Shown piece after piece: positions 1 through 64,000 of a stretch of DNA of 64,000 nucleotides. Position numbers and translations under genes: made by a program. Within the stretch, counting starts at the first letter, position 1. Each line of letters starts with the position of its first letter. The stretch spans positions 9,133,100-9,197,099 of the forward strand of contig NC_049987.1 of the NCBI RefSeq assembly GCF_000003815.2, read 5' to 3'. The stretch is from Branchiostoma floridae. Lineage: Eukaryota; Chordata; Leptocardii; Amphioxiformes; Branchiostomatidae. Below the pieces are notes generated by a model. That model did not search any database, was not told the origin of the DNA, and saw only the letters and a list, made by a program, of their open reading frames with translations.

Positions 1-175
1 GTTCCGCTACGTCACGCGCTCGGAGTTCTCCGGGCTGCACGACAAGCACGACGCTGGTATGAATCTCGTCGGCAAAGTTCGTGAGCACTTGGGGTCCGGT
101 TCGGCCACTGCCCGTGACATCAAAAGCTACTCTTCCCTGTACAAAGTCGCCATTGACGTCCACCAGCCGGAATAA
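1..175 (+). CDS. 3' end of an unidentified protein-coding gene (last exon, partial)
   Basis: An open frame runs from base 2 to a TAA at 173-175. It encodes 57 residues ending in VAIDVHQPE and is open to the window edge, so this is the C-terminal part of a larger gene. The frame is GC-rich with mostly G/C third positions, unlike the AT-rich DNA that follows at once, which is the main evidence for coding. The peptide is charged (FRYVTRSEF, KVREHL), with no membrane segment. I do not recognise the family. An AATAAA at 171-176 overlaps the stop codon; further AATAAA copies near 406 and 717 are more plausible poly(A) signals. The gene is tail to tail with the C45 hydrolase gene. Confidence 0.6.
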   Translation, partial: FRYVTRSEFSGLHDKHDAGMNLVGKVREHLGSGSATARDIKSYSSLYKVAIDVHQPE

Positions 176-1461
176 AGCCCGAAGTTTAGAGAGTTTCTTT
201 TTGTTACGGGCATGCAGTTTCTTTTTATAAAGTAGGTTTTGGTTCATAAATGTGTTTGGCACTGACAGAGATTTCTTAAATGTTGTGATGTTGTTACAGA
301 AATAAGGTATACTGGTAGCAATAATGCAGAATAGACAGACAAAAAAAAACAGAATTGCAAACAATGGTAGTGTGAGTTGTAAAATTCTCCTTAAAACTTA
401 TCAATAATAAATCTGTGCACTGTAGTTTGTCAGATAAGCCATCATAAACATAAGTAAGTAGATTACATGGTAGCTTCTAAGACTAAGCAGTGGCAATCAT
501 GGTATTCAAACATTCTAGATAGTAAATGTAGAATTCAACAATAACAATTGTGCAACCACTGTATACATTTTAAAAACATATTCATTGGTAAGACTAGTGT
601 CTTAGATTATGCAACAATGTTCATTGAATGCAGCAACATTATACTGCCAAATCATAACATTATTCTACTTTCTATAACAGTAGTCTACTTTAAAAACATC
701 ACATAAGAACACTTGGAATAAAAATTTCTGCTGGAAGTGACACATCTGCTTGCATCTATATAATCATTGGAGTAAACTGAATCAACATAAACCTTTGACA
801 AAATATGAGATATAGAAAGTGCCTGAAGGGAATAAACATGTAAATGCAGCAAGAGCAAAGGACACTTTCATACTATAATTTCTTCTCTTTAGAGACAAAG
901 ACTCAAAGGATTTGAACATCTTAATTTCTTTGCATAGATACATCCAGTACACATGTTCAATTACACTGTATTCCATAAATGGCTCCTATCCCCATACATT
1001 TACTTTTATGTATCACACTTTTAATTCTCATAATGTAATTAACAGCAAATGATTCCCAGGTAAGAATCTGCATTCTAGTTTGTTAAAAATATTGCAATGT
1101 TATTTAGGACTGGCGCAATGGCATAGTGAGTAGAGTGTTTGCCTTTTGGCAGGTCTTGAGTTTGATTACTGGCTGAGTCGTATCACTTTAAGAATGATAG
1201 ATATTGCTTTCTCTGCTTATCATTCACTAGTTTGAAAGGGTATGGTAGTTAAACACAATCTAAAACCCGAGTCTACCCCCCCTGTTGTAGTGATTGCACA
1301 AATTTGTGTGACACAAGAACAACTTATTACTTTAAAAAGACGTTTCCACCCTATGCACCATCTGGTGTAGGGAGGATTTACCATTAACTAAACTAGGAAT
1401 GTTACCATGGCCAGCAACATTGCAGCATCACGTGCAGTTACATTATTTGATACCATCTTGA
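176..1461. other. intergenic / 3' UTRs between two convergent genes
   Basis: AT-rich sequence with no credible coding frame. It should hold the 3' UTR of the + strand gene ending at 175 and that of the - strand hydrolase ending at 1462. The only structure seen is a SINE-like stretch at about 1104-1330. Confidence 0.6.
1104..1330 (+). repeat. tRNA-derived SINE-like sequence
   Basis: The start (GGCGCAATGGCATAGTGAG) resembles a tRNA box A. About 45 bases on, GGTCTTGAGTTTGATTAC resembles a degenerate box B. This spacing is typical of tRNA-derived SINE heads. No intact tRNA cloverleaf is present. The boundaries are approximate. Confidence 0.4.
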
Positions 1462-4352
1462 TCAGTAGCTTGGGAAGAATCTCTGGATGATGGGATTGCC
1501 AGCATACCCTGCCTTGGGGTTGTCAAGGTAGACAAGGAAATGACCCTGGCTGAAGTCATATATAGCTGTAGGAAGTGAAAAAAAATGTTTCTATCACTGT
1601 CATAATGAGTTATTCCCATTACCATCAAGCATTAGAAAACCACTGATAAAGCAGTGTCAACAAAATGTAACTGAACTGTAAGAGGAGAGGTTAAAAAGTG
1701 TCCCAAAGTATTGGAAAATTATGAAATCCTATGGAACAGAAAATGTTGTACTAAGGTTCAGGTAATGTCCCCTACCTGTTGCCACAGTCTCTGCACCATC
1801 CTTATTATTTGGAGTTCTGTATATTGGATAGTCAGGGTCCTGTGTATCCCCTGCAACAAAAATGGTATGTTGTTAACAGTTGAGAAAAATTCATCGAGGA
1901 AAAAAATAATGTAATGCATGTATGTCAATATTATGTCAAAGTGTTTCAGCACACAACACTGTTACAGTGTATTAAAAAAAGGAAAAGAATAAGAATCAAG
2001 AGCTCACCAAGTATGTCCACAATGTTCTTCAGATCATAGGGACTTGCCATCTGTGCAGCTCTGGCCTTGCGATGCTCCGTGCTGGGATCTTCATACTGTG
2101 GCACTGTGCCATTTAGTTTATCATACCTGCAGTTAAGAAGAGAGTAGGTAGAGGCCCCTGTTGTACCATCAAAATCAAAATCATCATTCACTTGTAAATG
2201 ACAACAACAACAAAGGGCATTGTGAACTTTTGAAGATACCCACAGTACACAGAACTCAGTGCATTCTGTATACACAATAGTCCTGTAATGAAGCTAAGTT
2301 ATTGATACACATTTTTTAATTGTAAATTTGTTCTTGTCACATATACACATGTACATACACTTATTAGCAAACTTTATTCTGATTTATCCAGGAGTGTACA
2401 TATTGTTGTATGTATGATTTAGGAATAGATTTGATGAAATAAAACTCACATGTTGAAGTGGAAGTAATGCTCCTGGCCCTGTACATCCAGAACAGTTTGG
2501 GAGTACTGTGGTAAGTTGGGTACCGTCGGTGCAACCTCAATGTTGTACAGTTTGCTGAAGTCTGATGCATATCCGATGTTTACACTGTAAGACAGAATCA
2601 CACAGTTCAGTTCAGTTCATCCTCATATGAGGTGCCATTAACGATGTCTAACCATGTATCTCTATCTAGCATGGCGGCTAGCAGGTTGCAGTCCTTTAAA
2701 CCGACCTCCTCCTCCAGAACTTTCTTGTGGGCCAGAATCACACAAGGCGCATACCAGTATAGACACGCTGAGGCAAAAATTTATAGTGCTATTAAGCAGA
2801 CTCTACAAATTTTATGCAGTGGTTATCTGTAGTTTTCTCACGGGTACAATGTTCCCTGGCTGTCTTGAGCACCTGTCTTTTTCAAGCTTTTGTCTGAGGA
2901 CAGAAATCTGAACTTAACATGCTTAATGTGATCAAACTGTTACATTGACAGTTTCAACAATAAAATTCAACATAGGATCCCCAACAATTCTGTGGGATTT
3001 CAAGCTGGAAAAAGCCCTGTACTAGTTTAGTACTTATTTAGATGTTCCCATACCTGAAGCCAGAGGCTACACCTGGACCTTTCTTGTTGGTTATGATGTC
3101 CAGGGCCTCACTGGGATCCCTGGCTACCAGCATGGCTCTGTTCAACATGTAACGAACTGTGAAGAGAATATATAACATGATGATAACTAGTAGTTTGTTT
3201 GATGAACAGGTCCCAGTTTGTGAACAACAGATGGTGATAATGATGATTATACCCAAGGGGCACAGGACAGGTGTATGGAAAAACAGCCTTTAAAAAGCAG
3301 CCATCAAATAATGGTATAATGTAACATCTATTGTCTAACATTTCCAACTTCAAGCATAATCAAACTCAATCAGTAGCTAGCCCCCACAGAATGAAAATGA
3401 CCTCCAAACCTTGCAACCCGGCGTGTATATACAGTGGGTACAATTAAGATAACAATCTGGTATTTGATGTACAAATATGTTGTTGTAAAGTATTGTTTGT
3501 ATGTATGTATGTACCCAGGGCTTCTGAAAAGCAATGTCTTGGGAGAGTCACCTTGGTAAATAAAACAGAATGGGATAAATAAAAACTAATTACTAAATTA
3601 ATATTTAAATACTACACAAATGTACTAAAGCGTTGTATGAAATAAGGTTAAGCTTAGAAATACAAACCTTGCTTATTAGGCTGTATGTTTTTAGGGAACA
3701 CAGCGTTGACCGTAAAAACCATCCCATTCAAGTTGTGTCCAAAGGCACATCCCGGCAGATGCCCAGGATACGTGTAGGCAGTGAAGTACTCCCAGTCTCC
3801 GATCTGTGTCCCGTTAGGGAGCTTGTACGGAGAGACCTGGGCATGGATCAGGTACGCGTGATCCTTGATCAGGGGGTCGGCGTCCTCATTGTGTGCGAGG
3901 ACTCTCTGGTTCGCGATATCCATGAAAACGTCGGAGCAAGAAGAAACGTCCCTTTTCCTTTCCATTAGCAGGATTTCGTGCCTGGTGGTTAGCAGGAAGG
4001 CTTGTATGAAAGGCACCCCAGCTCCGTCACTCATACCGGTTAGCTCGGACACGTACTGCGGGAACGAGTCATTTGCGACTTTCAAGAAGCCTTCGACGAT
4101 CGCCTTCCCCTTCTCCGACTTGTAGAAAGGCGTTAGGATGTCGTGAAGGAGGGTGTACTTTGTGTAGAAGTCTTGGATCCGCTCTCTGAAGGTGTACCCG
4201 ATGGTGTAGCCGACCTCGTAGTGCGTTCCCCTGACATGGAGTTCGGGCAAGTTGAGCGTTTTGTTGAGCGGCGAAACAGGTTTAGCGGAAACAAAGCAGA
4301 CCGTGCTGCACATGCATAGCACCGTTAGAACCGTCACTAGAGCCATCTTCAT
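1462..4352 (-). CDS. secreted C45/AAT-family N-terminal-nucleophile hydrolase (Tan-like beta-alanyl-amine hydrolase family)
   Basis: Complete gene of six exons on the minus strand: 4352-3668, 3156-3054, 2584-2450, 2126-2008, 1850-1776 and 1565-1462 (TGA at 1464-1462). All introns are GT-AG and all phases agree, giving 406 aa, close to the 387 aa of Drosophila Tan. Residues 1-23 form a signal peptide (hydrophobic VTVLTVLCM core, then VSA/KP). N30-K-T is a glycosylation sequon. Cys139 in SSCSDVF is the expected catalytic nucleophile exposed by self-cleavage; it is followed by the family HNED motif (154-157) and GHNLNG (205-210). Known C45 members hydrolyse acylated amines: Tan cleaves beta-alanyl-dopamine and carcinine, and the fungal enzyme acylates 6-APA. 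The substrate here cannot be read from sequence. The residue before the nucleophile is Ser, whereas Tan cleaves at Gly-Cys. The start is the first ATG before the signal peptide; a second ATG lies two codons on. Confidence 0.82.
1566..3667 (-). other. introns 1-5 of the C45 hydrolase gene
   Basis: The introns are 3667-3157, 3053-2585, 2449-2127, 2007-1851 and 1775-1566. They are AT-rich with no embedded gene. Around 2608-2760 there is a more GC-rich, repeat-like insert (starting TTCAGTTCAGTTCATCCTC) that I cannot assign. Confidence 0.7.
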
Positions 4353-6339
4353 GGCATATATCGTCGCTAAAACAGCTCTAGAGGACCTAGAATATCAACG
4401 CTGTAGGTAGGATTCAATGAAATACGCAGAGGATCGACTATTTACAGTAATAGAGGTCTCGTGATCGTAAAGTTGGCACAAGTTCGGTCGCCAGCGGCCA
4501 TTGTACTGTGCCAAAGGTCACGGGACGAGCGCATTGCCTTTCAATAGGGGTGCTGAAATTAACTTACGATAAATTCAATAATAGTGTAAATCTAGCGAAG
4601 TGCAAATTTTCATAAGCAAAATTTAGATGACTGCCAGCACAATTGTCCAGAATACACTTTTCTACACTTCACCCACACCTTACAGTTAAAGGCACACTCT
4701 TTGCTAACCAGAGCAGAGGAGAGTCCCCAAGTCCACCGAAAATCTTAGCTTGAAACTGTTTGCAGTATTTTAGAGGTATCTATTTATTACCAAGCATGTT
4801 TTCCATTATGGTTTATGTTGTTTGGAAAGCTTGAATGATTCTGAATATCCAATGCTATGCAGCTAAAGGTGCATACCATTCGTGTTACCCAACTTCTAAG
4901 TGTATCTGTCCTTAGTGCTGAAAGGGAAATCCACAGACAAGGTTATTGCAATTTCTATCCATTCACACATGGTTGCCCCTTGTTTGTCCAGTGTGATATC
5001 ATTCATAACTTTCTTTGCTTTGATATCAATCTGGCAAATGTCATTGAACAAGTTAAATTCATGTAAAACTCTAGACCCAGAGGGTCAAATCCACTTGGCA
5101 GCATACATGTGGATGGTGATGGCACTGTTTCAGGAAAACTGTCATTGTTCTGAATTGCTGAGCCCCTATTGCAGAGTTTACTAGCAGTTCCCTATGATGT
5201 TAGTGACAAGTATAAATAACTAATGGACACTACAGGAAGGAAACTCAGGTAGCTGATGTATTGTGTGTGAAGGTAGGAGACAAATGAAATTTGGTGTGCT
5301 AACGTTAAAATTGGCATTATTTTCATGTGTACGTATGTGTGGGCTATTTCAATGCAAAAGGGCCCTTACCAGTTCAGTTTTAAACAGGGGAGAGACCCCA
5401 TCTCTGCCTCCCTGATAATTCCCACAAAGACAGAAAAATGTTAGTCTATTCTTGGATCTTCCATTCCTTGCAGCTTCTTTTGTGCAACACCTTCAATGGA
5501 TTCCTATCACTAATGCTGATTCAAAGTCTCTTGTAAAATCTGTTCACAAAAGATAGAACAGTTAAATTCTCTTGACATTTCTTCATTCTCTTTAATAATT
5601 TTATCCTGGGGATATGACAATTCCTACTTTCTTTGCTGTTAAGTTTACACATATTTGTTCCATATTTTTTTCTTGAAAAACAAAAAGTTTTAAATTCTGT
5701 CCCATTGGAAACCATTACGTCAAACTTTCCACAGAAAATTGTCTTCAATGATTAAACTTGAACTAACTTGTACAGTAGTTCTTTCCAGAGGTAGCTTGTT
5801 TTGATTCAAAATATGCTTATTATTACATGTATTAGGAGAATAAAGTTATTCAGGAAGTAGACTATCTAGTTTCTGAAGACAAACTAACTCCTACACTTGT
5901 TCATTCAGGAGGTAGATTGCGTTGTTTCAGAAGACACCTCCAGAAACATAGGACGATAAGAGGCAGGAATTATCCAATGATTAACTAATAAAACGAATCA
6001 CTTTGCTTTGTCCGTCTCTTGGCAAGAGAAGTATGCATGCAAAATGATATCTTCACCACTGTTGAACATAGTAAGTCTTTGCCTGTAGCTCTGAGGGGCA
6101 TAATTTCTTTCCTTCTTTTAAAAAGAAATAAACCAGTGAAAATCAATGCATGCAGAGATGCAGCTTGGCATTATGCTTAAATGAGTATGTAAATACAGGA
6201 ATGATATTTGTTTTTGTAGGGACATAGCCAGTAGTATGGATGCAGCATGGCATTATGCCCCAAATAAGTACATATAAATACAGGAATGATATTCGTTTTT
6301 GTAGGGACATAGCTAGTAGAATCTAAGCTGTAGAATATC
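4353..6339. other. intergenic: promoter side of the C45 gene and 3' flank of MRI1
   Basis: No coding frame is supported. The first 200 bases upstream of the hydrolase ATG (about 4353-4560) have higher GC and several CpG, and are the likely promoter; no TATA box is evident. The rest is AT-rich. A loose duplicate is visible at 5846-5940 (TTCAGGA(A/G)GTAGA...TTTC(T/A)GAAGAC twice). A two-copy tandem repeat lies at 6157-6321. Confidence 0.55.
6157..6321. repeat. two-copy tandem repeat (82 bp unit) in the presumed MRI1 3' UTR
   Basis: GATGCAGC(T/A)TGGCATTATGC... starts at 6157 and again at 6239. Both copies run to GTAGGGACATAGC(C/T)AGTAG. The pair ends 19 bases beyond the MRI1 stop codon. Confidence 0.8.
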
Positions 6340-9300
6340 CTATCTGTCCTGTCCATTGATCTGTTGCAGTGCTGTTTCTAACTTTTCTGGGGGGAACACC
6401 CCCTTCTCTGTGATGATCCCCCCTGTGATCAGGTCATGGGGTGTCACGTCAAAGGCAGGATTCCAGCACTTGATTCCTGTGAACAAGAGCAATCAAAATC
6501 AGCTCATTGTAAGAAATGTACAACATCTGATACATCGATAAAGGTTAGACATTCAGGTGACTGTCACCGATGAAAGATAGTGGATGCTGTCTGAAACGTC
6601 TGACCATTCCCAATATCATATCCAGTTACTTGAGTAACTGCTATTTTAGCCTTTTGTCCAGCCGTATTATAGCTCCCGAGTCTCTTCTGTCCTCTCTGCA
6701 AAGAGCTACAATGTGGCTGGAAAGCAAGCTACTGCTATTTGGCATACAATGTCTCATGTTATGTATGTGTCAACTTCCAATAAACAGAGGAAAGAGTGAT
6801 TCAGTCAAATTTTTGAGATGGAGAACTGTTTATTTTATCCTACATGTAATACACATTACTGATTCTGTACCTAATCTCCAAACAGATCCTACAGTGCCAA
6901 AGATAGCATCAAGCTTGCCAAGGAGTATAGCCGCCCAAAGGGAATCAAACGGGCACATACACACTCCTAGGCCGGCTTCACTCCTCTGCCAGCTTTTGAT
7001 ACCATCTTATGCTATCGTAGGATCTGCTTAGAGATTAGCTGTACCTTCAGGTGCAAGCCTTGTGCCACCGATATGGGTCATCTCCTTTTGCGACCTCTCC
7101 TCTATCACAATCTCCTCTCCTGTGCGCAGGGAGAGGTCACAGGTCGTGGACGGCGCAGCGATGTAGAACGGCACGCCGTGGTGATGGGCCAGTATGGCCA
7201 GCTGGTACGTGCCAATCTTGTTTGCCGTGTCACCGTTAGCAACCACTCTGTCTGCACCGACAACAACCGCTGGAAAGACAGTGGCACACATTATTGGTAA
7301 CATGTAGTCTCCTTTGCTTCGTGCCTCTCTTTTTTGTTCCTAACTATTCTCTTAGCTTTATCAAGTTGAACACAACTCACTCACTGTGGTGGAACACGCA
7401 GACACTGGAATTGCAGAGTTAACCATCTCCTTGCTGAAGTAGCTGTTTGGCATCAAATTTGTATTGGTTACAGGGTAAGGCAGCAGGGAAAGGGTAAAAG
7501 TGCTGCATGGCCTTAGGTAATAAGATGTAACAGTTGAAAATTAAGATTGTAAAGACCATTTTTTTCACATGCAAGTTACAAACATCTTTTGAAGCAATAC
7601 AAACAAAATACAACGTTCAGTAACTTATAGTCTCTTTGCACTCTTGCAAAACTTAAGATTCTATAAAGCACAGCTGAATGGGTAAAGTCGTCCTACCTGA
7701 GATGCCTTTTGTCCTCATGAGTGCTGCTGCCATGCTATCAGTTATCAAGGTGGCCGGGATGTTGTCATGTACCAGTTCATACGCTGTTAACCTGGCCCCC
7801 TGGTTATATGGCCTGGTCTCTGTACAGTACACCTCCTCAATAGCCTTCTTCTCATTCAGAGCTCTGATGACACCTGAAGACAGAAGCACAACTCAGTTTA
7901 GCTGATATTTAGCAAAACTACAATTCTCACCTACTTCCTATACAATATACATTTAGGGGGTTTCCACTTTTGTGGATAGACCTCTAAGTTTAAGTCTAAT
8001 TGTCAGCCAATCAGAAATTGTCAGCCAATCAGAGAATTACCTAAAAAAAATATCAAGACACCAAAAAGCTGAAAACCCCAGCCTGGTTTAGCACAACTTT
8101 AGGCCCTGCATATAGGACATGTTTCCAACAGACAGACAAAAGAACACACCAGTTGTTTCATATCCCCAGCTTGTGACATACATCAATATCTATGAAAGTA
8201 TGTTGTCCTAATACCCCCTTCTATTAAGGATGGCACTCTCACTATGCTCCCCCTGCTACATAAAATTTGACAGATCACTGAACGAACTGTATAGAAATAA
8301 AATATTTTTATGCTTTGTTTGATTTGTTGTCTTTTCAGTAATATTTTTACATTTTGTATGATTTACCCAATATGAAATCAAAGGTTACACACATCTGTTT
8401 TAGGTTGTAGCAAGCTGGCAGTGTGATCGTCATCTAATGGAAAGGGGGCCTTACCCAGTGCAGTTCCGTACCCTGCCGTGGCCAGAGATCCCGTATTACA
8501 GTGTGTGAGAACTGTCACTCGTCTCTCACCAACGTTCTGCAGGATATGTTCGGCACCGTACCGTCCCATGGTCCTATTATCCTCTACATCCTTGTCCAAC
8601 ATGTCCTTTATTGCCTGTAAAAACCTGACCAAACAGGACCGGTCACATGTATGTAGTAAAAGCTAGACAAATTTGTCAGCAAAACAGTTTACTCGGTTTT
8701 TCGTATGTTACTTAACTAAACTTTATCAAGCGGCATAAACAGCAAGTTAGATGGTGGCTAGATAAAGCCTTATTTTCCCCATCAATATGAATCATAGTAA
8801 AAGAAGCTACTGAGAAGAAGCAAATTTGGACAACTTTGTACACCTGCCACCCTACCATAGTCTAAAGTTAGATGATGTTACGTAACTTTGGACAACTTTG
8901 GATACTTGCCACCCTAACATAGCGATGTCCTAAGTTGAATGATGTATCTTAACTATTGGTCTTAGACATTCATGTCATATCCTTGGGTCACCAAGGCTCT
9001 TGCATGCAAGTACATTTACATGCCCAAAAAAGTGTAAAGGCACTAAGACCACACTTTGATAAAGGTGGTCCAGTCTGTCCTGTCCAGTCCATCCAGGCTG
9101 TGCTTGTAGTGTCTTTAGGCTTTCTTGCACATGTAACTTCATCATTGCTGTAATCTTTTCCATAAACAATACTATCAATTTCCAAATTAAATCACATATC
9201 CATTGATACCTCATACATGTACATATCAACTGATACCCACAGACAAATGTTGAAGACTTACCAATCTTTAATTTTCTCCTTACTGGAATGACCATCTTTA

Positions 9301-12300
9301 CTGAGTTGAGAGATCTCCTTTGAAAAACGGATGGAAGCTTCATTCATGTTGACAGCGGTCGGACGGGCGGTGACCAGATACGCCAAACTGTCTGTCACAA
9401 ACTTCACCAGTTCTTCTGCAGATCGGAAGTCCCTGTTGGCTACCTCCACCCCAACACTCAGACATCCTGCATTAGCAATGGCAGGTGCTCCACGAACCTG
9501 CAATATGGAAATGTAAAAACAACAACATTGGTTTATCATGATATCAACAACTTTCATTTTCTGCAGTTATATCAAAGAAAAGAAAAAATGAACATACATG
9601 TAGTACCACACTGAGTATATCTTTCTAAAAGAGGAAGGGGGTTTCTCCCTTCTACAAAAATACAATAGTTTAGCCTACAACAATTTACTTATTCAGTACC
9701 AATTACAAGTATTTTGCAGTTTAACATCATCTTCATGAATGATGCTTTACTTTTCTGCAGTTCCTAATACATTGTATCTAATATCTGCAGTCCTGTGTTG
9801 TTTTGCATCACATTATGCATATGAACCTGGTTAGGTCAAAGAACACTATATATGGCATAAACACCACCTGCATACATTTTCTGCACAACTTCCTGCACTT
9901 CACATCTATTCTGCTAGGTGTCTCTCTATCATTTCAACACTACAAACAAAGCACAATAATCTATATTAGGGCATCAATATTTCTGATCACTCAAGATTGA
10001 GTTCAGTTACATTTCTGCAGGCTGAACCATATTTAGTTTCAGTACTGCACTGTATCTCCAACTCATAGAATGAATGACAGCATATGAGATCTTTAAAGGT
10101 AATCATGTTGCATCATCATCATATTGTACTATCATAGAATTAAGGGTTAATGACCCGCCCCGAGGTGTATATGGTGTCATAACGCCTGGTCCTTTGTTAT
10201 AACCACCGAATAAAACCACAGAGTGAGCGAAGTGAACGAGGTGGTTTTATGAGGTGATTATAGCAAAGGACCAGGCGTTATGACACCATGTACACCGAGG
10301 AACAGGCGGGTTATTAACGTTATTATCATATAGCCTACCCAAACTTACAAACTCCTGTATGACGCATAGATCCCTTGGTACCATACGTGTGAATTCCTTT
10401 GTCAAATTTGTTCTTTGGTACATACATTTAAAAGGAGATTACTGATTGCATTTTGAAACCAAAATTTCCACAGAAAATATTCGAAACATTATAGTCTTTG
10501 GCTCTTTAGAACAACAAAACTTTATCGATGTTAACAGAAGGAGCCATTCCCATCTTCTTGCAGTCTGTACTTATTCCCTCTGCTCTGGAATATGTTTCGC
10601 TCCTTTTGATTGGCCAATGCCTTCATATCCTTTGTGTATCGCTCCTTCTGATTGGTTAGAATGAATCGACACTGGCACCGGTGTTGATTTGCATCGACAC
10701 TGGTGCCGGTGTCCATGCAAATCGACACCGGTGCCGGTGTCGATTCATTCTGACCAATCAGAAGGGCGATACACGCCGGGCTGGCGGGAATCTAAGTATT
10801 ACGGTGTCATAACCAACGTGGAACGGGGCCTTCTGATTGGTCCGCGGCGCCTGGCTATATGATAATTAGCATTAAATCTAAATATTCGAAATATTGCTAT
10901 CAGTTTTCTCTATCATTATTTCACATTAGAGGGAAACTACATCTTGCTAAAGAAAATGTATTCTGTCAGGTTGGTTCAATTCATTGTTGATACTTCTTAA
11001 AAAAATATACACTTTAAGTTAAAAGGATATATGACATTATGAGTAATTCTAGCAGCAATCCAGATCAGGAAGTAGACCGCAAATCTTATGTGACCTGCCC
11101 TTTAACTGGTAAGGGCTACAAATGTCCAGACCTTCAATTCCTCAATTATGTAGAAATTCAGGTCAGTGCATTTTACTGCACGGAGATTGAATTTCAGTCT
11201 TTTACTCAATGAAGTAGCAACAAGGGTAGAATAACAATGCAGGATAGAAGGTTTATTGCTGTACAGTCTACAGTAACACAGCCATAAGTTATGTGTGACT
11301 GTATAATGCTGCCATGCATGTCTGCTCTGACTGGAGCAAAAGGAAGCAGGTCCAGCCCTCAAACACATTTAGAGACATCATGTTACTGCACAAACATGTA
11401 GATATGTGGAATCACATTTGAAAAAAATCCTTAAATTATCATGGCTGTCAATGAACGAATGAATGAATGAAGAGGACCTATATATGTACGTTTCTGCTCT
11501 CACAAGCTGAGTACCGGCCAGGATGATAAAGTTCTGTTTAGTTCTAAATAATCTAGGTACAAGCTAAGTGTAGTAATAACATGTTATCTTACTACATGTC
11601 TACAGAGTCTAATGTATGCTAGTATGTAAAGGTTCAACTTCCTATCGCTTTTAAAGCAGTTGTAAATGTAAGGACATGGTTTATCTGATTGCGTAAGGAA
11701 TGTAAATTTTTCTATGCTATCTTAACTTAATATCAAGAACATGGGACCTTATCTTGTACACAGTTAAAAAGAGAATGCTGTATAGCGAACAGTCAACAAT
11801 AAAATGACACTCGTCTTCTATCTTTAGTTACAGTCAATAAAATTGTGTGGAATTAGGATCTGATAACCCTTGGCCTTGCCCATACTCCCATTCTTATATC
11901 CTACACAGCTGTATTGCTTTACCAGTTTTAGAATTTTGATTAGATGATATGAGCTATCTGCAACTGGCAAGTCCTGCACCATTTGTCCTGAAAAGTCCTT
12001 TGTAGCGCTGCGCCACAGCCCGTACAAATAACGTCAATAAGTGCTCAGCCCCGTTTGTGTTGGGCTCAGTGTTAATTATCTCCCTGCTCATCCAATCTCC
12101 TATATTGGCGTACACGTCGCGACCTTTTCAGCGGGAGAAGCGTTTGTGTCATTCCCTCGCTCTGCGCTGGTGACCTTTTTAATCTGGTCCATTATGAGGA
12201 GTGAGTGGGACCAGAGACAAGTCCCTAACCACCCTAATTACGCCACAGAGACATACTGCCATTTATGAGGCAAGTTACTAGGTTTTATCAGATCAATATG

Positions 12301-15300
12301 GTGACCCAATTTTCACTCATCTCTGGGTCCAGAACCTCGGGGTAATTTTTAGCAAAGAGCTGCATATGGATAATGATATCAGGTGGAAGAACTACAGAAT
12401 AGAATATGTACCATGTCATGTATGTATAATTTGTGAATATTATTCATTTTGTCATGCAACTTGTAGAAAAAAAACAGAATTTGAATTGCCTTCACTTTAA
12501 GACAATATCTGAAATGATATTTTTCCAGAGTAGCCAGCTTGATGTTTTAGGTGTCTATTTTCCAGGTATTGGTTTGCCTAAAGTAGGGCCAATCCCAGCT
12601 TTACCCACTTCTACACTCCAGTTACTGTAACTATGTTGAATAGAATTAAGCACAGGATTTAAAAAACTTTTACACAGAAAAATAAAATGAGGTTCAATGA
12701 ACTATAATAATGTATATACAGATATACACATTGATTCAGTCCATCATATACATGGTCTACATGTACTATAATAAGACATGTGTGTTAGTAAATTGGTAAT
12801 CATATCTACATTGTATTTGATTTTGAAGGTTAGATGAAAAAAAAACTTCTGCAAACACTGTATGGCACGATTATTACAATTACTTATGCAAGTACATGTA
12901 CTACACTTATGTTTTTTGAGTAGAAGGCTTCATATAAGCAAATTGTGCCTTTTGTCTGATACTCACAAATATATGTGAATTAAAAAAAATACACGGAGAG
13001 AAAGAGAAAATAAGGTACTTCTATTAAAAGACATACATTACATGGGTAATCTTAAACTAGCAGTGACCCACATATGTATCAAATCCTGTGTCATGCAATT
13101 CCAAAATCAATTTGCCCGCTGTTCAGATATACAAATGAAAGTTAAACCTAGTATCAACATGCTATCACACAAATGATTGGTGAGTCTCTATTGAAGCTAA
13201 TCTGCCTGAAGCACTGTTTGTTATTCACTGTCTCTAAATCTCAGCATCACTCAACTGTCACACGAGTATCTACAGTAGTGTGTTAAATAACAGTTAAAGT
13301 CTTCCACCCCATCAATCTGATATTTCATAAAACATCTACATGCATATCAACATCTTATGTTGATATTACTGTAAATGTATTTAAGTTTGCGGGGATTTAA
13401 TTTTACGGTAGCGGGAAAAAGGACTTTTGGCGGCGGTTTTAAGTTCACGGTAGCACCATGCACTGTAGTCTCTTACTGTCATGGAAAAATGTTTGCGGTC
13501 ATTTTAAGTTTGCGGTGAAGCGGCCACCGCAAAAACTGCAAACATTAAACCACCGCAAAAGTTTCTGCATTTACAGTACCTCTACAGTAATGTAAAGCAT
13601 AATTTACAACTGCCCTCTGCAAGTTAAAATACAAAGATAAGTCCCTCAAAACACATACCAGGTACTGTATAATAATAAGTTAATTACTTAGTTTTCATAA
13701 TATATACTACCGAAGGCAAGACAAAGTTTAATTCTAATCCTGTTCTTCCTGATATCTAGTCATCAATATCTATTTCATGTTCTGCAATATCATGTAATCA
13801 TTAGACAGGTATTACTGCAATAGTTCTATCAGCATATATAATATTCTCATTTAGTGCTATGGAGAAAATTTATTTTCCAATCAATTCAAGTCAACATTAA
13901 TTTGGAATTATACAGCTTATACCTGTAATGACAATTTGATTTTCATTACTGAAAAATTATCGAAGGGACAGGGAGAATACATGAATACAAATTCAAACTT
14001 TTGCATTTTGTCTTACCTTTTTTTGACACAGATACATCATAGCAGGTCAGCATTTTATGACCCAATTTTTTAAAACTTAAAAATAACTAGAAAGGCCGAT
14101 ATTTGCTTAGGAGCAAATACAGCATATTGCAATCCATCTTCATCCTTGAAAAAATCCCCAAATTCAACAATTTGAAGTAATGTTTGCTCAAAGGGAAAAT
14201 GAAGTACTGTGGGCACTTGTCCTAGACACCTTCATGCCGAATTTTAGGTCATTTGGTTTCAATACAAGGGCATAGAAGTCAAAAATATACATTTTTAGAC
14301 AAAAATGACGGAAAACCCAAAAATAAATAATTTTTGAAGTGATCTATGAAGAAGTTTCAATGGCGTCCTGTGAGCATATGTTCAATGCACCTCTGCACCA
14401 AATTTTAGGTCATTTGGTTTCTATACAAGGGCATAGGAGCAAAAAATATACATTTTTAGTCAAAAATGAACGAAAAACCCCCAAATAACTCATTTTTTAA
14501 GTGATCTATGAAGAAAGTGTTAATGGGACCCTGTGCTCATATGTCCAATGCACCTATGTACCAAATTGCAGGTCATTAGGCTTTCATAGAAGGGTATAGG
14601 AGCCAAAAATATACATTTTTTGTCAAAAATGGCCGAAAAACCCAAAATAACTAATTTTTGAAGTGATCTCTGAAGAAAGTGTTGATGAAGCCCTGTGCTC
14701 ATATATCCAATACACCTATATACCAAATTTCAGGTCACTTAGCCTTCATACAAGGGCACAGGAGCCAAAAATGGCCACTTCTTCAAGTGGCCTATGAAGA
14801 AAGTGTTGATGGGTTCCTGTGCTCATATGTCCAATGCACCTCTGTACCAAATTTCAGGTCATTAGGGTTTAATACCAGGGCACAGTGACCCAAAATATAT
14901 ATATTTTGTCTAAAAATGACCAAAAACCCTAAATATCATAATTTTCAAGGCCTCTATCAAAAAAGTGAAAAAAACGTCTGGGGGTATTTGCTATCCCTAC
15001 CTTCATGCCAAATTTCAGCTCATTTGGCCCAAAAATGAAAAAGTAGAATCCATTTGAAGATTTGACAGGAGAAGGAGAAGAGACCAACAAAAAACAATAT
15101 ATTGCAATCCCATACTATGTATGGATTGCAATATAATTATATGTCTGTTAGTGACTACTTATAAGGGTCAATACAAAAATATTTCGAGGCAGCCAATCAC
15201 TGCATTGTGTATGCCAAAGATTTTATCATTTACCATAAGAGCTTCTGTAGGACACATCATCATCATCATCATCAGTCCCGTAGCTTCTATATGACACTTA

Positions 15301-18300
15301 GAAAAATCAAATTTTAGCCCGTTTTGGCCCAACAACAAGTGAATATATACGATACTAGTACTTTCTTGCCTAATTCTACTTAACATATGTAAATGTCCTC
15401 TCCTAGCGGAGAGGTGAGTAAAAATAAAGTTTTGGCAGACATCTCATCTGTGATCAAGTTTGATGTGTCCTGCCATTGCACTCAGTCAACTGTGATATAG
15501 GATACAGAAGTGGCCATTAGACTTACATGTTGAGTGGAGAGGGACAGATAAGTGGTTGTATAACTTACACATGGCTGATCATCCCAAGGACATGCAACCA
15601 ACGCTTACAATTTACACACACTCATGACATCAGATGACACTGGACTTCTACTCCATTAAACCAGATAGAGTGTCTCATCATATCTTGGTGTGCCAGAGTG
15701 ACTAGTACATTAAGATTACAAACCAATGTGTTTCATGGTGCAGTTATCATACTAGTAAAAGGCTAGTCAGATATGATATCAGACAATGGCATACCCATGG
15801 AACAGATGTGCCATCTTATGACTTCAGTTTATATCTTAGGCCTCGGAAATTCAAATACTGTTTTTCAATATATTTTTAGGATAAGTGGAAAACTAATTTT
15901 GAAAGATTATGACAAAGTTTATTAAGTATGCTATAGTCATAGAAATAATTGAGTCAATGGATGTGACCCAATCTCATCTATGTTTGTATGTAAAGTTATA
16001 GAACATGGTGCATGCCAATTAACAGTAGTTACTCATGCAACTGGATATGATTTGAATTTGATAAATCAAATACATTTAAAAATACAATACTTCCAGCCAA
16101 ATTTTTCCCTCAGATAAACTCATTATAGATGCAATCCTAATTAGATGATTCTATCTTTAGTCAACAGCAATTTTCAGCAAGAACCACCAATACAATTGTT
16201 CACATTTGTATGTACACATTTTTGTTTATACCACATTGAATTGCACCTGGCTTATTACCTTAGCTTTCTGATTTTCAAGAATAATTGAACTGTAGGATAG
16301 CAGACAGGCTAGATTTATGGTCCTGAATCTGACCTAAAAAGATGATAAATTTCACAAATCGAAAGGTAGGCTGCTAGTACATGAATCTGTCAGAGAGGCT
16401 GTCAGTGAAAGTATCTATTATTGCAAATGTCTACATAAGTAGATCACTGGGCCAGCCAAGGGTCTATCCATGGCCGCTACAAAGTGTTCAGGAACAAAAT
16501 GCAAATTGCAATTGGGCATGTTGTTGAAAGGATAGCCAAAAAGGCAAAGTGCAGATGGGAGGGTTTAGATCATTTGTCACTCATATAGAATGCAACTTTT
16601 ATAAGTTTGAAATTTAAAGGTTGAAGATCCAATAGCCCTGTTGACACCTTACATTCTAAGGTTGTGAACTTCTAGAAATAGTTCTATCTAAATCTCCATT
16701 AGATACATCCATTTAGTTATCTCAACTTCAAGTGAGTTAAGCGAGGAGGTTTGCATTAAAAAAAAAGGATATAACATTGGGTCCAGTTAAGATTTGAAAT
16801 CAGGACCTTGAGATCTTTACATTTGCAAGTATACAAAAGTAACGTGTTCTGCACTGGTGTTCCAGTGCTGAATCAATGGGTCGAATCGGCCTCAGCACTG
16901 GTTTTCCAGTGCTGAAGAAACGTGCTGAGGGGCCTTGTTGCAGTGCTGAAGCTCCCTCAGCACTGGAATTCCAGTGCTGAACCCAATGCGAGCACTGGAT
17001 TTCCAGTGCTGAACTTCTCTGAGCACTGGTTCTCCAGTGCTGAACTGCCGTCAGCACTCGGGTACCAGTGCTGAACTCGCGGCGGAGAGGAGGCGAGCCA
17101 ATTCAAAGGTTATTCAGCACTGGTTACCCAGTGCTGAAACCGCTGTCGGCACTGGAACCGAGTGCTGATATACAAAAGTAACGTGTTCCGCACTGGATTT
17201 ACCAGTGCTCGGGAACTTTTCAGCACTGGAACACCAGTGCTGTAAAAACTTGAGCTCTGGGCTTCCAGTGCGGACGTTTATAAAGCACTGGAACGTTCCA
17301 GTGCTGAACGTAATATAGCATGCGCCCACACGGCTGTCTAAGTTCTTTCCTTTAGACTTAGATATATCTATGTCTTTTTAGTCAGAGGTAGACAACTAAC
17401 AGTTGGTCTATCTATGTGGTAAAGAGATCGCTTTTTTTTTTTTTACAAAGAATAGGTAGTTACAGGTGGACGACACATTTTGCTTCTGCGACAAAGTAGC
17501 ATCATTTAAAAAACAATAGGTAGTCAGAGGTAGACAACTCATAGGTGCTCTATATGTGTGGTAAAGAGATTGCTTTTTTTTTTTTTACAAAGAATTAGTA
17601 GTTAACGTTACAGTCGTGTCGCTACTTTAGAGTCGGTGGCTTAGGCACTCGGTTTCCAGTGCGGAATATTTGTGAGCACTGGAATTCCAGAGCTGAAACG
17701 TCCTCAGCACTGGAAATCCAGTGCTGGTTGTAGTCTCAGCACTCGGTTTCCAGTGCTGACAGGAGGGCTTCCAGTGCTGAAGCTGCCTCAGCACTGGATT
17801 TCCAGTGCTGACGCCGGCTGAGCACTGGACTTCCAGTGCTGACGACCACTTCAGCACTGGTGTTCCAATGCTGACAGAGGAGACCGTTACTTTTGTATAT
17901 TTGCTTTACCTTTGACACATTACCCTAGAATTCCTGTTACCTCACATGCATTCTGATCTCAAGTCTCATGCATCAAGCTTTTTCAACCTCCTTGCATGCA
18001 TCAAGTCTCTGTGACTAGTGTGAGGGCTTATAGACTCTAGCAGTAGTAAGGTAGCCATAAAAAGTCTGACATAATGATAAGCCAATTATTTGCCAACTAT
18101 CAAAAATATAGAATTATAGAGCCCACACTCTTATCATGTGATGAGCATATGATTGTGTAGGTGGGGACTAGGGATTAAGGAGGGGGAGGGGGGCGTGGTA
18201 GTCTACCTTCATCTCTTTGATTGCCCTCCAGCCGTCTTCGACAGTCTTGATGTCTTCATACTCCGTCCTATCAGGCAGCAACAGCTGGTTCAGCAACTGC

Positions 18301-18338
18301 AACTCCCCACGCTTGTATCGAATTGCCTGTAAGGACAT
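6340..18338 (-). CDS. MRI1: methylthioribose-1-phosphate isomerase
   Basis: Complete six-exon gene on the minus strand: 18338-18207, 9497-9262, 8624-8455, 7873-7697, 7269-7045 and 6476-6340 (TAG at 6342-6340). The 1077 coding bases give 358 aa (human MRI1 is 369). The enzyme converts 5-methylthioribose-1-phosphate to methylthioribulose-1-phosphate in the cytosolic methionine salvage pathway. Conserved motifs read in order: VRGAPAIAN (45-53), [23 protein letters not shown] with Cys165, [15 protein letters not shown] (196-210), [17 protein letters not shown] with catalytic Asp245, and the C-terminal [20 protein letters not shown]. Cys165 and Asp245 both sit three residues before human Cys168 and Asp248. 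The start MSLQAIRY matches the family N terminus. Exon 3 must use the first of two nearby acceptors (before 8624), because the second gives an immediate stop. The gene is head to head with tomosyn. Confidence 0.96.
6477..9261 (-). other. MRI1 introns 2-5
   Basis: The introns are 9261-8625, 8454-7874, 7696-7270 and 7044-6477. I see no embedded gene. In intron 2, about 8815-8945, a stretch beginning TTGGACAACTTTG is tandemly duplicated with a period near 70. In intron 3 the words GTCAGCCAATCAGA occur twice at 8004-8034. Confidence 0.6.
10138..10345. mobile_element. foldback / MITE-like inverted repeat
   Basis: The arms GAGGTGTATATGGTGTCATAACGCCTGG... and its inverted copy around 10250-10305 (AAGGACCAGGCGTTATGACACC) flank a short centre around GAGTGAGCGAAGTGAACGAG. 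The sequence can form a hairpin with arms of roughly 70 bp. Confidence 0.75.
10633..10776. repeat. nested GC-rich palindrome (CACCGGTGCCGGTG core)
   Basis: Left arm from TGTATCGCTCCTTCTGATTGG; right arm CCAATCAGAAGGGCGATACA. Between them the block ATCGACACyGGnrCCGGTGT recurs three or four times in both orientations. Each arm itself contains smaller palindromes (CACCGGTG). Confidence 0.75.
12041..12268. other. GC-rich patch in MRI1 intron 1, function unknown
   Basis: This patch is richer in G+C and CpG than its flanks (for example TTGGCGTACACGTCGCGACC). It has an open + strand frame of about 75 codons that matches nothing I know and has no convincing splice sites. It could be a regulatory element or an old insertion. 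Confidence 0.25.
13367..13578 (+). mobile_element. 212-bp MITE, copy 1
   Basis: The ends TACTGTAAATG...CATTTACAGTA are inverted repeats. The inside has repeated TT(T/C)GCGG and CCGC(A/G)AA words in both orientations. It has the same length and layout as the copy at 29093-29304. Confidence 0.85.
14085..15136 (+). mobile_element. non-autonomous element with 162-bp internal tandem repeats, copy 1
   Basis: It begins AACTAGAAAGGCCGATATTT and ends in a hairpin (15096-15136: ATTGCAATCC...GGATTGCAAT). The same ATATTGCAATCCAT word sits near the left end (about 14124). Inside, AGGTCATTTGGTT-type words recur at about 14246, 14407, 14570, 14732 and 14856. No protein is encoded. A second copy is at 32045-33751. 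Confidence 0.8.
16825..17904. mobile_element. palindrome array with inverted TATACAAAAGTAACG ends
   Basis: About 20 copies of a 22-25 bp palindrome of the form CAGCACTGG-(4-6 nt)-CCAGTGCTG recur every 29-35 bp, in blocks at 16850-17160, 17188-17310 and 17641-17875. TATACAAAAGTAACG occurs at 16830-16844 and 17169-17183, and inverted at 17885-17899, bounding the array. The middle (17381-17605) holds two direct copies, 142 bp apart, of a unit starting GTCAGAGGTAGACAACT and including a T run. No protein is encoded; apparent frames merely translate the repeats. Confidence 0.85.
17381..17605 (+). repeat. two direct repeats (142 bp apart) in the centre of the palindrome array
   Basis: GTCAGAGGTAGACAACT starts at 17381 and 17523. 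Both copies continue through a GTGGTAAAGAGAT(C/T)GC word, a run of 12-13 T, and ACAAAGAAT(A/T). Confidence 0.85.
18207..18338 (-). CDS. MRI1: MRI1 exon 1 (residues 1-44)
   Basis: ATG at 18338-18336, then 44 codons ending GAGATGAAG before the donor GTAGAC at 18206. It joins in phase 0 to VRGAPAIA at 9497. It stands 8.7 kb from the rest of the gene and is easy to miss. Confidence 0.94.
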
Positions 18339-18844
18339 TTCCCTGACGAATGAAGGGCGAATGCTCCAAAGATTAGATATGTACTATCTCGTGGGAGCAA
18401 ACTTTCCGCGTGGGAACGGAAACGGGCTAACCTTTGACCTAATAAAAACACTGACATTTCATCTCGCGAGATTTCACGCGACATCCGGGAGATTTACCCA
18501 GGGTCCCATGCGGATTTCCTTCCAGCTTGCTTTGGGGGCCATCCATTTTTTACGATATAGGATGTTTGTTGTTGAATATGAACAATTCGTTGCAACTCAC
18601 AATGTTTTAATGTAAATATAGATATTGTTTATTACAAATCGGAAGGTTTGGCATGTATCTGATCATTTCGAGGTCATGAATCTATGAAATGGATCACATA
18701 TCAGCATACCTGTCTGTGAGTAATGGTTCTCCCCTTATTTTCATTCTGGATGCTGAGGTGAACCTCAACATGGACGGGCTATGCTGCAGAAAACACCACT
18801 GATTCGTGTGTTTTCCTCTAACTTCTCGCGGACGAAACGTCAAC
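18339..18844. promoter_or_regulatory. shared bidirectional promoter region of MRI1 and tomosyn
   Basis: The start codons of MRI1 (-) and tomosyn (+) are 506 bp apart and face away from each other. The interval has several CpG near each gene and no TATA box at a sensible distance. A perfect TCTCGCGAGA palindrome lies at 18462-18471. Transcription start sites cannot be fixed from sequence. No in-frame ATG precedes the tomosyn ATG at 18845. Confidence 0.7.
18462..18471. promoter_or_regulatory. TCTCGCGAGA palindrome (BANP-type promoter element)
   Basis: This exact 10-base palindrome lies 124 bp upstream of the MRI1 start codon and 374 bp upstream of the tomosyn start codon. The motif is an established activator site in mammalian CpG-island promoters, bound by BANP. 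Its use here is inferred. Confidence 0.6.
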
Positions 18845-18964
18845 ATGAAGAAGTTCAACTTCAAGAAGGTTTTGGATGGGCTGACATCCTCTTCCGCCCC
18901 ACCGGCCAAGCCCGAAACGGAGATCACCGAGACCTTGGGTAGCGAGCATTTCCAAGTTAGCAAG
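18845..18964 (+). CDS. STXBP5: tomosyn exon 1 (residues 1-40)
   Basis: ATG at 18845, then 40 codons to QVSK before the donor GTAGGC. Phase 0. The first in-frame ATG; only a GTG lies upstream in the open frame. Confidence 0.93.
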
Positions 18965-21900
18965 GTAGGCGGTGCTCTGTGCAGGTTGGCTAGGTGGGAT
19001 TTTTCTTGCATCGAAAAAATAAATATTGCAGATTTCATCTATTCTCTGTAAGGTCGCTTCTAGATATTACATGCTATTTTCCCAACAGACCGTCCGACAT
19101 GGCTTCCCGTACCAGCCCACCGCCATGGCGTACGATCCCGTCCAACACATCCTGGCGATCGGTTGCAAGTCTGGTTCTATTCGGCTGTATCCTTCGCCTG
19201 CCCCCGAGAGCGGCCCCTCAGTCGCCCGCGAGGTAGATAACTAGGTTTACGGGACGTGGGATGCGGGGAATGATCGGGTGGGAAGAAGCTCACTGTACAG
19301 GTGCACTAAGTCAATTCTGGGGATCCCCCTTTTTCCTTTCATAAGGTGTGAAAAAGGGGAGGGGCCCATATTTGCAATGGACCGGGAGATGTTTAAAAAC
19401 CAAACCAATTCATTTCAATAACAAGGCCCCCCCGATGGTTAGCGCTGGCATTCAGCGACGTGACTCTCTGATAACAGTCCAATCTGGCGGAATAAATAGC
19501 CATTGACTAAGGCTTTTGAGACATATGTATATGTCTCTGATATTTGTAGAGGCCCGGAATAGGGTTTCCCCTTGTATTCCTACCTTGCTGTATATTAGAT
19601 TTATCATTGCACCAGGAACACACATCTCCTCTTGTTTGTAATATCACAGGTGTGCTACTGATTGTTTTTTAGCATTGTGGAAATTTTTTATAGAGGAAAA
19701 CAGCAACAATATCAGATTCTGCCAATGGAGGGATCAGCTATGACTCAATGTAGGGCGCATATGATTAGAGATGTTTGGTGCCGCCGGATCGGTAGTTTGG
19801 TAGCATAATGAAGGCAGGCTCATGAATACAGTGTGCAGAATAAGCCACAATACACTTTGCTGGCAAAGGATTCAGGTCTTCAATGTAGTTAGCCTCCTCT
19901 CTCATTACATTACACAAAGGCAGGGGTCAGCTCTGAGCACAAGTGCATTTATGTGATTGTATTTTTCATGGAGGTGGTTAGGAATGCACGCGGGTGGCAA
20001 CATTAACGTGATTGCGGAGAGGAAGGGGGGGTCGAGTCCCTCCCATGATCTGTCGTTGTCATGCTAATTGTTTTTGGGGACTCCAGCGTCGTTAACCTTC
20101 CTCCAGTTGGCCTTTAATTTGGTGACCCGTGGTGTTGGAGTGTGGTTGCATAAATTGGTGGCATTGATGACATCATGTTGGACAGCTCAGGTGCAAATGG
20201 TCTCGCCTCCAGCAGGAGACCCATCAAACTACCATCCAGAACCACGCTGGGCAGACATGCAGGGGACACAAAGTACTTCATAACCTAATTTTCAACCCGG
20301 AGGAAAAACTGTAATGTAGCCCCCTTTAATTGAAATGCTACCTCGTATGATAACATCACTAATAGATTCGAATCCAATATCTAATTTGTAATTCTTCCAA
20401 GTAATCCAGAGTTATGGGCCAATACATTTTGCAGCATTCTATTTCAGATAAAAGATTATTTTTCACATTGACTATTAAGCTCTAATTTTTCCTATATTGA
20501 TCAGTTAAATGTCCACGTAGTCCATTCAGTCCGTAGATCGTAGTAATTATTTATGTCCAATCAGATTAAGGCACTGGGTTACTTGCGTATGGTCACCAGT
20601 CTGAACTGCACCAAAGCAGTCTCTGCTTTATGTACTTACATTATGTACTGACTTTGTGTTTGTTGTTATGAATAAGCAATTACATCTGTATTAGTATGTG
20701 GTAGGAATAAGTAACTTTTGCACAACAAACTGGATAATTTCTAGCACAATTTGGAATAAAGAAGAGAAGGCTGTATGAGGGATGGTACTACTTTGGTAGT
20801 TGCTGAAATTTTTTTGGGTTAGTATATCCCCATTTTTATTGCCATTTTAAAATCTCCTATTTCTTGCCATGTTACGCAGAAGGGCAGCAATACTGGCTAT
20901 ACAATTAGATGCAGATAAAGAAATTATATATTAGTACATTGTCCTTTCTTCATTTTTATTTCTGATGCAAAAAATAAATTGCAAAATTTGTTCATTGTTT
21001 CAACTTCCCTTAGAATGTCTTTCAGCAAACAAAGTATTGACATGAGGGCTATTGCAATCTTAGCATAAATGATTCAGATGGTAAGTTCATTATACAAACG
21101 TTGTTGTCTCGATTATGTAACAGTGATTTTGATTTGAAAAATGTTGTTATGCACTTGTAATGGATAACAGTACAATGACACTAGTAATAATGTACTTAGT
21201 ATTAGATCAACATACATGTATATCATATGCCACATCATACCTGAAATATACTAGCCTTCCTTCTTTGACTGGGTTGCCAATGTGTTCTAAATGGAAAAAA
21301 AGGCTATGGAATGATTTTTCTTTTTTCCTTTTGTATATTGCCTAATATGTATACCTGCCTAAGTGCTTTAGCCTTTAGTCCAATATNNNNNNNNNNNNNN
21401 NNNNNNNNNNNNNNNNNNNNNNNNNNNNNNNNNNNNNNNNNNNNNNNNNNNNNNNNNNNNNNNNNNNNNNNNNNNNNNNNNNNNNNTACCCCAATTATTG
21501 ATATGATAATCCACAATTAAGTAGCTATAATGAATGGTATTCCTTTCATGTTATTGTTATTGAATATTATGTCAGGCCAAATAATCTATTGCTACTACAA
21601 AACAAGAAATGTTGGTAGGTTTTATCCATGAAGTGATGTGTATGATTCAGTGGTAAAATGACCATGTGAATCCATGTAGTTCCTTATACCAGATAAGTGC
21701 ATTTTGTGAAATGAGGGTGAACACAAAACCACATGTTACCATTGGCAGGAGGCCATTTTTGTCTTGTATGTATCTAAGAACACAGCTGCATTTAGAGATG
21801 TCCTGTTGGCACAGCTTGGACACAAAATAGAGAAAAGCTGTAAAATGGTACAAGATTGTTTGGGTCAATTTCAGCTGTTTTGATCCTAAACATTGTTTAC

Positions 21901-24900
21901 AACAGAGAAGGACATCATATTAAAGGGTTGCAATCGAATTCAGGTGGTTTTCAGTACGAGAGTTTGTCGTCTGAAGACTGATTACTTCAGTCCCTATTGT
22001 AGAGATCAGCACATATAAAATAGATTTGTAACTACAAATGTTCTGTCTTAATGCCTTCGTCAGTGTTTGTAAAGCATTTAGATTCAAATTTATAAAATGG
22101 TATTGTTTAAGGCAGGGCTATTAGCTAGGGGTACACTTAAGCCTGTTAGTTCTTCAGTCGGACTTTTGTGCCTCCATCCTTTTGACCATTGTTTTTAAAT
22201 GGTTATCAATCAGTGGTGCTCCCCATAGACGTTGACTTTGGACCATTCTTCATATTCTCTTAAGAAAGGAAAGCTCAACACAGCAGCCTTCTCCTGAAGT
22301 ACAATCGCATGATGAATAATTTACAAGTAGCAAATGTTCTGAGGCACCTGTATAGAGCAAAGCTTGCCAACATTGGGGCAACGATGCAGATAGTGTACGG
22401 GACCAAATTGTTTTTGTTCGAACACCGTGTAATATCAAGAGTGTTGAACATGAAAAGATGGTAAAGTGGTCGACTTCATACCGAGGACAAGGCATGATGA
22501 CGCTTTTCCATAGCTGTGTGCCATGCGGCTTTGCTACGGCTTGTGTATTCAGCTTAACACACTGGGTCATCCCTATGTAGTGCACCCTTATCGCTAAGTG
22601 TGTTGGGTTCTTTTACGTGAAGAGGTTTGGCACCAAAAGCGCTGTCTGTAAGGCCCCATCTGATGATGTATGTGACTCTTTTCTAGACGTGTCGAGACCT
22701 GGGCATGAACTCGGGCTGCAGGTTCCATAGTGGACATGTGTTGGTGGTAGATTTGGGGTATGATGTAATAAGTTACATCATGAGAAGGTTGTATTGGTAT
22801 AATAATCTGCCAAGTAGTTAGAGAAACTATATCTATATGGGTTTGAAGTGCCACCTGCATAAATTATGCAGGTACAATTGGAGCTGTGCAGGTATTTCTG
22901 CTGTCTACCTGCACCTAACCTGTACTGATCCATGTACTGGGTTTTATACATAAATGTTCTATGATGTAGGTGCATGTGGATTGTTATTAGCTGTATTGAC
23001 TGTTACTATCTTTTAAGTATAAGATCAAAAATAGCAATGGTTTTTCAACAATTCTAATATGATCCATACTTCCTAAGTTCAGAGTGTTGCAGGTAAAATT
23101 TGTCCGGTGCAGGTAATTTTAAATGTTACCTGCACCAGTGCAGGTATGCAGAAAAAAGTATTTCGACCCCAGGTCTATTTCCTTACAAGTTATTTTGCTT
23201 CATTTTATGTCAAATTAGATACATGACTTTAAAAGGAAATAAACATACATTAATTTATCAACTTCAAGTAAAGCCATTCATATGCAATTGTTCACAAGTT
23301 TCTGATTTTTTTTTTCACAAAACGCAAACAGGCTTTGTTTCATATCTGTAGTGTAGCAGTTCATTTGCAACTTTTGTTGACTTTCTTATTTGGTTATCAG
23401 CATGTATGATATGTATCTGTAGAAATACACAACAAACAGTACAAAGGTCATGGCCTGGTACCTGCTTGCTATTTTTAGCTCTTATTGGCAAGAATGAAAT
23501 AGTTTTCGTTTTCTCTTATACTTCATATTCTTAAGTATGACACTGGTAGAAAAACTTCACAGGTATGGAAACAAAACGAGAGTTGTCAGTGTACGTTTCT
23601 GTCATTATGCCATTGGAATTGAATTTAAAAACAAAACAAAAGGTGCATCAATGATTGTGGTGCGATGTAATGTTCTCACACAGGTGTACCTTATCAAGTT
23701 GAGTGAAAGGTTGGGTATTTACAAGATAAACAGCAGCAGAAGTAGTGTCAATACCTGACACTTCAGATTATACACCGCCGGTGACCTTTGACCTTCTGTC
23801 TGACCTGAACTTCAGGGTCAGTGTGTATGTGTATGTGTTCTCACCTGTTGTGTGTGATGTAAGCAGAACACAGCCACAGGATTGGTTAATTCATTGTGAG
23901 GCCATGTTTGTATGTGTGTACTTCCCAAGCCATTTCCAAGAAATATTTTGTATTTTATACGAATTGAGAAAATAGACAGGTACATGTACATGTACATACA
24001 AATGTACTATCATGCAACTGTACTATGTAATGCAACATAACTGCATCATTGTATTTGTAGTGTGGAAATTTTCATTGTAGACTTGTGGCTTTATCGTTAT
24101 ATATTTTTGGACACATTGTAAATACATGTTGGATTCCTGGCTTGACACTGTACCTTTGGGACAGGCATTTAACTTTAAGTACTTAACAGTTAACACCTGG
24201 GTGTAAAATTAAAGTGGGTGCCTGAAAAACTGAGGGAGGAGAGGGATGCCTTCCAATGCCATGCCCTAGACACAATGGACAACACCAGCTGTATGGCCAA
24301 TACTTAGCCTGATTAAATCTCACTTATAGCAGCCTGCCCAACATCCACCTGCCTACTAGTGGGGAGGGGCCAGTTACAGCCCCGGACAGCAGAGTTTGTG
24401 TTACACAGACTAGCCAATACAGGACTACCTTTGCCTTTTCAATACAAACATAAATAGACGTGGAAAGCGTGATATGTAAGTGGCCATCAAATTGACCTAT
24501 ATACATATTACTGTTTTCCAGGAAACTTGTCATTTCTAAGATGAATTACTGTTCACACCTGTGTGTGTGACGTACTTTGGTCAAAGAACCTTTGTTGTAT
24601 AAACATCCAGCTGTGCCAGACGAAGTGACAGTAAAATATGATGTCATTTGTTATGGCTTGAGTAGCATTGAATGGGAGAATGGCTGGGCTGGAGGACATG
24701 AATTTTGAGAGGTCACGAGTCTAATTCTTGCCATTTCTGGTGAGACGTTGTGTCCTTGGAAAGGCACTTAACACAACTTTCTTCACTCCACCCAGGTGTA
24801 AAATGGGTACTTGAAGGTACATGTACATGTAGAAGGCAGTAGTGCCTTAAACACATTGAATATGAACCCACTGCCACTGTAGCCTCAAAAAGGCTTTTGG

Positions 24901-27900
24901 ACTACCTTTACATTCTGCCTTTTTACTTGTAAAAACAATGTACATATCAATATCAATTCTGTTCTTTTTTTATGGTAACCTTATCAACCATGCTTTGAAG
25001 TTTTAGACTAGTCTCGATGATAAGTCAAAGTTAAAGACAAGAAATATTACATATCTTCTATCAAGTATATTACTAGTGCATGTAGTAGAATGCATATGTG
25101 GCTGAGACGAGTGCAATGCCATGTCCGTGGTAGCCAAAGTTATATATGGCTTGAGGTATATTTTCTTGTCCAGAAATTAATCTTTCCAATCTTAGTAATA
25201 CTATTAGTACATTCAATTTGTGTCTGTTCAAAGCTTTGCATTACTGAAAGATGATAGCTATAAGATAGCAATTGGAGTTAAAATGATTTTATCAGATTCA
25301 GATATTTCTTGTCCTTTGGGCTATTTATCTGATAATTGGAAGAGGATTGTCATAGTTTTTTATGGCTTCCATTACAATTACATAATATGGAGTATAAAAA
25401 CTATAAATTTGACATAGATATTGTCAACCTTTGCATTTATAGACCAATTATTCTAGATCTTTTGACCATGTTGCAATTCAAGGTTAAAATGTGATTTGCA
25501 TAATGATGAACTTGCACCTAATGGAGGGAAGTATCCTGGTGCATGTGCATTTTAATGAGCTCATTTTTGTGGTAACTTGGAAATCATGTCTCCTACTTGA
25601 TGGTGTTGTGCAGTATATGAAAACTTACATTGTAATACCTGAAGTTCTTCAAAGAACAAATGACTGCCTTGTATTTTGTAAGAAATAAATTGCTATCTTA
25701 GTCGCTCATTCAGAAGCTGTAATATACTCAAGAGAGCAACATAGGTTTAGTTATTGGCTAGGACTGATTTGGAAATTCGCTACAGGGAAAATGACTGTGG
25801 AATTGATAGCAATTTTATGGCTTCATGTAGCTGCAGACAAGACGGAAATTTTTCATTGTTAGAATTTTTATGAGAACTTTACCAGATTATCTGGCGGCTT
25901 TTAATACTCCGACGAGTTTAACGATCACATCACGAGGCAACTAGCCATGGAGTAAGGGGCTTCACTCCGGCAAGTTTTGCTACTCGTAATGAATATTGCA
26001 GAGATGCTGACACAGGGATATATCTATTCCAAACAATGGTTGGTAACCTGTGCCAATCTTGCTGTATTCTAAATATTCAATCAGTCTTGCTACATACTGC
26101 CTGAAAAAAGAGATTTGATTTAGAATTAGGACCGCATTGATTTAATGTGTTCATTTGAGACTTGATTTTTTTGTCTTTTTTATCTTAAAAAAAAAAAAAA
26201 CAGTCCAAAGATTATATTTGAATCAACTGCAAAAGCACATATCATATTTTATGGCATAGTTGAATTTTTATAGCAAGAATCTTATAGCAATGAAATATGT
26301 TATTTTAAAATTGTTTGAACATTATGGGGCCAGTACTGATAAGATTCTGGCCTTGGTTTAACATGGATTAACTTAAGATAGGCCCATAAAAGAGTAAGTT
26401 GACGGATGTGAAAAGTAAAAGATGTCCAGTTGTGGAGTTCTAACAGTATATTGTATAGACTTTGTCTCAAGTATATCAATGAAGGACATGGTAGGGTTGG
26501 GTGTGTCAGCAATTTTTTTCGGTCTTTGACTCTGCTTGACCATGTTACACATTGTAACGGTGTGGCGACATTCGTTGTAGGTCCGCTTACAATTTTGATG
26601 TTGTAGGATTTTCAAGCAGGCTGTGACAGAAACAGCCATAAGAAGGATCTAAGACAGTCTTTTCAGAAACAAGACACCGTTTTGTACTCTCCAAGCAGAT
26701 TTTTTTAGTCATTTTTATCGGGGACGGTGGACATCAAGAAACATTGCAAAATAGAAAGCCTGATAAAAAAACTTCAGAAAAACAGCCAGAGCTTAACCTC
26801 TGCTTGGAGAGTAGTGATAATGTCCCAGAGTACGATGGTTGTAACCAAACTCTATGTTATAGCTGAATCGGAAGTTCTGTAGCCTGTAATGGGTACCAGA
26901 ATGACAGGTCGGTGATGCGTGCTGTAAGGAAACCTGACAGTTGACATGTGTCTCATGTCACTTACCCACTATGTGCCCACCTCCTTCCCCTGGGGATTTA
27001 CATGAACTGGTGCATTACTTAAGTAAAGGAACATTGTGCACAAATTATCTAGCCAAAAAGATTAAGATTGAAGTTAAATACCATCACACTTATTCTTCCC
27101 ATTTTAAGTAGCATTATGTAACTCCATCTTTTTAAAATTCTTACATGGCAATCTTAGACTAGTTGCTTTGCATTTGAAAGAAGGCATATCAAGTACATGA
27201 CAGTGAGGATAGAATTTTTATCAAGTTTAAATGCTGCAAATGATTCATTTTTTCTCTCCAATTTCTAAAATAACAGAAAGACATGTTAACCTGAAAAAGA
27301 GCAAAATGGCAAAGATTGGTTGGCCAAATGTCATTATTACCTATGCGATTCGAGGAACATTATCTGATCATACGGAATGGCCCATTTTCATAATTCTCTG
27401 AGACAACCCTGAGATAGGGTCATAAAATGATCTACTGTGCTTCTGATTTTCTGCATATGATACTGCAGATGAATACAAATTACTGGATGATATAGTTCTC
27501 AATCAAATATTCATAACATGAACATGATGAATTTTCATGTACTGACCAGTTGGAGCCTTGGGAATTTTGCGCTGACAGTTATTTATGATTTCTGATCACC
27601 ATAACTCTTATTTTTGGTCAGTTTTGAAACTTTATCTGGGGGAGGAATTTTTGGGCCATGGAGTTCTGTCAAAATTGATCTCGCACAGCTTGATCATAAT
27701 ATCACTGTTTTTTATCTTTGTAATATACTGTCTATACAGTCAAACCTGTATATGAAGACCACTCAAGGGACCCAGCAAAAGTGGTCTTCATACATAGGTG
27801 GTCTTTATACAGAAAAAAAAACATGGCGGCAGTAAAGAAAGGAACTGACAAGTCTTCAATTCAATCAAGTTCCACAGACTTTATTATCCATGTCTTTACT

Positions 27901-30900
27901 ACTTTAATACCTGTGTGCTATTGCGGAGAAATGTATAAAAGCCTGCACATGAGAAGTACCGTATTTCTTTCATAAGAATGATCTGAAAAAGAAAAACGGT
28001 GGCAATAGTCCGGCTATAATTTGCAGCGTGTTGGCATAATTTTTTCTCATACTCACGGTGGCCCTTGTGACAAACGAAATATTCTATAACTGAGGTTTCA
28101 CGCGGCTGCACGCCGGCACATCGTTTACATCCACGAACATTTTTACCCAAAACATAATCGTTATGATCTGAAAATGTTGCAGGCTTCTTCTTTGCGGGAG
28201 TTTTGTTTTTGTGTGACCAGAAAAATGCGACATTATTTTCTTTTTCTGTCGGCGACATTTACGCCTGCATCGAAACCCAAAATTACGCTAGAGACACCAT
28301 AAATTCACATATAAACGCGTGTTTCCACGGAAAGTTCTTTGGATTATGCATTTTGTAACTAGGATGGTGCAATGTAATCGTGGAAAATAGCGTTCTTTTG
28401 CGTTTCAAAATGTAACTCTTTGAAACAAAATGGCGGCGGAGCTAGCAGCAAGCCAGCAAAATTCCCATGATGCACCGCTCCAACCAATCAGAGCGCGATT
28501 TTGTTGGGGATTCCCCGACATTATATATTCAGTTGTTGTTGTTTTGGTGGCTTCAACCAATCAGAGGTGCGTATTTCCGACCTGCAGACGCCACGATTCT
28601 GAACCGCGCTCTACAAAAATAACTTTTTTACGTATTTCACGGGAAGTACAACGGGCCACGATGTTTTATTAAGACAGAAAATGCATTTTTTAAAAGTTTA
28701 TGTTCGAAAAGCCTGGAAAATGACGAAGAATAGCTATCGTAAATACTACGCTATTTGTAGTAACAAGGAGGTTAGAAATCTGATTTTTACCTCCTTGGGA
28801 GGGGGGCATAGCGGTAAATAATTTGTGGCAATTACGCTCATTTTTCGCTGTGAACATTAAAGTAGCGTGACAAAATCACATGCCGCGGTCGTTTTGGCAG
28901 TGTTAAGGTAACGTGCGGTCGCCTTTAGTGGTGGTCGGGGTCGCGATGGACAGTGGTCGTCATATACAGAAATCTTAATGCTTACGTCTATGGGAAAATT
29001 CAAGGGACCGCTTTTCGGCGGTCGTAGTGGACAGTGGGTCGCTATGCACAGGTGGTCGGTAGACCAGGTTTGACTGTATTGTATGTACAATATACTGTAA
29101 ATGCATTTAAGTTCGCGGGGATTTAATTTCGCGGTAGCAGGAAAAAGGACTTTTTGCGATGGTTTTAATTTCGCGGTAACACCATAGACTGCAGTCTCAT
29201 ACCATGATAGAAAAATGTTCGCGGTGGTTCTAAATTCGCGGCGAAGTGGTCACCGCGAAAACCGCGAACATTAATCCACCGCGAACATTTCTGTATTTAC
29301 AGTACTATCCGATAGTGATACATCAACTAACAAATCAGTCTATCTACTGGGTATTGGGGATGCATTGGTCTTGGGTGGAAAAACTTGGTGAACACCAATG
29401 GATGCTAAGTACTGCATATTGTTAGATTTTTGTTCCTTGAAATACTGGATGCAAATTTTCAAGATACAGAATGCAATGTTTTATTTCAAATGTTAAAAAA
29501 AATCTGTGTTGTCACCATTTTGCACACAGACCTCAAATGCCTGTGATCTTTCTTTGTACGGATAGATCTGTAGATCATATATTTTTGACAAGGGAAGTTC
29601 TGAAGGACAATGTTCTCCAGCATTAAAGTAATTCAATACATCAACGTCTTGGTGTCAGGGCTCGGAATTCATTTTTGGGAATAGGAGTCTAATGAAGATA
29701 AAGTAGGAAATTGGCAAAATGTACTTACAAACCTTACTGCCTCTCTTCAATTTGAACATAAAGTTCTATATCATTATCTTCCAGATTTTTTACACATGTA
29801 CAACAAAGCTTCTATCATTTTAAGACCTAAATTTCAGGAATATGCTGCATGTTATTGTTCCATGGTATATTACCTTACACAAATATCAAAATGCACCTGT
29901 ACATCCACCTTCAGAAGTAATTAACGTGCACATGTACAGCTCCAGTTTTGGTGTGCCCAGCTTGTTTCCAGCCTTGCATGGTGGTATGATGTCATACAAC
30001 AATGTCATGTGGATCTGCCACAGAGGTCAATGTTTATCTACAAATTTGCCTTGATTGCATCAACTACATTCCCTTTGCTATTTTTGCTCTCAAATGTTAT
30101 GATTTGGATCATTTATTAGAATAATTTATACCTTATTTAGTTAATCCAATTAATGATAGTTTCAATCAGGACATTGACACATGCATGCCTGTAGATGCCA
30201 CAGGCTGCAGTTCTCATAACAGGAATAACAGTTATGCCTAGGGAAAAAATGTTGTGTTTCTTGTTTATCTACCTACCCTAAAAACCTGCCGACCCTAGAC
30301 TTTTTTGGCTTGGCAGTGGAGTGACATAGCTTCTAGTTAAAATTTTTATTCAGTCTGTTTCCTACTGAGGTAAAAACACTGCTTGTCCTGTCTAATGAAG
30401 GATAAGTGTATCTATTATGCACAACATTCAAGATTGACATTGAAAGACACTTAGTGTCCTCATGCAGTTCTTCTGTCACACTAGAGTTTTGGCCAGCCTA
30501 AAAAACTTACCAAAAAAAAAAGATAATCCCTACCTGCTGACCCTGCTTTGTCAGGACTAAAACAGGAAACACAACATTTTTTTCCAAGGCCTTACCATTA
30601 CAGAATCTTCCAGGACCATTTAGCGATTCACATAATTCCCACCAAATTGTGTTAAAAGCTGTAATTCCAGTTACATTACCAAGGAAGGCAATGAGGTGCC
30701 ACATACATTGTATAAAGTTGCACAAAGGTAGCCTATCATAGTTTTCCCTTTTATGGATATCAGCATTGCAGTAATTGCTGATCCGACTGATATTCAAGAA
30801 ATGTCTTATTGCCATATTGTTTGATATAACAGCAAGCTAATGGCTAAATTTGATTTAAATTACGCTGACTGATAAAGCTTGCAGCAGTCGTACTGTGAAA

Positions 30901-33900
30901 AGTCACGTGTTTGCAGTAAGTTGGCTTTATAATATTACTAGAACATGCAGAGGGAAGGAACAGATTGTATTGATGAGGGTCAATGTTTGAAGATGTTTTT
31001 GTTATTAAATTTTATTGATAAATCAAGAGAGATACAGACAGTGAACCATCTAGAACACAAAGCAATACTAAGAATGATGCCTCAAATAAAGAAATGATAA
31101 TACAGCCAAGAACATAATGTACCCCATTTTCACCATGAATGTGTGAAAATGTTGGTGGTTATGTTTAACATAACATATTTTCTTTCTGCTGTCCATTTGT
31201 CATTGAAAATTCCTCTGTCATGATTCCTCCTGACAGATGTACTTCCTTTCCTGTCATCCTTTCACCGTTAAGCCAAAAGAATCTTCCTGTTAGTTCTTAA
31301 GTCCCCAGATACCTGTCCCTGTAAGGATCACAACAGGTGAAAGATGTATGAGTACAAACAAGGAGTTAATTACCTTTCATGCTGTAACAAATACGTCAGT
31401 TTGAATTCCAATCCATTCCCTGCAGATTGGTATAGCCATCTGTTACCATATTTCACTTTGTGATTCCCTCAGGTCTGTGCTACCCTTTCTTCTTATTCAT
31501 TCCTCCAGCTCAAATGTTGTAAAAACTGATTGGGTCTTATCCTTAAGCAAGTCACCAGGTGCATCCTCTTGACCGTTGGTTGTGAGATGTATGTGAGGAA
31601 TATGGAAGTATTTTTATTCATGTACCTAAAGGTCAGTCTGTGATTGCTTTTGTGTGGCAACAAGGTTTCCTCCATGTTGCCTGCAGGGACCCTTTCTTTC
31701 ACTAGGGTGACTTTTGACCTTTCTGCAATACGCACCCTGCATGCTAAGGGGCATATTTTACATGACGTAGAGGTGTGCTTGAAATATAGATGACTGCATT
31801 ATACTAAAACCCTGCTTGTTCTTAATTCTCTTTGAAGCTTTGCTTAAGTCTTTGTTTATTCTCAGATCACTACATATACAGTATTTCAATAGACACAATT
31901 GGAAATCAGGATCCAGTAATTTTAGCTAAAATCAATACAACAGGGCTGCGATTTCCGCTCTAAATTAGAATGTTGGAGACTGGCTTGTCGATTATTTTAT
32001 AGTATCAGTTTTCAAACATCTGTTCTTGTAAGAGATTGAAAAAAAACTAGAAAGGCCGACATTTGCTTGAGAGCAAATACAGCATATTTCAGCCATCTCC
32101 CTCCCCATGCAACAATAGACTATTTCAAAATCACCCATTTGAAAAATCACTTTTACTAATGGCGGTTTAACCCAAAAATGAATCTTACAAAATTCCCCCG
32201 TTCAACTTCAAGAATGGACTCCAGTGCACCCTATGTGAATTTGCACAATAGACCAGTCCAGAAATACTCCCACTGAAACCTTGGCCTTTTGAATAAGAAA
32301 CCAAATCCAAAATTGAATTCAGCAAAAAAGGTCCCAGTGCATGAAAAGGTATAATAGACCAGTCTAAAAACACTTCCACTAAAAATTGAATTTTGAATCA
32401 TCACCACCCGTCCAAACTGAATTTGAAAAAATCCCCCTTCCGTGTGCAAAAAATGGATTCTTCCATGTAAAGTAGAGCAGTCCAAAAATACATCCGCTAA
32501 AATAGGACTTTGACATAATCACTGAAGTCCCAAAAATGGATTTAAAAAAAAGCCAATAGATTTTTAAAAAATCCCCCCTCCATGCAAGAATGGACTCTTC
32601 CAGCACACCCATTTAAAATTGCAAATTAGACCAGTCCAAAATAACCCTGCTGAAAGACTTTGACAAACTAGAAGTCACCAAAGTCCAAAATATGAATTTA
32701 AAAAAATCCCCCCTCCGTGCGAGAATAGACTCTTCCAGCACACCTTCTGTAAAACTGCAAAATAGACCTGTCCAAAAATACACCCACTGAAAGACTTCAC
32801 CAGTCCGAGGATGAATTTTAAAAAAAATGAACCCCTCCGTGTAAGAATGGACTCTTCCAGATAACACCGGACTCGCTGATTGGCTGTCACCCTCCCCCCC
32901 CCCTCTTTAGGATATAGATTCAGGCTAAGTGATTGGTTACCTATCTAATTAGATTAAATAGACATATATGCCAGAAGGTGCAATCTGCAGCTGGGGTCAA
33001 CGACCTTAAGGTCATTGACCCCTGTGGCTATTGGAAAAAAAATCCCCAAATCTATCATTTTGACGTAGTCTATGACAAAAATTATACATGTGTCATTTGA
33101 ATGAATATCTGGTGCACCATTTTACCAAAATTTAGGTCATTTGGTTTTAAAACCAGAGCACAAGAGCCAAAAGTGTACTTTTTGGTCATAAAATGGCCAA
33201 ATAATCGTAAAATTAAGCATTTTGTTGTACTGTATGCCTCAACTGTTAATGAATCCATGTGCGCATATGTCTAGGGCACTCCTATACTAAATTTCAGGTC
33301 ATCCGGTTCTAAAACCAAGGTACAGGAGCCAAAAGTGTCCTTTTTTGGTCAAAAAATGACCAAAAAATCGCAAAAATAAGCATTTCGTTATACTGTACAC
33401 CAAAAGTGGTATTGAATTTGTATGGGGGAATTATCAAAGCACATCTGTGACAAATTTCAGCTCATTCGGTTATAATACCAGGGTACAGGGGGCCCAAATA
33501 TACAGTTTTGGTCTTAAGATGACCAAAAAACCTTAATAAAATCATTTTAAAGGTAGATATGAAAAAAATGAAAAAAACGTCTGGGGATATTGACCCACTC
33601 TACCCTTGTGTCAAATTTCAAGTCAATCGGTTCAGGAACAACGGAGATACCGTGTTCCGAAGATTTGACAGGAGAAAGAAAGAAAGAAGAAAGAAAGAAA
33701 CATTACGAATACAATATATTTCACCATACCTATGGTATGGCTGAAATATAAATACAGTACGACATCACAGAGTGCAATTCAGATGCCAAAAGATGGGAGG
33801 ATAGATATAGACCTTCTTCTCTCAATCACAGTGTGATATATGGTGGCACCTGTCCTTGGTGCTGAATGAACAGTGAGTATTTTTCTAGGTCACTGGATTA

Positions 33901-36900
33901 TCAAATCAACGGATGCATCGATGTGAGAAGTTTAAACAAGCTGCCAGCAGGTTATTATCATGTTCTTATGAATTTTACATGTCGTCCACGGTTATTAAAT
34001 GTTGCTTCATTTCAATCCTGACAGGGCAGAGACCTAATCAGTGCAGTGTTTAATTTCATATGTTATGTCTGATTTAAAAGAGTCATTAAACATAAAGATT
34101 GGATTTATCTCAAGAAATCAGATATTTTGTGCACAAATTAGGAGTATAATGGGCATATTTGACTATGAAGTCAGGACAGCATGTTGGAATGTTAATAGTA
34201 AATGGAAGTTTCCAGAAATGAGGCTGTATTGATATGTTTCCAAGACGTCTTCAATCAGTCCAACAATATGCAGAGTCCGGCCAGTTTTGAGGGCAAAGGG
34301 GAAGGCAATTCACATCAGTGATTTACAGTGTGTGGGGTTGTGTGATTGTTGAGCTGTCTACTTCTTGTAAACCAAATCTGAAAATAGGGATATTTGGGGC
34401 ATGGACAATTACATCCACTGGTGGTAGGAAAGCAAAACTTCCTTTCAACTGGAATATTGACAAGTCAACCTGTGGAATAGTGTTACATGGACATATTTTT
34501 TTTCATTTCACATTTATTTTTTATTGATTGAGATTTCAGACTCCTGGGTAGCCCAATTCAGCTTAGCAAACTGATTTTCCTTATTTTCTTATCATATACA
34601 GGCCACGCCTTAAGTTTTAAGCCTATCACAGTTGGCCACAGTAAAATGGTATGGTACAATAGACCATTATTTGACAGTTTTTAAAAATTTTTTTCATTTC
34701 CTGAATAACTTTTGTCGTGACCCTGCCATGTCAGGTATGATAAGTTCTGTCAGTTGTTTGGATAGATATATTCCAATTAGGCACCTAATCCCCCACAGAG
34801 CTTGCTCCTGACGATCAGTCCTTTCTGCTCCAAAGCCATCTTGCACCAGGCATAATCAGACCCATAATCTTCGGGCAATTAGCAAGAGGGTGAAATGGAT
34901 TCACTCTGTGTAATGATGAGATTAGAATATCATAGTGCTGCATGATGCATGACACATCAGGCCAGGATTAATGCATTTATCTGTCATTACATAAACAGGG
35001 GCACCATGCCCTTGCCAGACCTGTGCTTGGATACCGCTTCATCAGTGAACTACCCTCCCCTTGAAATAGTTGCAAATTCTTAAGACATTCTTTTCATTTC
35101 ATGTTGTGTATTGCAATTTTGTGGTAATGTTCTTGTACTGTTATATAAAACAGAACTATATCAGGTAAATACAAATGGAATTTTGATTGATTTCTTCAGT
35201 AAGTCATCATACAGCAAGGATTTTATCAGGTGAAGCTGGCCTAGTGTTTTAGTTTGTAAGAAACCTCTCCATCTTTTCATCCATTTTGGAGTTTTAGCAC
35301 ATAAATACAGAACATTAACTATATCCAGCATACTATGGTCACAAGTGCAATGCTCACAAAATTTTCTAGGCTTCTGAAATAAGATTTTGCAGATGTGTCT
35401 GTTGGCTTCTGGATTGGACTAGAATTTCAGGTGTGAGATGTTGGGCTGCTTCATATTGAAAATACCAGTGTCATATCTCCCCTTGGAATTGATTATTTAG
35501 AACTGCTGCAAATTAAGTATATATCTGAAGCAATGGAAACTACATTCGTAGTTTCTACATGTATGTGCATTCACTGTAAATCTTAAGTCTACACAGTACT
35601 GAATACTACAGCTGTGGGTAGCAATAGATTGTTGTATATTAAAAAAAAAATGATGGTATTTCCACCAAAGATTCATAGTATTTTTTCAGTCATTTCAAGT
35701 CAAGGAGTTCGGCTTCACTTTCACTTGGCAAATACATGTACATGTAAGTTTGTATCTGCAGGCCTCGAAATACTTTTTTTAGCCAGGTTGCGCAGGCGGC
35801 AACCTGAGTCAAAAACCAACTTGCGCCATCAGCATTTCAGGTTGCGCCACTTTCAAGACTGCAACAAATATAATATCTCAAAGAACCGTGAAAAAATCGC
35901 GACCTCCGTTGAACAGTGCAGACCGTGCACCCCTCCCCAGTATAGTCATCGTCACACTAGCTGTTTTTCCCGCATTCCATCGACAGTATTGTCCCAAACA
36001 AGCAAAAAAAAAAACCTTCAAAATAAGCCTATACATGTACTTATCGGCAAGGACGTTAGGCAGTCGATGAGTTTTCGTATTTATATTGTCAAAGTTTGAT
36101 GCCTTGCTGCATGATTTTTGCCACGAACACAGCGTTGGGTCATCAGATATTCCACGTCACGGCCAATGGGGTATGACTCTCGCGATTCGCCAGATGTGAG
36201 TAAGTGCGAGATTTTGCGCGAGACTTGAAGGTAGATTTAAAATGGCGGCTCTATAGCGGCCGAAATCCGCAAATTTTGAACTTTGAGTGAAGTTTCCGGC
36301 GGAAAATTAGGGCTTACCAAAGGCGTTCATCCTCAAAACAGGGTGTACATTTTCTGATATCTTGTTAGTAAAGGGCCTGTATCTTAAGAATCGTTTTGTT
36401 TACCCAAAAAATCAAGTTGCGCCGTGTGCAACCTGATTTTCTGAACAACTTGCGCACGGAGAAAACTACTTGCGCGGCAGGGGTGCGCAAGTGGTTAATT
36501 CGAGCCCTGATCTGTATAGGCGGTATAGCTACCCTTCCACATAACACATGCTTTAAAATAACACACGCTTTAACTCCCAACCTAAGTGTGCTCTAACTAC
36601 CTGTAAGGTGGCCTCAGAACATCCACTAACTGTGGTGTAAGGCCTCTCTGAAGTCTGGCACGGTGCCATGCACAATCTGTTATAACTAATATTTCACATG
36701 TAAACTCTTCAGTTACCACTTGGGCTGTAAACCATTATTGCTTTTTATGTACTACTAGTTCTCTTCAATTCAAAGAGGACTTTTGCAAAGGATAATGTAA
36801 GTTTTTACTAGCAGATCTAACTGTATCCACCATTTGGTATGCTATTTCTATAGCAGGATGATCAGTTGAGTCTCTATTTCAACTGAATGTCTTTACCAGG

Positions 36901-39900
36901 TTGTGATCAATATTGTATAAAGTTTTAGTCAATCTCTATATAGGCAGGGGTAGCACTCACTTATGTATGGCAGTATATATGTAAGGTACAGTAGAAGCAA
37001 CTATGTGTCTCTTCTTCTGTGTAGACTTGGCAATACATTTGTAAAATTATCATCTTTTTCCAGTGCTGAAGTTTTATCTTAAAACTTATAAAAAGTTAGT
37101 TGGATGTTATCAGCGTTATTCTATTCAGGTACAGTACTGGTACATTGATGTGCCCTTATACCAGAATTATTTTCCCAGTACTGTACTGGTACTGGGTACT
37201 GGTACACATTCTTAGTCAGCACAATTTGTAATATAGATTCTCCTGTTGCACAATGTGTCATAGATTCCTGTATACTGTGTTAGATATGACAAGAACAGTG
37301 CAATACCCATACTGTGGCAACAGTTGTTTCCTTAGAAGTCCTATCTATTTTGTTCAGGCAAGGTGAAATAGTACATGTCAAGACTAGATGGCAGTTGTCT
37401 ATAGTCCCCAGGCTTTTTTTCATGACTGTTAGAAGAAATGGAGATGTTTTTCTTCAAGGTCAAATGAAGTTGCCTGAAGATAAGTAACAATGCCTCAGTC
37501 AGGTCTGGGAGGGGTGGCCCGTTGCTGATCAATAATACTTCTATATATGACAACCCTGATGGTAATGAAGCAGTGTAGGTGAACACATGACCCATGAAGA
37601 ATGTTATGACAAAACAGCATTTGGCTCCATGTGAACATAAATGCACAACGTTATTGTAGCCTAAAGGTGCGCGATTATGGCACTGCCATAATAATTTACA
37701 GAGAACTAGCCACACACACCTGACAGTCACCTTAGAGCTTTGCAAGACGGGACCACCTGAGCCAGGTACAAATTACATGATACAGCTAAGATTCACCACT
37801 AGCTCTGGACCTCATAGCTGCTATCGATCTATATTTAGCACTGCTGCATTATTTATCCTGGGCCCACGGCTAGCTTAGATGGGTGTCATGGTTCGATCCC
37901 GGGAGAGTCGGGAAAATTCCCGGCAAAGTTTTATCTCCTGTGTGTAAATATGTTATAAATAGGATGTCAGGTACATGTGAGGGCCAACATGGCTAGCATT
38001 GAGGAGAGGTAGGTGGATGGTTCCCGGCTATTATGGGAGGGATGGACGATGGGCTGGATCCGTGGGGATCGGGTTTATTTTTGAAACTGATGAAGTCTTG
38101 ACGTGAGCGCGGAAATGACATGCAAGGCAGTTAAAGTGGAACTATAGCCAGCGGGGAAACCCTGGCCTGATATGGTGTTCTAAGGCCATAAGTCAAAAGC
38201 CTAGGCACAGTTCATGTCGTCTCCAATGACGTTGGTATCACGCCGAATATTTTGAGGAACCTTTGTGCACGGAATTTTTTTGTCCATCATCAGGCATGGC
38301 AGATAGATTTGGAAATGGAAGTGGAGTCCTAAAATATCTGAAAAGAAGTACATTGCACCCATACATATACACCAAAAATATAACCTTGAACGTACTTGGC
38401 AAAGATGCTTTTCTTGAAGATTGTATCATTATTATATGCAAAGTTGGACAGTTTTATTTTTGAAAAATCACCCTAAAATGCAACCCATAGATGTATAAAG
38501 TGTACAAAGTTGACTGTTATTAAATTGGGGTAAGTCCCAATTAAACGTGGTGTTGGTTAAGTAAAGTTAAGTCTTTTCCACAAAGTTGACTGTTTATAGT
38601 CCTTACGTTTGAAGAGTCTAGATATTCTACGCTGACAAATATGTCAAAAATTTATATGTAATACCTGTTATGGTGTAAACACTGTTCTTTAACCGGTTTG
38701 ATGATATGATTAATTTTGTTTTCCAAAATATGTATCAAAACAGATGCACCAAAAGATAAATATGCATATTTATTTGTTAATTTAGCAAAATTATCTAAGA
38801 TTCTAACGAGAGAACCAGTAAGGGTGAGACATATATTCACTATGTAAACTTGACTCCTATGCAAGAAAGTTGACTGCTTATATCTACATACAATGTATAG
38901 GTATGCTTTTGCAATATTGGTGTTATGACATCACATTATGTAATTCTGTCTGACAAAATTGGTAACCACCATTCTGTGACTCCCCACAACACTAACCACA
39001 TGATGTTTGCCATGTCAGCATACCTGTCAGATTTGGGACACCTGGACAGTTTCATGGGTTATGCCCCTAGCCATATAATCAATGCTTAATATCAATGTGG
39101 GCATTCCTTACATGAAATACAAATGTACTTTGAATGAATAACTAGAGGTGGGTTTGTATGTTGTAAGACATGTTTGAAAATGTCTGTACACATAAGAAAG
39201 AACAAAAATTCCCATGTTAATTTTATTTGCATGATTCAATTAATCAGTTTTGAAAGGAAGCTACAACAAGGGACAATCTGTTGCAGTTTTTGTAAGATAG
39301 AATTGTCTTTTGAGAAAAACTGTGCAGAGGTGGAGATATATTTGGCCTATGTTATAGTGTGTATCAGTTGGGACATAGGATCCGGGCCAGGGCGTTTTTT
39401 TGAAATCGCCCTGGAATGCCCTGGTCCGACATGAGAAAAAAAAGTTGTGGAGCCAAATGTAAGTGTTTGGGTCAAACCCTCAAACCTACTAGTTTATCCA
39501 AATCATATCTTAGTCTTTGAAGTGTTTTTTTTTTCCTTTTACTGAAAGAGGAAAGGTTTTCTTTGCTGCAACTAAAATGGATGGAAAATGTCAATCAAAT
39601 TTCATGACAGTAAAAAGTTTGTTTGGGTCAGTTAATGTACTTGTTGTGTAGAGCCAGTGAATTGCTGCAGTGGTTTAATATGTTTGGCAGCGCACAATAC
39701 ATTGATTGTACTTGAACTCCCTCTGGATAGCCCTGGTGATTTATACATGGGTTCCCCTGACCGAACTTGAAGCTATCAAGGGAAATAACAATCTGGCAGG
39801 ACATATGGTGACAAGGTCAACCAGCACACGTCAGTCAATAGGGACTTTCCACAATGTTTGTATTCAAGGACTGCTTTACTGGTTTTAGATTAACAGTCAT

Positions 39901-42900
39901 TGTTGTTCATTGAACTTTACCTTACTTTCCATTTGCTGTGAATACACCATTCTGTACTTTGATTTTATGAACGGTAGGGTTTGCACATGGTTTACTATCT
40001 GATTACATTATTTGTTTTTCTGGCATATACAAATAAACTGATATCAATGTCTGGTACACTGGTACATGTACAATGTACATGTGAGTGTAGAAAGATCAGC
40101 ACTAAGGTCAACACCACTTGAGTTCATGGGACTGAATGGTTTGGATTAGAAATGAATTAGAATTTTGAGATTGTGTAAGTTTTGATTATCTTCAATGTTA
40201 ATTAGATGAAGCTGGTGCACTGAAGGGGTATATAGATGTTGAGTATGTCTTGTATTAATCATTTACCTAAATGTTTGTCATGAGGGAACAAACAAGAATT
40301 TTTGTTAACCAAAAAAACTTCTTCTTATTTAATACGAGTCAGTGTGATGTACAACCTATCAACTTTATACCTGCATGTGCCCCCAAAAATTGTCCAGGTA
40401 GCTTGGAAATAATACCTTACAAAGAAAGTGTTGCATAATGTTATGACCACCAGATGTTACAACATTGCTGTTGTTAAACAGTCACTATTGGAAACAGTAA
40501 TCCATCACATTCATGCAACTGCCACTCTCAAATCTGTTAATGTATTTTGGTCTAAGACTGCTGTTGTTTTGATGTTGATACCTCTCACCAGAGTAGACAC
40601 ATTAAAGTTGCCTGCATCTTACTATGGCAGCTTAATCCAGCCAGGATACGCGGTGATGGCTTGCTCCTCGCCATCATGGCTACACGCCAGTGGGGAACCA
40701 GGAATGACTGCTGGGTACGCCTGCATTATGGTGGCTGAAAAACGATCTGTGAAACCTGTCAGCCACCGTGGATCGCTGCCTGCATGCAAAGCTTCCGTTA
40801 CTCTGGCACGGCTGTTTTATTGCCATATTCTTCAAGGCGCCGGGAATGAAAGGCCAAGACTATCTTGAAGAAACACACGTATACAACGGTACCAGCCGGT
40901 GGGTAGGGTTCTCGGGGGATGCCCCTTTCTGTTACATGAAAACAGGCTGAAGGCCTGCCAGCCTTTGAAGGATAGGCCTGGCCAACCTTTCTGATAGCTA
41001 TTGGCCAATACTGCAACATGGAATGGTGAATGTTATTACCTGTCAGTGTGCAGGTGAGGTGTCTTGGATGAGTGACAGGGATGAGCACACTACTGCAATT
41101 TCAGCAATATACGTGTACTTAACCTTTACAATTGATTTTTGGACTGCTTTCTGCTTTTACTATAATAATAACATAATTTTTGACTCGATGTTTGAATAAT
41201 GCCCTGCTCTAAATTTCAAATGAGAATATTTCGGGGCCTGTAACCTTGGAGAATCCCCCTTGCAGCTTTCTAATGAACTGAAACTTGTTAATGAAATTGC
41301 CACTTCAAGGGTAATATGTCCAAGTGTAATAGAGAACACACCGCAGAAACTGCTTAGATTTTTCTAGATGTAGAACTTTCATTTCACATGATCTTTTGCC
41401 TTTTTTTTTACTTTGTGACTTGTCATTGCTTTCTTCAGTAAAGCATACTCAAAGTGACATCATGAAGAATCGTTTGGTCAGGCTACGTTCTGCCTTCAGT
41501 ATGCATGATATTCCTGTCACTCCTTTGAAAGACGCCACAGACACATCTCTTTTTTCATCAGTAATGACCTTTTCAATTGATGAGAAGACTGATGAGCCAT
41601 TGTCATCATGCCTCCTAACAGATGCCAACATGTGACATGATGAAATGTCACAGCATGCCCAGGTAGACTACTATTATTTACATCATTAGGTACATGTATC
41701 TCCATCAAGAAAGAAATAGATATTGTCCTGTTTTTTTTTTTCACTAGCACATCTATATTATGTGATATAACTCAAAATTTCCATCTGTTTCTTAACCTTA
41801 GATATTTGATGTCTTTTACATTTGTACTCAAACTGGAACAAGATTGATTAACCTTTTCTGATGACATTTTGATTGTGTAATGACTTTTTAATGTACGGCA
41901 ATATAGAGAGAAAGAAATTACAGGTGCCATAACTATTAGAGAGGGGACATGTAGTGTTGTTAAAATATCAGTGTCAAGAAAGATATATGACTTCTATGTC
42001 ACTATAAATGCTAATCAGGAGATGGTTGCTTTTGCAAGACTTAGCTGCAAGTGTATGTAACAAGGTTAAGTATATGTATATCACAAGAAGTTTTCTTGCA
42101 GTTGCCTTTCACAGCAATGTACTAGTAAACACATTTTCTTCACACCCCAGTGACCTCATATTTAGTCCTTCTTAGTGCGCCATTTATGTCACAAGAAGGT
42201 TGTTGATGTTCTAAACACATTGTGTGTAGTACTCCCATTGGATAAAACACAAGTTCTTTCAATCCTAGTGACCTGAGATTTAGCCCTTCCAAGTGTTTAA
42301 GGTTTGTTGCTAGAAGGTTTTTAATGTTCTAGATGTGTATAGTTGTTACCCTAAGTTGAGTCCTTAACCCAGACATGCAGATTCGGCCGTCCTGGTGTGG
42401 ACTGTCACGTTATGCACGACAACGATGCAGCAGTTCTACAACTCATCTTCCTGGTTAATGAGGTAGGTAACGCACAGGCTGGACTAACATGTCTGCTTTC
42501 CAAGGCTCAACACCTTGTGAAGTAATGTCATTTTAATTGCCCCTGAAGAAGAATCTGAAGCAACTAGATTATTGTTATGCTTATTACACCAAAGGTGAAG
42601 CAATAAAGATCCCAAGAAAATTTTTCAATTGGCATTCAGAATTTGTTCCCATATTATGTATGCCATATGTCACAGTTTATGTATTTAGCTTTTGTCGCAC
42701 AATTTTTAACTATCCAATCTTATTATGCATTGAGTTATTCCTAACCTTTTTGAATAACCATCATCAGCATGCTAAACTTTGATTGTAAATTAGGAAGTTA
42801 TTTTGCAAAATAATCTATTGTTTTCAGTTGTGCTTTGGTATATGAAAAAAATCAATGTTGTCTCGAAACTCTGTAAAACACTTCTTCCAACATGTTACAG

Positions 42901-45900
42901 GCACCAATTTATTGGAACGGAAAATATGGTATAAAACTGAAAAATGTCAACCTACCATGTAAGCCTGTTAAAACGTTACTGCGATATTACATAAGCGAGT
43001 TTTAGATTGGATGCAAATGCCATTCTGTAACTGTGACTTAAAAGTCAGGAATGATCAGAACAGAACTTTTGAAGGGCAAAAGCACAGCAGATCCTTTTAA
43101 CTCAAGGTTCAGGGAAAGTAGACCTGACAGGACTGCGTCATGCTCTTCCCTGAACCAACAAATGTAAGAGCAAGCTTTGTGGGGGTTCATCTGTATGTCC
43201 AAGCCGTGTTATATGTGACTGACGGTGTGTCTCTGTTGGTTAACAGGGTGCACTGGTGAGTGTGTGCTCGGATGACAGCCTTCATCTGTGGAACCTTCGC
43301 CAGAAAAGGCCTGCGATTCTTCACTCCCTCAAGTACAACAGAGAAAGGTGGGTACAGACAAGGGCAGTCTCACTGCTAGCATATTTCACTGCGTATCTAA
43401 GTCATCCAGTTTTAAAACTGTTGCGATCTCCTTGCAATTTCTCGGCTGCAGGTATGGTTATATCTGTCACATACAGGAACAGGGTGTTCTAGCCTTGTTA
43501 TCGGAATTGCTACAAAATCAATATAATTTTTTGATACAGAACGGATTTCTTCAGAGGAATTTGTTGATTGGAATTTTCTATTGAGTATGGTAAAGGGGGC
43601 TGAAATGGGCTTTTTATAGTCATAATTTATATTGGAGATCTGGATTGAGGTCATTAGGTTACAACCTTTTGGTTTGAAGTACTCTGGAGAATTGCTAACT
43701 ATCACAATTGTGTTCTCATTTTTCCCCTTTAGAAAATTTCCAGTTGTTGGAGCTGATTGCAGTCCCACAATAGCTAAAGGGTCAAAATATTATTAACTAT
43801 ATTTCAGGCACATATGTGTATGGCGGTATAGTGTATTTCTTGACTGGGAAAAACATATTATTTTTGCTGCTGTGTTCTTTTCTTTCTTTTTCTTCAGTCA
43901 GGTGCCAATACAGAGCTCGGAACTGTGTTAATCACCTGTATATTGAACTTTTTATTTTAGTTGCACACAATACTATAGGGCTATCCTGATGATGTAGTAT
44001 TGTGTGCGATTGGCTTGACAAAAGGCTACAGGAAAAACATTCTGCATTTTCAGAAAAGTGTTGCCTTTGGGATATTTCCTTCTCTCTCGTTCACTATTTG
44101 AACCTAATTGGGTACAAAATATTGCCCAATGTACCTCCTCTGCTCTGATTGTATGTAGTAATTCCAGTCATTGGCAAGGAACCTTCCTTCTGTCCCTCAT
44201 ATGTACTGGATTACATAAGTCTTAATGAACAAACTGAAGGTGAAAGTTGTCTTACACAATACCGAAGGACTCAAAGTCCCAATTTCCTGTATTCTGCTAT
44301 TTGTGATTCTTAATACAGCACTACTACTTTTTATTCGCATACCAAATTGCAACTTATTTTTTTCTGCAGGCTGAAGTATTTGTCTGCAAGTTGCAAGTTG
44401 ATACTAGTACTTCAAGCCATGTACATGCAATAAGAGATATTGTAGAGACAGAAGATTTTAGTCAGACATTACTGAAATTTAGGCAGTATCTGTGGCCTTC
44501 TTCTTGTAAAATGTCCCATGATTTCTGGTGTGAGACCCCACAGACATGTGACTAGGCAGCGAGGTAAATGCACTTTGTATCAATAATGCTGTTTTTGATG
44601 CCACTTCATTTTGTAACTGTGTTTTTGTTTTGTTTTTTGTTTTCCTCAGGATTACCTACTGTCATCTACCCTTCCAAAGTAAATGGCTCTACATTGGGAC
44701 TGAGCGCGGCAACGTTCACATCGCTAACATCGAATCCTTTGTGCTGTCTGGTTACGTCATCAATTGGAATAAAGCTATTGAATTGTGAGTACTGTTTCAA
44801 TGAAGTTTGAACTCTGGTGTACGAACTTCAAACAATTCAGGGTCTTTTTCACTTCTTTTTAGGGGCTACTTTAGATCCAAACCCTGAGGAAAGTGGAGTT
44901 AAGTGCTTTTTTCCTAGGCACAAGATAAATGGCATATCAACAGATTCGAACCCTAGTCTAAATGACAGCCAATTCATCTGTGTCCCAAGACTTATGATGT
45001 GTTACAGGCATTTCATGTAGTGTAAACTCCTCCTGACCTATCTTGTAGCCGTATAGATCATTTTGGTCTTTTTTTTTCAGCTAATAGTATACTCTCTTTA
45101 TCTCATCTCAGCAACAAATGTATGTTCATCATGTTTTTCTACTCCTTTCAAAGTCCAGTCTTTACAATCTAGGGCTCAAAAGACCTTTTTCTGCATACTT
45201 GCACTTGTGCAGGTAACATTGAAAATTACCTGCACCAGACAAATTTTACCAGATAACTATGGATCATACTAAAATTGTTCAGAAACCATTTTTTTTCATT
45301 TATACTTTATAGGTGGTAACAGTTAATGCAACTGATAAGAATCCATATACACCTTCATCAAAGAACATTTATGTATAAAACATGGACCAGTGCAGGTTAG
45401 GTGCAGGTAGACACCAGAAATACCTGCATAGCTCCAATTTTACCTGCACTATAAACCTGCATATGCAGGTGGTATTTTGAGCCCTGCTATCCTAGTATTC
45501 TTACTTCATCAGCTGGCTTTCAAACTTATAATCAAGACTTTCTTCACTCATCCTTTCTCCAATGTGTTCCTCCTTGATAAGCCCCATTCTCTCTCTGTCT
45601 TGTGAAACTTGTATTAGTATAAATGGCACAGTATACAACATCTCCTAAGCCCAAGATGAAGTACAGGCAGTGATCATGATACAAGTGACAAAAAGTTTTA
45701 AAGAATTACAAGCATTAATAAGGATAGAAGAAGTGTTCAAGTTTTTACTGTCTACTATGCTGACTTAATTTTGAAAGCCTGGTTTCATATATATAACATG
45801 CTAAAAGATAGGTTCTGTGAATGTGCGACTGAGTGTATCAAGAAGGGGCGCAAAGTTGGCAGACACAATCTTACCTGATCTTCCTATCCCTTGAGGGAAC

Positions 45901-48900
45901 AGTTCTACCCAAAGTGGTGAATTAGCTTCCACTTCTGTTGTGTCATGTTTTGAAAGGTAAATCTTTACACAGAAAAGTTTTGGTGCCGCCGTGTCTGGGT
46001 ACAGAACCACCTCACAGCAGGAGGGGAAGCGTCAAACGGTTTGGTTAAAAACTCTCCTCTTAACGTGACGGACACCTTGCCAGTGGGCAGTATTTAGAAT
46101 TAATGGATGAACGTTGAAAGGATATTGACAATGTGGTTGCCAGAAGCGAAGTCTAGAAATTCTATCAACCTTTGAAAGGTGATCATAGTACTTAAATGTG
46201 CAATATAGCCTAAAGAGAAAGCTACTATTACGAAGGTTCCATTTGTAGCAAAAACTAAGCTTCATTCGCTTTACTTAATAATCGATTCTATGTTTTCGGT
46301 ATGATTTGGGAAGATTTCAATAATTCAGACTCTATCAGTTCCATGAAAAAAACCCTCAGATTGCCCCAGTGTTATTTGCGGCTACAAAATTGTATTCAGC
46401 ATCATTGCCATATGCAGGCAGTCCTTTTGATGCCAATTCTACCTGTCATACACAGAACAATGGAGATGGTGTCATCTGAATTGCCATTGACTCCACTGCA
46501 TTTTGCCTGTCAGAATATTGATAAGGACATTTAGTGAAAAATGCATGATGCCGACTGGCTTTGATGGTACCAGTAGTGCGAACAGAATAACTGTAATTTG
46601 AGCCCATCCCAGTGCCACCATTATCCAAGGGATTTTCATCTGCTTGTTAAGCCTGAAATATTGTGACATGCCTTCAAAGAAAATTTGCATGCTCTGCAAT
46701 ATAACTTATGAACTGTCTGATCATTGTAACTTTGCTCATGTTCAAAGTATGCATTTAGAATTTTCAAATTTGTCTCAACATTCTCCCAACTGCATTTCTG
46801 AATCAGAAGGGAAAAGGTTGATTGCAATATTTTTTTCACTAAAATCATACAGAACTCTTTGTGGGTTGGAAGTGCCTGAGCGCTAGGTTCAACATCTCTG
46901 GACTCCAAAGTTGATATGTTAGTACTTGCAAGGGAATTTGGGGGCTGAGCATTCATGACCCTCCCACCAGAAATGGCGCAAAACGATTTTTTTACGACCA
47001 CCAGGAGTGAAACCGTGCTCCAGTTTTTTGTACATGTGGCCGTTTATCTGTCTCGGGAGGTAAGACGAAGGCTAGACGCGGAACAACCTCGCACATTTTC
47101 CATTCCCACGTTGTCTTTCAGTTTAGCAGAACCATCCGTCATTGTTGTCATCTATTCAGGAGAGAAACTATTTGATCTAGAAGATCTTCACATCATGTGC
47201 AGTAATATTTAATAATTGACATGGTTGTGTTTGTTTCTCAGGTCTCAGAGAACTCACCCCGGCCCTGTGGTGTCCCTCAGCGACAATCCAACCGACTCTA
47301 GTAAGGTGAGCAAAAAAAGGAGAAAATTGCATGCTGACTTATTTACTCCAATTCAGATTTGCCTGACAGCCTATATTCTTCTCTTCAGGGTATTGTAAAA
47401 GGATTCTTATTCTTTTGCCCTAGAAAAAAGACTGATTTTTAGCATGTTAATGTGCAAGATTCCTGCATTGTCAGATAAAACTTAAGACAATGATACTTTT
47501 ACAGAAAAGGCCTTTCTGATTTGGGTGGAGACAGGCTTAGTTTGCTCCATCAGTATCAACAGTTGGCTACTTTATTATGATTCGTGATTGTAGCTTCAAA
47601 AGCATGTACCGTATATTCTCGAATAAAGTACGCACTTTTTTAACTTTTCAAAATTGAAAAGGTGCTACAAGTTGTTGCCAAAGTTGGGGTGCGTACTTTA
47701 TTTGAGGTCACTGCACAGAGAAATGGTAAAAAAGCCTAAAATAAAGCAAGGTGGAGCTACACTTCTAGTAATGTTTCAAAACATGCACATTGTTGTTGTC
47801 TTGTAGTTGTCTAAACATGAAACAAAGAAATTGTCTAAACATGATTTACATAAGATTGGCATTTGCATACAATCCTTTTGAGTTAGTGACTTTGACTTGT
47901 ACAACTGGTTTTCCCTGATTTCTTCTACCAGTTTTCAGTGATTTTTATAATTTGCAGTAGGCAATTCACAAGTTTATAGAGACAATGACAGTGTAAATGC
48001 AGGGTATTTCATGCAAAATAACCTGGGGAAAACATCATAAATTTGAATTTATCCAGTTAAAGGTCTGTTCAAAATTGATGGAGAAGGGGTGCGTACTTTA
48101 TTTGAGTTTTTCCATTTTACCTTTCAGTCCCAAAGATCTGTCTAAGACTTTTCCAAAATCAGGGGTGCGTACTTTAATTGGGGTGTGTACTTTATTCGAG
48201 AATATACGGTATGTCTCTGATAAAAAGCCCTTACTACACATTATGACCTGTGTAACTAAAGAAACCTCAAGACATTTGTCGTCACATACGATACATTTAT
48301 TGTTGCTATTTCTTTGTAATCACTCAATAATGCTGCACAATCTTTATATTGATTGTAAACATTATGTACAGCAAGACGAGATTCCAACCTAAATTACTTT
48401 CAATATTCTGGTACTCTCAGGGTTTGAAATTCATTTTTTTAGATATGTGGCCAGTGCACCTAACATACACTGTAAAAATGTAGGTGAACAGATAAAGAAA
48501 TGAGTGCATGTCCATTGAAATAAAGACTAGTATAACTGTTCAGGGTTGTAGCCAGCACCTGTCCTTCTGTCCTTTGATGGAATTTTGCAGCTGGGGACAG
48601 AAAAAAAATTTGCCCATTCCATCCTCTGTGAGCAAAATTTACCCTCAAAATGCAGGAAATAGCATTTCAGAGGGTCTAGATTTTAGAATTTTCCTTGGGA
48701 GCATGCCCCCGGACCCCCTTAGGAACGCTGCATCAAAGCCATTCAAAATCAAGGGGACAGAAAATGATTTCTAGCTGGCTACAACTGTTACAGCAAAACC
48801 TGATTGCAAATATTACTGTATGCCTCTCCTGATAGCTAAAATCTGGATTTCTATAGCTAACTTTTGTAAAATTTATATGACTATATAAATATAAATATGT

Positions 48901-51900
48901 ACTGTGTATTGCTGCAGTACTCTACACAAATGTCCAGGTCAACTGGTGCACCAGCCATTAAAAAAGAATTAGGTTCACAGCTACAACTTTATGTGCACAA
49001 AAGATGCATGTGCACCCAGTATTTCAAGCCCCGTCCTTTCTACTTGCTTGACCCCAATCTAGACTGTACTAATTCCAACCAATTCCGCGATTTGCGAGAA
49101 ACTCTTCAGATGAAATTTAATTTCCTCCTCTGACTATAGCATGTTTGATGGATGACTCTTGTCTGTTGCAGCTGTTAATTGGTTTTGAGACAGGCATGAT
49201 TGTGCAGTGGGACCTGAAGACCAAAGCAGCTGAGTGTAGATATGCATGTGAACAGGTAAGTGGGTCAAAAGTCACCTGAGGTTAGACAATTATTATGACT
49301 GCACAGCCCGCAGCGTACTCATTTTAAAAGGTATATATTATATATATATAGTGAGAGAGAGAGAGAGAAAGAAAGAGAGGAAAGAGATAGAGAAACATAA
49401 ACATACAAGTAAAAACCAGCTTCAGGGGATTGACATTTACACCAACAAAGTGTCATTTAGTAAGACTTTTTTTGTTCTTTGTTCAATTTTAGGTAATTAG
49501 TTTCTGTGCTCATCACCCTCATTGAAAAACAGTCTCTCTATCCCCTAGTAATACCCAGTTGGTGTTTAAATACAGCCAAGAAACTCAGATACTGAGGCAC
49601 TTCATATGCTGCCTTTTTAAAATTTCCATTGCTATACCTCAGCAACCATTTGAAATCTTTGCTCCATTCAGATTAAAGAATATTGTTTTTGTCTCTTATT
49701 TATTTAGGAAAGTTAATGATCATCAGAGTGATTTTTTTCTCATAAATTTGTTTAAAAAAACTCATGTCAGGACTGATTTATTCTTCCCATCTGTAGCAGA
49801 CATTACATTCCCTGGCCTGGCACCACGAAGGCAAGCAGTTTATGTGCAGTCACTCTGACGGCAGTCTGACAGTGTGGAACTACAGGAGCCCCAGCAAGCC
49901 TGCGCAGGTGTTCCAGCCCCACGGACACCCCGCACAGAAGGGCTCCAAACCTGAGGCCTGCAGGCCCATCATGAAGGTGGCCTGGCCTACACAGAGAACT
50001 GGGTATGCTGTCACGCTCATGAGTCTTATACTTAGAGAGTCATATGTATAACTTTATTGCACAACAATTGTACGAAGTACAAAGTATGGCATCTACATTA
50101 ACTACAGTTCTATAGCTTAACTTAAGGCTTATCTAACTAATACAGGAGTTGTAGTTATATATCTGTAAGAGATAAGTTTCTTACATTCGTTGGAGGCTTT
50201 TACAATCATTTTAGGAATTTCTAATGTCTAAACCTTCTTTGATATATTTTCCTATATCTGCCATGCAGGGATTGTCACATGCCATGATGTATTATGAAAT
50301 CCCATAAAGTCCAGTGGTGTGGAAACAAACAAACAAACAAACAAACAAACAGAATAATGGTAATCTGAGCCCACCTCGGTACCAGAATTTTCCAGCTGCT
50401 AGTTAAGCTGAAATATTATGAAATGGCTTTGAAGAAAATTTGCATTCTCTGCAGTGATCTGTCTGATCATCTAAAGAATGGGAGTATAGAATGATATGCA
50501 TATGAACAGGTAGTGGAAGTGGGTCAAAAGTCACATAACGTTAGACAATTATTATGATGACTGCACAGCATACTCATTTTAGAGAGTGTTTTAGAGGGTC
50601 ATATTGAATACCGCATCAATTGTACAAGCAGGCTGTTTAGGAACCTTTGCAGTATTAGAAAGCAGTGTGATTGAGGATGCCTTTTAGCAGCATGATGATG
50701 ATTTAGAAGCATCAGGACAAAACTTTTGGGATGACAGTACTGAACTTGAAAATGTAATACCGGTAGAATGGACAACTTTAGAATTTTACAAACCTTACAT
50801 GGAAAGTGGTCAGTATGCAAAGAGTGATCATCTGAAGGTGCACTCTCGCTACACTTGTGCCAAGCTTGTGTCACTGCAGGGTTCTAAAGATACCCGACGA
50901 ATTTCAGAGATACTTTTTGTGTATTTTGTCATCTTGTAAGTCATACTTTTACGTATTACGCAATATCTAAAATATAAAAAATTGGAGAAAATCACAAATT
51001 AGTGATGCAGTGAACGAACCCCGCAGTGACGCAAACTTGACGCAAGTGCAGTGAGAGTGCACGTTAAGATGGGATGTCTATACATGTCTCCATTGTACAC
51101 AGGGACCCGTTTATAGTGTTTTCGGACGGTCTGCCCTACGAGAGATCGGGGCGGCGTCCCTGCATCACGGTCATGCAGGGCAAGTCAGTGACCGTCCTGG
51201 AAATGGAGTATCCAGTCGTTAACTTCCTGCCTGTGAGCTCCACCCCCTGGCCTAATGGTACGTCCAATCTACTGGAATAGATAGGAAACTATTAGAGATT
51301 GTGACATTGAAATACAGCCAAAACTGCCCAAGAAGACCACTCAGCAGACTGATAACATCTGGTCTATATTGACAGGTTGTCACCAAAGACAGGATTGTTA
51401 ATGCTTGAGTTAATGGTTAAAATCTCCAGCAGATGGAACCACTAATTGTAGTTACATAGGTAGAGGTAGGTCTCTTGTACAGGTTTGACTGTATACGTCC
51501 TTGAAATGTATGCTAACCTTGCAATGCTCAGGAGTACAAAATGTAAAAGAATCCAAATTTCCTAACAGCACAGATCGTGACAGTTAGATATGCTCTACAG
51601 ATACATTTGTACAACGTACATATGTTTATCTACAAAGTACGATATTATGCACGTTTGAACACATGTATACATGTACTTAGTCATGTTATGTTTGCAGTAC
51701 TTGTATGAAGTTCTGAAAACTAATTTTCTTTTGTAGATCGTAAGAAGTAGAAACCCCTTTCCTTTTGTATCATCATTGAAAGTTTCGTTTAAAAAAAATT
51801 GTTCACTTAAGAAGAGATAACCTCTGGCAGAGTTATATCACTAGAGAGGATTTCTCAAGGCTAGACCTTGACTCCTGAATAACTCAGGTTAGGAGAAAGC

Positions 51901-54900
51901 TAATCACACAAATGTGCAGTCAGGCTGGTGTGTAATTACCCCGGAGAAGTTACTTTGCTGATTGTGCAGTGTCATTTAAGGTTAGTGCATCCAAAATGCA
52001 AAGGTTTGAAATAGAGCTTAAGTCAGGATATTGCAGGGATTTCAACACATTAACTTGTGTTATATTTATGTTGGAGTTCTTTGACTCTTACATGAGGTTA
52101 AGTTTTGCCTACGTGTATACATGTATGTATGTAGTCATGTATGATAGTTGTTTTCTGTTTGTTGTTTTGCAGACTTCCAGGATCCTTACGCCATTATAGT
52201 GCTGCTGGAAAATGACCTTGTAGTAATAGATCTAACCACACCAGGGTGAGCCATTCTTATTGTCTAGCAAAATCACTGTACTAGCATGATGAATTATAGA
52301 TGTTGTTGTGTCGAGATCAGGACTGTTCGGAGGCTCGTTTCTATACTGTGTGTCATGTGTTAGATATGGTAGCTTTATCAAAAAGCGGTAAGGGACGAAC
52401 CAAGAAATACTGTAGAAAAGGGGGTCTATTTTGAAACTGATTTTTTAAGGTTATGTAGTCAAATGGTTTTTCTATGTCTTCAGACTATGGCTATCTCCAG
52501 TACTTATCCCTCTTTCCTGGAACAGACATGTATTTGTTTTGACAGACGAATATTGCAGTTACCCTTCAGTGAAAAAGTGAAAAAAAATCCAAACTCCTTG
52601 ACATGAAATTGGTAGAAATCGATTTTATGTAAGTTGAAAGCTATAGACTTAGCAACAAAAATCAACAAAATACTTCTTATTAGGCTCCCAAACAATGAGC
52701 GAAACAGAAAAAAAATTTTAATTGGAGGCAGCCTTGCTTCAGACTTTCTTTGCTAATTTTTTCTTTCTTTCTTGTAGGTACCCCTGCTTCCAGAACCCCT
52801 ACCCCATGGACCTGCATGAGTCCCCTGTCACATGCTGCACGTATTATGCCGACTGCCCGCCCGAGATGATCCCTGCCTTCTACACGGTGGGCTCCAGACA
52901 ACAGAAGAAAACTGGCTTCAGCGATAAGGTAACACCCCGAGGAGGAACGGCACCTCCTCTTTCATTATACCCTCTGACAAATGAGAACAGGCAGCTGTGA
53001 TTTATGTTACACCAGTCATATTCCCACGGGGAATTGGTTCTTTCCCAGAAACACCCCAGGATCAATACAACCAACACGGTACGGTTATACCTTAGTGCCA
53101 ATGCTAATGTTATTTGGCAGGGACTGGTGCTGACTCCCGGCGTCACCTGATAGAACACTCACAACCTAGAACGTTGTTAACAGAGTATTCTCTCATAAAA
53201 ACACTGTTTCCAATCGTAGACAATTACTTTAGTCCTGATGTACTGTAGAGGTTACATTGTAGAATACTTGGCTGTCAACAGATGGTGGTCAGTCAGATTT
53301 ACTACCAATCGGTATCCATCGCAAGCACTAAGGATTCTAATTCCTTGATCTCAGAATGATGTATCTTTAAGGACTGACAACTGGGTATGGTGTTAACCTT
53401 GCTGTACAGTAGCGTAGCTGAGAGGTACTTTTTTTACAATGTGTATTGGATATAAAGGGTAAAGACAGTAGAAGGTTGAAAGATAAAGTATGTAATATGT
53501 CAAGTGGAGATGAAACTTCAACAAAAGAAGGTATTATGCAAAGTTACATTTTTATGATTATTGATAGAAGCCAACAACTTGCAAAGTAATTCTCAATAGA
53601 TATTGCTATTGTTATTGGGTGGGCAGACCACATTCTCTTCGCAGTTAGGGAAGAAGTCTTTTCACAAAGAAAACATACAAGATAGTATGTGTCTACTTTT
53701 GGCATACATGTACACATAATGTAGGTTGCAATGCTGTAACTTGGGCTTCTTTTTCAGAATTGGCCTGTGAAAGGAGGGGAGTGGGGCACCTCCACATGTA
53801 GCTATCCTGAGATTATCATAACAGGGTAAGCAGAATGTTTCTCTAGATCTACTGTGCTCTTTCCTTACCAATTGTGGAATGAATGAAATTATTGATTAAT
53901 AGTTAATTATGACCAAACATGAAAAGTATATCATAGTCGGCTAGCCACAGACTACATTGCTAACTTTTTATAGTGTATAACAGAAACTAACTGTACTAGG
54001 CAATGTACAAAGTTCTTACAGTTTAACCATGTTAGTATTGTAAAAATGTTGAGAGAAGCTGGTTATTTTTTGTTGTTATAAAGTTATACCTTATAGTTAT
54101 AATACATTTTTATCAACTTGAAACAGACCTTTGCCACACATTTAGATTGAAGTTCTGGTACAGTAGAACATACTAGAAACCATTAAACATTTATGAAGTG
54201 TCTAAGTTTTCTGATTGTTCCTGTAACAGTTTGATCAGCCATGACATCACAGACGATTACTCAGCATATTTTGAGGGTGTTATAAAGCTTAAGAGGTATA
54301 GATATGGCAAGATGATATTACATCTGACTTAAGATCTTTCACCATCAAATGATGACATGTATTCTCCTTTACAGTCATGCAGATGGGTCTCTCAAGTTCT
54401 GGGATGCCTCTGCAGGTACAATGGTTTCTTATTTTATCAGACAGGTATCAACTTGGAGGACAATTTTGTAACTTTGTTACTCCCATAATTCGACCGGGTG
54501 CCATAATACTGCCACCTGAGAAAAATATGAATGAAAAGTGAAAATATTAAGAGCAGTACCAATTTAGCATCAGTAATCCTGAGGACCTGGTATATATACA
54601 CTTCAGACAACTATTTAGGTGTTCAAGATATTCTTGAGAAGGCCTCTATAACAACATTTATCACTTTTTGTTAATGTTTAAAAGGGAGTAATGACAATGC
54701 TTTTTTCCGCTATACCTAGTAACACTACAGCTGCTGTACAAGCTGAGAACCAGCAAGATCTTTGAGAAGCAGCCGCTGAACCAGAGTACAGAGTACGAGG
54801 AAGATCCCTTTGCAATAGTGAAGATCGCCATGTGCTGTGAGAGCAGAATACTGTGTGTGGCAGGCACGTCAGGGCACGTCATCGTGTACAGGTACAACAA

Positions 54901-57900
54901 GGTGGAGACCACCGTGGACGTACCGGTAAGTTTCTGTTTCTGTCAATAGATTCATCAGGCCAGTGAAAAAAGAGACTTTTTTACACAACCATTGCTTTAT
55001 TCACACCAACGTTTTGGTGACCGTCTGTCACCTTCTTCGGGGCAATTCTGACTGGTTTACATTGTACTACAGCATGTACATTGTAGAAACTTTACGTATA
55101 TGACCGCATCTGCACTGTGAGCAGCAACACCTATGCTGCAGTACAATGTGAACCAGTCAGAACTGCCCTGAAGAAGTTGACAGGCCATCACCGAAACATT
55201 GGTGTGAATAAAGCAACAGCTGTGTAAAAAGAGTCTCTTTATTCAATGTCTGTCTGATTGTTAGATCCATTGTGTGGTTGTTTCAATGGCAGCAACAAAG
55301 TCAGACCATGATCTGACTGTTGGGCATACAGCTGAAAAAATCATAAACTGTTGGTCAGCCTTTATGTAGCAGACTTTTACAAATTCAGTTGGTGTGTTAC
55401 AATGTAATAACAATGGCAGATCACTGGTCTATCCTGTAGAGGAAGAAAATGTCTTCTTCTGTGTTAATGTGGCCAACATCATCTTGTTGTATTTCTGCCA
55501 CACTTATCAGTAGTGCTGGTACAGAAGGTTACATAGGTAATGGTATGTCTTGAAATTGGGGGTATGCTTTAAGTATTAATGCAGATATGCCACCTTATCC
55601 CTGAAGGATTCAATGGATGGGGCAGTCACCATCTCTAAAGGAAGCAAGTTCCAGTCAGATATAGTTCGTGGAATAAAGGACATCTGTCTGTACTGTGTTA
55701 CAATATATTTCTCCTTTCTTTCAGACCCTGGAGATAGCCCTGGTGTACGAGGTGGATGACCTGGACTCTCCCGACACAGATCAGATCCCTCCCCCCATGC
55801 AACCCCCCTCCAGCAGTGTGGGGTCGGCGGGGTCAGGGGGCATGCCCAGCCCCTCCCCCCACCACAGCACGTCTTCAGAAGGAGCTGAGAAAGTGGGCTC
55901 TCCCCTGTTGAAGGTTTGTGTTTTTCCATCATAAACCTAATGCTCATGGTGGCTAGTAGCCTCTTCTTCTTCTTGTTGCTTGTGTAACAATGGGGGGTTT
56001 AAGTAGCGTCAAACAGCCACAAGAATCGGCTGAACAGCCTTTTCTGGCCTAGTGGTTTCACTGCTGGCTTTGTGATCTGCCAGCCCGGGTTTGATCCCGG
56101 GTGTTGGCATGTTGTTTCTTTCTGTTTCTACTCCCTTCTTACATTCGCCTTGTGGCACATAGGCCAGAAGTTTCGTTGCTGTTTCTGTAGAATGGTATTT
56201 TTTTTACAAAGAGGGGTTACTAGCACTTCCAATGTGCTTGAAGTACCTCTCAGAACGCAGGACCCCTAAACATGGAACCTCCATTTTATGTCCCTTCCGA
56301 AAGACCAAGTGACCCAGTTATCCACTAATTGGAACCAGGGGATCAACTAAGAGGCTGCTATCAGTTAAGCTACAGGGACATCCCTAGTGGAAAAACCTAC
56401 TTTGTACTTTATTTTGATCATCTGCTTATCATTTGTCCTCATCACCTATTTTCAGCTGTCCGTAACATTTTTCTTTTGTTTGAGTAGTGTGAAAATAATT
56501 ACACTGATGATTGTGTAATTCCAAAAATATGACTGAAATTTAAGAACATGAGTTCTGTTACTGTCACCTTCATGTTTACTTAATTTATTGTTATGTTGTA
56601 TTCTGAAAGCCTTATCCCATGATAGCATACACATTATAATAATTTTGTACAAATATAGACAGAAATTCTACTGTTCCTTTTAAATTTGGACAAATGGATG
56701 AGAGCAGACAGTACAGTTTTTAAAGATTTGCTTGCTCATGAACCACAACAAAAAGAAACTACATGCTGCTTTGAATGCCTACAGAAATGGAAGACTGCCA
56801 GTGACTCGCCCCACCTCACATAACCCTGAGGTAGTCTGCCATGTAGACTACTGCAAATTTAAAATTTCATTACAACAATATGAGAGCACATCAGTCATAT
56901 AGCCCCAGCACCTATGATAACAGGCAGTGTCATTACCCTGTTGAAGGCATGCCAAGACAGGTGAGATGAGTAAGTAAAGTAAATGGACCTGCAGGCCTGT
57001 GAAGTGTCAATATTAAAGGCTCAGGATGTCTTTTGTGTGTGTACAGCCCCTCCACATACAGTGACTCACAATGGACTTAATGTCCCGTCACAACTTCACA
57101 GCTCTCGAATGGGATGATTTTTTAAATGAGTGATACAAGGTCAGAAGAATCCTGCAGTACCATACTGCAGTGCATCCATAGCTTTTATCATGTTCTTAGT
57201 GCTAAAGGAACAAACATACACTGTTTCAGAACTTAACAGACAAAGAAATCCACTAGAAAGGCAACATTTTTGCAAAAATGCAGAATGTTTTCCCTGTAGC
57301 ACCAAATAGCAGGGTGTCTAAACTTCATCAATGTTTTCCCATAAGACGTTTTGTCAAGCTACGTGCACACAATAGTATACTTAGTGATGAAATGCCATCC
57401 ATTGTTGTATGGCTTTCCCCTTTTAGGGCTTATAGATCAAAGAATGATGATAACATTTGTATGTCAATGGTAAAAAAAGTACATTGTAACACAGTTCTTG
57501 GTCTGTCCTTAGTGCTGAAGTAATATCCACTGTGACAAATTGATCTGTTTCAGCGCTTCTGAAACAACTTATGGTAATGATAGTTATAGCAAAGATTTTA
57601 GAAAGAACTTTGTAGCACAGTTCCTTGAATGTTGTTCTTGCCTTGGTGTTGACATGATTTCTGTTGTGACATACAGTTCCTGTTTCAGAGGTAGTAAAAC
57701 AAAAAATGGTAACAATAATTCTATCATGATTGTCACACAGCTGCATCTTTGAAAGTTGTTCTGGCCATAGTGCTGAAATGATTTCTGTTGTGACAAAAAG
57801 TTCCTGTTTCAGAGGTAATAAAACAAAAGAATAATTACAGTAATTCTGTCAATGACTAAGAAGTACATTGTAAGACTGGTAAAAACTGGTAATTATTTCA

Positions 57901-60900
57901 GCGGTAAATGAGGACATTGTAACTCAGTTGCATCCTTACCACAACATTTAACAATGATAAACTAAGCTTCCATGTAGCAATTGTAGTACAAGTACATCCA
58001 TGGGAAAGGAGACATCCTTGAACTTTTCTTTTAATTGTAAACTGCCTGAAGTCTGAATGTAGATTCATTGTGCTATTAACACCGTTACTCAAATGGTATC
58101 TTTTGCAGAAGAAGAGTTTCAACATTAACATCAATGTCCCTTATTCCCAACTTTACAGCGTGTCAAAACTGCATTTTAGATTGATAGCGTTTCTGGAAGG
58201 TAAAACTAAGGGATTACTCACATGTAATGTTAATGCAAAATGCCTTTGCCCATTGGCTGAAAGTGAAGTTCAAAATCAATTCTTCCTCCCCAAAATAGAA
58301 GCGAGAATATCCAGTGCAACCCTTCTGGCTATCTCCTTTTGTGTAATTTGGTTTGATGGATGTCAGAAGGACCACCGAGGCTTATTGTGTCCCTATACCA
58401 GCTTCTGTCTGTTGTGATGAAACATCGTTCTTGCTTAACTGCTATAGAATTTTTTTAGTCAAATGATAGTTTAGTTTGACTTTGACTAACAGTTAACAGT
58501 TAACTTTATTTCACCAGGATGTACATGTTGTCTACTGACACTATCAATGGTTTCTTGGTGAGAAAACCCTGACATGGAATAACAAACACAACATAACATT
58601 ACAACAAATAATCATAGTAAAGCTGTGAAAGGTGACTAAAATAAACCATAAATCATAAAGTACTTGATTGATGACCATAAATTGAAATGGTTATTTCATA
58701 AAAACAGTCATTTATTTTTGTCTAGACATCAAATCATAAAAAACGAAAGTCAAACCATGGATCGACTTAAATGTAAAATCACTCTGAGTGGAGCATGCAT
58801 ATCAACATGTAGCAGGTTGGGTGGTACTATCATGACGTTATAGGATTCACTTAGTAAATCATTTTGTGGCCGCATGTGAAATATGAGCAGTGACACCTGC
58901 AGTACAATGTGAACCAGTCATAACTGCTCTGAAGAAGGTGACAGACTGTCACCAAAATGTTGGTCTGAATCAAGTAATGGTTGTGTAAAAGAATCTCTTT
59001 ATTCAGTGGTATACCAACGTGATAAAACTATTCACAAATTTACTAAGTAATTTGATTATTGGCCTTTTCTGCACAGGTGAAGTCTGGCCCTCAGAAGATG
59101 GTCCCAGGTTACCAGGTGGACCTGTGTGCCCAGCTAGTGACCGTTGAGGGAGAACCGCCCTCCCAGATTCTCTGCCTGGCCATCAACTCCTTATATGGGC
59201 TGTAAGTGCCGAAACATTCACCATGATGACATAGCAAAGATGTACACAATGCATCTCAGTTGGATAGTTTTGTGTTAAGTACAATGCTCTGCCAAAAAGG
59301 CTTTGAGAGCCAACAGTCATTGATGGAGTACTAAGAGGAATGTATAGAAATTGATGGTAACATCAATATGAGATGGTCAAACAACAAGATATCATCATTC
59401 AAATTTCGTGCCAATCATACACTTTCTCTATACTTTATCCTGGACTACAGGCAACGTTTAACTTCACCACTTCTAAAGGTTACATACTGTTTTCCCATTG
59501 CTGCCATCTTTTGCATGCTTGCCATGAAGGCTACTTTATGTACTGTAAATGTTGTTGAGAAAAATCCCAACCTACAAGACACACTGTTCCAGGATGGCGT
59601 TCGGCAACATGCAGGGCCTGGCTATCGTTGACATAATTCAGAAGACGACCCTCCTGAACCTGGGCACCCCCGACCTGTATGGCTCTGCCGACCCGTACAC
59701 GCGGACACAGCCCCGATCCCCGCAGAGAAAGAAGCCGCCAGCGGGTCTCGGGGACCTTGGTGAGGCACAGGCTGTGGAACAGGTATGAGATAAAGTTTTT
59801 AACTTGTGTTTAGAAGATAAAGTTTTTAACTTGTGTTTAGAAGATAAAGTTTTTAACTTGTGTTTAGAAGATAAAGTTTTTAACTTGTGTTTAGAAGATA
59901 AAGTTTTTAACTTGTGTTTAGAAGATTAAGTTTTTAACTTGTGTTTAGAAGATAAAGTTTTTAACTTGTGTTTAGAAGATTAAGTTTTTAACTTGTGTTT
60001 AGAAGATAAAGTTTTTAACTTGTGTTTAGAAGATAAAGTTGTTAACTTGTGTTTAGAAGATAAAGTTTATAACTTGCGTTTAGAAGATTAAGTTTTTAAC
60101 TTGTGTTTAGAAGATAAAGTTTATAACTTGTGTTTAGAAGGGTGAGTGTTGAAAGGGAAGTATCCAGATGACAGAGCAGCAAGAACAAACTTTTGCATGC
60201 TTTTATTAATGGAATATATATCGGTAACACATTTGGTGTCATCTATATTGTGTAATGGCAAACATGTCTTTGCAAACTGCAATCCTATGACTTCAAAAGA
60301 ATGTGCAATATTATGTTTTGATCTTTCATTGATCTCAAGAACCATTAAATTCTCAGGAAAAGATAAAGCCTAGCTTTGACAGAAATCTCTGCCTCAGGTG
60401 ATGAAAATCAATAAAGTTGAATGTCGTACAGTTATGATTTAGCCTTCATATATGTTTACCATAGGACAACATGATGCAGATGCAAAGCTATCAAAACTAT
60501 ATTGATTCGACTTTTGGGCACTTTCACTGATGCCCTCCTACCCTGCTGTACTTTCTGCCTGGAGTGACATTGACTTAATAATGGAAAAAAATTACCTGCA
60601 TTTGCTCCTATCAAACCATTTGATACATAATTTTCCCATTCTTACTTGTTATCCTCTTACAGCATAAGTCAAGTGCTCACAGTCTTTAGTCGCTCTGCGT
60701 TTACAGTCAGTCATAGAATATTTTGTCCTACCGGTAGTTTTTGTAGACAACAAAAACTGATAAGTTGGTCCATTCGGTAGTATTTTTGCTCCACTCTCCT
60801 GAAGACCTGTGTATGTCTTAGTACCTTCCCCATGCTATGCCTCCGAGTCACAACAGAAGTTGTTCCCTGACGCCTCGCTGTCTGTGTCTCCCAGCACTCC

Positions 60901-63900
60901 TTAGCCTATCCTGATGGTGTTGGTATGCCCATGAGCCTTACAATCCTCTATACCAACCTTTAAGTTTTACAAGTTGTGGGCTGATTCATGCGCACATAAA
61001 TGAAGTACTGTTTACGATTTGTGGCTGTCTTGTCCCTTAATGCTAATTGAACCTGAACCTCTGTAATCTGTGCTTTGTTTACACTGAGCTGTGTTGGCGG
61101 GAATCTGAGTTTCTGAATTGCATACTATGTAACGGTGGTGCCTCCACAGCTCCAATCCCCGCAGAGGAGGAAGCCTTTGAAGGCTCTAAGCAAGCTGGGG
61201 GAGTCAGAAATAGGGGAGCAGGTGGGACGTTGTAACTTCTGCTTGCTATTGTCGTACGTCCGCCTGTGGGTGTTTGACCATGTCTTGCATCAGTGTTTGC
61301 CACACTTAATAAACGGTATATATAGGTATGTTATTAGGACAGTTATGTGTGTTGTGAAGTCTATCATCAGTCTAGTATCAGAATGTACTTGTTTAGTTGT
61401 TAAAAGCTTATCACAAAAAAAGCAACCTGGTCCTGCTTCCAAGTATTCTGTAGTGTTTGTTGGTCTGTGAGCTGTGTAGAAAGTCACATGTCAGCAGCAA
61501 CTGGGTCAGACAGCTGAAGAACACTGAGTGAGGCAGTCAAAAATTCTGAGTCCAATTTTTTAGTTAGAGAACAATTTATAATTATAATGTATTTTGTCAA
61601 TGAACTAAGCTTTTGTAAGTATATTGAGGGTAACACATCTCTGTTCTCCCTAAGGAGCGCTGCCGTTCTCCGACGACAGAGAGAGACGAGTCCAACGGGG
61701 TGTGTCTGAGTCCCACGGGAACCACACGGAAGAAGCTGGCAGACATCAAGAGAAATCGCAACCAGCCTCGACCCAGGATGTCCAAAGCCCACTCCACCGC
61801 TTCCATGGAGGGCAATGGTGGTGATGGTAAGTCTTGTGTGTCATATCAGTTGGTCAGTTGCAAAACACAAGTCGAGCCAACTTGAAGATAGGCTTTGCTG
61901 TGACAAGTTTATAGGTATGATTTTAAGGTGATAGCCTAATGGGCAGACTTTCCCATCCATATGGAAGATTTATGGGACATTGATGATAAGGAGCTTGCTA
62001 GAATCAAACGTGGCATTTAAGTCGTCATCTCAAAGTGTCATCACAAAGTCTATGAAGGCAGCACTGAAGCTTGTTATTAGACGTCAACAGAACTTACATT
62101 AGGATGCAGTGCAGTTTGTCTGTACATGTCTGATATCCCGTATTTCTTGGATGATATCCAGCTTATACAGCAGTGTTTGTGGCTTTTCATGCATGGCATT
62201 TGCAGCTCCCTGGTGTGATTTTAAAAGGTCATGCAAATGCACCCAACAGTGTTAGGCAGTCTATAAAGAATGTGAAATGAATAACCCTAAAACTAGTTTA
62301 GCCCCCTGCTTACATTTATAATTTGATCAGATACTGTAGATACTAGATGATGTAGGAGAATGCAGATTATTATATTGTGTAATCATCAGAAGTTATGATG
62401 GAAAAGTACCTAAACATTTAATTTAGATCATCTTATGTATAAGTTTTCAAGCTGCCCTTTTAACACAGTGACTGTATATCCTGATGAATGGACCCGTTCC
62501 CTGTATTTCACTTTCCCAGCCATCGCATTTAAGTGATAGATATCTAGCACATTCAAATGTGTCCAAGTTGGTGCATTTTGTACGAACTGCATTCATGTTT
62601 GTACTGCAGAACTTGAAATCATCCAGGGTTGACTCCCTTGGTTTTGGGGAAGAAATATATGAACTAGATGCTAGTGTGAGAATACAAGATGAATTGTGTG
62701 AGTGAGTCTATCGCGGCTGACATCTGAAGTAATCTGTGAATGTTGAGAGAGCAGCGAGATAGACAACAGCAGGGGTAGACTGGTGGATTTAGTTGGGATC
62801 AGGGGTTCAGGGAGCAACTGAGCTATACATGTATCACTGCTACTGTGCCTATTCTGGGTCATTTGTATGGGAGAGATCATGCTGAAAATTCCAGTAAGAT
62901 GTTCACTCCATGCACTTGTCAGGAAAGCTGCTGATTTCTACCAAAAGATATTGAAACTTTGGTGGAACTTATTACTTTTATGCCATTTATTTTTGAACAG
63001 CCTTTGTGGAAATTTGAAAGGGGGTGGAATCTAGGTGTTAGATGTCAATGCCCTGTCGTGCGCGGCTTTCAGATCGGATATAACTTGTCATCAACTGTTT
63101 CATTTTATGACCTGAGTCAACCTTCATGCATCCTAGTTCATGTTATGTATGTGATATTGTACAATGTACCTCCTACTTTTGCCCTTTCTATATTGAACAT
63201 GCTATCCTAGCTTACAGTCAACTCAGGCCATCACAGAACTCACCGTGCATAAAGTACATGGTAGGGATGTACATATAGTGTTCATGTGTTAATGTGGTTG
63301 TACTTCCTACTTTTACCCTTTCTATATTGAACATGCTACCCTACCTTACAGTCAACTCAGGCCATCTCAGAACTCACCATGCATTAAGTACATGGCAGGG
63401 ATGTACATGTAGTGTTAATGTGGTTCTATACCAGATGTGACAGATGTTAATTTTTGAACGCGGTGGGCCAAATTTGTTGGCAATGTGACATTCTATCGAA
63501 TGTCACCAAGGACGTTTGAGCATACATATTCAGGGCTCAACCCACAAAGTACATATTCAGGGCTCAACCCACAATGTACCAGGATATATGAGAATCTTTT
63601 TTACAGAACCAGCAGGTACTTAACATTGCTTACGTTCCAATGTCACTCAGACACCTTCGTCAGAGCTCCCTTCTGCTGAGTTCAGTAAGTACCTGCTGGT
63701 TGTATAAGAAGTTTTCTCATATATCCTATATTCTACCAACATGATGAAACTGTTTGGGGTACAATGTACCACCTGTGTATGTGGGTAGGTGTAGGTAAAA
63801 GTACAATGTCATGTATCTACCCGCACCTTACCTGCCCAGGTCCATTATGAAATAGTCCACCACTAGGACGACATAAACCATTAGGTAGGCTCCCAAATGC

Positions 63901-64000
63901 CTGATATTTTTCACAGTAATATGCTTTAATTCAGCGCATTACAAGATTCAAAATGGTACTGATTGGAACAACTTCAAAACACAGTGACAGTTGGAGGAAA
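18845..64000 (+). CDS. STXBP5: tomosyn (syntaxin-binding protein 5), 5' 19 exons, incomplete at the 3' end
   Basis: Tomosyn binds syntaxin and SNAP-25 through a C-terminal R-SNARE motif and restrains vesicle priming; the protein is cytosolic and WD40-rich. Exons: 18845-18964, 19089-19186, 42381-42462, 43247-43347, 44650-44784, 47242-47305, 49172-49255, 49800-50002, 51103-51257, 52173-52245, 52778-52928, 53758-53825, 54375-54415, 54720-54925, 55725-55913, 59077-59201, 59593-59782, 61150-61221 and 61655-61826. All phases agree and give 776 codons plus one base. The protein starts MKKFNFKKVLDGLT, matching the vertebrate start. Diagnostic blocks are TVRHGFPYQP, LHLWNLRQKRPAILHSLK, SGYVINWNKAIEL, PVTCCTYYADCP and SYPEIIITGHADGSLKFWD. 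Residues 1 to about 520 are propeller 1 and the LLGL-type region. From about 528 come the Pro/Ser-rich insert, propeller 2 start and variable linker. The rest of propeller 2 and the SNARE motif lie past the window. Tomosyn-1 and -2 cannot be distinguished here. Confidence 0.96.
19089..19186 (+). CDS. STXBP5: tomosyn exon 2
   Basis: TVRHGFPYQP to GSIR plus CT. The donor is the weak-looking GTATCC at 19187. It restores L-F-G with exon 3 (CT + A). The better-looking GTAGAT at 19233 would shift exon 3 into a frame that stops within the exon. Confidence 0.88.
21387..21486. other. assembly gap (100 N)
   Basis: Exactly 100 N, the usual placeholder for a gap of unknown size. The true length of intron 2 is therefore uncertain. 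Confidence 0.99.
22838..23173 (+). mobile_element. hAT-like MITE, copy 1 (CACCTGCAT...GCAGGTA family)
   Basis: Rich in paired TGCAGGTA and TACCTGCA words. It shares an order of blocks with the inverted copy at 45167-45487, including TGCAGGTATTTCTG, CTACCTGCACCTAACCTG and TATACATAAATGTTCT. Confidence 0.7.
24139..24295 (+). repeat. SINE body fragment
   Basis: CCTTTGGGACAGGCATTTAAC followed by CACCTGGGTGTAAAAT and GTGGGTGCCTG has the same word order as the SINE at 24650-24850. Confidence 0.4.
24650..24850 (+). repeat. tRNA-derived SINE
   Basis: A box-B-like GGTCACGAGTCTAATTC is followed by CCTTGGAAAGGCACTTAACAC, CACTCCACCCAGGTGTAAAA and TGGGTACTTG. The same blocks appear inverted at about 44850-45010. 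Confidence 0.55.
27735..29080. mobile_element. 1.35-kb DNA element with TACAGTCAAACCTG terminal inverted repeats
   Basis: Left end TACAGTCAAACCTGTATATG; right end GGTAGACCAGGTTTGACTGTA. Next to each end are GTGGTC-rich words in opposite orientation. The interior has higher GC, CCAATCAGAG words near 28477 and 28557, and a minus-strand open frame at 28258-27899. A short relative is at 51313-51493. The superfamily is not clear from the ends alone. Confidence 0.7.
27899..28258 (-). CDS. hypothetical 119-aa frame inside the TACAGTCAAACCTG element
   Basis: It starts MSPTEKENNVAFFWSHKNKT and contains a Cys/His cluster: GCKRCAG, then EYFVCHKGHREY and LCQHAAN, possibly zinc-binding. The first 85 or so residues look protein-like. 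The last part overlaps a pyrimidine-rich TTTTTCTTTTTCAG that looks like a splice acceptor, so the true frame may end earlier by splicing. I do not recognise the protein. It is probably element-encoded or a captured first exon. Confidence 0.3.
   Translation of the reverse strand: MSPTEKENNVAFFWSHKNKTPAKKKPATFSDHNDYVLGKNVRGCKRCAGVQPRETSVIEYFVCHKGHREYEKKLCQHAANYSRTIATVFLFQIILMKEIRYFSCAGFYTFLRNSTQVLK
29093..29304 (+). mobile_element. 212-bp MITE, copy 2
   Basis: TACTGTAAATGCATTTAAG at the left and CTGTATTTACAGTA at the right. It has TTCGCGG and CCGCGAA words in both orientations. Same length as copy 1 at 13367. This copy keeps more intact CpG (TTCGCGG where copy 1 has TTTGCGG), so it is probably younger. 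Confidence 0.88.
32045..33751 (+). mobile_element. non-autonomous element with internal tandem repeats, copy 2
   Basis: It begins AACTAGAAAGGCCGACATTT, like copy 1, and ends in a hairpin (33713-33751: ATTTCACCATACC...GGTATGGCTGAAAT). Two tandem blocks lie inside: one of about 120-137 bp units at 32150-32880 (AGAATGGACTCTTCC words), and the 162-bp family shared with copy 1 at about 33100-33560. A GAAA-rich stretch precedes the end hairpin. No protein is encoded. Confidence 0.8.
32150..32880. repeat. tandem repeat, units of about 120-137 bp
   Basis: Words such as AGAATGGACTCTTCCAGCAC, ATAGACCAGTCCAAAAATAC and AAATCCCCCCTCC recur five or six times in order. The minus-strand frames here only translate the repeat. 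Confidence 0.8.
35759..36509. mobile_element. hAT-like non-autonomous element
   Basis: Left end CAGGCCTCGAAATAC; right end TTAATTCGAGCCCTG. Subterminal GGTTGCGC(A/C) words are inverted between the two sides (GGTTGCGCAGG and GTTGCGCC against CTTGCGCA). The centre carries AAAATGGCGGCT and CTCGCGA-type words. No transposase frame is seen. Confidence 0.65.
37850..37990 (+). repeat. tRNA-derived SINE-like sequence
   Basis: GGTTCGATCCCGGGA at about 37891 is a near-perfect tRNA box B. A degenerate box A (CCACGGCTAGCTTAGATGGG) lies 28 bases before it. The acceptor stem does not close, so this is not scored as a tRNA gene. Confidence 0.4.
42381..42462 (+). CDS. STXBP5: tomosyn exon 3
   Basis: Encodes FGRPGVDCHVMHDNDAAVLQ and on to LVNE after an ATGCAG acceptor, ending at GTAGGT. 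It continues propeller 1 after a 23-kb intron. Phase 2 in, 0 out. Confidence 0.93.
43247..43347 (+). CDS. STXBP5: tomosyn exon 4
   Basis: Encodes GALVSVCSDDSLHLWNL and RQKRPAILHSLK. LHLWNL is a WD40 strand. Donor GTGGGT at 43348, phase 2 out. Confidence 0.95.
44650..44784 (+). CDS. STXBP5: tomosyn exon 5
   Basis: Encodes (R)ITYCHLPFQSKWLYIGTERG to VINWNKAIEL, with donor GTGAGT. Strongly matches vertebrate tomosyn propeller 1. Confidence 0.95.
44850..45010 (-). repeat. SINE, inverted copy
   Basis: Read on the minus strand: GACTAGGGTTCGAATCTGTT (box B), then GCCTAGGAAAAAAGCACTTAA and CTCCACTTTCCTCAG. This is the same block order as the SINE at 24650-24850. Confidence 0.55.
45167..45487 (-). 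mobile_element. hAT-like MITE, copy 2
   Basis: Ends AGGGCTCAAAAG (45169) and TTTTGAGCCCTG (45487) are inverted repeats. Internal blocks match the copy at 22838-23173 in reverse orientation. A third, partial copy lies at about 63750-63850. Confidence 0.75.
45801..46265 (-). pseudogene. possible degraded coding fragment, unidentified
   Basis: Two consecutive minus-strand open frames (46265-46032 and 46010-45801) are in the same register, separated by a stop. The peptide (for example RLRFWQPHCQYPFNVHPLIL and KLFCVKIYLSKHDTTEVEAN) looks more protein-like than typical intron translation. I cannot assign a family. Confidence 0.2.
47242..47305 (+). CDS. STXBP5: tomosyn exon 6
   Basis: Encodes (L)SQRTHPGPVVSLSDNPTDSS and K. 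The HPGPVV block is characteristic. Donor GTGAGC. Confidence 0.93.
47607..48211. mobile_element. MITE with ACCGTATATTCTCGAATAAAG ends
   Basis: ACCGTATATTCTCGAATAAA at the left and TTTATTCGAGAATATACGGT at the right form perfect terminal inverted repeats of about 20 bp, with GTACGCAC and GTGTGTAC just inside. Internal GGGGTGCGTACTTTA words recur. No protein is encoded. Confidence 0.85.
48418..49033. mobile_element. hAT-like element with another element nested in it
   Basis: Outer ends CAGGGTTTGAAATTC (48418) and ATTTCAAGCCCCG (49033) are imperfect inverted repeats. Inside, 48541-48788 has its own ends CAGGGTTGTAGCCAGC and GCTGGCTACAACTG. Confidence 0.6.
49172..49255 (+). CDS. STXBP5: tomosyn exon 7
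   Basis: Encodes LLIGFETGMIVQWDLKTKAA to YACEQ, a WD40 blade, 28 codons, phase 0 on both sides. Its 3' end is partly duplicated in intron 8. Confidence 0.95.
49329..49396. repeat. microsatellite (TA)n then (GA)n
   Basis: A TATATATA run followed by GAGAGAGAGAGAAAGAAAGAGAG in tomosyn intron 7. Confidence 0.9.
49800..50002 (+). CDS. STXBP5: tomosyn exon 8
   Basis: Encodes TLHSLAWHHEGKQFMCSHSD, then LTVWNYRSP. The acceptor is the CAG ending at 49799. The TAG at 49794-49796 would add one Gln not present in the vertebrate alignment. Phase 2 out. Confidence 0.92.
50322..50351. repeat. (AAAC)n microsatellite
   Basis: About seven copies of AAAC in tomosyn intron 8. Confidence 0.9.
50490..50585 (+). 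repeat. partial duplicate of the exon 7/intron 7 junction
   Basis: GGGAGTATAGAATGATATGCATATGAACAGGTAG..., then GTGGGTCAAAAGTCAC and GTTAGACAATTATTATGA. These match the end of exon 7 and the start of intron 7 (about 49230-49330) with small indels. A second shared block, 50349-50475, resembles 46585-46725. Confidence 0.8.
50838..51064. mobile_element. MITE with AGGTGCACTCTCGCT ends
   Basis: AAGGTGCACTCTCGCTACACTTG at the left and CAGTGAGAGTGCACGTT at the right are inverted repeats. TGTCACTGCAGGGTT and AACCCCGCAGTGACG lie inside in opposite orientation. It ends 39 bp before exon 9. Confidence 0.75.
51103..51257 (+). CDS. STXBP5: tomosyn exon 9
   Basis: Encodes (G)DPFIVFSDGLPYERSGRRPC, then ITVMQGKSVTVLEMEY. 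Start of the LLGL-type region. Donor GTACGT. Confidence 0.94.
51313..51493. mobile_element. short element related to the TACAGTCAAACCTG family
   Basis: TACAGCCAAAACTGCCCAAG and AGAAGACCACTC at the left; TCTCTTGTACAGGTTTGACTG at the right. These ends resemble those of the 27735-29080 element. Confidence 0.6.
52173..52245 (+). CDS. STXBP5: tomosyn exon 10
   Basis: Encodes (D)FQDPYAIIVLLENDLVVIDL to TTPG, with donor GTGAGC. The LLGL-type region continues. Confidence 0.94.
52778..52928 (+). CDS. STXBP5: tomosyn exon 11
   Basis: Encodes YPCFQNPYPMDLHESPVTCC, then YYADCP and a basic end QQKKTGFSDK. Donor GTAACA, phase 0 out. Confidence 0.95.
53758..53825 (+). CDS. STXBP5: tomosyn exon 12
   Basis: Encodes NWPVKGGEWGTSTCSYPEII to ITG. 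Matches the vertebrate SYPEIIITG block. Phase 2 out. Confidence 0.94.
54375..54415 (+). CDS. STXBP5: tomosyn exon 13 (41 nt)
   Basis: Encodes HADGSLKFWDASA, a WD40 strand. It is the shortest exon seen, and both phases match its neighbours. Confidence 0.93.
54720..54925 (+). CDS. STXBP5: tomosyn exon 14
   Basis: Encodes (V)TLQLLYKLRTSKIFEK, then EYEEDPFAIVKIAMCC and GTSGHVIVYRYNK. Completes propeller 1. Donor GTAAGT. Confidence 0.95.
54967..55238. mobile_element. inverted-repeat element with CTGAAGAAG...CACCGAAAC motif
   Basis: Two arms of about 100 bp face each other. The left contains ACACCAACGTTTTGGTGACC and CTGTCACCTTCTTCGG; the right contains CCCTGAAGAAGTTGACAGG, CATCACCGAAACATTGGTG and TTGTGAATAAAGC-type words. 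A solo arm is at 58885-59006. Confidence 0.75.
55725..55913 (+). CDS. STXBP5: tomosyn exon 15
   Basis: Encodes TLEIALVYEVDDLDSPDTDQ, then a Pro/Ser/Gly-rich stretch, ending GSPLLK. The low-complexity part matches the Pro/Ser-rich insert of vertebrate tomosyn. Phase 0 on both sides. Confidence 0.94.
56040..56115 (+). repeat. tRNA-like SINE head
   Basis: GGCCTAGTGGTTTCACTGCTGG (box A-like) and GGGTTTGATCCCGGGTG (box B-like) lie about 40 bases apart. The stems do not close into a full tRNA. Confidence 0.45.
57500..57840. repeat. tandem repeat, about 128-bp unit, three copies
   Basis: (A/G)TG(C/T)TGA(A/C)(A/G)T(G/A)AT...GTGACA...CTGTTTCAG(A/C)G recurs near 57512, 57642 and 57770. The second and third copies are closest. 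Confidence 0.75.
58885..59006 (+). repeat. solo arm of the CTGAAGAAG repeat family
   Basis: GCAGTACAATGTGAACCAGTC, then GCTCTGAAGAAGGTGACAGA, CTGTCACCAAAATGTTGGT and AGAATCTCTTTATTCAGT match the right arm of the element at 54967-55238. Confidence 0.8.
59077..59201 (+). CDS. STXBP5: tomosyn exon 16
   Basis: Encodes VKSGPQKMVPGYQVDLCAQL, then QILCLAINSLYGL. Start of propeller 2. Donor GTAAGT. Confidence 0.94.
59593..59782 (+). CDS. STXBP5: tomosyn exon 17
   Basis: Encodes (L)MAFGNMQGLAIVDIIQKTTL, then LYGSADPYTRTQPRSPQRKK and AVEQ. The last 24 codons resemble exon 18. The donor GTATGAG is followed at once by a minisatellite. Confidence 0.94.
59788..60138 (+). repeat. 27-bp minisatellite, 13 copies
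   Basis: The unit AGATAAAGTTTTTAACTTGT+GTTTAGA is repeated for 351 bp, exactly 13 units. There are few variants (AGATTAAG, GTTGTTAAC, GTTTATAAC, GCGTTTAG). It starts 5 bp after the 3' end of exon 17. Confidence 0.95.
60139..61149 (+). other. remainder of tomosyn intron 17
   Basis: AT-rich intron between the minisatellite and exon 18. I see nothing further in it. Confidence 0.7.
61150..61221 (+). CDS. STXBP5: tomosyn exon 18, probable alternative exon
   Basis: 72 nt, phase 0 on both sides, with acceptor TCCACAG and donor GTGGGA. Encodes LQSPQRRKPLKALSKLGESE and IGEQ. Twelve of 24 residues match the last 24 of exon 17 without gaps. Skipping it keeps the frame and gives the vertebrate-like order, so it may be spliced alternatively. 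It falls in the linker where vertebrate tomosyn is variably spliced. Confidence 0.72.
61655..61826 (+). CDS. STXBP5: tomosyn exon 19 (basic linker)
   Basis: Encodes ERCRSPTTERDESNGVCLSP, then a very basic run (RKKLADIKRNRNQPRPR) and SMEGNGGD plus G. The RCRSPT start matches vertebrate RCKSPT. Acceptor CTAAG, donor GTAAGT, phase 1 out. The next exon must start with two bases of a codon. Confidence 0.88.
63165..63427 (+). repeat. two-copy tandem repeat, 134-bp period
   Basis: TGTAC(C/T)TCCTACTTTT(G/A)CCC starts at 63165 and 63299. Both copies continue through CAGTCAACTCAGGCCATC to GTTAATGTGGTT. Confidence 0.88.
63524..63577 (+). repeat. two-copy 27-bp direct repeat
   Basis: ACATATTCAGGGCTCAACCC+ACAA(A/T)GT occurs twice in tandem. 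Confidence 0.93.
63581..63726. repeat. foldback repeat (AGGATATATGAGAA ends)
   Basis: AGGATATATGAGAA...AACCAGCAGGTACTTA at the left is inverted at the right as TAAGTACCTGCTGGTT...TTCTCATATATCCT. The loop is about 60 bases. Confidence 0.85.

Follow-up and report, generated by a model that had tools for sequence, protein, structure and literature searches.

Background

Palindromes or other short motifs near the ends have been described in several groups of DNA transposons. In soybean, the CACTA element Tgmt* ends in imperfect 13-bp repeats and carries unevenly shared subterminal palindromes, 2 near one end and 12 near the other, according to the available text of its description (PMC2613891). 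The same text relates that the subterminal repeats of En/Spm are bound by an element-encoded protein, and proposes this for Tgmt* as well (PMC2613891). In piggyBac and piggyBat, near-end palindromes are bound by the paired C-terminal domains of a transposase dimer, and the left end of piggyBat carries three imperfect palindromes, set apart from one another and A/T-rich at their centre, as given in the accessible part of PMC11707139. Jozin has a 12-bp motif in 19-23 copies, split between its ends (PMC8978399, available portion). The repeats within the TIRs of Galileo, which duplicates 7 or 8 bp in D. willistoni, are said to hold extra transposase-binding sites, as cited in the accessible passages of PMC4168063 and PMC4079207.

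We have analyzed a palindrome array in intron 1 of the MRI1 gene, within a window of 64,000 bp (the whole stretch of DNA analyzed). With its exact 15-bp inverted ends the locus spans 16830-17899 (1,070 bp); it has 19 full palindromes, 12 to the left and 7 to the right of a 336-bp centre. As far as Tgmt* is described in the text at hand, the locus resembles it in having short TIRs (exact 15 bp here, imperfect 13 bp there) and an asymmetric subterminal motif in both orientations, with palindromes numbering 12 + 7 here and 2 + 12 there. The claim of a previous sequence-only reading that no described family has this layout was thus too strong (PMC2613891). The two also differ: Tgmt* is 20.5 kb long, whereas the locus described here has no coding sequence, its ends are not CACTA, there is no 3-bp duplication, and its palindromes are mostly 31-32.5 bp apart. 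The repetition of a subterminal motif in direct and inverted orientation at both ends is a CACTA/En-Spm trait that the locus has. Membership of the CACTA group was rejected, with ends that read TATACAAAAG and no 3-bp duplication at equal trims of 0-5.

Palindromes near the ends are shared with piggyBac and piggyBat, but they are far more numerous here and their sequence is unlike those described in the accessible part of PMC11707139. Jozin is comparable in having subterminal motifs at both ends, so far as the available portion of its description goes. Galileo and Tetris likewise have tandem repeats in their terminal regions (PMC4168063, PMC4079207, accessible passages); their TIRs are long, whereas the exact TIR here is 15 bp. 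The 'mirage' minisatellites of amphioxus are also tandem repeats near exon-intron boundaries of animal genes; in those, however, the splice boundary itself is duplicated, and palindromes are not mentioned in the text available from PMC3087553 and PMC3902484. No animal element with the present layout was found among the titles and abstract openings listed by searches of the open-access literature. A search of literature text for the letters of the arms and of the end matched 26 papers; among the matches listed, both arm strings are present and the end is absent.

Layout of the array and its gene context

Exons 1 and 2 of the host gene, joined at the splice sites, match the methylthioribose-1-phosphate isomerase 4ldq (E 5e-28), which we take to be the human enzyme. 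Pfam matched the exon-2 and exon-3 frames to IF-2B and returned no match for the exon-1 frame. The array is situated inside intron 1, ~0.3 kb from the donor. A divergent LLGL-like frame begins near 19083, ~1.2 kb from the array; it matches LLGL2 6n8p with E 5e-10 (phmmer) and has no Pfam match. This neighbour and the presence of introns indicate animal DNA. The features of the locus are as follows.

9498..18206, minus strand: intron 1 of the host gene MRI1 (splice sites placed by eye; context, outside the definition of the element)
16830..17899, no strand assigned: whole element, bounded by exact inverted ends, 1,070 bp
16830..16844, plus strand: left terminal inverted repeat TATACAAAAGTAACG, exact match
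16849..17306, no strand assigned: left palindrome block, 12 units, half-site at 16940
Left-block unit starts: 16849, 16893, 16958, 16990, 17021, 17052, 17115, 17147, 17188, 17221, 17252, 17283
17169..17196, plus strand: internal copy of the left end and of the first 13 bp inside it, 27/28 identical to 16830-16857
17307..17642, no strand assigned: AT-richer centre without palindrome units, containing two 84-bp direct repeats
17643..17873, no strand assigned: right palindrome block, 7 units, half-site at 17771
Right-block unit starts: 17643, 17674, 17705, 17737, 17789, 17820, 17852
17885..17899, minus strand: right terminal inverted repeat, identical to the left one (TATACAAAAGTAACG) in reverse complement

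The sequence-only reading had reported about 20 palindromes with inverted ends in MRI1 intron 1, which agrees with the 19 full units, the two half-sites (16940 and 17771) and the exact 15-bp ends found here. The segment 16825-17904 contains 16 palindromes whose arms are 8 or longer and whose loops do not exceed 8; its 200 dinucleotide-preserving shuffles contained 0.15 on average and never more than 2. The direct repeats previously noted in the centre, 142 bp apart and with a T run, were likewise recovered: the two 84-bp copies (17379-17462 and 17521-17604) are identical at 75/84 positions, and each has a run of 13 T at the same position. There is no long ORF; among the stop-to-stop frames that overlap the element, the longest has 100 aa.

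Sequence of the units

Among the 19 units the arms agree with the consensus CAGCACTGG/CCAGTGCTG at 321/342 positions. Agreement is closest in the inner 7+7 bp (259/266 positions), and both 9-bp arms are exactly consensus in only 6/19 units. The outer two positions of each arm depart from the consensus in 14/76 cases, 11 of them on the left, so that conservation of these outer positions is lower on the left than on the right (11 vs 3 departures, 38 positions each; Fisher p 0.036). Changes at the outermost position of the left arm occur in 4/12 left-block and 3/7 right-block units, and in the right arms they number 1 and 0. A T precedes the left arm in 89% of the units and an A trails the right arm in 84%; with these bases included, the site is more aptly given as TCAGCACTGG/CCAGTGCTGA, effectively TCAGCACTGG-NNTT-CCAGTGCTGA.

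The loops are 3-6 nt long, 4 nt in 16/19 units, and end in TT in 12/19. The range of 4-6 nt given earlier is therefore right for most units but too high at its lower limit. Twelve within-block spacers have a mean pairwise identity of 0.296, the same as when shuffled (0.296, p 0.47); this comparison covers the 12/17 within-block spacers of 9-10 nt, trimmed by one base per side, the five longer than 10 nt being left out. The earlier description of conserved arms with varying spacers holds for the spacers tested. These comparisons suggest that the spacers have drifted over a long time while the arms and the distances were held.

Spacing and helical phase

The centre-to-centre gaps between successive palindromes are 44, 65, 32, 31, 31, 63, 31.5, 42, 32.5, 31, 32, 359, 31, 31, 32, 52, 31 and 32 bp. 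Of these 18, twelve fall at 31-32.5 bp, close to three helical turns at 10.5 bp per turn. A recurrence every 29-35 bp had been proposed; it describes these twelve but not the other six, which range from 42 to 359 bp (42, 44, 52, 63, 65 and the 359-bp gap across the centre). The 42-bp gap spans the internal copy of the end. Three of the irregular gaps (63, 42 and 52) lie no more than 0.5 bp from whole turns, and 44, 65 and 359 are off by 2 bp.

Phase coherence, scanned over periods of 9.5-12.0 bp, peaks at 10.5 bp, with values of 0.86 within blocks and 0.70 overall; the regular period alone accounts for most of it. When all irregular gaps were jittered, the observed coherence was matched or exceeded in 1.4% of trials with the blocks taken apart and in 3.5% with all sites together; with the 63- and 65-bp gaps (about two periods each) left out, these figures became 7.1% and 8.4%. 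The helical phasing of the irregularly spaced sites, which would place them on one side of the DNA, is no more than suggestive.

Ends, internal copy and target site

The inverted pair around the array, TATACAAAAGTAACG...CGTTACTTTTGTATA, matches at 15/15 bp. Exact copies of TATACAAAAGTAACG occur in the 64 kb at 16830 (+), 17169 (+) and 17885-17899 (-), so that the extra internal copy seen at 17169 in the initial inspection is exact and in direct orientation to the left end. Inverted ends with a 15/15-bp match are what a cut-and-paste TIR transposon would have; a third, internal copy is present as well. Four more matches to TATACAAAAGTAACG in the window have 3 mismatches each, which is chance level (shuffle mean 2.97), and no second element with the same ends was found in the 64-kb window, where this is a single locus. 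Exact inverted ends alone are not rare here, since outside this element the window has 11 further pairs of exact inverted repeats, each 15 bp or longer and no more than 3 kb apart, gap letters aside.

Beyond the 15 bp, the outer ends share 4/5 of the next bases, so that 16830-17899 is a safer boundary than the limits 16825..17904 first given. The sequence upstream of the internal end differs from that upstream of the left end, and both ends begin at the same T; between the left and internal ends, as between the left and right ends, divergence sets in immediately ahead of the T in TATA. One additional base, an A, is common to the internal end and the right end, and the internal boundary is thus sharp only against the left end. 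Such a start of the third copy is as expected of a transposase-defined terminus. The internal end directly abuts the palindrome unit upstream of it, a junction that points to the insertion of one copy into another, or to recombination between the two.

TA or TATA would suit as a target duplication at the outer element (1,070 bp) as well as at an inner one (17169-17899, 731 bp). AT also fits both, and ATAT fits the inner one. The case for TA or TATA as the duplicated target is weak, as the same letters could be part of the end. Tc1/mariner elements duplicate TA, which fits at the present locus, but so does TATA. There is no target duplication of 3 bp or 5-10 bp when both ends are trimmed equally by 0-5. 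Elements of the piggyBac group duplicate TTAA; membership of that group was rejected, with no TTAA duplication and with TTAA absent from the 20 bp next to each outer end. By eye, the hexamer ATTTGC was seen as a direct repeat at 16821-16826 and 17899-17904; it would be a duplication only if the ends were unequal.

Interpretation

We consider it somewhat probable (roughly 0.55) that the locus is a copy of a non-autonomous DNA transposon carrying an array of dyad-symmetric protein-binding sites, possibly in two overlapping forms of 1,070 and 731 bp with the right end in common. The exact inverted ends and the third internal copy make the locus look like a mobile element, as the sequence-only reading proposed. 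A mobile lineage is inferred because a lone intronic insertion has nothing obvious to hold 19 sites. Protein binding is the likeliest role of the palindromes because of the precedents in Tgmt*/En/Spm, Jozin, piggyBac and piggyBat, and a dyad protein-binding site, also suggested at the outset, is the best reading of the constrained arms. The lower conservation of the outer left arm counts against it, since a perfectly symmetric dyad site predicts no such difference. Against the transposon reading in general stand the single locus, the lack of a long ORF, the weak case for a target duplication, the weak phasing and the number of other exact inverted pairs in the window.

The element would probably insert at TA or TATA. 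A transposase dimer, or an accessory DNA-binding protein from an autonomous relative, may bind the palindromes, one per dimer; sites about three helical turns apart would turn the dimers to the same side of the helix, and dimers so aligned could help to recruit cleavage to the 15-bp ends. Selection for mobility through many rounds of transposition would have kept the arms and their spacing while the spacers and loops drifted. If this is true, the array records the needs of its binding protein (the dyad bases, the spacing and perhaps the helical face are kept, and the rest drifts), it is an animal counterpart of the arrays of subterminal palindromes in CACTA elements of plants, and it offers a ready substrate for finding the protein. 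If there is one copy only, the array is a curiosity of a single intron. A more far-reaching proposal, which we regard as tentative and rather doubtful, is that the locus represents a family of animal DNA transposons not described before. Its mobilising protein would bind 24-bp palindromes that are set out, with helical phasing, in a long array on either side of the element, and this arrangement would have arisen independently of the plant CACTA arrays.

The same array might instead be a palindromic minisatellite without binding function, enlarged by slippage and unequal exchange inside an ordinary MITE; its arms would then seem conserved since slippage copies palindromes. We find this unlikely, but it has several points in its favour. 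The period is regular at 31 bp and Tandem Repeats Finder reports matches in the array; a 59-nt segment that includes the half-site is repeated in direct orientation across the blocks (16922-16980 vs 17753-17811, 83% identity); and satellite arrays inside mobile elements are known, in the oyster (PMC8268682) and in the foldback element Tetris (PMC4079207), from the text available in both cases. Yet the arms keep 94% agreement while the spacers compared (12/17) are no more alike than shuffled ones, and recent duplication of whole units in tandem is disfavoured because it should leave similar spacers. A foldback-type element with long inverted arms built of tandem repeats, the carrier named in the sequence-only reading, is improbable. 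Inverted ends and repeat-rich arms are indeed present, and inverted segments of up to 85 nt reach 75% complementarity, but palindromic units match in both directions anyway and exact end homology extends over only 15 bp. The regular spacers (the same 12/17), compared between blocks, lean slightly towards inverted orientation without significance (0.324 inverted vs 0.288 direct, p 0.20), whereas the loops point the other way: all 19 give 0.479 direct vs 0.394 inverted (p 0.038, random flips). For the 16 four-base loops alone the same-direction p is 0.025, a test that drops 3/19 loops that are not 4 nt long, two of which begin with AA. On this mixed evidence we lean towards blocks that run in the same direction, and the foldback proposal keeps a small probability.

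Folding of the transcript strand was one of the checks suggested initially. For 16825-17320 the minus strand gives a much more stable fold than its 100 shuffled versions (z -16.3), as would suit transcription of the array into RNA hairpins or into small RNAs derived from them. The fold is, however, a direct consequence of the palindromes. There are 21 arm changes in 13/19 units and none restores pairing; a single pair of changes falls at matching positions of both arms (unit 17643), and there too pairing is unrestored. Selection on hairpins, or correction of one arm by the other, should leave compensated changes, so that repeated RNA hairpins and conversion acting on the palindrome, both raised in the sequence-only reading, are disfavoured; with 0/21 changes compensated, hairpin-templated correction of the arms was rejected. 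No Rfam family reached its gathering score in the window, and we rate the RNA reading the least probable of all, very unlikely indeed. ARAGORN predicted no tRNA genes. Only slightly better placed, and still quite improbable, is a host regulatory array, an enhancer or insulator that serves a dimeric transcription factor close to MRI1 and its divergent LLGL-like neighbour. Its conserved arms and regular spacing fit such a role, as does its position just inside MRI1 and close to the start of the LLGL-like frame; the inverted ends and the third internal copy, on the other hand, indicate a mobile origin. Both may hold if the host afterwards recruited an existing insertion.

Occurrence in other sequence collections

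A scan of prokaryotic genomes returned 55 stretches and a scan of viral contigs 66 stretches, each with one palindrome site. The 15-bp end was found in 49 stretches of viral contigs, of which 48 have a single copy and one (L147) has two, in opposite orientation and ~10 kb apart. The viral contigs yielded no combination of a palindrome, one fixed spacer length and a half-site, no combination of the end with the first unit, and no match to a 20-bp piece of the centre. We read all these prokaryotic and viral matches as chance matches, in collections that contain no animal genomes and may omit records close to the window's genome.

Other repeats and genes in the window

A second palindromic array lies in the same intron at 10644-10765, where three palindromes lie inside a 122-bp inverted repeat with 55/61 pairs matched. 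Its core is near CGACAC[T/C]GG-N2-CCGGTGTCG and its ends are CCTTCTGATTGG; CACTGG is common to this core and the main array, which may be chance. Three separate palindromes of the ACCTGCA...TGCAGGT type occur at 22853, 23127 and 45455. Other exact inverted pairs are found at 47607-47631 with 48187-48211 (25 bp, ~0.6 kb apart, perhaps another MITE) and at 10171/10264, 27734/29065, 30244/30566, 54992/55199 and 63607/63686. Arrays of 162- and 163-bp units are present at 14240-14772 and 33128-33530, with AATTTCAGGTCATT in both consensus sequences, and a row with a 124-bp period (14671-14895) overlaps the array at 14240-14772. A tandem array at 59788-60140 has a 27-bp unit in 13.1 copies with 96% matches. 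On the minus strand, an open frame at 3654-4394 matches PF03417, the acyl-CoA:6-aminopenicillanic acid acyltransferase family, with an E value of 4e-11.
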